Virus record (IMG/VR): IMGVR_UViG_3300030118_000695
Coordinates: 1 to 30,337 of that record
Strand: one strand, 5' to 3'
Origin: a virus
Length of the DNA stretch: 30,337 nucleotides
The position numbers and the translations under genes were made by a program. Below are positions 1 through 30,337 of this stretch, piece by piece. Numbering within the stretch: position 1 is the stretch's first letter; each line of letters opens with the position of its first letter. The notes below the pieces were generated by a model. The model was given only the letters and a program-made list of their open reading frames with translations, searched no databases and had not been told where the DNA came from.

Positions 1-98
1 TGTTTGTTTAGGATCACGCTTATCTATATCTCCAAGCCTCCAAACATTCTGCTCTAAGTCCATTACTAGATTTGGACATCCTTCTACACTAAAGTTAC
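1..98. repeat. Terminal direct repeat, left copy (circular closure)
   Basis: Bases 1-98 are identical to 30239-30336. The next base differs (C at 99, A at 30337, the last base of the window). The repeat lies inside the terminase gene. Closing the circle here restores an uninterrupted terminase frame. This is what an assembler leaves at the ends of a circular or circularly permuted genome, rather than a biological terminal repeat placed between genes. Confidence 0.93.
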
Positions 99-1131
99 CT
101 TCTCTTATTAATTTATTTACACTAGCTACTCTATCTCTTACAGCAGGGTTCTTTTTAGGTGATTTAAGATTAAATCCGTATGACCTCATAATGTCGTGAT
201 CAGAAGATACTGCTGAACTCTTACGAGCATTACCACTAGCATCTGATATTACAGTTACATTAGGAAAGTCTTTCTTTATTAACTCAGCCATATCATAAGT
301 GTTAGCATTATTCATGCGATACTCTTTAAATACATGAACCCAACCATTACCCATTCTAACAGCTAATGCACTAGCATAATCAACATTATAGTCTTGGCAT
401 ATAACTACAGGTAAATGGTTTAAATCAGTTCTCTTAACAATATGTTTAGTTCTATCAAAGTCTTTATACACTCTACCTTGTGTTAGATTAATAAACTGCC
501 CATGTACATAGGCTTTTATCTCATCATCTGAATAAGCTGATAGTAAGTTTTGTTTATATTCTTCTGGTAAGTGCAGGTTATCTAATGTAGAACCATATAC
601 AATACCAATATCAAGATCAGTACGATTACTTAACTCATAACCCCAATTAAGTTGCTCTGGAGTACCTGTTAAGAATATCTCTAAGTGATTTGCCTCTGGA
701 TGTCTTACCCTTGCAATCATCTGGTCAAATACTTCCTTTTTTTGTATAAATGGTTCATCAATTCCTGCCCAAGCTAAGTTAGAGCCTTTAAGACTATCTG
801 GTTTATCACCAGAGCCTAACCATATACGACCTTCCCAATTATGTATGAGAAACTCGCCTTTCATCTGGTTATATGTATAGTTTATGGCACTTCGATTAAA
901 AATATCTTTTAATGTTACTACTATGGTTCTCTGTGAAAGTCCATGTGAAGGACTCACATACATCCCTGCATGTGGTCGATTCAAATAGCTCAGATATATT
1001 GATCTTAAAGCTCCAATGTAGGTCTTTCCACTTCCGTAGCCACCTATGAGAACCTTGTAAAATGTTTGTAAATCCCACCATTGCGATTGATGTGGGAGAA
1101 AATTCTTTCTTTGTATTTTGAATTGGCTCAC
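1..1131 (-). CDS. terL: Terminase large subunit, N-terminal 377 residues (continues at 30238)
   Basis: This is the packaging motor ATPase and nuclease. The GTG start at 1131 overlaps the TGA stop of the preceding gene (GTGA). Walker A is GGYGSGKT at residues 30-37. The Walker B-like segment is NLAWAGIDE, followed by the coupling motif LTGTP. The nuclease domain shows QDYN and VISDASG, and the third acidic residue (HLSDALGY) lies in the piece at the other end of the window. The length from 1131 to 1 is exactly 377 codons. Joining at 30238 adds 26 more residues and a TAG stop, giving 403 aa, which is short but in the family range. A shorter out-of-frame reading over 896-1135 is a shadow. Frame continuity across the junction is direct evidence for circular closure. 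Confidence 0.95.
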   Translation of the reverse strand, partial: MSQFKIQRKNFLPHQSQWWDLQTFYKVLIGGYGSGKTYIGALRSIYLSYLNRPHAGMYVSPSHGLSQRTIVVTLKDIFNRSAINYTYNQMKGEFLIHNWEGRIWLGSGDKPDSLKGSNLAWAGIDEPFIQKKEVFDQMIARVRHPEANHLEIFLTGTPEQLNWGYELSNRTDLDIGIVYGSTLDNLHLPEEYKQNLLSAYSDDEIKAYVHGQFINLTQGRVYKDFDRTKHIVKRTDLNHLPVVICQDYNVDYASALAVRMGNGWVHVFKEYRMNNANTYDMAELIKKDFPNVTVISDASGNARKSSAVSSDHDIMRSYGFNLKSPKKNPAVRDRVASVNKLIREGNFSVEGCPNLVMDLEQNVWRLGDIDKRDPKQT

Positions 1132-1448
1132 TCAATGATAAGAGAATCCTTATGTGTGATTTCTTGGATTTCCTTAACTTTTCCTTCCCCTCTATCAGAT
1201 AAGTAGTGCATAGCTGAGATACTTCCCCTATGAGCCATTTGAAATGCTTTGTGTATCATCTTTTCCCTATTGGTAACACCATCCTCTTGCAATTCATCAC
1301 CATAAGAATTGATAATATCAGCTAATGCTCCCCTTCTACCATTTGGATTAGGTACATCGCCTTTTTTAAATCTAGTGTCTTTACCTATGCTATTACCCTT
1401 AACAAATTGACCATTAGTCCCCCTTTTAACCCCCATTTCTTTAGTCAT
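1128..1448 (-). CDS. Small terminase-like protein (DUF5681-like)
   Basis: A 106-aa basic protein directly upstream of terL, overlapping it by 4 bp. Residues 27-39 (FKKGDVPNPNGRR) match the pattern FxxGxxxNPxGR found at the start of DUF5681 proteins, which are often coded next to terminases. The C-terminal half (AMHYLSDRGEGK, residues 79-90) resembles the ADRxEGK segment of small-terminase-like proteins. Position and motifs support a DNA-recognition role in packaging. No classical HTH can be confirmed by eye, so the TerS assignment is inference. The start is the ATG at 1448; a second in-frame Met lies four codons later. Confidence 0.72.
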   Translation of the reverse strand: MTKEMGVKRGTNGQFVKGNSIGKDTRFKKGDVPNPNGRRGALADIINSYGDELQEDGVTNREKMIHKAFQMAHRGSISAMHYLSDRGEGKVKEIQEITHKDSLIIE

Positions 1449-1614
1449 GTGTGATTAATCCCATTGCTAATGTTTTATTTAACATATCCATCAAATCCTT
1501 TACTTTATTAGATTCAACTTCAAATACATCAAATTCTAATCTCCAATTATGAGTAGTTTTAAGATTCTTGATCCCAACCAACTCAACATTAAGTGATACT
1601 CCCTTATCTTCCAT
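1441..1614 (-). CDS. Small protein of unknown function, first gene of late block
   Basis: A 57-aa protein with the pattern ELVGIKNLKTTHNWRLEFDV and then an amphipathic helix (VKDLMDMLNKTLAMGL). I do not recognise the family. Its TAA stop overlaps the TerS-like start by 8 bp, the tight overlap used throughout this genome. The ATG at 1614 has no Shine-Dalgarno sequence. A hairpin ending in T5 lies only a few bases upstream, so expression may be controlled by that structure or the start may be wrong. The first strong SD-like sequence (AAGGGAG) lies inside the gene, but no in-frame ATG follows it. Confidence 0.6.
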   Translation of the reverse strand: MEDKGVSLNVELVGIKNLKTTHNWRLEFDVFEVESNKVKDLMDMLNKTLAMGLITHD

Positions 1615-1618
1615 ATAT

Positions 1619-1639
1619 AAAAAGCTGTAGCTACAACTT
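1619..1639 (-). terminator. Hairpin with T5 just upstream of the late block
   Basis: Read on the minus strand this is AAGTTGT, loop AGCT, ACAGCTT: seven pairs including one G-T wobble, running into TTTTT. It sits between the early and late blocks, a few bases before the ATG at 1614. It may end early transcription. Because it also precedes the first late gene, it could instead be an attenuator or antitermination target. The stem is short, so this is tentative. Confidence 0.4.
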
Positions 1640-1870
1640 ACATCGTTTCCTGTCTATCGTTAAACAACCATCTTGGTCTTATAATCATTACTCCGTAACG
1701 AGTGAGGCACGATTAAGCCTCTATAAATAGTAGTAAAAGTCAACCAATTTTGCACTATTTAGGGGGTAAAATAAAGGGGTAAAATATATAAACTCTAATA
1801 TTGTTAGAGTTAAAAAAATAAAAAAAGTTTTTAAATGTCAACCTAAAAGGTCAAAAAAGCATCAAATTCG
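1640..1870 (-). promoter_or_regulatory. Early/late intergenic control region with hairpins and short repeats
   Basis: A non-coding stretch of about 230 bases. Visible elements are: the 12-mer at 1648-1659, shared in inverted orientation with 7665-7676; small hairpins at 1667-1677 (ACCA/TGGT), 1690-1703 (ACTC/GAGT) and 1704-1721 (GAGGC/GCCTC); two direct copies of GGGGTAAAAT at 1763-1772 and 1776-1785; an 8-bp-stem hairpin at 1791-1811 (AACTCTAA/TTAGAGTT) beside an A/T tract; and GTCAACC at 1739, 1837 and 1870. On the minus strand the last motif reads GGTTGAC and includes one perfect TTGACA. No -10 at good spacing was found, so a sigma-70 promoter is possible but not established. Confidence 0.5.
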
Positions 1871-2164
1871 TCAACCACTTAATCTATTAATAATGTTGGT
1901 TAATATATCGCATGATCTATCTATTGTTTTGGCTACAGATTGTTTACTTATCTGAAAATCTCTACCTATATCATCATAAGATTCCCGACCTATGTAGTAT
2001 TTAGCCATAAATAGTTCTATTTGCCTATGTGTAGCCTCTTGTGCGAATAAGATACCTGCTAATAAGAGATTTATTTTATTATTCTCTAATTCTTTAATAT
2101 CCCATCTTTCTTTATGATCTCCATCGTATCTGCCACACATTTCGCATGGTTCTATTTTGTTCAT
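1871..2164 (-). CDS. Helix-turn-helix protein, candidate late regulator
   Basis: A 97-aa protein. The N-terminus has CEMC (Cys7, Cys10) and nearby His17, possibly a partial metal site. Residues 61-83 (ESYDDIGRDFQISKQSVAKTIDR) have the spacing of a sigma-region-4-like HTH that reads DNA bases. It is the last gene of the early block, flanked on both sides by GGGTAAA-type repeats, and lies directly upstream of the late block. I infer a transcription factor for late genes and/or its own repression. A small-terminase-like role is an alternative, since short HTH proteins near terminases are often TerS. The start has an AGAGGT ribosome-binding sequence. Confidence 0.6.
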   Translation of the reverse strand: MNKIEPCEMCGRYDGDHKERWDIKELENNKINLLLAGILFAQEATHRQIELFMAKYYIGRESYDDIGRDFQISKQSVAKTIDRSCDILTNIINRLSG

Positions 2165-2186
2165 GTTTACCTCTGGTATGTGGTTA

Positions 2187-2223
2187 GGGTAAACTAGTGG
2201 GTAAACGCCAACCTACCCACTAG
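2187..2223. promoter_or_regulatory. Operator-like dyad with repeated GGGTAAAC upstream of HTH gene
   Basis: GGGTAAAC occurs at 2187-2194 and 2199-2206, twelve bases apart. A perfect 10-bp inverted repeat, CTAGTGGGTA (2194-2203) and TACCCACTAG (2214-2223), has a 10-base spacer. The arrangement sits about 25-60 bases upstream of the HTH gene start and contains no T-tract, so a protein-binding site fits better than a terminator. The rest of 2224-2289 is A/T-rich, with two weak hairpins (2282-2299 and about 2266-2278), the second followed by T6, that might end the upstream transcript. Confidence 0.5.
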
Positions 2224-2289
2224 ATTCGTTTATCAGCCTCTTCCTTTAAAATCTTTTTTAAAAAACTTTATCGAAAAGACTATTGGTTT

Positions 2290-2415
2290 TTACACCAATT
2301 CTTTTATTTTAGAGTTTAGCTTTCTAACTCTTTCTAAATCTATTAGTTTAAAATGACCTTGCTCAGATAAAAGTTTACTTACTTCTTTTAGTATTTCTTT
2401 AATCTCTTTGTTCAT
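2290..2415 (-). CDS. Small helical protein of unknown function
   Basis: A 41-aa reading frame rich in Lys, Glu and Leu with heptad-like spacing (KEILKEVSKLLSEQG), predicted to be one long amphipathic helix or coiled coil. Its ATG overlaps the end of the upstream 49-aa membrane protein by 17 bp. I do not recognise it. The overlapping-gene layout and start position are the main support. It could also be a chance frame. Confidence 0.42.
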   Translation of the reverse strand: MNKEIKEILKEVSKLLSEQGHFKLIDLERVRKLNSKIKELV

Positions 2416-2548
2416 AATAATCCCATATTAAGTTATAAATAAATGTTCCAATAAAAAACCATAGTAATAATCCCAAAGGTATTAAAACCAAAGCTGTAGC
2501 TAATGCTAATATATTAATAATTATTTCATATAAGTTTATAATAATCAT
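2399..2548 (-). CDS. Small membrane protein, one or two TM segments
   Basis: A 49-aa protein dominated by a hydrophobic stretch from about residue 8 to 41 (IIINILALATALVLIPLGLLLW and onward), ending in the charged tail DYYEQRD. The start ATG overlaps the stop of the upstream zinc protein as ATGA. Length and hydrophobicity fit an inner-membrane peptide. Function is unknown. Small early phage membrane proteins often modify the host envelope or exclude superinfection, but nothing here shows which. Confidence 0.55.
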   Translation of the reverse strand: MIIINLYEIIINILALATALVLIPLGLLLWFFIGTFIYNLIWDYYEQRD

Positions 2549-2763
2549 TTACAAGACTCACAAACTATTTTAGTTTTTCCATATCTAGGTAAATGGTTAT
2601 ATCTTAATATTTTTCTTGATCCATTTGAGTTTTTTTTATATTCCCAAACATTTCTACAAGTAGGACATAAGAATAATTTATTATCTGCCTTTATAGGTGA
2701 TTTTTTACCTTTGTTAGTAGTTACATTCTGTGTTTTATCAAAATAATAATCAAATACGCTCAT
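2545..2763 (-). CDS. Small zinc-ribbon protein
   Basis: A 72-aa protein with two CxxC knuckles, CPTC (Cys33, Cys36) and CESC (Cys68, Cys71), 31 residues apart, with a basic, aromatic middle (NVWEYKKNSNGSRK). This is the layout of a zinc-ribbon nucleic-acid or protein-binding module. It lies directly downstream of the replication initiator with no real gap, so a replication or transcription accessory role is reasonable but not shown. Confidence 0.68.
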   Translation of the reverse strand: MSVFDYYFDKTQNVTTNKGKKSPIKADNKLFLCPTCRNVWEYKKNSNGSRKILRYNHLPRYGKTKIVCESCK

Positions 2764-2764
2764 A

Positions 2765-3622
2765 TTATCCCCCCATTATTGAATTAAGTGTTTCTTCTGT
2801 GTAATCCTTACCCTTGTAAACTTTTGGCTGTTCTGGTACAAATTCAACCCCACAGCAAGGACTGCTTTTATAAAACTCATCTGCTTTCAAATACATAGCA
2901 TCAGCACATTTTGCACAGTACCCCTTATACATACCAGATGGCAGTAATCTAAATTGTTTCTTTTTATTAATAGTCTGTACTATAGGTTTAATCACAGCAT
3001 CATCCCATCTTTCATTATTTAACCACACATCTAAGGCAGGTGTAAACTTTGGATCAGTATCCTTCCAATTATTATCAACTTGGTTTTTAAAAGCTGTGTA
3101 AATCTTATCATGGTCTTTCTTTTTAACAGCAAGTATGTACTTTTGATAGGCTTTCTTTTTACTTACTTTCTTAGGTACTAATAACCAAAGCTTTTCAAAC
3201 TCTTGAGCATATATATTATTTCTTTCTTTCTTATCATTCTTGTTTTTGTATCGTTTCTGTATCGGTGCTGTACTCGTTAGTGTATCGTTTTGATTTTCTT
3301 GAATCTGGTAAGTTGCGTAATTACAAATACTTACGACATTTTGACCTGTATCCGTTTTTACTTCAATCATTGAACACTTTTTTAACAGGTTTATAAACCT
3401 TTGAACCTTACCTATACTCCAATTCCAACGCTTAGATAAGTATCTAAATGAGGCATCTATTTCACCTTGTTGTAATATGACTTCTTCACCTTTTATAAAC
3501 TTTGTACGCTCTTTATGTGTAGCCATTAATAATAAATCAAGCCATGCTTTTAACTGCTCTGGTTTATCCCAGATAGGGTTATCTTGTATCTTACGATGCA
3601 GTTTTATCCAACCATTGCTCAT
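2765..3622 (-). CDS. Replication initiator / replisome organiser-like protein
   Basis: A 285-aa protein. Residues 3-18 (NGWIKLHRKIQDNPIW) are the typical opening of phage O-like and DnaD-like replication initiators, followed by a winged-helix-like segment (about 50-100: GEIDASFRYLSKRWNWSIGKVQRFINLLKK). The middle (145-207) has LVPKKVSKKKAY and PALDVWLNNERWDD, common in phage replication proteins that recruit the helicase. The C-terminus carries CAKC (236-239) and CC (256-257), a likely zinc site. No helicase or polymerase gene is visible, so it presumably recruits host replication proteins at an origin. A near copy of its first codons occurs at 4308-4339. Confidence 0.78.
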   Translation of the reverse strand: MSNGWIKLHRKIQDNPIWDKPEQLKAWLDLLLMATHKERTKFIKGEEVILQQGEIDASFRYLSKRWNWSIGKVQRFINLLKKCSMIEVKTDTGQNVVSICNYATYQIQENQNDTLTSTAPIQKRYKNKNDKKERNNIYAQEFEKLWLLVPKKVSKKKAYQKYILAVKKKDHDKIYTAFKNQVDNNWKDTDPKFTPALDVWLNNERWDDAVIKPIVQTINKKKQFRLLPSGMYKGYCAKCADAMYLKADEFYKSSPCCGVEFVPEQPKVYKGKDYTEETLNSIMGG

Positions 3623-3631
3623 TTTATAAAC
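3600..3631. repeat. Imperfect direct repeat flanking the Mom-like gene, copy A
   Basis: A 32-base repeat matching 4308-4339 at 28 of 32 positions, including an identical 17-base core AGTTTTATCCAACCATT. This copy spans the start of the replication initiator (MSNGWIKL) and the last codons of the Mom-like gene. Its partner lies just upstream of the Mom-like gene, so the pair brackets that gene. Confidence 0.88.
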
Positions 3632-4305
3632 ATATCAATTTGTGTTTTTGGTTTAAAACTAGCATCATATTTTATATTTTTACCTTTAGGATAATCTAAG
3701 CATTTAAACCTTTTGTTTTTATTAAATATTTTAATTTGTTTTTTACTACCTAAAAATTTAATATAACGATATTTAGGTTCTCTTTTTATCTGATATAACC
3801 TATCACCATATTTTTCTTTTAGTTTTTTGACTCTATTTTTTTGATTTACAAATTCATCTATTAAAGTTCTATTATGAATATTTTCTGATCCTTTTAACTT
3901 CCAATCTAATTGAGTATGAGTTTTTCCTGTAAACATAAAATTTGTAGCTTGATAAACATAACCATTATGACCTATAGATTTATCTGCATAACTAACTATA
4001 ATTAATGGTTTAGGTAATAATCTAAAAATTCTACCTAAAAAATAACTATTTGCATTTTTATGAAGATCATCATTTGTACAAAGTCTATTTAATTCATAGA
4101 CATAGTTCATATATTTTTTACCACAAATTGAAATTTTCATAACATTTGTAATAGCATTTCCAAAAGTGCAAACACCAACTAATTCATTTTTATGATATAA
4201 TCCAAAACTATAACTAATTGATGGTAATCTTTTTAAATAATGTTTATTTAATATCCAATCATAAGTCTCATTAGATTTTATTGATATTACACTATAATTA
4301 TTCAT
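3619..4305 (-). CDS. Mom-like DNA adenine modification protein
   Basis: A 228-aa protein. The layout HY (22-23), SYSFGLYHKNELVGVCTFG (31-49), YELNRL (70-75), SYADKSIGHNGYVYQATN (105-122) and TQLDWKLKG (131-139) is the one I know from phage Mu Mom-type proteins. These have a GNAT-like fold and attach a carbamoylmethyl group to adenine N6, protecting phage DNA from restriction. The C-terminal third is very Lys-rich, which fits DNA binding. It is bracketed by a 32-base direct repeat, so it appears to have been inserted between the NinG-like gene and the replication initiator. The Mom assignment rests on motif memory, not a search. Start ATG at 4305 with weak SD. Confidence 0.78.
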   Translation of the reverse strand: MNNYSVISIKSNETYDWILNKHYLKRLPSISYSFGLYHKNELVGVCTFGNAITNVMKISICGKKYMNYVYELNRLCTNDDLHKNANSYFLGRIFRLLPKPLIIVSYADKSIGHNGYVYQATNFMFTGKTHTQLDWKLKGSENIHNRTLIDEFVNQKNRVKKLKEKYGDRLYQIKREPKYRYIKFLGSKKQIKIFNKNKRFKCLDYPKGKNIKYDASFKPKTQIDMFIK

Positions 4306-4307
4306 AT

Positions 4308-4339
4308 AGTTTTATCCAACCATTACTCACCTAATAAAC
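4308..4339. repeat. Imperfect direct repeat flanking the Mom-like gene, copy B
   Basis: The partner of 3600-3631 (28/32 identical). Read on the minus strand it covers the end of the NinG-like gene (GGTGAGTAA), then ATGGTTGGATAAAACT. In another frame it still encodes SNGWIKLYE before a stop, a remnant of the replication initiator N-terminus. It therefore looks like the original junction, duplicated when the Mom-like gene arrived. Confidence 0.88.
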
Positions 4340-4673
4340 TCCCCATTATTAAATCAAAATCTGCATCTATAATTTTTTTTATTGTATTTTTTTTAATTTT
4401 AAGATCATCATACCACTCTCTACCTCTTTTCTCTACTGCCCACTCAAAGAACTCAGCAGGTGTTTTGTGTGCAGAAAAATTAGGACTAAATACATGACAC
4501 CCCACACATAGACAAAATCCATTATCTATATCCCACCTTAATACTCTAATTGACCTAGAATAAAAGTGGTGTGCATTTAACCTACTAGTCTTTCCACATA
4601 CTTCACACCTGCCATATTGCCTAATCCTATCAGACCAAGCATCATCTAATTTTTGAATGAGTTCTTTTTTCAT
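4323..4673 (-). CDS. NinG/Rap-like HNH recombination nuclease
   Basis: A 116-aa protein with Cys23-x2-Cys26, NAHHFYSR (His35, His36), NGFCLCVGCH (Cys54, Cys56, Cys59, His60) and HKTPAEFFEWAVEKRG (69-84). This Cys-His pattern with the downstream HxxP(A)EFxxW segment fits the HNH-like proteins related to lambda NinG (Rap), which cleave branched DNA during recombination. It lies directly after the SSB-like gene, sensible for a recombination/replication set. It is shorter than lambda NinG (about 200 aa) and lacks that protein's long N-terminal part. Confidence 0.68.
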   Translation of the reverse strand: MKKELIQKLDDAWSDRIRQYGRCEVCGKTSRLNAHHFYSRSIRVLRWDIDNGFCLCVGCHVFSPNFSAHKTPAEFFEWAVEKRGREWYDDLKIKKNTIKKIIDADFDLIMGSLLGE

Positions 4674-5305
4674 TAAAAGGGTAGTTCATCCTCTGGTTTT
4701 TCTTCAACCTCATTAGGACTGCTATTTTGATCTTTTTCATGCTGTTCTTGCTCCCACCTTACAAGTCCATTAACAGCTATATCCATTAAGCCTTTGGTAA
4801 AATATTCAATGTGCTCAAATATATTCTCATTTGGAGTACCTTTAGCAATTACTATACTAGTAGCCTCTTTCACACACATACCCCATGTAATACCTAAACT
4901 GCCATTAGAGACTGCTTTTTGAGGCTTATTTGATGATTCTGTGCTACCACTACTCATAGGCATTACATTCCATCCTGCATACTTACCATTCTTACCCTCC
5001 ATCTCTTTAAGCATTATCTGAACTGTGCTACCAGAGCTATTACCTACCAACTTTTTATATAATGCACCACTAAACTCAAAATCAGTTTGTTTACCTAGTT
5101 TAAGCTCTATCCATTGTCCTAAAGCATTCTTAAACCATTTAACACCAGAACCATCTTGAATATCATGTCCTGCCATTTCAATCGGTAAGGTATACTTAGT
5201 GTTGCCAAAATTATCCTCTTCTGTTTTGGCATTCATTGGATCATCTAACAACTTTAGATAAATACCTGTGTTTAAATGAAGGTCTTTCTTTATTTGAAAA
5301 GCCAT
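4673..5305 (-). CDS. Single-stranded DNA-binding-like protein
   Basis: A 210-aa protein ending EEKPEDELPF, an acidic tail with a terminal hydrophobic pair like the SSB tip (DDDIPF) that binds partner proteins. The N-terminal half is beta-rich with aromatic residues (YLKLLDD, KWFKNALGQWIELKLG, YAGWNVMP), consistent with an OB fold, followed by a Ser/Asn-rich linker (118-135) and a second helical part (138-185). It is followed immediately by the NinG-like nuclease. The call rests on the tail, the location and the composition, so a different phage recombination protein is possible. Confidence 0.58.
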   Translation of the reverse strand: MAFQIKKDLHLNTGIYLKLLDDPMNAKTEEDNFGNTKYTLPIEMAGHDIQDGSGVKWFKNALGQWIELKLGKQTDFEFSGALYKKLVGNSSGSTVQIMLKEMEGKNGKYAGWNVMPMSSGSTESSNKPQKAVSNGSLGITWGMCVKEATSIVIAKGTPNENIFEHIEYFTKGLMDIAVNGLVRWEQEQHEKDQNSSPNEVEEKPEDELPF

Positions 5306-5327
5306 ATTTCTCTCCTACTTTTGTTAA

Positions 5328-5444
5328 TTAAAGTCTTAATAATTGGTTAAATACAAAACCCAACCAAAAACATATAAAGTATGGTGCTATGCGTTGTACC
5401 CAATACATCAAATAATTAAATAGGTCATTAATAAAATTTGCCAT
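5328..5444 (-). CDS. Tiny membrane protein
   Basis: A 38-aa frame with one hydrophobic segment around residues 11-33 (YLMYWVQRIAPYFICFWLGF), ending NQLLRL. The start ATG (5444) lies inside the last codons of the upstream 91-aa gene, the usual overlap here. Unknown function. It fills an otherwise empty 120-base gap before the SSB-like gene. Confidence 0.45.
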   Translation of the reverse strand: MANFINDLFNYLMYWVQRIAPYFICFWLGFVFNQLLRL

Positions 5445-5703
5445 AATAATATTCCTTATTTAAAAAAGTTCTTACTGTATATGTTACATCAATTTTTTCA
5501 CCATTAGGTTCAAATAAAACCTCTGATAGTTGAGGCTGTCTATCTCCATATTGTTTAAACCTGTCTTTAATGCTATCTAATAATTCTTTCATAGTGTTGC
5601 CCATAGCATTTGTAAAAGCAAAACTATTTTCTGTTTCATAAATAATTTCTGCATGAAATAAAAAGCCATGAGGTACATTTTTAATTACTTCTTTACTTTG
5701 CAC
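5428..5703 (-). CDS. Conserved-looking small protein, unknown
   Basis: A 91-aa protein with no motif I recognise: mixed alpha/beta composition with an aromatic C-terminus (NKEYYYGKFY). It starts with GTG at 5703, overlapping the end of the 122-aa gene by 11 bp, and its codon use resembles its neighbours. It belongs to the early operon of small proteins. Confidence 0.65.
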   Translation of the reverse strand: MQSKEVIKNVPHGFLFHAEIIYETENSFAFTNAMGNTMKELLDSIKDRFKQYGDRQPQLSEVLFEPNGEKIDVTYTVRTFLNKEYYYGKFY

Positions 5704-6061
5704 TATCTAACTGCTCCATACATTCTTTTAATAAATTTTTAAAATCTTCTATATCTTCTGATGATTTTTTTTGGATCACATTACTTACTGCATCTTTTAT
5801 ATTCATCTTATCATGCTCTTTAGGCTCTGTAAATGGCTCTAAAACGCTGTAATCTTCTACATCTATAACCCAACCCTTCCCATACTTAAAATCATCGCAT
5901 TTAGTAAGGTTTTTTGTTTTAACTAAATAAGTGCCACCATAATTCTTATCTTCAATCACTAACTTAAATCTATCCAATCCTGCTATTTTTCTATCAGCTA
6001 CAGATATAGCTTTAAAAGGATATTTACCCCACATAATACTTCTAATGTTTATAGTTCGCAT
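5693..6061 (-). CDS. Unknown early protein with acidic C-terminus
   Basis: A 122-aa protein. The N-terminal two thirds look like a small beta-barrel (WGKYPFKAISV, KLVIEDKNYGGTYLVKTKNL, GWVIDVEDYSV). The last 40 residues form a charged helix (SSEDIEDFKNLLKECMEQLDSAK). No family recognised. The ATG overlaps the stop region of the preceding small gene. Confidence 0.65.
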   Translation of the reverse strand: MRTINIRSIMWGKYPFKAISVADRKIAGLDRFKLVIEDKNYGGTYLVKTKNLTKCDDFKYGKGWVIDVEDYSVLEPFTEPKEHDKMNIKDAVSNVIQKKSSEDIEDFKNLLKECMEQLDSAK

Positions 6062-6174
6062 ATTTCACACTCTTCTAATGTAGGTATATTATTATCTTTT
6101 TCAATGTCATTTACTAACTCAGATAAAACATTTACATCAATACTATTATCAATAACTACATCTGCCTTAATCAT
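6049..6174 (-). CDS. Small acidic protein, start uncertain
   Basis: The frame is open up to 6300 (83 aa), but most of that extension lies on the 152-aa gene in another frame. The Met at 6174 starts one base after that gene's TAA (TAAGATG), matching the operon's spacing rule, and gives a 41-aa acidic protein ending in LEECEICEL with a CxxC pair. Internal Mets at 6201, 6207 and 6210 are alternatives. No strong SD distinguishes them. Confidence 0.45.
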   Translation of the reverse strand: MIKADVVIDNSIDVNVLSELVNDIEKDNNIPTLEECEICEL

Positions 6175-6175
6175 C

Positions 6176-6634
6176 TTAATCACTTTTTTTAATGATTTCA
6201 TAATCATCATATACTGCTCGTTGTTGCACATTATTGCTTTGTCTGATTTGTTTGCTTGTTCTATAAGCTCTTTGTGTGTGTTGATCAATCTCATATTCAA
6301 GTTCCTCTACTTGGTTATCTATTTCATCAAATAACTGCATTATCTGGATTCTATCTAAATCACCCATTTCACCAGATGCTAAAAATCTTATTACACCTAA
6401 TCTTGATTTAATTAAATCACCGAGAGAGTTGAGAGCAATACCAGAATACTTTGCGGAGTCCTCTGGCAACAAGAAGGAAAAAACACCCCCAACTCTCTCA
6501 TCACATACCTTTTGATAGCCACTTTTAGTTTTATCGAATGCAAAGGCTCTGCTAGAACACTCGATGACTGCATTTCGGTCATCACTATCTGCTAACCTAT
6601 CACTAGTAAATAGATTCAGTATGTATTTAATCAT
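6176..6634 (-). CDS. Unknown 152-aa early protein
   Basis: It begins MIKYILNLF, has a central segment (about 42-80: VCDERVGGVFSFLLPEDSAKYSG and onward) and ends in a highly polar helix with two probable coiled-coil stretches (95-145). I recognise no family. It follows the HNH gene by three bases, with a GAGG sequence upstream of the ATG. Part of it (6422-6499) is more GC-rich than its surroundings and contains a perfect 10-bp inverted repeat, so the DNA may carry a structural signal as well as protein. Confidence 0.6.
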   Translation of the reverse strand: MIKYILNLFTSDRLADSDDRNAVIECSSRAFAFDKTKSGYQKVCDERVGGVFSFLLPEDSAKYSGIALNSLGDLIKSRLGVIRFLASGEMGDLDRIQIMQLFDEIDNQVEELEYEIDQHTQRAYRTSKQIRQSNNVQQRAVYDDYEIIKKSD

Positions 6635-6637
6635 TTA

Positions 6638-7072
6638 TTATACCTCGATTTCATGTACTGCATGACCATGTAATTCCATGTGGCAGTTAAAACATATCAC
6701 AATACATTTATTTATTTCTTTAAGTATTCTTTTCCAACCATATCTCTTGATCATATTACCAACATTAGCAAACTTATTAGAATTATGATGGTGAAAGTTT
6801 AATACCCATGTACTAAACTTTTTACCTCTTGATTCTTTAGAATATCCACAAACAGAACAAGAGCATTTTTCTTTATATTCTCTTAATAGTTTTGCCTTAC
6901 CATGCCTTCCACTAGGTAGCTTTTTCTTTCTTTCCCAATGACATGGCTTACATTGATGCCTACGATATGGATTTCCGTTAGCATCAACTCCACCTCTACC
7001 ACCACCACCAGATTTAGGAAAATCAGTAATAGGCAATACAGATAAACATTCAGTACAACTTCTTTTATCCAT
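6638..7072 (-). CDS. HNH endonuclease with N-terminal zinc finger
   Basis: A 144-aa protein. The N-terminal half has Cys6/Cys9 and Cys41/Cys44 (CTEC...CKPC), a treble-clef-like zinc module with a Gly-rich loop between. The C-terminal half is a classical HNH core: CSVC (72-75), NFHHHNSNK (92-100), an Asn in EINKC (119-123), and CFNCH (127-131) followed by ELH. Such free-standing HNH nucleases move between phage genomes or help in packaging and recombination. Next to it is an 18-base direct repeat bracketing a small gene, which fits local mobility. I see no intron signature around it. Confidence 0.85.
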   Translation of the reverse strand: MDKRSCTECLSVLPITDFPKSGGGGRGGVDANGNPYRRHQCKPCHWERKKKLPSGRHGKAKLLREYKEKCSCSVCGYSKESRGKKFSTWVLNFHHHNSNKFANVGNMIKRYGWKRILKEINKCIVICFNCHMELHGHAVHEIEV

Positions 7073-7087
7073 CCTACTTACCCCCTT
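7070..7087. repeat. 18-base direct repeat, copy 1
   Basis: CATCCTACTTACCCCCTT here is identical to 7267-7284. On the minus strand it carries a stop, a GGGGG ribosome-binding stretch and the ATG of the next gene. This copy starts the HNH gene. Confidence 0.92.
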
Positions 7088-7269
7088 GAGTTTGTTAATT
7101 TGTTTAAAACAGTCATAACATAATCATATTCATCTTTATCGCTTTTGATTTGTATTAAATCAATTAAAGAGTGTATAGATTCATAGATTCCATTTTCTTT
7201 TTTTTCAGAATCTTGATCACCTAAAAGAGATAATAATATTTCTATTTGATTTTTTATTTCATTTATCAT
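7078..7269 (-). CDS. Small helical protein bracketed by an 18-base repeat
   Basis: A 63-aa protein (MINEIKNQIEILLSLLGDQDSE and onward) predicted to be all helical, with no recognised family. I choose the Met at 7269 over one six codons upstream (7287), because it sits one base after the previous stop with GGGGG at proper distance. The same stop/SD/start string precedes the HNH gene. The gene is thus bounded by two copies of one junction sequence. Confidence 0.62.
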   Translation of the reverse strand: MINEIKNQIEILLSLLGDQDSEKKENGIYESIHSLIDLIQIKSDKDEYDYVMTVLNKLTNSRG

Positions 7270-7284
7270 CCTACTTACCCCCTT
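7267..7284. repeat. 18-base direct repeat, copy 2
   Basis: Identical to 7070-7087. This copy forms the junction between the first early gene (stop TAG) and the 63-aa gene (ATG at 7269). The centre-to-centre distance of 197 bases equals one small gene. Confidence 0.92.
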
Positions 7285-7603
7285 CATAAATAGTTACTTT
7301 TGAAGTCTCATACATTGTAACACCATAATACTCATCATCTCTACCTTTTATGCCTATAACTGTACCATTAATATTATATTTGTTTTTACCATTCTTCATT
7401 TGGATAACTTTTATCTCACTAACAATTAATCTTCCTAGCCAAGTTTTTATAATGTTTCCAACTTTTACATCTTTTGGGTTTTTTGTAATATTCATTTTGT
7501 ATTCATCTTTCTCTGAAACCACCGAGGGAGATGAATACTGTAGGCTTGGATAGCCAAAAGAACCCTCGGTGATATTCAAATTATTATTTATTTTAGTATT
7601 CAT
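7271..7603 (-). CDS. First early gene, small beta-barrel-like protein; start uncertain
   Basis: The frame is open from 7603 (110 aa). A second Met at 7495 would give 74 aa beginning MNITKNPKDVKVGNIIKTWLG. That shorter form looks like a compact SH3/KOW-like barrel and seems more natural. The 36 upstream codons coincide with a perfect two-stem pseudoknot (7499-7571), and the ATG at 7603 has no SD. I favour 7495, with the upstream part as leader RNA, but the longer protein cannot be excluded because no stop codon interrupts it. A candidate promoter lies at 7612-7640. Confidence 0.62.
   Translation of the reverse strand: MNTKINNNLNITEGSFGYPSLQYSSPSVVSEKDEYKMNITKNPKDVKVGNIIKTWLGRLIVSEIKVIQMKNGKNKYNINGTVIGIKGRDDEYYGVTMYETSKVTIYEGGK
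7499..7571 (-). promoter_or_regulatory. H-type pseudoknot RNA at the head of the early operon
   Basis: Reading the minus strand: stem 1 is CACCGAGGG (7571-7563) pairing with CCCTCGGTG (7528-7520), nine perfect pairs. Stem 2 is GTATTCATCT (7538-7529) pairing with AGATGAATAC (7508-7499), ten perfect pairs. The order S1-loop-S2-S1'-loop-S2' with no base between S2 and S1' is a textbook H-type pseudoknot. The first loop (24 nt) contains a small TTGG/CCAA hairpin. The 3' strand of stem 2 ends three bases before the ATG at 7495, so folding should block ribosome access. A further AGATGAATAC at 7605-7596 could compete for the same strand. I do not match it to a known riboswitch class. Confidence 0.65.
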
Positions 7604-7611
7604 CTATAACA

Positions 7612-7640
7612 ATAATAATAATACTAATAATTAGATGCAA
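7612..7640 (-). promoter_or_regulatory. Candidate early promoter
   Basis: On the minus strand TTGCAT (7640-7635) is followed after 17 bases by TATTAT (7617-7612), a five-of-six match to the -10 consensus with a weak -35. It lies directly after the late terminator and predicts a start near 7605, at the first AGATGAATAC copy. The surrounding ATT repeats make chance matches likely. Confidence 0.4.
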
Positions 7641-7641
7641 C

Positions 7642-7697
7642 AAAAAAAATAACCCACAATGTAGCGATAGACAGGATTCGTTACATCATGGGTTATT
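7642..7697 (-). terminator. Rho-independent terminator ending the late block
   Basis: On the minus strand an outer stem of nine pairs (AATAACCCA at 7648-7656 with TGGGTTATT at 7689-7697) and an inner stem ATGTA/TACAT (7659-7663 with 7682-7686) are followed by eight T residues (7649-7642). It lies 15 bases after the last tail gene. The apical loop contains the 12-mer CGATAGACAGGA, also present in inverted orientation at 1648-1659. Confidence 0.85.
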
Positions 7698-7711
7698 GGT
7701 AGCGTGATATA

Positions 7712-8494
7712 TTAACTGAGTTGCTCTCGTAATTTTAGAGATGCACTAAATCGTTGAAATGCTACTTCTGTAAATTTTATAGGTGAGTCTAAGCGTACAT
7801 AATGATAACTTGAATCATCATAGTACACGAATTTTTTAAAGTTGGTTACATCCTGCTCAAAACTGACCAGATTGTTTTTAAATGTTTCTGATATATTACT
7901 AAAGTTTAGTTGAAATGTGGTTTTAGGATCATGTCTTTTATTAGCGTATTCTACCCCACCAAGCGATGTATTTAGGTCTGTAGCAAAGATTTCCTGTGTA
8001 GCTATACCTATATCTGGTTCATTTTCAAATGTTAAAGGTACACCAAGTATTACTTCAGATAATCCACTAAACTGCCCATCTTCACTTCTTAAAAACCAAT
8101 ATCTTTCACTTACTTCTGTAAATTCATCTACATCCCACCCTGCAACCATTTCATCTAATGTAATACTAATTGAGCCACCATTTGATGTAACATCAGTTGG
8201 ATCACTACTCCTGTAAACTAACATATCATTAGATTCTGTACTTCCAGAATTATTATATCTTGCTATAGCTGAGGCAGTTTTTGATGTAGTAAAATCTATT
8301 CTAATCATATCTTCATCGTCAAAACTTGTAACTGCTTTTGATAAAGATTGGTCTTTTATAACATGCTCATCAGTAATGGCACTATCAGAAGGTGAAAATA
8401 CATTTGTACTAGGATTAAAAGTACCTGCTTTAATAGCACCAGATGCTGTTAGATCATTTAATCCCATTGAATCATAATAAAACTTTTTAGCCAT
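7712..8494 (-). CDS. Tail-tip or baseplate-associated protein
   Basis: A 260-aa acidic, beta-rich protein, last gene of the late block. It starts AAKFYYD-like (MAKKFYYDSMGLNDL) and has regular Ser/Thr/Asp-rich strands and the segment ERYWFLRSEDGQFSGLSE (about 129-146). No family recognised. The ATG directly follows the stop of the tail-tip gene (TAAATG), and a strong terminator follows its own stop. Location after the tape measure and tip protein suggests a distal tail component. Confidence 0.6.
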   Translation of the reverse strand: MAKKFYYDSMGLNDLTASGAIKAGTFNPSTNVFSPSDSAITDEHVIKDQSLSKAVTSFDDEDMIRIDFTTSKTASAIARYNNSGSTESNDMLVYRSSDPTDVTSNGGSISITLDEMVAGWDVDEFTEVSERYWFLRSEDGQFSGLSEVILGVPLTFENEPDIGIATQEIFATDLNTSLGGVEYANKRHDPKTTFQLNFSNISETFKNNLVSFEQDVTNFKKFVYYDDSSYHYVRLDSPIKFTEVAFQRFSASLKLREQLS

Positions 8495-10783
8495 TTAAAT
8501 CTCCCTAGCTGTAATTTTTAAAGTACCTACTGATCTTTGAGTAGATACCACCATAAAGAACTTTCCACTCCAAGACTCACCAAACGGATCAATATTCATA
8601 GTATCAAAGGCAAGTATATCTCCCACATCTATACCCATATAAGCAGGATTAATTACCATTGTATCTACGATTATTTTAGGTGTTCCAAGTATATGGTCAT
8701 AATATCTATAAAAATCATCATTTTTATCTGATGCGTTTGCAGGTGCTGAAGATGGCTGTGATACATTAGCATCTAGCTCAACCTTTTTAATATTTTCAGC
8801 ACTAGCTATATTGTAATCTGTTCTAGTTGATGAGTTTGTAGCTGTAACACTACTTATATATCTATTTTCAGCAGGATGCTTTTCGTATTCTATTTCCATT
8901 TTAGATATAATATTAGAGAATGGTGTAACAGATAGATCAATATCTGCTATATCATCTTTAGTAAGTGTAAAATCTGCACTAGGTGAATCTGGAATAAATA
9001 TATAAATAAACTCATTTTGTCCGTTAAATCGTGCAATAAAACCCCCTTCAAATTGTAGCTTTTCTAAAACTTCAATTAATGGCATAGGTTCAAGCATCCA
9101 ATATCTTATCTGCCAATCTCTTACACTATTTATATTTAGTCCACTACTCCAATTTGTTGGAGTGTTTGAATTAGTATATGATGTATGCCTATGTAATAAA
9201 TCACGATGTGCCTCATGTATCTCTGTAATAGCACTATTACTATTCCAACCATTATCTGTTAATCCATCATTGGCTACATATAAAATATCTTCTGGAGTTT
9301 CTGATACTCTTTGAGTAATTAAATACACATCATATATTCTAACCTCTGCTACTAATGTAGGTGGTGATCCACCACTTTCACTAGCTGAAAATCTTACTTT
9401 TAACCTTATGCTATCTGTACCATTTGTAATATTTCTAATTAATGTATTTGCAGATACATCACTTGTTTTTGTAAGTAATAAATTATCTCCATCTGTTTTA
9501 GTTTCTATTTGAATAGTATTGTTTCCACTATTAACACTAAAAACTATCTGATATTTTATAGCTACTGCGTTTAAAGTTTGGTCATAGTAAACTATCTCAT
9601 CATTATCATGTGATTCTTTTTTACTACCAAATCCCCTTCTAACTGTCAATGTATTAGATGATACACCTGTAACAGCCATTTCCTCATCATCTACTTTTAT
9701 GACATGATTTACAAGTATATCTTCATCATCATCTATATTTACACCTGTTTCAGAACTATCCAAATCTTCATTTAATAAAACTATATCGCCACTTGCATCT
9801 TTTAAGGTAATATAATTTCTATCTGATTTACCACTTGCCACACCAAAGCCTAAATCAACTGTTCTTGTTGCACTTGTTGATTCTGCTATAAATGAAACAG
9901 AATATGATGCGTAATCTGAATTATTTGTATTTATTGCTCTATCTTCATTTGCTACTGTTATTGTACTTCCTGTTGTACCTACAAGCTCTATAGAATCTGC
10001 TCTTTGTTGAAATGCTCTAACTTGTAATAAATCAGTTTTATCATGGAAAGCACCATCAACAGATGAGCCATTATTAGCCTCTGCATTTGCTAAAGGCACA
10101 AAAACATCTACACCCTTTTCATATACAGCCAACTCTCCAGATGAAGTAGTAGAAACACCATCAACATATAATGCCTTTTTTTTATCCATCTTATTAAATG
10201 GCACAGGTCTATAAGCCTTAGATGTTAAAGCTGATTCAAACTGAGGTGATGCAAATGTAGATGCAGGATTCTCTGTATAATTACCATAACTAATAGGAAC
10301 ATAAATACCATTATCTGTAGTTTTATCAGTTGGGACAGTAATATTATCCCATACTCTTTTAGCTACAATATTAATATTTACTTTATCTGCTTTATGTGAT
10401 ACATCTGTAAGCCTACCTGTATATACAAGTAAACAATTAGAAAGAGTATTATCATCATCTGGCTGAATGTAAATCTTTACATCTCTATTTATATATTTTC
10501 TTGTGCCACCAAATAACTCTGCTGATAGATCATCATTATTATATTCAAAGTTTGCAATACTTAAAGATACATTAGATGTTTTAGCTGTGGAATCTTCTAG
10601 GCTGATTGATTCTCTTATATTTGGTTTATTCATTATAGAACCATGATAAAAGTTGCTAGATACAGTTGTATCATAAAACGATAAACCTAAAAAGCTACTA
10701 CCACCATCATAATATAGCTGAAATAGCCAATTTTCCTTTATATATGTTTTAGTGGTAAATGCTGATGGTAAAGTTAAGCTCAT
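8495..10783 (-). CDS. Large tail-tip (distal tail/baseplate hub-like) protein
   Basis: A 762-aa protein directly downstream of the tape measure, overlapping it as ATGA. The N-terminal third (about 1-170) carries strand-rich segments and SYGNYTENP, typical of phage tip/hub-like proteins. The middle (about 240-470) is a Ser/Thr/Asp-rich beta region, and residues 530-620 include the conserved-looking IRYWMLEPMPLIEVLEKLQFEGGF. The end (720-762) has MVINPAYMGIDVGDILAF. Order and size fit the tail-tip protein that joins tube and fibres, as in small siphophages lacking a lambda-type gpJ. The enzymatic role, if any, is not visible. Confidence 0.65.
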   Translation of the reverse strand: MSLTLPSAFTTKTYIKENWLFQLYYDGGSSFLGLSFYDTTVSSNFYHGSIMNKPNIRESISLEDSTAKTSNVSLSIANFEYNNDDLSAELFGGTRKYINRDVKIYIQPDDDNTLSNCLLVYTGRLTDVSHKADKVNINIVAKRVWDNITVPTDKTTDNGIYVPISYGNYTENPASTFASPQFESALTSKAYRPVPFNKMDKKKALYVDGVSTTSSGELAVYEKGVDVFVPLANAEANNGSSVDGAFHDKTDLLQVRAFQQRADSIELVGTTGSTITVANEDRAINTNNSDYASYSVSFIAESTSATRTVDLGFGVASGKSDRNYITLKDASGDIVLLNEDLDSSETGVNIDDDEDILVNHVIKVDDEEMAVTGVSSNTLTVRRGFGSKKESHDNDEIVYYDQTLNAVAIKYQIVFSVNSGNNTIQIETKTDGDNLLLTKTSDVSANTLIRNITNGTDSIRLKVRFSASESGGSPPTLVAEVRIYDVYLITQRVSETPEDILYVANDGLTDNGWNSNSAITEIHEAHRDLLHRHTSYTNSNTPTNWSSGLNINSVRDWQIRYWMLEPMPLIEVLEKLQFEGGFIARFNGQNEFIYIFIPDSPSADFTLTKDDIADIDLSVTPFSNIISKMEIEYEKHPAENRYISSVTATNSSTRTDYNIASAENIKKVELDANVSQPSSAPANASDKNDDFYRYYDHILGTPKIIVDTMVINPAYMGIDVGDILAFDTMNIDPFGESWSGKFFMVVSTQRSVGTLKITAREI

Positions 10784-12276
10784 GCTAGATTCATCTTCTT
10801 AGCTCGTTCTATTGCAGGAATAATTGACTCTACTACTGTTTCATCTACAAGTGGTGCTGATATATTTACTGTAATTCCAGATGCTGATTCACCACCTAAA
10901 GGTGTTACAGATACTTGTTCTGGTTTATTATTTTCACCTGTTAAAAATAAAGTAGGTTTAGTAACAACACCCTCAAATCCTGTTTCTGCTTTTACTGCTC
11001 CCAAAGCTGTGTCCATAATTCCACCAACTATAGCACCACCTGCTGATGCTAAACCTATATTAAATGGAAACGGAACATTTTTTAATACACTAGCTATATA
11101 ACCTGCAATAGCTTCCATTGTTTCTGCTCTAACTGCTGTTTTCATTGCAGAAAGTGCTGATTGTTCACTTAAAGCACTATTTTTTAAATCTGCTATCACT
11201 TGAGCTTCTTTTGCTAATGCTAGATCACTTTCAAACTTAATTCTATTTTTTGTTGATTGAGCTAATTTATCAGTTGCTAATATATCATTTAGTAATGATT
11301 TACTAAATTCATCATCTGAAATTTCTGATCTAATTATACCTAGAAATTTCATTCTTTCTACCAAAGCTTCAAATTTAAGATTTTGATCGGTAGTTTCTTG
11401 ATTCATTAATTTAATACCATCACCTGTTTCCTTAAATTCTTTTCTTAGTGCATTTAATTCTCTATGACTTAGATCAGCTATTTCCATTTTAAATTGTTCT
11501 ACATTCATATTCATTAATTCAAATTCTTTTCCCACTAATGAATTTCCATCTGCTAAATCTTTTATTTTGTTTATAAGACTACCTGTACCATCTGCAAGTG
11601 TAGCAATTCCACTAGCAACTTTAATCACTACAGGAGAAAGTAAACCACCTATAGCCTCACCTGCATCACTCACAGCATTTTTCATCTGTTCTATTTTTCC
11701 TGTAAGTGTCTCAGCCTGTGCTACAGCAGTACCACCAAACAAATTAGCCATTACTTTAACAGCCTCTCCTGCTTTCATTTCTTCAGTAGTTAAGTCTCTA
11801 AGCTGTGGTATTAATTCACCAAGCTCACCAGATAATCCAGAGAATGTTTTGGCTGTATTTCTTACTGCTGATTCTAAACTGATACCTGTAGCCTCAGATA
11901 AATCAACAGAGGCATTTATAATATCTTTTATTTGTGTTTCAGTAAAGTCTAATGATGCTAAAAATGCCTGTTGTGATATAATAGCCTCATCACCAAATGT
12001 AGTTACTCTTTGTAAAGCTGATGCTTGATTAAGTAATGATTGTGATGTCCTACCTAAAGCTACCTCTAATGCTCTTTCAGCTTGTTCCTGCCTACCTGCT
12101 AATTCTATTGCTGTACTAAAACCATTAATTAACCCTGTAGCACCAAAATAAGCAGTAGATGCAATTCCAACAGCTTTACCCATTTTACTAATAGCACCTT
12201 CAACACCTTTTAACTCATTCTGTGTTTTTTTAGCACCTTGTGCTGTTACTTTTATATTAACTTTTTGATCTGCCAT
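10780..12276 (-). CDS. Tape measure protein
   Basis: A 498-aa protein. It opens with the VNIKVTAQGAKKTQNELKGVEGAISKMGKAVG type of start seen in tape measures (shown here in words: Val-Asn-Ile-Lys strand, then a long helix). It is mostly alpha-helical and Ala/Gly-rich, with hydrophobic stretches near residues 36-57 and 400-425 (NIGLASAGGAIVGGIM). It overlaps the chaperone frame by 20 bp and lies between the G/GT chaperones and the tail-tip gene, as in nearly all siphophages. At roughly 1.5 angstroms per residue, the length would give a short tail of about 75 nm (family rule, not measured). Confidence 0.88.
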   Translation of the reverse strand: MADQKVNIKVTAQGAKKTQNELKGVEGAISKMGKAVGIASTAYFGATGLINGFSTAIELAGRQEQAERALEVALGRTSQSLLNQASALQRVTTFGDEAIISQQAFLASLDFTETQIKDIINASVDLSEATGISLESAVRNTAKTFSGLSGELGELIPQLRDLTTEEMKAGEAVKVMANLFGGTAVAQAETLTGKIEQMKNAVSDAGEAIGGLLSPVVIKVASGIATLADGTGSLINKIKDLADGNSLVGKEFELMNMNVEQFKMEIADLSHRELNALRKEFKETGDGIKLMNQETTDQNLKFEALVERMKFLGIIRSEISDDEFSKSLLNDILATDKLAQSTKNRIKFESDLALAKEAQVIADLKNSALSEQSALSAMKTAVRAETMEAIAGYIASVLKNVPFPFNIGLASAGGAIVGGIMDTALGAVKAETGFEGVVTKPTLFLTGENNKPEQVSVTPLGGESASGITVNISAPLVDETVVESIIPAIERAKKMNLA

Positions 12277-12945
12277 CTTTTTCCTGTTTATGTTGTATTA
12301 CTGATGCGAGTTCATTTTTAATAATTGTAAAGTAATCCAATTTGAGTGCATCAGTTTCATTAAGTGATTTTCCAAGTGGAATATTATAGTCTTTAACATA
12401 GTGATATTCATTGATAAGGCTAAAATGATGTTCATCCAATATATATTTAGGATTTGCAAAAAGAGGTAGTAAGTAATATAACTCCTGCCCAATAGTTCTT
12501 TTTTTATCATGTTCATTAGCAACATCTATTATAACCTGCCAAATATCATCTAAAGTTTCAAAATCCCTTTGTTCATTTGTGATGGGGTTTAAGCATGAGT
12601 AGGGGAGGATTAATTGTTCGTGTGCATCTGGCTGTAAAAACCAATACCACACAGCATAACTTAAACCCCATCGGATTTTTTTTGGTTATCAGATAAACCT
12701 AAATACTCACTCATAATATTGGTAAGTATCTTTAACTGCACCTCATAAGGATATTCTTTAAGTGAATCATCTGGGTTATTAAAAGCAATCTCTGCTGTAT
12801 GACCTAATAGTAAATTAAATTTCTTTTGTGAAACATTATCTGTACCATTAACATATACATCAGCAAACTCTCCCTGTAATCCTAATCTATCCACATAAGA
12901 TATAGGTTTTATTTGTATGATATGACCATCAACTTCTATTTTCAT
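12257..12945 (-). CDS. Tail assembly chaperone GT-like fusion made by -1 frameshift
   Basis: The frame downstream of the 94-aa chaperone has only a GTG (12652) as possible start, without proper SD. However, it is open all the way back to an A8 run at 12683-12676. Slipping -1 on A-AAA-AAA (zero frame CAA AAA AAA TCC) continues as IRWGLSYAV and onward, giving a fusion of about 229 aa. This is the lambda G/GT arrangement: the short form and the rarer fusion together load the tape measure protein for tube assembly. The position between tail tube and tape measure is exactly as expected. I therefore do not treat the 131-residue part as an independent gene. Confidence 0.85.
12661..12945 (-). CDS. 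Tail assembly chaperone G-like (zero-frame product)
   Basis: A 94-aa acidic protein (MKIEVDGHIIQIKPISYVDRL and onward), the size and position of a lambda gpG-type chaperone. It ends at TAA (12663-12661), eight codons after the CAA-AAA-AAA slippery stretch. Both this form and the frameshifted fusion are expected, with the short form in excess. Confidence 0.82.
   Translation of the reverse strand: MKIEVDGHIIQIKPISYVDRLGLQGEFADVYVNGTDNVSQKKFNLLLGHTAEIAFNNPDDSLKEYPYEVQLKILTNIMSEYLGLSDNQKKSDGV
12676..12683 (-). other. Programmed -1 frameshift site (A8)
   Basis: On the minus strand the codons are CAA AAA AAA TCC, containing the heptamer A AAA AAA in the phase needed for tandem -1 slippage. The zero frame stops about 15 bases later, while the -1 frame stays open for 138 further codons. 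No obvious downstream stem was found by eye. Homopolymer A runs can slip without one. Confidence 0.8.
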
Positions 12946-12960
12946 TTCCTCCCCCTATTA

Positions 12961-13962
12961 TTAGTCGTTGTGTGCTGTTATTTCAATTAAGTTCTGACTA
13001 GAGCCATCTGCTGTAGCTTGAAATGGTAAATTTATAAATACAGCGTTTTCATTAGCTGTATCTAATTCATGCCCTGTAAACTTTGCTCTAGGTATATTAA
13101 AACCTATTTCAGCAGGTGTTGTAGCATGATCAGCTAAATATATTGCTGAACTTGTACCACCTAAAAAGTTATCAACCATTGCAACTGAATTATCATCCAT
13201 TTTAACAGAAACATTTCCTGTTACATTTATTTGACCACCTCTATTGTATGACTCTGGTTCTCCTGCGTTACTATTTACAGATTTAAAACCTACTCTAGTT
13301 GCAGGATTAGATATAGTTACATCAAAAGAGTTCATTAGTACATCAGCAGTTGCTAAAGATTGTTTAGTTAAGCAATCAAAAAAACCTTTTGTATAATCTA
13401 CTGTTGTAGCATTTGGAGATGTTCCTTGAGAACCAATTACAGGTCTATAACCAGAAAAAAATGTACCACTTGCTGTTAATCTTCCACCATTAGCTGTAGG
13501 ATTCATTGAAAAAGTTAATTCCTGTAATATAGCTGAGTGCATCGTTCTATCTTTATCAGAATCTGGACTACTTATTACAACACAAGCATACTCTCCAGTA
13601 TTCGCACCTTGATCATAGGCTACAGTTCCTATATTACCTGCTATAGATGCAGTTACTTCTACACTTGTATCTTCTGTAACTAGTTGCAGTAGTAACTGTA
13701 GTAAATTTTCATTTTCTACTATATAATCACTAAATGACCATGTGTATGTACCTCCACCTCTTACAGCAATATGATCTGTAGGTCTTAGTACCCTTTGTCC
13801 TGTTCTTTCTACAGGAGTTAATTGAACACCTGCACTAAAGTCAATATCATTAACTTGTGCTAATCTCATTTTATATAATAATGATGGTACAGTTGGTTCA
13901 CCTAAATTAGCTGTTTGTAAACCAATGTATGCCTCAAATTGTTTTCCAGAATATGTTGCCAT
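12961..13962 (-). CDS. Major tail tube protein
   Basis: A 333-aa beta-rich protein (MATYSGKQFEAYIGLQTANLG start) located directly before the tail chaperones, where the tube gene is found in siphophages. The regions RLAQVNDIDFSAGVQLTPVERTG (about 33-54), HSAILQELTFSMNPTANGGRLTASG (about 142-166) and INVTGNVSVKMDD (about 245-257) have alternating strand patterns of tube subunits, possibly with a duplicated tube fold or added Ig-like domain. The ATG overlaps the preceding stop (TAATG). Confidence 0.8.
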   Translation of the reverse strand: MATYSGKQFEAYIGLQTANLGEPTVPSLLYKMRLAQVNDIDFSAGVQLTPVERTGQRVLRPTDHIAVRGGGTYTWSFSDYIVENENLLQLLLQLVTEDTSVEVTASIAGNIGTVAYDQGANTGEYACVVISSPDSDKDRTMHSAILQELTFSMNPTANGGRLTASGTFFSGYRPVIGSQGTSPNATTVDYTKGFFDCLTKQSLATADVLMNSFDVTISNPATRVGFKSVNSNAGEPESYNRGGQINVTGNVSVKMDDNSVAMVDNFLGGTSSAIYLADHATTPAEIGFNIPRAKFTGHELDTANENAVFINLPFQATADGSSQNLIEITAHND

Positions 13963-14135
13963 TATTTTTTACCTTTCACTTCTTCGATATATTTTCCACT
14001 AATTAACTCTTTTGGAGCATCATCTAATTCAACCTCTTCACCTCTTTCAAAGGCTTGAAAATTATCCTGCCCTAACCCTTGAAAGTTGTTCATTGCGTTT
14101 AATTCGTAGAACTTATCTGTTTTAATATATTTCAT
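13962..14135 (-). CDS. Small neck/tail protein, unknown
   Basis: A 57-aa protein with FERGEEVELDDAPKELISGKYIEEVKGKK, a pattern common to short phage proteins coded between connector and tail genes. Both ends overlap neighbours by one base (TAATG), strong evidence that the gap is a real gene. It has no enzymatic motif. Confidence 0.68.
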   Translation of the reverse strand: MKYIKTDKFYELNAMNNFQGLGQDNFQAFERGEEVELDDAPKELISGKYIEEVKGKK

Positions 14136-14551
14136 TATAAAGCCTCTAAGTTTGTACAGTTAAATGTTAATAATGCTCTTACTTTGCTTTCATCTTCTTC
14201 ATCTCTTTCATATTCGACTGATTCAACTTCACCACCATGCCAAGTAGTATTATTATTAGCATTGTTATCTGGTGCAAACAAGCGTTTAATATGTTCTGCT
14301 ACATTTGCCACCTGTTTAAAAATGTTTTCGGTGTAATTACCACCTGTATTTAATTCGTATGATATAAGTATGGTATAAGTTCTAGTCTGACCTTTACTTA
14401 ATACTTCTAATAGATTATCACTAATAGGCTGTATCAAGATACTATGATTGCCTTGATGCGAATCCATAAAAATGGGTATAGACATCTCTTTAGCCACAAT
14501 GTGATGAACAGAGTCTATTACTTCAAATATCTTATTAGAATAATCTATCAT
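14135..14551 (-). CDS. Tail terminator / tail completion-like protein
   Basis: A 138-aa protein with the alpha/beta layout of tail terminators: a first helix (NKIFEVIDSVHHIVAKEM), strands (SIPIFMDSHQ, ILIQPISDNL), a central strand after the Thr-Arg-Thr turn (RTYTILISYEL), a helix (NIFKQVANVAEHIKRLF) and final strands (ALLTFNC). Its order, connector then this gene then small gene then tail tube, matches the family that caps the tube and docks it to the neck. There is no sequence signature beyond this, so the call rests on layout and context. Confidence 0.58.
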   Translation of the reverse strand: MIDYSNKIFEVIDSVHHIVAKEMSIPIFMDSHQGNHSILIQPISDNLLEVLSKGQTRTYTILISYELNTGGNYTENIFKQVANVAEHIKRLFAPDNNANNNTTWHGGEVESVEYERDEEDESKVRALLTFNCTNLEAL

Positions 14552-15537
14552 ACTATGTAAAGGTTAGCCATTTTTACAGGGGTATCAGCATCTCCTATCT
14601 CACCAGATACTTCCATTTCCCATGTTGAGTTTTGCTCTAATAATCCTGCTGACCATCTTACATACATCCCTCTACCAACATAATCCCAACCACCTGTAAC
14701 AGTTTCATCTTTTACCATTTCTTCTACCTGCAAACCATCCTCATTTGAACCTTTAGTAGTATAAGTAATAGATGATGTTGATCCTCTAGTAAGTGTTGCA
14801 TTTGAGCTAGTTATTTTTATCTGGATTAAATCCCATCTTACTGTAGGTCTGCCACGAACATCCACAATATCTGATGTACTATTACCTACACTAACTCTTC
14901 TAACAATACCTTTATTTTTATCAAGTGATTCCTGTTGGCTAATTGTTACCTCACCACTTCTTAACCTATCTAAAAACCCTGTATTTTCCTCATTTGTTAC
15001 TTTAGCCATCAATCTATTAGATAGTTCCTCATCGTAGCTTTCTGTAATAAAACTAGCACATACATACGCTGTACATCTTACAATTAGTTCTGGGTAATCA
15101 TTGCCTGTTTTTGAAGAATATCCCTCACCTTTGCGTGGATAGATTGATATTCCTGCCATGCTCCTAACAAAATCAGATGCTCTAGCTATGTTTTTAGTAA
15201 GGTTAGCATCTTGATCCTCACCAAACTCCCATACACTACCATTAAGTGTATTGGCACTCCCACCACCTATATAATATTCTAATCTGCCATCAGCCTCTAC
15301 ATATCTCCATTGATCGTCTGATGAAGGTTGTCCACTTTGTTCTGCACCTAAATCTTTACCATCTTTAAATAATACGCTAAATCCACTACCACCTGCTGAA
15401 TATAGATAAAACAAATGAGTTACCCCAGATGCTACCCAATTAGGAGCTAATATTGATCTTTGACTAAACTTACCTAGTTCTGGTAAAATTTGTTTTACAT
15501 CTGATTGTGAACAATATGATGCCTCGTATGTACTCAT
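14548..15537 (-). CDS. Head-tail connector-like protein with extra beta domain
   Basis: A 329-aa protein. The start (YCSQSDVKQILPELGKFSQRS) resembles adaptor proteins of the gp6/HK97 type, whose helical core reappears at about 118-215 (IARASDFVRSMAGISIYP, ELIVRCTAYVCASFITESYDEELSNRLMA). A beta-rich insert (about 30-110) and a C-terminal Ig-like stretch (about 238-329) make it about twice the usual length. It overlaps the tail-terminator gene by 4 bp. Inference: it forms the ring between portal and tail and carries surface-exposed additions. Confidence 0.6.
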   Translation of the reverse strand: MSTYEASYCSQSDVKQILPELGKFSQRSILAPNWVASGVTHLFYLYSAGGSGFSVLFKDGKDLGAEQSGQPSSDDQWRYVEADGRLEYYIGGGSANTLNGSVWEFGEDQDANLTKNIARASDFVRSMAGISIYPRKGEGYSSKTGNDYPELIVRCTAYVCASFITESYDEELSNRLMAKVTNEENTGFLDRLRSGEVTISQQESLDKNKGIVRRVSVGNSTSDIVDVRGRPTVRWDLIQIKITSSNATLTRGSTSSITYTTKGSNEDGLQVEEMVKDETVTGGWDYVGRGMYVRWSAGLLEQNSTWEMEVSGEIGDADTPVKMANLYIV

Positions 15538-15759
15538 TTAAGCCTCATTATGGTTAAAGTCTAAAACCTCAAACTCTACTAAGTTCTGTAACCTATATAT
15601 AAGTTCAGCAACTTCACCTGTCGTTTTAGAACTTGGTGATATTAAATCTGTTAATGTTATTCGTTTAGATAGCTCTATACACTTATTTAAACTCTCAAAA
15701 GTGTTCATAAGTTCTATCTCTCCGTTAAATACTTGCATAAATTTTGTATTCTTATCCAT
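15538..15759 (-). CDS. Small acidic helical protein, unknown
   Basis: A 73-aa protein (MDKNTKFMQVFNGEIELMNTF and onward), mostly helical by composition, overlapping the phosphoesterase gene by 8 bp and ending directly before the connector start (TAAATG). No family recognised. Confidence 0.58.
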   Translation of the reverse strand: MDKNTKFMQVFNGEIELMNTFESLNKCIELSKRITLTDLISPSSKTTGEVAELIYRLQNLVEFEVLDFNHNEA

Positions 15760-16516
15760 TTATTACCTCTCCCCACACAGTTGCCTGTCCTTTTACTATT
15801 TCTATTGTCTCAACTTGAAAGTTTCCTCTAGGCTTATCAAACCAAGTAACAATACCAAAAGCATGATTCCAATTATGTAGCCTACCCCTTAACCATTTAT
15901 TCTTTTCTGCACTCATATCCTTTAAACAACCCATAGACCACGCTCCAATCGTTCCAGAATCCAATTTAGTAAGCGAGTGGCGTTGTATATCATGGGTATG
16001 CCCATAGATGATATTAGCTCCATAAGCCTCCAGATGTTTCTTTGCATGGTATGTAGTAGCGTATGCTCCATGTATAAAATTTACTTTTCCTAATTTTAAA
16101 GGTTGATTGTAACTTAAGTATTTATAACCTCTCTCATCCCATCTACACGCTTTTCTAAAGGTGTAATCCTTCATATATGGATACTTTTCAACAAATCCAT
16201 AGGTAAGCCACTCATCGTGATTTCCTGCACAAATATAGCGTTCTACGCACCCTATTTTATCAAGTACAGCATCAAATTGATCTATACCTTCATTGACTTG
16301 TTTTATCTCCTCATCAATTAAAGGTAGTTGATATTCCAGAGGTGGTAATTTCTTACCTTTGTATCTCCATGCTGAAACAGTCTCCCACTCTCCCACATCA
16401 CCTAAGTTTATAAATATATCTGGTTTAATAAACTCTAAGGCTTGTAGAACCACATTTACAGCACTTTGATCATGTATTGGAAAGTGTTGATCTGGTATTA
16501 CTATTGCTTTTTTCAA
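15752..16516 (-). CDS. Calcineurin-like metallophosphoesterase
   Basis: A 254-aa protein with the full set of metal-binding blocks: DQH (Asp9, His11), NLGD (Asp40), GNHDE (98-102), IHG (His149) and GHTH (172-175). These form the two-metal centre that hydrolyses phosphomonoesters or phosphodiesters; the substrate cannot be read from sequence. The start is TTG at 16516 with GGAG eight bases upstream. It is placed between the endolysin and connector genes, so expression is late. A virion-linked or nucleotide/DNA-end processing role is only a guess. Confidence 0.88.
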   Translation of the reverse strand: MKKAIVIPDQHFPIHDQSAVNVVLQALEFIKPDIFINLGDVGEWETVSAWRYKGKKLPPLEYQLPLIDEEIKQVNEGIDQFDAVLDKIGCVERYICAGNHDEWLTYGFVEKYPYMKDYTFRKACRWDERGYKYLSYNQPLKLGKVNFIHGAYATTYHAKKHLEAYGANIIYGHTHDIQRHSLTKLDSGTIGAWSMGCLKDMSAEKNKWLRGRLHNWNHAFGIVTWFDKPRGNFQVETIEIVKGQATVWGEVING

Positions 16517-16532
16517 AAAACTATCTCCTACC

Positions 16533-16673
16533 CTACCTTTTTTTAGGTTTTTTAGGACACTTAGTCATAAACTGTATTCTATTCTCATTTGTTGCTAATC
16601 CACAAAAATCAAAATCTTTTTCTTTAGTTGCGAAAGCACAAATCCTATCTATTTTTATGCAATAACTAAACAA
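16533..16673 (-). CDS. Small four-cysteine protein
   Basis: A 46-aa frame with four cysteines (Cys5, Cys12, Cys24, Cys39) spaced as in small zinc- or iron-sulfur-binding proteins, and the tail MTKCPKKPKKR. The pattern (IC.FATKEKDFDFCGLA) resembles short conserved proteins I associate with marine phages. It begins with TTG directly after the endolysin stop (TAG TTG) with AGGATAG upstream, filling what otherwise looks like a gap. Function unknown. Confidence 0.55.
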   Translation of the reverse strand: MFSYCIKIDRICAFATKEKDFDFCGLATNENRIQFMTKCPKKPKKR

Positions 16674-17054
16674 CTATCCTAAAATCTCTATATGCACAAG
16701 ATCATCAAAACTATTATCCTTAATTTCGCCATCAGAATCCCAATCTCCACCCCACCTAACATAATAACCTAATTGTTTTGCTATTCCCCTAATCATCCCA
16801 CCCATATAATGAAATCTTTCTCTATCATTCCAATCTATTGGATAAGGTGCTACATCTACAGCTTTACCTTCAAGATGTTTAGAGTATTTTGTTTTTGTAG
16901 CACCTTTTTTTAGTAGTTCTTCTTGCCTCTCTGGTGATCTTATACCCTCAATGATAGTTACATCCATAATTTCAATAAGTCTATCTAAGACCTCTCTTAA
17001 TCTAGGATCAATACCAACCATTCTTTGCTTTGATCTTTTACCAAATCTAGGCAT
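16674..17054 (-). CDS. M15-family endolysin (VanY-like / L-Ala-D-Glu peptidase)
   Basis: A 126-aa single-domain peptidase. The motif SKHLEGKAVD (58-67) provides zinc ligands His60 and Asp67. HIE (121-123) gives the third ligand His121 and the catalytic Glu123. GIRSPERQEEL (37-47) carries the substrate-binding Arg. This family cuts peptide bonds in peptidoglycan stem peptides, as in T5-type endolysins. It has no signal peptide, so it needs the upstream holin-like proteins to reach the wall. The short basic N-terminus (PRFGKRSKQR) is similar in composition to the three basic proteins coded just before it. Confidence 0.9.
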   Translation of the reverse strand: MPRFGKRSKQRMVGIDPRLREVLDRLIEIMDVTIIEGIRSPERQEELLKKGATKTKYSKHLEGKAVDVAPYPIDWNDRERFHYMGGMIRGIAKQLGYYVRWGGDWDSDGEIKDNSFDDLVHIEILG

Positions 17055-17149
17055 TACTTTTTCTTTCTTTTTTTACCAAATTTAAACATTGATTTTTTCT
17101 TTTTCTTTGCTTTGCTCTTATGAGCTTTTTTTCCGTAGTGTGATGGCAT
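17054..17149 (-). CDS. Tiny very basic protein
   Basis: A 31-aa peptide, about half Lys/Arg (MPSHYGKKAHKSKAKKKKK and onward), with TAATG overlaps at both ends linking it to the genes on either side. Short lysine-rich peptides beginning MPxxYGKK are, from memory, frequent in marine phages. Likely nucleic-acid binding in nature. A role is not established. Confidence 0.6.
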   Translation of the reverse strand: MPSHYGKKAHKSKAKKKKKSMFKFGKKRKKK

Positions 17150-17541
17150 TATGCTCTCCTAACTTTCTTTGCTACTCGTTTAGTATAACTTGCTCTAGTC
17201 TTTCCCTTTTTGGTAGCCTCTCGTTTCTTGCGATTCGTGTAGGCTTTTTGTCCTTTAGTTAAAGACTCTCTTACTTTTTTAGGTAGGTATCTACCTCGTT
17301 TTGCTCTGGGTTTTTTAGCATCTCTTTTACTAACATAACCCCAATCCTGCTTACTCCACTTAGTAAGTGAATTTTTAGATGATTTTCTACCCCTGTAACC
17401 TCCACCTGCTTTTTTATATCTTGCTGTGGCAAGTTGTGCCTTTCTCGCAGTCCAGACACCTCTTCTACCTCCCTTGCTACCTGCTTTGACTCTAGCTACA
17501 ATGCTTTTCCATAATTTTGGTTTTGTACGCTTAGTTGCCAT
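17149..17541 (-). CDS. Basic protein of the DUF5872-like family
   Basis: A 130-aa protein with extreme Lys/Arg content. The core segments KLWKSIVARVKAGSKGG (9-25), ARKAQLATARYKKAGGGYRG (32-51), KSSKNSLTKWSKQDWGYVSK (53-72), KRGRYLPKKVRESLT (81-95) and the C-terminal KKVRR match, from memory, a small conserved domain (DUF5872) found in phages and in large DNA viruses of algae and amoebae. Function is unknown. The charge suggests binding to DNA, for instance as an internal virion protein. It is co-coded with two other basic proteins between the holin and endolysin. Confidence 0.7.
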   Translation of the reverse strand: MATKRTKPKLWKSIVARVKAGSKGGRRGVWTARKAQLATARYKKAGGGYRGRKSSKNSLTKWSKQDWGYVSKRDAKKPRAKRGRYLPKKVRESLTKGQKAYTNRKKREATKKGKTRASYTKRVAKKVRRA

Positions 17542-17834
17542 TATTTTCTCTTAGTCTTAGATGGTTTCCATTTCACTAGATTTGACCAGAATGCAGGACT
17601 TTTGCGACCTCTAGCTATATTTTTACGATGTCTAGCCTTAAATGCTCTGCGTTGTGCAGAAGTTTGATTTGTTTTAACACCCTGCTGACCAAATCTTATA
17701 AGTTTAGTCTTAAACTTTCCACCTTCCTTAAATCGTGCTAGAACAATATGCGATTTTTTTGGATGCTTGGGAGTTCTTTTAGGAATGTTGAATCCTTTAA
17801 GTCCAAAGCGTTTTAATCTGGGATCACGAGCCAT
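17541..17834 (-). CDS. Basic protein with FKARHxKNI motif
   Basis: A 97-aa basic protein. It starts MARDPRLKRFGLKGFNIPKRT, then has KTKLIRFGQQGV (42-53), AFKARHRKNIARGRKSPAFW (64-83) and a closing W. The pattern IRFGQQ...SFKARH...W is one I associate with a widespread group of small phage proteins of unknown function. It overlaps its neighbours by TAATG on both sides. Probably DNA-associated given its charge. Confidence 0.68.
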   Translation of the reverse strand: MARDPRLKRFGLKGFNIPKRTPKHPKKSHIVLARFKEGGKFKTKLIRFGQQGVKTNQTSAQRRAFKARHRKNIARGRKSPAFWSNLVKWKPSKTKRK

Positions 17835-18070
17835 TATTTTTTAGCCAAATCCTCTAATACATCAGTTAGCCAATCAATCATTTTTTCTAGCAATTCCTGT
17901 TCTTGTGATTCGTTTAAGAATGGCAGATTTAATTTTTTATTTATCTTTGTAGCTAATTCTTCTTTTAACTCATCTGATTGTATATAACTAATAAACTCAT
18001 CTTGGTACTCTTCTACAATATGATCTTTAGCTTTATCAATAATTTTAGCTAATACTACTTTTTTTAACAT
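17834..18070 (-). CDS. Acidic helical protein, unknown
   Basis: A 78-aa, Glu/Asp/Lys-rich and predicted all-helical protein (VVLAKIIDKAKDHIVEEYQDEF; LLEKMIDWLTDVLEDLAKK). Preceded by a good SD (GGGAG) and directly following the putative holin. Its charge is opposite to the three basic proteins coded next, so it might pair with one of them. That is speculation. Confidence 0.6.
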   Translation of the reverse strand: MLKKVVLAKIIDKAKDHIVEEYQDEFISYIQSDELKEELATKINKKLNLPFLNESQEQELLEKMIDWLTDVLEDLAKK

Positions 18071-18214
18071 TTATATCTCCCTTATGTTTTTTATTTTATA
18101 TCCTAAATAAATAATGGTCATCACAGCTACTAAACATTGTAAGATTAGACTTACTTCAGCTAGTGATAAACCATAATTAAATAAACTTGCAAATGATACT
18201 TTTAAACTATCCAT
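18071..18214 (-). CDS. Putative small holin
   Basis: A 47-aa protein: a short polar N-terminus (MDSLKVSFASLFNYG), one strongly hydrophobic helix (about residues 16-40: LSLAEVSLILQCLVAVMTIIYLG) and a basic tail (YKIKNIREI). This is the design of small single-span phage holins, which open the inner membrane for the endolysin. It overlaps the previous gene as TAATG and lies in the lysis cluster upstream of the M15 peptidase. No holin family signature beyond topology. Confidence 0.6.
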   Translation of the reverse strand: MDSLKVSFASLFNYGLSLAEVSLILQCLVAVMTIIYLGYKIKNIREI

Positions 18215-18537
18215 TACTTTCCGTTAATTCTTCCCTGCATATAATTAATTTGATTACTTAATTCATCTATAGTTTCAGTCATCTTTTCATGCCTTCTGTC
18301 TAGTTTGTCATGTAAAGACGATTTAAAGGAATTGATTGAATCAATTAACTTGACAGAGATATTCATTGTATTGTTAATCTCACTAGCCATTTGGCTTAAA
18401 TCTGCTCTAATAGACTCTAAGTCATCTGATTGTTCCTTTTGTGATTTAATAAGGTTTAGTATCATAAATCCAAACAAGCAGAGGCAAAAACCAACTGCTC
18501 CTATTTGTAAATAAGCATCTGCAAAAGTTTCAATCAT
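18214..18537 (-). CDS. Membrane-anchored coiled-coil lysis-cluster protein
   Basis: A 107-aa protein: a membrane helix at about residues 10-30 (IGAVGFCLCLFGFMILNLI), then a long charged coiled coil (32-105). The topology (N-terminal anchor plus coiled coil) is shared by i-spanins and BhlA-like holins. Its ATG overlaps the stop of a 43-aa frame as ATGA. Which role it plays cannot be decided from sequence. Confidence 0.6.
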   Translation of the reverse strand: MIETFADAYLQIGAVGFCLCLFGFMILNLIKSQKEQSDDLESIRADLSQMASEINNTMNISVKLIDSINSFKSSLHDKLDRRHEKMTETIDELSNQINYMQGRINGK

Positions 18538-18665
18538 CTAACTCTCCGTAGTTCCCTGTTCATAAAGTAATTATGATTAAAATCATCTTCTGTTAATACT
18601 ATTTTCTTTTTCTTTTTAAAATATTTAAAGGATTTAAATCCACTTCTAAAGATTTTTTGTACCAT
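18534..18665 (-). CDS. Small basic protein overlapping the spanin-like gene
   Basis: A 43-aa frame, basic (KSFKYFKKKKK), starting ATG at 18665 inside the end of the 102-aa gene in another frame and stopping with TGA that overlaps the next ATG by 4 bases. The ATGA linkage at its end and the 60-base interval it fills argue that it is translated. No family recognised. Confidence 0.42.
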   Translation of the reverse strand: MVQKIFRSGFKSFKYFKKKKKIVLTEDDFNHNYFMNRELRRVR

Positions 18666-18907
18666 GCTTGTATCTCTTCTATCTCAGCATCATGTATTGA
18701 CTTGAGGTCATCAAGTCGTTGTGAATGTTCGATAATTGCTGACTCAACCTCTCTAAGTCTTTGCTCATAAGTAAAGACTGTCCAACCAAAAATAGAGAAT
18801 GCAATAATGCAGTTAATAATAAACCTAACATTGAAAGATACGATGAGATTATCACTAATTGTCGTAACCCCATAACTCCTGTATGTTTTTTGTTTCTCAT
18901 CACTCAT
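18599..18907 (-). CDS. Spanin-like inner-membrane protein
   Basis: A 102-aa protein: a polar N-terminus (SDEKQKTYRSYGVTTISDN), a membrane helix around 29-48 (FIINCIIAFSIFGWTVF), then a coiled coil (50-90) and a basic end (KRKRK). A single anchor followed by a periplasmic-type coiled coil directly after a small lipoprotein is the arrangement of an inner-membrane spanin with its outer partner, but in reversed gene order. Its ATG overlaps the stop of the lipoprotein gene (ATGA). Confidence 0.58.
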   Translation of the reverse strand: MSDEKQKTYRSYGVTTISDNLIVSFNVRFIINCIIAFSIFGWTVFTYEQRLREVESAIIEHSQRLDDLKSIHDAEIEEIQAWYKKSLEVDLNPLNILKRKRK

Positions 18908-19020
18908 ACCTCATAACCTGCGACACTCCAACCACTATCACATGATGCAAAAATCATTATTCCAAATACAAATAGTAAAAATAAAACTATCTGTATGTAA
19001 TCTTTAAAATCTTCGTTCAT
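18904..19020 (-). CDS. Tiny lipoprotein-like protein (possible o-spanin)
   Basis: A 38-aa protein: a short N-region, a hydrophobic core (about residues 10-25) and then FASC followed by DSGWSVAGYEV. FASC resembles a lipobox, with Phe in place of the preferred Leu at -3, so lipid modification at Cys27 is plausible. The mature peptide would be only about 12 residues. Asp after the Cys would favour inner-membrane retention, which argues against an o-spanin. ATGA overlaps join it to the pilin gene before and the spanin-like gene after. Confidence 0.5.
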   Translation of the reverse strand: MNEDFKDYIQIVLFLLFVFGIMIFASCDSGWSVAGYEV

Positions 19021-19544
19021 GGCTTGTAATATTTATAAAAATCTTCTGGGTTTTCTTGATCTACTACAACAAAGATAGGACTTACAATCGCATTACCTGT
19101 TCCAGAGCCACCTATAATAGCATATAAATATCTGCCATCTTGATAAGGTGATTTAATTGTGTCATTATCAAATAAATGAAGAAAGCTAGTATCACTAAAT
19201 ACAGGTACATAAGTACCTTCTAACACCTCATTTGCCTCTATTCTGCGATTATTATTGTAATCAATGACCTCACCTATGTCTACTGTTCTATGAGGCTGTG
19301 AAGGGAATTTACCCATGCCATTTATTTCTACCTGTTGATTATACCACATTGAAGATGCTTTAACTATTTTTTCCAGATTAGCCTTAGTTTGTTTAGCTTT
19401 AGCTCCCTCACCGATACGACTAAAAGCAGGAGCAGAGGTAGTTGCAAGAGTAGCCATGATAGCCATAGTAACTGCGAACTCAGCAAGACTGTTTCCCTTA
19501 TTGTTGCAAGTGCAAAAAAATATACAAGCACATTTTTTATTCAA
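19017..19544 (-). CDS. Type IV pilin-like protein (class III prepilin)
   Basis: A 175-aa protein. The leader (residues 1-17) ends NNKG, followed by NSLAEFAVTMAIMATLATTSAPAF, so processing would give Glu at mature position 5 (Glu22) and a hydrophobic helix, the hallmark of type IV pilins. The helix continues into a charged amphipathic spine (GEGAKAKQTKANLEKIVKA). The globular part has DYNNNRRIEANE (95-106), which fits an EF-hand/dockerin-like calcium loop (Asp1, Asn3, Asn5, Ile8, Glu12), and a pseudopilin-like end. The TTG start at 19544 with GGAG upstream overlaps the previous gene by 8 bp. It lies between the fibre and lysis genes, with no secretion or ATPase genes, so host prepilin peptidase would be needed. 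The motif is clear; the role is not. Confidence 0.82.
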   Translation of the reverse strand: MNKKCACIFFCTCNNKGNSLAEFAVTMAIMATLATTSAPAFSRIGEGAKAKQTKANLEKIVKASSMWYNQQVEINGMGKFPSQPHRTVDIGEVIDYNNNRRIEANEVLEGTYVPVFSDTSFLHLFDNDTIKSPYQDGRYLYAIIGGSGTGNAIVSPIFVVVDQENPEDFYKYYKP

Positions 19545-20079
19545 TGGGTGAACTCCATTCTTCTTTTTTCATTTCTTCAAGAGCCTCTGATTTACTAAAT
19601 AGTGTAATACCACTAATACCATCAAGCTCTGCAAATGTCCCATCTTGTATAGGAAGTTCATACTTAACTATTACTTTACTATTATCATTATTCCATCTTG
19701 GACTACCAAGCTTGCCTAACTTAAATGCTGACTCTTTCCAAGTTGGGTCTTGTAATGTAGTCGTATCTATTTCTTGATCTGTGTATGTATACTCTTCTTC
19801 TACTTGTGGTACACCACTTAGTAAAATATGCTCATCTATCTTTGCAAGTAATTCAGCTTTAGTATCTCCACTACTATAATCTATACTATGAGTGTCCATA
19901 AATGCTGTTATTTCGCTTTTTAAATTGTCATCGGTAGGTAGAGTTGCATCTACATTTCTTTTTGCTGTTTTACTAACATCTTTATATGTGAACTCATTCC
20001 AAGATAGTTTATCACTTTTTTTTAATTTACTTGGAAGTTTACCTTCCCATTTTGCTTTTGTTAAAATAATATAGATCAT
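19537..20079 (-). CDS. HeH/LEM-like domain protein, fibre-associated
   Basis: A 180-aa protein. Residues about 47-84 (TDDNLKSEITAFMDTHSID and then TKAELLAKIDEH) have the helix-extended-loop-helix pattern of phage HeH/LEM (SAP-like) domains. Around it are two beta-rich halves: YIILTKAKWEGKLP at the start and NDNSKVIVKYELPIQDG near the end. It sits between the second LamG fibre gene and the pilin gene, so a fibre-assembly or chaperone role is reasonable. HeH domains are often in phage tail and head proteins of unknown role. Confidence 0.6.
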   Translation of the reverse strand: MIYIILTKAKWEGKLPSKLKKSDKLSWNEFTYKDVSKTAKRNVDATLPTDDNLKSEITAFMDTHSIDYSSGDTKAELLAKIDEHILLSGVPQVEEEYTYTDQEIDTTTLQDPTWKESAFKLGKLGSPRWNNDNSKVIVKYELPIQDGTFAELDGISGITLFSKSEALEEMKKEEWSSPIE

Positions 20080-20088
20080 ATTTTTCCT

Positions 20089-22974
20089 TTATGAATTTTT
20101 ATGGCTACCTTTCCCTGCTTTATAGTTAGTAGAAATCTCAGATGCTGATAATGCACGATTGTAAATCCTAAACTCATCAAGTAAGCCATTCCAAATACTT
20201 GTTCCTGCATCTGTACCTGTCCAAGCAGAACCAATTCTTAAATCATCTGTAGTATTGTTAAATATTGATGTACCACCACCCGATGTAGTTTGAGTATTTG
20301 CTTGTACCTGTCCATCTACATACATAATTACACTACCACTACTAAATGTAACTGCGTAATGTCTCCAATTATCTATACTTGATATAGCACTATTACTTAA
20401 ATACCTATTAAAATTAGCGTTTCCATTATCATTAGTATCTAATTGTATTTTTTCAGATGAGTCTATTATTAACCTAAACGACCTTTGATTATTTGCGTAA
20501 TCATATTGATCTACAATTTGCTCCCCAGATGAATCTCCTGTATTATGCTTTAACCAACATTCAATAGTTATTTGTTCTTTTAAACCCATATCGGTAGGTG
20601 GTACTGCAATAAACTCACTACTTCCATTTAACCTTAACACATTGCTACTTGGATTAGTAAAATAAAACCCAAGTCCATCTCTGTTTGAGTTAAGTCCTTC
20701 TCTGATCGTTATAGAATCTGGACTTCCCGAAACTGTGCCACTGTTACTATTCGTACTTCTATCTTTCCATGTAGTAACACCATCGTTCCGCCAATATCCG
20801 ATAAGATTTGCAGATTGACTATGTGTAGTAGCATCGTATGCAACACCATCGTTAAATAGTTCTTTGACTTGTGTGGCAGATAAAGCATAGTTCCATACAG
20901 AGAAATCATCAAAAATATTTATTTGTGCAAATGAAGAAGTTCCTGCACCATAAGTTCCTATATATCTAATAGATTTTAAATCAACTGCACTATCAGAAGA
21001 AATATCATGTGATGATAATAAAACTCCATCTACATAATAAATTAAATTTCCACTTCTATCAGCACTAATTACTATGTGTCTTAATTTACCATCATTAAAT
21101 GTTGCACTGCTAGGAAGTGCTGATGATGTAGCAGTTAATCCCCCATTCCATCTTAATTGAGTAGTTCCTTCTCCATGTACACTCCATTGCGTAGTTGAAG
21201 AATTATCTGAACCAAACAATCTTTTATCTGTAAGTGCTGTTAAAGTACATAACCAAAATGAAATACTAAAATCAGATGTACCAAGTCTGGGAAGAGATGT
21301 ACCTAAATCAACTTTATCATCAATCCCATCAAACAACATCTTCTGATTATATCTCATCAATGGTACTTGTGGAACTACAGGTTCATTTACAGCTGTCTCG
21401 AATCCAGATGACGATATTCCTACTTCTTTAATTTCAAAATTACTTATTGTAAAATTATAAGTACCATTCACTACAAATCTAAATGATGGTCTGCGTGTTA
21501 CTGTTGATGTTGGAGTAAATGTATATGAGTAGTTATTTGCTGATGAAATTAAAGTATATGATAAAATACTATCAGCACTACCTGTTGTTCCAGAAGTAAC
21601 TCCAACAAAAATACTACCTATAGAGCCACTATTAATAGCAAGTGTAAAACTCATTTGATATGTCCTGCCTGCTACAAATGATATTTCATCTCCATAAGCA
21701 TTATCATCATTACCTACACTTGCATCTGTATTTACTGCTGTAAAGCCATCTGCCGATGCTCCTGTAAATCCTACTAAATCAGAATTATTCCAAGTTCCTG
21801 TCTGTAAATCATCCCCAAAGAAATTTGTAGTAGCGTGGTTGCCCATAAGGACTTCTTTGACATCAAAACTATTTAATACAAGTTTATCTCCTGTAGATAC
21901 ATCTACTTCAAATATTCTAAAGTATGAACTTGCACCATCACATACTCCATATATAGTATTTATACCTGTTGTTAATGGACTTTTAAGAAAGACATCAGCA
22001 CTACAACTACCACCTGCATTATTTATGCTATAACTTCCTGTTGTTGTGCTATCTACATCTAATGTTACTTTTAAAAATTTTTGAGGTATTCCAGAACCAC
22101 CTGCAAAATTACCTGCTGATAATTGACCAACAACGGCAGGACTATCGCCATCCATTGTAAAAACCATTTGGTCATTAGAAAAAGATTTAGTAGCTCCACT
22201 ACTTGTCCAATCGTTAGATGTAACTCCAGAAAATGTAGTATTACTTGCACTTGTTATTTCTGAACTACCCAACTTCTTTTCACTACAATCATACACTATG
22301 CTCTGTGGACTTTCTGGATTACCCTCAATCATAGGATACCAAGCTACAAGGTTATTCTGTACTGAGCTTGGTGTGTTTTCTGGTTTTTTATAAAGTTCAG
22401 TTACTTGTGCCTCTGTAAGTTCTGTGTTAAACACTTTTACATCTGTTATTTTTCCATTAAATCTGTATGCTAAATTCCAATAATTACCAATAGTCGTATG
22501 TAATCCACTAAAATCAAGTGTACTTGGAAATGAACCTCCTGCTGTGCCAACTGATTCTCCATCTAAATATATTTTTGAATTAGCCTCTGATGAACCATAT
22601 ATACAAACAATATGATGCCAATTTGATGTATCTGTAAATGATACTTTTCTATGCCAACCATTACCATTAAGAAGAAAATAAAGGTCATTATTATTATCTT
22701 TTTGAAAACTAAACTCTCCTGCTCCTCCATTATTTCCTATTTGAAATAAACCACCATCTGTAGTTCCATCATTTTTAAACCATAAAGATGCAGTTAGTCC
22801 AGTATCTTTACTATATCCATTTCCAAGCTGATTGCCAAGTCCTGTACCACAAGTAAGATAATCAGTAACCCCATCAAATACTAATGCTCTACCACCATAG
22901 ACATCTGCATGATCTGCAATGTTAGCAGTTAATTTAGGAGAGTTAGCGTATCCAGAATTAATTGTCGTAGCCAT
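20089..22974 (-). CDS. Giant fibre protein 2: LamG and carbohydrate-binding modules
   Basis: A 961-aa protein. Three LamG/concanavalin-like jellyroll modules are visible, at about 25-205, 540-735 and 780-955. Each starts ALVFDGVTDY-like, has a W(H/R)H(I/Y)V edge and YxDG turns, and closes with (L/A)(L/T/S)xxQV or SEI. Between the first two are two carbohydrate-binding-like modules (about 240-375 and 380-520). Such proteins bind surface glycans, so receptor binding is likely. Its start aligns with the linker inside the upstream fibre protein, suggesting both derive from one repetitive protein. ATG at 22974 overlaps the upstream stop (TAATG). Confidence 0.8.
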   Translation of the reverse strand: MATTINSGYANSPKLTANIADHADVYGGRALVFDGVTDYLTCGTGLGNQLGNGYSKDTGLTASLWFKNDGTTDGGLFQIGNNGGAGEFSFQKDNNNDLYFLLNGNGWHRKVSFTDTSNWHHIVCIYGSSEANSKIYLDGESVGTAGGSFPSTLDFSGLHTTIGNYWNLAYRFNGKITDVKVFNTELTEAQVTELYKKPENTPSSVQNNLVAWYPMIEGNPESPQSIVYDCSEKKLGSSEITSASNTTFSGVTSNDWTSSGATKSFSNDQMVFTMDGDSPAVVGQLSAGNFAGGSGIPQKFLKVTLDVDSTTTGSYSINNAGGSCSADVFLKSPLTTGINTIYGVCDGASSYFRIFEVDVSTGDKLVLNSFDVKEVLMGNHATTNFFGDDLQTGTWNNSDLVGFTGASADGFTAVNTDASVGNDDNAYGDEISFVAGRTYQMSFTLAINSGSIGSIFVGVTSGTTGSADSILSYTLISSANNYSYTFTPTSTVTRRPSFRFVVNGTYNFTISNFEIKEVGISSSGFETAVNEPVVPQVPLMRYNQKMLFDGIDDKVDLGTSLPRLGTSDFSISFWLCTLTALTDKRLFGSDNSSTTQWSVHGEGTTQLRWNGGLTATSSALPSSATFNDGKLRHIVISADRSGNLIYYVDGVLLSSHDISSDSAVDLKSIRYIGTYGAGTSSFAQINIFDDFSVWNYALSATQVKELFNDGVAYDATTHSQSANLIGYWRNDGVTTWKDRSTNSNSGTVSGSPDSITIREGLNSNRDGLGFYFTNPSSNVLRLNGSSEFIAVPPTDMGLKEQITIECWLKHNTGDSSGEQIVDQYDYANNQRSFRLIIDSSEKIQLDTNDNGNANFNRYLSNSAISSIDNWRHYAVTFSSGSVIMYVDGQVQANTQTTSGGGTSIFNNTTDDLRIGSAWTGTDAGTSIWNGLLDEFRIYNRALSASEISTNYKAGKGSHKNS

Positions 22975-25742
22975 TATTTTAGCACTCCTGTGTTTGATGT
23001 TACTTCTTTGATAGATATATCTGTCATAGTCATATTAGCACCACCACTAAGGTCAAATGAAATAAGAAAGTAAGTTTGAGATGCAACAAAATATCTTGTA
23101 TAAGTTCCTGCTCCTGTTGGTACAAAAGTTATATCATTATCAAATAAACCTCGTACTCTTCCACTACTATAACTATCTATTACAAAAGTTACTTTGTACA
23201 ATTTCCCAACTGTTAATATGCCACTTTTTTGCAATCTTGTATCTAAAGCATTTGCTACAGTTAATTTTCCTGCTGTAGTAGTATTTACATCTACGCCACC
23301 ATTACCTAAAGAAATAGTCCAATTACTTGCATTATCAAAAGTAGGATCACCAGATATTTCAGCTCCCAACACTTCGCCTGTAGTTACATCATTTGTAAAT
23401 CCTACACCACTTGATGTATCTGAACTATCTCCATCAAGTGGATAGTACGCAACGATGTCGTTAAATACTTCTTTAATGCTAATGCTTGATAATGTACCTA
23501 CAAATGATTGAGAACGAAGAGTAATAGAACCATCTTGATATGGAACTGCATAATTAGTAAATGTACCTACACCACCTATTGATGATGATATTCCAAAATT
23601 AGTTCCAAATGAAGCAGAACCACCTTGATGAGATAATGAGCCACTTGTATATGCAGAACATACTATTACTATTTTATATACTTTTGATGTATTCCAAGTA
23701 ACATTATCTGCTATAGAATAATAATCACTTGATACATCACCACCATTAATAACCATTTCCCCATTAAATGTAGTCTTGCCAGATGCTACTGATAAAGAAC
23801 TTGGAACTGTTACACCTGTGCCATCACTAAAATCATGTGTTAATGTTTCTGAACCTAATGTACTTTTTACATCAGCAGGGATTTTTGAATATGATGTAGA
23901 TTCAAAAACAGATTGTATCTTAGATTGCGAAAGCTCTCCTGCCCATATCCCTGCTTGAGATATATTGCCTAAAAAATTTTCTGCAATAGCACTTCCTGTC
24001 CAACCTATTTTAAATGTGGCTGTGCTTGTTTGATTTCCATTTCCTTGAGATACAGTATTATCTAATATACCATTTATATAAAACTTTTTATTACTTCCAG
24101 ATTGTACTAAAGCTACATGAGTCCATTCTTTATCTGGTATAGCTGAATTACTAAGAGCATTGCCACTACCATTCCAACTCCCAAGTTTTTCATCATCAAA
24201 TTTTACATATAATTGCACCTCTGTATTAGCACTATTCCCATCATTAAGCCTTACTCCAAATATTCCTGCATGATTAGTATTTGTTGCATCGTGATATATC
24301 CATGCAGTTAATGTAAAATCACCACTTGAAAAATCATATAAATCAGTACCAAACTCTATATAATCTGTATCACCATCAAAATTTGCACTACCATTTCCAA
24401 TATTATCAGCTTGACCTTCTTTAGCTACATCAACTGCACGAGGTAAGATCGGTGCATTACCACCATATACTGATGTGGTAGTTGTTGCTCCTGTTACTAA
24501 TCCTGTATTTGAGGTTATTTTTTTTACTGAAATATTGCTAATTGTTGTGGTTACACCATTTGAATAAATCAATAAGTTAGAAGTGCTATTTGTAAAATAT
24601 ACTGTATGTGTCCCTACTGAAGTTATTCCAAATGAATTTTCAAAACTTTGAACAGTTCCATTTTTTACTATTCCTGCATTTACTAAACTTTCAGCAGAAT
24701 CTATAGTTATAGTCATTTTATATAAAGCATTTGCATCATCAAAAATGTTGCTTTGAGATAAATAATTAAAACCACTTGTACCATCTGCTGATGCAGTTCC
24801 GTTAGTAGCATTTATGCTCCACCCTGTACCTTTACTCCAATCACTATCTGCATCAAAACTACCATTAGTTACTCTTTCTTCACTTGTTTCTCCTGTTGCA
24901 GGTTGCACTACTCCATCACTTGCACTATCTAATGCCCACCATGCTACTAAACTTGTTTTTTCTACACCCTTTAGTTGGCTATAGGATTTGTTCATTATGG
25001 ATTGGATTTCTTCTGGAGATAGTTCTCTGCTCCATAACCCTGCATTACACATACTCATAACTGCACCACCACCATCGCCACCAATATTATCTAATGTAAA
25101 AGTATCAGTTGATGTGCTTGTAGTAGACTGCACTCCATTTAAGTATGATTTTATGTTACCATTATCGTCTCTTGTGAAAGCTAAATGACTCCAAGTATTA
25201 TTAGGTACATTATTTATATTTGCTTTGTAATTACCATTAATTCTAATTGAAACTTGTCCACTTACATCTTTTACTAAAATATCATTAGTTCCACTTGGAG
25301 GAGATGAATCTCCAAATAATCTTTTATAAGCAGTATTAACATCTCCATTAAACCAACAAACAACACTAAATGCCCCTGTAAATGTTTGTTGCGAAAACAT
25401 TATTTTATCTGTATAGGCAAACGATGTTGAACCTTCTGATGGGAACTTTAGCGTGTTTGATTTATTATAATTAAAATCTAAATAAAGTTTTAAATTATCA
25501 GTAATAAAGTTTAACCAAGCTCTCCACCTACTATTAAATGATCCACTATCCCCATGAGTGTTGTTTATTTTAGAGTTTAGGCTTGTACCTTCCCCACTTG
25601 CCCAATTTCGCCATTTACTATTTATACTATTTCCAGATGCACTAGCATCTTTTAAAAAATCACTAAGATTAGTATTTAATGATCCCCCACTCTCATCATT
25701 ATCATACTGACCTTTTACATTTGTATTTAATGAATCTGACAT
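22974..25742 (-). CDS. Giant fibre protein 1: LamG and carbohydrate-binding modules
   Basis: A 922-aa protein. Residues 1-75 contain five short S(L/I/F)N(T/S) units at 4, 21, 39, 54 and 68, spaced 14-18 apart, which may be the virion anchor. LamG-like modules follow at about 86-265 and 455-615, with carbohydrate-binding-like modules (about 290-425, 640-760 and 785-915) between and after, each ending in IS(V/I)K(K/E). The C-terminus TSNTGVLK matches the module linker TSNTGLVTG of the same protein, then the gene ends. It lies directly after the capsid gene, in an unusual place for fibres. Receptor binding is inferred. Confidence 0.78.
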   Translation of the reverse strand: MSDSLNTNVKGQYDNDESGGSLNTNLSDFLKDASASGNSINSKWRNWASGEGTSLNSKINNTHGDSGSFNSRWRAWLNFITDNLKLYLDFNYNKSNTLKFPSEGSTSFAYTDKIMFSQQTFTGAFSVVCWFNGDVNTAYKRLFGDSSPPSGTNDILVKDVSGQVSIRINGNYKANINNVPNNTWSHLAFTRDDNGNIKSYLNGVQSTTSTSTDTFTLDNIGGDGGGAVMSMCNAGLWSRELSPEEIQSIMNKSYSQLKGVEKTSLVAWWALDSASDGVVQPATGETSEERVTNGSFDADSDWSKGTGWSINATNGTASADGTSGFNYLSQSNIFDDANALYKMTITIDSAESLVNAGIVKNGTVQSFENSFGITSVGTHTVYFTNSTSNLLIYSNGVTTTISNISVKKITSNTGLVTGATTTTSVYGGNAPILPRAVDVAKEGQADNIGNGSANFDGDTDYIEFGTDLYDFSSGDFTLTAWIYHDATNTNHAGIFGVRLNDGNSANTEVQLYVKFDDEKLGSWNGSGNALSNSAIPDKEWTHVALVQSGSNKKFYINGILDNTVSQGNGNQTSTATFKIGWTGSAIAENFLGNISQAGIWAGELSQSKIQSVFESTSYSKIPADVKSTLGSETLTHDFSDGTGVTVPSSLSVASGKTTFNGEMVINGGDVSSDYYSIADNVTWNTSKVYKIVIVCSAYTSGSLSHQGGSASFGTNFGISSSIGGVGTFTNYAVPYQDGSITLRSQSFVGTLSSISIKEVFNDIVAYYPLDGDSSDTSSGVGFTNDVTTGEVLGAEISGDPTFDNASNWTISLGNGGVDVNTTTAGKLTVANALDTRLQKSGILTVGKLYKVTFVIDSYSSGRVRGLFDNDITFVPTGAGTYTRYFVASQTYFLISFDLSGGANMTMTDISIKEVTSNTGVLK

Positions 25743-25758
25743 ATTATCCTATCAGCTT

Positions 25759-25777
25759 GGGGGGAATAAATCCCCCC
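25759..25777 (-). promoter_or_regulatory. GC-rich hairpin between capsid and fibre genes
   Basis: GGGGGGA (25759-25765), loop ATAAA, TCCCCCC (25771-25777): a very stable seven-pair stem in a 54-base gap. No T-tract follows on the minus strand, so it is not a standard terminator. It may protect the 3' end of the capsid message or partly reduce transcription into the fibre genes. Confidence 0.7.
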
Positions 25778-25796
25778 TTGCTATTTTTAAGGTTAT

Positions 25797-26666
25797 TTAT
25801 TCTACCTTGCTTGTTAATTCGATTCCGTAAGAATCAGCGATTTCAACACTACCACAGAACATAGAACCAACATAATCAGTCTTAAGTCTGACAGCATCTC
25901 TTTCGATTTCAACTCTAGGAAATTCACCTGCATAACCAAAACCAAGAGCCATCTTTGAGAACATAGCTCCTATTGCGTTATTAGATGCAATCGCAATTTC
26001 TGATGTTGTGTAAATATCACAACCTGCTAACTGCCCTATAAATCCAGACCTTAACATATCATCCTGTGAACTTGGTGAACCACCAAACTGATTAGATGTT
26101 ACAAGGTCGTTAGACAATCCATATTCTCCATAAATTGCTTTTGGATTGTGTACCATTGAGTAAGGTGCAGGAGCATTATTAGCCTGTAGCTGACCTAAAG
26201 CACTAAATAGATCATCAACACTAATACCATTGCTTGTATCATTAGCTGTTCCAGAAAAATTACCAAAATTTGCGACAATCAATGAGTCTACTTTGGCACT
26301 TAAAGCATTACCAACTAATTGCCCAATAACTTCTGAAGGACTATCAGCAGAGCTATTTACAGCCTCATCATGGATTGGTACTCTTACTGAATACATATCC
26401 ATAGTTGCTGTTGCCTTAACAGAAGTTAATGCAGTAGCTGATATAGCTGTTGAATCATGCTCAGAGTGAGCTCCTACATCAGCACTTGTTACTTGGTTAG
26501 TTCCCAAATTATAAACAGGGAATGAAATTGTATCTGCCTTATCTCTCGCCTCTACCTGTACCAATGGTAAACAGACATTAGCTTTAGAGAAATGCACCAT
26601 TGAGTCTGCAATTATCTCCTGGAGTGAACCTTGTAGATAACCAGAACCTGTATCGCCTATAGCCAT
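25797..26666 (-). CDS. Major capsid protein
   Basis: A 289-aa protein in the scaffold-81aa-capsid order typical of HK97-fold phages. The N-terminal segment (SLQEIIADSMVHFSKANVCLPLV) is helical, then ADTISFPVYNLGTNQV and MDMYSVRVPIHDEAV form strands. The C-terminal part has FGYAGEFPRVEIERDAVRLKTDYVGSMFCGSVEIAD, the P-domain/A-domain style of HK97-fold shells. No protease gene or long N-terminal delta domain is seen, so maturation likely uses the separate scaffold. A GC-rich hairpin follows the gene. Confidence 0.85.
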   Translation of the reverse strand: MAIGDTGSGYLQGSLQEIIADSMVHFSKANVCLPLVQVEARDKADTISFPVYNLGTNQVTSADVGAHSEHDSTAISATALTSVKATATMDMYSVRVPIHDEAVNSSADSPSEVIGQLVGNALSAKVDSLIVANFGNFSGTANDTSNGISVDDLFSALGQLQANNAPAPYSMVHNPKAIYGEYGLSNDLVTSNQFGGSPSSQDDMLRSGFIGQLAGCDIYTTSEIAIASNNAIGAMFSKMALGFGYAGEFPRVEIERDAVRLKTDYVGSMFCGSVEIADSYGIELTSKVE

Positions 26667-26669
26667 TTT

Positions 26670-26915
26670 TTACTTCTTTCTAAATATCTTATCCCATTTC
26701 TTTTGATCAATGTGGGTAAAAGACGATCTTATTGTGTTAGGAGTCTTATCTCTACCTACTGCTAAACTAAATCCATCCTCAAAAGAAACATCTACACCAT
26801 CTAATTGGTACTTCATTTCCCCCTCTAAGGTATTGTTAGTAGTAACTCTTCCATTTGTGGGATCAAACCCATCAAAATTAGTAGCTCTTCTGTGATTAGT
26901 TCTTTCTGAAGGCAT
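26670..26915 (-). CDS. Small head protein, unknown
   Basis: An 81-aa protein coded between scaffold and capsid, overlapping the scaffold gene by 20 bp and ending 3 bases before the capsid ATG. The composition (NFDGFDPTNGRVTTNNTLEGEMKYQLDG) is Asn/Gly-rich and beta-like. A decoration or head-completion role is suggested by position only. Confidence 0.6.
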   Translation of the reverse strand: MPSERTNHRRATNFDGFDPTNGRVTTNNTLEGEMKYQLDGVDVSFEDGFSLAVGRDKTPNTIRSSFTHIDQKKWDKIFRKK

Positions 26916-27438
26916 TCTTAATCCTTGTATAAGTGTCCATATTTATTTTACCCAACTGAAAATCCTTTGCCAGATCAATTACAGATTTATAACCTTCTGT
27001 ACTTACAGGCTTAGAATTATCAACTGAAGGGATATTTGTTTGTTTAACTTTATCCACATGAGCCTCCAACTTATCTAGTGGTAGCTCACCATATATCGCT
27101 CTTTCATCTTCTGGCAACATCTCTAATAAAGAGTTCTTTCTACCTACTTGGTAATCATCCCAAGCTGTAGCTTTGCTTTCTGCTTTTTCTAACTTTTGAT
27201 TCATATCAGCCATTATTCTGTCATACTCGCCTTTACTTTCAAGCTCTTTCACTTTTGCATCTTCTTCTTTCTTAGCAATTTGCTCTTTAAGAGACTGTAG
27301 CTCAGTTTTGAATGTATTTTTCTCGTTTACTAATTCCTTAAAGCGACTATAAGGAATTGCATCGGGAGTCTTTTCTTCATTGGACTCTGCAATGGGTTCT
27401 TCTTTTACATCTTGAACTAGATTGTTTTCTGTTTCCAT
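26896..27438 (-). CDS. Capsid scaffold protein
   Basis: A 180-aa, highly charged protein. Residues about 33-95 form a long coiled coil (FKELVNEKNTFKTELQSLKEQIAKKEEDAKVKELESKGEYD), followed by a less ordered segment and a basic C-terminus (YTRIKNAFRKN). An acidic N-terminus, long helix and basic tail directly upstream of the capsid gene are typical of scaffolds that guide shell assembly and then exit. No peptidase motif was seen. Confidence 0.78.
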   Translation of the reverse strand: METENNLVQDVKEEPIAESNEEKTPDAIPYSRFKELVNEKNTFKTELQSLKEQIAKKEEDAKVKELESKGEYDRIMADMNQKLEKAESKATAWDDYQVGRKNSLLEMLPEDERAIYGELPLDKLEAHVDKVKQTNIPSVDNSKPVSTEGYKSVIDLAKDFQLGKINMDTYTRIKNAFRKN

Positions 27439-27470
27439 TTTAACCTCTTGATTGAGTTATTATTAAAAAT

Positions 27471-27923
27471 CTATCTGCCTATTCTAAAATTGATAGGCTT
27501 TGCAGTTTCTTTATCTGCATTTCTTTTAATTCTTTGCCTCGTTTCTTGTTGTACAATCTTAATAGACTTGTTACTAAGTGGTTTTTTAGCTGTAGTTACT
27601 GCTCTGCCCATATCCTCATTCCATTGTATCTTTTTAGCATTCGTACCACTCCATCCGATTGTTACACTATCTGTAGTAAATCCTCTTACTTGTAATCCAT
27701 TCATCATATCACCTGTAAGTGTTAAATTTACTTTACTACCTGCACTACCTCTTCTAATACGAGGCTTACGCTTTGCATATCCCCTACTATATGACTTAAA
27801 ATTTTTATTGAATACATCCTTACCCTTCTTTTGTGTCTGTACTCGTATCTCATCGGTGATCTCATTACCCACCTCTCTCCAGAACTGCTTATCAAATCTT
27901 GGTATGTTTGCTAGTTTACCCAA
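27471..27923 (-). CDS. Head/neck completion protein (gp10/gpG-like)
   Basis: A 150-aa basic protein. LTLTGDMMNGLQVRG (67-81) followed by TIGWSGTNAKKIQW (88-101) resembles the L-TG-L-x-S...IG...YAxxx pattern of HK97 gp10 and Mu gpG-type virion morphogenesis proteins. In most phages these sit after the connector, but here the gene precedes the scaffold. Overlaps the MuF gene by 8 bp. Role inferred: finishing the neck or stabilising the portal vertex. Confidence 0.55.
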   Translation of the reverse strand: MGKLANIPRFDKQFWREVGNEITDEIRVQTQKKGKDVFNKNFKSYSRGYAKRKPRIRRGSAGSKVNLTLTGDMMNGLQVRGFTTDSVTIGWSGTNAKKIQWNEDMGRAVTTAKKPLSNKSIKIVQQETRQRIKRNADKETAKPINFRIGR

Positions 27924-28686
27924 CCTTAATACCTTCTACAGTTACAGGATTAAATCTTTTTTTATCATCTATAAGTGATGATGCTTTATCTGGTTTGATT
28001 AATTGTTCTGATCTGGATGTTTCCCTTGCCCATCTATGTCTGCAATTAAATCCACCTGCATTACTAAATGTATTAGGATACTTAGCATCTATCTCTGTTC
28101 TAGTCATTGCACCTTCACTAGCCATGAGTAAACATATATCTCTGGTCTTTTCATCTATCACACCCAAGTAAACATACCTAGCATTAGCAGGATCAAGTTC
28201 AGCCATTTCTACTGTTACATTACGCTCAAACTGATTCAAAGCAGTATTAGCTAGGGTTTCTGCTTGATCTGGTCTTAAAACACCACCTGCACCCTTTAAA
28301 ATACCATCTGCTATATCTTTCTCAGTAGCACCTGCTAGTATTCCCCTTGCTACTTCCTTTTTAATAAGCTCACCCATCACCCCTGCTTGTTTAGCAAATG
28401 AGTTTCTATCTATACGCTGTAAGGCTGTTAAGGACTCTGCTGTTACTGCACCTGTCATTTCCATAGCACCTAGTACATTTTCATACTCTAACATTAGCTT
28501 ATCTATATCAGCGTTTAGTTTAAGTTGGTTAAGAATAATATCTTCCATGTCCAACCCTTGAAGTACAAGTAATATTTCATTCTTACTTAGTCCTTGCTTC
28601 TGTAGATCAAATATCTGCTCTACAAGCTCTTTCTGAACTCGTTCAACTGCTTTAGCGTATTGTAATGATGCTGTTTCTTTAGCCAC
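27916..28686 (-). CDS. MuF-like minor head protein
   Basis: A 256-aa protein. The C-terminal block YVYLGVIDEKTRDIC (171-185), then PNTFSNAGGFNCRHRW (204-219), fits the phage MuF/SPP1 gp7 signature (DxxT(R)xxC, then NCRH). These proteins are injected or sit inside the head beside the portal and assist ejection. The first 130 residues are helical. It overlaps the portal gene by 8 bp in the standard portal-MuF order. Confidence 0.85.
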   Translation of the reverse strand: MAKETASLQYAKAVERVQKELVEQIFDLQKQGLSKNEILLVLQGLDMEDIILNQLKLNADIDKLMLEYENVLGAMEMTGAVTAESLTALQRIDRNSFAKQAGVMGELIKKEVARGILAGATEKDIADGILKGAGGVLRPDQAETLANTALNQFERNVTVEMAELDPANARYVYLGVIDEKTRDICLLMASEGAMTRTEIDAKYPNTFSNAGGFNCRHRWARETSRSEQLIKPDKASSLIDDKKRFNPVTVEGIKVG

Positions 28687-30001
28687 GCTGTAATGCCTCT
28701 AATAGTGGGTTAGTAGGTGCTTGAGGTTGTTCTTCTTCTAATGTACCCATCTTTTCTTCTAACTCTTCATCAGTTATATCTGGATTGAAGTATCTAACAA
28801 GCTCTTCTCTAGTCATTAGATTATTCTCTAACATAAACTCTAATTTATTACGCTCATTTGCCCACTCTTGTGGTACAGAACTTTCTTCAAAGTCTACAGC
28901 GTATGATTCACTAAATGATCTGTTTGTATGTACTTCTAATAATCTTCTATCTACAGCGTATCTATCTTGTTCAAACTCAGATATAATTGGTATATCAGCC
29001 TCCCTTGCCTCTTCATTTTCTAGATTCATTATCTTTAAGGCTATACCAGATGGAGGTGTAGTACCTTGTGAGAAGTTAATAGCTAGGTTATGATTCTGTG
29101 CTGTAATAGTTAGTAATTCTTTAATACCTGCTATCATGCCATTTATATCAGTATTTGGTGTTACATACTGAAAGCTACTATCACTTGGTAATGCAATAAG
29201 TCTATCAATACCAAAGGGAATGTCTGGTATCTCTTGATCTATACCAGAGATAACAGGTGAACCTGTTTGGTAACGAATAGCTAACATAACTTGAGTAAAT
29301 CCAATACAAGCCTGTAAAGCTACCCTAGATACATCACTAGCATCGTATGGAAACACTATTCTGGATATTGGATTTATCTTATAAATGTTTACCATCTCTG
29401 GATTACCATCTACTGCTCTTATCTTACCATCAGATGAAAAGATAAAATGTAATCCCTGCTCTTCTCTATCCTCACTCCAAAATACAAACTGCCTATTATT
29501 TCTAACATCTCTTTCTATCTCATAGCTATATCCAAATGGTACAGACTCCCCTTCATAATAATATTCTTTTACATTAGGCAGTATGTCATACTCTATACGC
29601 TGTTTAACTGCATTCCATCTAGACCTCATGTGTATCATACCTAAAGTCCATGCTAATTCTGATGCTATCCTACATTGAGTATCTAAATGATAAGTATAAT
29701 CTAAATAGTCCTGTGCAGATTCCCCACCTATTAACCTGTATGGTGCTTTCTTATAATGTAACATTCTGGCACGAGCAAACTTTGGTAATATGCGTAATGT
29801 AGTAACAGGTATAGACCTAAGAGACTCACTAGGAAAGTATTGCTCTATGTGTGCATCCATGTTTTTATTGTAGTATAAATCAAGTGATACTTGCTTTTCA
29901 GCATATTCATCTGCAAGTAAATCCATCTCTGCCCTACGAACTGAATCCATTACAGCCATACGACCTAGATTTGGGATAGTCATTTTATCGTGAAATTCCA
30001 T
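28679..30001 (-). CDS. Portal protein
   Basis: A 440-aa protein in the TerL-portal-MuF order. It forms the dodecameric ring through which DNA enters. The sequence has the helical wing (FHDKMTIPNLGRMAVMDSVRRAEMD), a stem/clip region (ILPNVKEYYYEG; ERDVRNNRQFVFWSED) and a crown-like helical end (EEARE...YFNPDITDEELEEKMG). An AAAGG ribosome-binding sequence precedes the ATG at 30001. Its size is normal for small siphophages. Confidence 0.85.
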   Translation of the reverse strand: MEFHDKMTIPNLGRMAVMDSVRRAEMDLLADEYAEKQVSLDLYYNKNMDAHIEQYFPSESLRSIPVTTLRILPKFARARMLHYKKAPYRLIGGESAQDYLDYTYHLDTQCRIASELAWTLGMIHMRSRWNAVKQRIEYDILPNVKEYYYEGESVPFGYSYEIERDVRNNRQFVFWSEDREEQGLHFIFSSDGKIRAVDGNPEMVNIYKINPISRIVFPYDASDVSRVALQACIGFTQVMLAIRYQTGSPVISGIDQEIPDIPFGIDRLIALPSDSSFQYVTPNTDINGMIAGIKELLTITAQNHNLAINFSQGTTPPSGIALKIMNLENEEAREADIPIISEFEQDRYAVDRRLLEVHTNRSFSESYAVDFEESSVPQEWANERNKLEFMLENNLMTREELVRYFNPDITDEELEEKMGTLEEEQPQAPTNPLLEALQRG

Positions 30002-30011
30002 TTATAAACCT

Positions 30012-30164
30012 TTACGATGTGGCATAATTATTAGCCTCTGTATATTTTTCTATAAACTCCCCAACCTCTGCTTTTTTTCTTAAATCCATGTGCTTACCAT
30101 AATAGTGCAAAAATATAAAAGTAATAATGATTCCTACTACTATACCTAATAAAAACTCTACCAT
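30012..30164 (-). CDS. Small membrane protein between terminase and portal
   Basis: A 50-aa protein with an N-terminal membrane helix (about residues 4-22: FLLGIVVGIIITFIFLHYY), then a charged, helical tail (GKHMDLRKKAEVGEFIEKY). The ATG overlaps the end of terL (GAATGGTAG). N-terminal anchor and short cytoplasmic tail. Function unknown. Membrane proteins in this position are unusual. Confidence 0.6.
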   Translation of the reverse strand: MVEFLLGIVVGIIITFIFLHYYGKHMDLRKKAEVGEFIEKYTEANNYATS

Positions 30165-30337
30165 TCTCTACTAACAACCTTCCTAGTGCGTAATGGATAG
30201 TAGTAATTACATAAATAACCTAAAGCATCACTAAGATGTGTTTGTTTAGGATCACGCTTATCTATATCTCCAAGCCTCCAAACATTCTGCTCTAAGTCCA
30301 TTACTAGATTTGGACATCCTTCTACACTAAAGTTACA
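30158..30337 (-). CDS. terL: Terminase large subunit, C-terminal piece (continues from position 1)
   Basis: The last 60 codons to the stop TAG (30158-30160). The part beyond the repeat encodes HLSDALGYLCNYYYPLR and RTRKVVSREW; the Asp in HLSDALGY is the third nuclease acidic residue. The segment 30239-30336 duplicates the start of the window, so this is the same gene as 1-1131 and not a second terminase. Confidence 0.93.
   Translation of the reverse strand, partial: CNFSVEGCPNLVMDLEQNVWRLGDIDKRDPKQTHLSDALGYLCNYYYPLRTRKVVSREW
30239..30336. repeat. Terminal direct repeat, right copy
   Basis: Identical to bases 1-98. The final base (30337) breaks the match, which may be an assembly end error or strain variation. 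Confidence 0.93.

Follow-up and report, generated by a model that had tools for sequence, protein, structure and literature searches.

A siphovirus-type phage genome of 30,337 bases (~33% G+C; IMG/VR record IMGVR_UViG_3300030118_000695), the whole of which was analyzed here and is called the window, carries on its minus strand a gene (19544 to 19017) that, judged from its sequence, encodes a true type IV prepilin. Among the three bacterial groups sampled, its closest counterparts are pilins of Marinimicrobia pilus operons, and we lean slightly toward an explanation in which the gene was taken from the pilus operon of marine Marinimicrobia, or is common to both, and in which the phage would feed the product, as a pilin mimic, into the pilus machine of its host late in infection, altering or blocking the pili. 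A more specific version, which we hold tentatively and at somewhat less than even confidence, is that a widespread family of marine phages disarms or recoats the type IV pili of uncultured Marinimicrobia by way of a false subunit, the display region of which is replaced by an EF-hand-like loop.

The pilin gene and its product

The elements of the gene are as follows.

19017..19544, minus strand: prepilin gene, 175 aa, start TTG at 19544 and stop at 19017 (evidence: the ORF, 80 relatives, homology to host pilins, and dN/dS)
19494..19544, minus strand: leader peptide MNKKCACIFFCTCNNKG, with a presumed start codon
19476..19499, minus strand: predicted cleavage site for prepilin peptidase, KG↓NSLAEF, which includes Glu5; G-1, N1, and E5 invariant at 80 of 80 loci
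19428..19430, minus strand: codon for Pro22 of the mature pilin, invariant at 80 of 80 loci
19227..19262, minus strand: EF-hand-like loop DYNNNRRIEANE, recognized from conservation and alignment with host pilins
19134..19187, minus strand: C-terminal motif SFLHLFDNDTIKSPYQDG, conserved and common to host pilins (..EF...F....IKSPF/YQDGHY)

The leader is followed by a mature protein that begins NSLAEFAVTMAIMATLATTSAPAFSRIGEGAKAKQTKANLEKI and has the hydrophobic N-terminal segment NSLAEFAVTMAIMATLATTSAP, with Glu at +5. An earlier sequence-only reading of this DNA had called the product type IV pilin-like on the strength of a cleavage motif (NNKG↓NSLAEF), Glu at mature position 5, and a hydrophobic segment; all three are present, to which Pro22 can be added, and whole-length homology to pilins of Marinimicrobia pilus operons makes the case stronger than was stated. 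When residues were tallied at 80 related loci, anchored on G[NA]S[LM]AEF, which was found in all 80, the residues G-1, N1, E5, and P22 were each present in every locus and K or R occupied position -2 in 78. The leader is hypervariable in both length and sequence, with 40 different eight-residue ends among the 80 loci, except for the terminal K/R-G. Comparison of relatives with the window copy gave dN/dS values of ~0.08 to 0.17, which at the level of the coding sequence shows purifying selection and, together with full-length homology to chromosomal pilins (E 1e-25), indicates that the ORF is more than a product of chance.

The loop follows the pattern D-x-N-x-N-R-R-I-E-x-x-E, a 12-residue EF-hand-like arrangement in which, among 22 diverse phage members, positions 1, 3, 5, and 9 are invariant, position 8 is nearly so, and position 12 is E or D; an earlier remark that the protein contains a calcium-loop-like sequence is thereby borne out as a sequence pattern. 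One weak match to it was found among 25 host pilins.

Searches of Pfam, NCBIfam, and PHROGs with the single phage protein returned pilin matches, all of them below threshold. The N-terminal methylation model PF07963 was matched by 25 of 29 members (best E 0.024), the window protein scoring 13.7 bits against a cutoff of 21.2; the full-length host homologues tested also fell below the cutoff, though they are encoded in a pilus operon, and we therefore conclude that PF07963 misses this pilin subgroup and treat it as an aid to detecting the pilin superfamily rather than as a strict requirement for membership. TIGR01710 (GspG) was matched weakly by 15 of the 29, the N-terminal half being GspG-like. 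Against the PDB, a profile of the phage proteins alone gave weak pilin matches (Geobacter, 0.2; MshA, 0.31; PilA, 0.6), all in the correct register, and a profile that combined phage and host proteins matched geopilin 9egp at 8.6e-6, the PilA of 8tj2 at 1.5e-5, and MshA 9lab at 2.3e-4. AlphaFold2 models of the phage pilin, built from two low-diversity, phage-only alignments, reached pLDDT values of 43 and 41, too low for a confident fold. A TadE-like reading of LAEFA was dropped in view of Pro22 and the full-length match to pilins of type IV pilus operons.

Homologues in Marinimicrobia pilus operons

Three bacterial groups were sampled for homologues, namely, Marinimicrobia, Gammaproteobacteria, and the phylum of a Flavobacteriales metagenome-assembled genome (MAG). 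Searched with the phage pilin alignment, the Marinimicrobia phylum gave matches down to E 1.8e-25, and the full-length homologues lie in one family, the one that holds both MAG UBA7303 and genome G125, in which 16 of 33 genomes matched at E<1e-10 and 18 of 33 at E<=0.001. Two of 185 control Gammaproteobacteria genomes had weak N-terminal matches (best, 3e-5), and none of 198 genomes from the phylum of the Flavobacteriales MAG matched. The host homologues are ~205 to 260 aa in length and often occur in tandem, and the match spans their N-terminal and C-terminal parts; for the best of them, identity with the window protein is 47 to 48% across 158 aligned residues and rises to 67 to 68% in the first 57. 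Profile-profile comparison of phage and host pilins returned a probability of 100, the second of the alignments compared including six phage members.

These host pilins lie directly downstream of an A24 prepilin peptidase (PF06750/PF01478), a PilB/MshE-type ATPase, and PilC/GspF, and the PilB/GspE ATPase of the locus carries an MshEN domain with a c-di-GMP motif. Many GFTLIEL pilins and GspH/I/J-like subunits come after the SLAEF-type pilins, and farther along the locus encodes an ATPase with a fused PilM-like part, as well as a PilQ/MshL-type secretin; within the family, PilT scored above its cutoff in 25 of 33 genomes and secretins were found in 31 of 33. The SLAEF-type Marinimicrobia pilins (L239:1459-2127, L227:1462-2133) resemble the phage pilin in G-1, E5, and P22, in the C-terminal motif, and in their ends (..KKYQP and ..KYYKP) but are longer (~205 to 245 aa when mature) than the phage protein, the mature form of which has 158 aa, possess a variable middle, and have a long basic leader unlike that of the phage. 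Between GRGRFPGQ and SPF/YQDGHY the host pilins contain a long region that varies among paralogues, whereas the phage pilin has there a short stretch with DYNNNRRIEANE. In the Marinimicrobia pilus operons L263, L264, L265, and L267, tandem pilins have middle regions that differ strongly between paralogues, and the ATPase encoded there has MshEN and a c-di-GMP motif.

A short pilin that lacks the variable middle also occurs in another Marinimicrobia lineage (G124; L234:1456-1935), so that the short form need not signal a dominant-negative design; from the sequences it may be ancestral, the host insert being derived. When this G124 pilin was added to the tree, support on the host-family side was 58/0 and long branches met; we therefore do not claim a deletion in the phage pilin. 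GTDB contigs scanned with phage-specific pilin patterns yielded no relative, and viral contigs scanned with the long host pilin yielded no phage carrying the long form.

A phage contig (L224) with a gene of the lysis cassette described below was binned in MAG UBA7303, in the family that has the pilin homologues. Binning is unsafe as host evidence because two more contigs that bear the marker gene of this cassette were binned in MAGs of other groups (Flavobacteriales and Gammaproteobacteria). No tRNAs were found that could assign a host. Pilin homology, together with the one contig binned in a Marinimicrobia MAG, suggests that Marinimicrobia are probably the hosts of the pilin-bearing phages. 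The contigs from the Flavobacteriales and Gammaproteobacteria MAGs (L225 and L226) are myovirus-like, and by eye the marker gene in them adjoins possible CsgG-like lipoprotein genes.

The lysis cassette and its neighborhood

The genes that surround the pilin in the window are as follows.

22974..25742, minus strand: LamG-domain gene A (PF13385), a neighbor outside the proposed mechanism
20089..22974, minus strand: LamG-domain gene B (PF13385), a neighbor outside the proposed mechanism
19537..20079, minus strand: gene upstream of the pilin, its end overlapping the pilin start; it flanks the empty site in pilin-less phages
18904..19020, minus strand: lipoprotein ORF, 38 aa, lipobox FASC, predicted mature part CDSGWSVAGYEV (lipobox scan)
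18599..18907, minus strand: cassette marker, a one-TM coiled-coil protein of the KT[YA]RSY family, i-spanin-like by anatomy alone
18214..18537, minus strand: following gene of the lysis cassette, for a one-TM coiled-coil protein that is spanin-like by anatomy alone
16674..17054, minus strand: M15-type peptidase endolysin (phrog_465, E 5e-41; PF13539)

Domain matches confirmed that two LamG genes lie upstream of the pilin (Laminin_G_3, E 8e-60 and 1e-29) and that an endolysin gene lies downstream. The lipoprotein ORF, which the first reading missed, overlaps the pilin stop by ATGA at its start and overlaps the marker gene at its end; a lipobox scan recovered such ORFs, in a short or long form, from the window and ~35 of 80 loci, the short form having a predicted mature part of ~12 residues, C[DN]xGW[ST][IV]AGYE[VI], and the small lipoprotein is also present in cassettes without the pilin. 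The pilin gene always lies just upstream of membrane/lysis genes, either joined to the lipoprotein by the ATGA overlap or touching the coiled-coil gene, and the same-strand, overlapping arrangement suggests that it would be cotranscribed with its neighbors. The gene that precedes it varies between phage types, so the linkage to LamG genes, which had been put forward on the basis of the window and is an adjacency found there and in many relatives, is positional. Pilus assembly genes, reported absent from the vicinity by the sequence-only reading, were indeed not seen in the window, and a search of the record for a prepilin peptidase was empty. Two very Lys/Arg-rich small proteins are encoded between the membrane genes and the endolysin (17149-17834, minus strand; phrog_7595; phrog_17747, phrog_14910).

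A mobile accessory gene among marine phages

Relatives of the pilin in IMG/VR numbered 87 when single-sequence patterns were used and at least 177 with an alignment; none was found in 50,697 phage records, and tblastn against annotated phages returned no relatives of the pilin, portal, tail tip, or cassette. The phage pilins that were tested all group in a single clade (support, 100/99). Nineteen pilin-bearing contigs fell into two sets: 12 have a P22-like portal, and the other 7 are siphovirus type, like the window. The portal, terminase (TerL), and capsid (MCP) proteins of the two sets form separate similarity families without detectable capsid or tail homology. Pilin pairs are at least 78% identical across both virion types, and portal and terminase pairs go down to 25 to 28% within one set; the 19 contigs were picked for the pilin, so that its presence in them is by construction, but its identity is not. 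The pilin is accordingly not coinherited with one capsid/tail type.

The cassette marker (18599-18907) has at least 512 relatives in IMG/VR, and among marker loci with enough upstream DNA, 33 have the pilin and 31 do not. All 31 pilin-less cassettes have the lipoprotein and/or coiled-coil gene; several have the same flanking genes joined directly, and some have another membrane protein gene in the slot. Mapped onto the marker tree, pilin presence required 11 changes, at least 4 of them forced by well-supported branches. One pilin clade spread across two unrelated virion types, combined with 31 otherwise similar cassettes that lack it, marks the gene as a mobile accessory that keeps a constant position ahead of the membrane/lysis genes and speaks against its being part of the virion or of the LamG fibers. 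Recurrence at this locus in relatives had been proposed as a check, and the gene is present there in many of them.

At or near the pilin's place, the pilin-less cassettes L187-L191, L209, L212, and L214 have a gene for a 97-aa multihelix membrane protein (MKNPLATFYSWQV...), and the slot may be a hot spot for exchangeable envelope genes. A VanZ-like reading of this alternative slot gene had no Pfam support. The contig of L022 (73,241 bases; L139-L142) is a composite or chimeric assembly: its terminase/portal set is present twice, as is its lysis cassette, and the pilin is found in only one of the two cassettes.

Proposed action on the host pilus and competing explanations

In the mechanism that we propose, the prepilin would be produced late, along with the products of the lysis cassette, and would enter the inner membrane. 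There the prepilin peptidase of the host would cut behind the KG that ends the short leader, and the mature subunit would join the host type IV pilin pool. The polymerization helix and the conserved C-terminal part are kept, and the EF-hand-like loop would stand in place of the long variable region; we propose competition or coassembly with host pilin because these two parts are retained and the variable region is absent. The outcome would be pili that are blocked or shortened, or that are coated with subunits devoid of the usual surface. If pili serve as receptors, as is putatively the case, a likely gain would be superinfection exclusion, pilus-binding phages no longer adsorbing, and a second would be that progeny virions do not stick to the pili of the dying cell; we infer these blocks to superinfection and readsorption from the nature of the subunit and its setting. 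Exclusion genes are often expressed early or from prophages. The position of the pilin gene among late and lysis genes, unlike that of many exclusion genes, weighs against the mimic. Late expression would suit prevention of progeny readsorption as well as exclusion. Strong conservation would also fit a pilin that assembles normally. Of the three roles suggested in the sequence-only reading, that of a decoy subunit directed at the host pilus has the most support, the interference with the pilus itself being what we infer.

The main rival is productive remodeling, in which the phage pilin would be built into functional hybrid or replacement pili to the benefit of the phage. Altered adhesion, aggregation, or motility of an infected cell might, for instance, bring progeny into contact with new hosts. 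Retention of every assembly feature under strong purifying selection, conservation of the EF-hand-like loop as though it were functional, and the presence of extension and retraction ATPases in the host family all speak for it; we nevertheless think it unlikely, although deserving of real weight, given that a single pilin is carried, the display region is missing, and expression beside lysis genes would leave little time for a change in behavior. A role in lysis, the envelope function contemplated earlier, would have the pilin take part in holin/spanin-type lysis as a pseudopilin-like inner membrane subunit, its partners being the small lipoprotein and the coiled-coil proteins. The constant contact with membrane/lysis genes makes this possible, but pilin-less lysis cassettes are common, 31 of them having the lipoprotein and/or coiled-coil gene, and so close a likeness to host pilins would be unneeded, leaving this role improbable.

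We give still less credence to the idea that what the pilin boosts in the host is not a pilus but a type II secretion-like or DNA uptake function. The GspG-like N-terminal half and the GspH/I/J/K-like subunits of the host locus are in keeping with it; the same locus, however, has PilM-like and PilQ/MshL-type genes, with PilT elsewhere, and the joint host and phage profile matches the pilins PilA and MshA in the PDB. Least probable of all is a virion part, such as a fiber piece working with the LamG proteins, as the sequence-only reading had also entertained. In the window, as in many relatives, the pilin does sit between LamG and lysis genes, but pilins at least 78% identical accompany two virion types with separate families of portal, terminase, and capsid proteins, similar LamG genes occur with no pilin beside them, cassettes without the gene are frequent, and the hydrophobic N terminus should direct the protein to the inner membrane.

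Relation to known systems

Several phage proteins, namely, Tip, Aqs1, Zip, and PfsE, are known to bring about superinfection exclusion by disabling type IV pili; PilB is bound by Tip and Aqs1, PilZ by Zip, which acts on PilZ-PilB, and PilC by PfsE (PMC11656802, PMC8764522, PMC11436027). Like these proteins (PMC11656802, PMC8764522), the pilin is phage encoded and has the host type IV pilus as its proposed target, but those proteins are small, nonpilin inhibitors of Pseudomonas phages, whereas the pilin would act as a false subunit. Aqs1, the only one of the four compared (structure reported as 6V7U), was absent from the PDB profile matches of the phage pilin up to E 1. With the major pilins of the type IVa/MSHA type (PilA and MshA) the phage pilin has in common the N-terminal helix and its register; it differs in having Asn rather than Phe or Met at +1, in a dissimilar globular part, and in being encoded by a phage without assembly genes. 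Pelagibacter phages HTVC111P and HTVC026P show distant capsid protein similarity (~30%) and have no pilin.

In the literature searched, with subscription journals and preprints outside its scope, we found no description of a phage-encoded, prophage-encoded, or viral pilin. A phage protein that acts on type IV pili is thus of a known kind, and the use of a homologue of the host pilin as the means appears to be new; its spread through marine viromes is noteworthy. The motor or the platform protein is what the known phage anti-pilus proteins inhibit; a pilin brought by the phage itself and conserved across unrelated virions would, if the proposal is true, represent interference by subunit mimicry. 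To our knowledge, there is no cultured phage of Marinimicrobia (SAR406). The pilin offers a sequence handle by which many uncultured marine phages may be tied to these bacteria, and it suggests that the pili of this Marinimicrobia lineage matter in phage infection.

Elsewhere in the window, at 3619-4305 on the minus strand, a Mom-family protein is encoded (PF25680, E 1e-38), which suggests Mom-like DNA modification in this marine phage.
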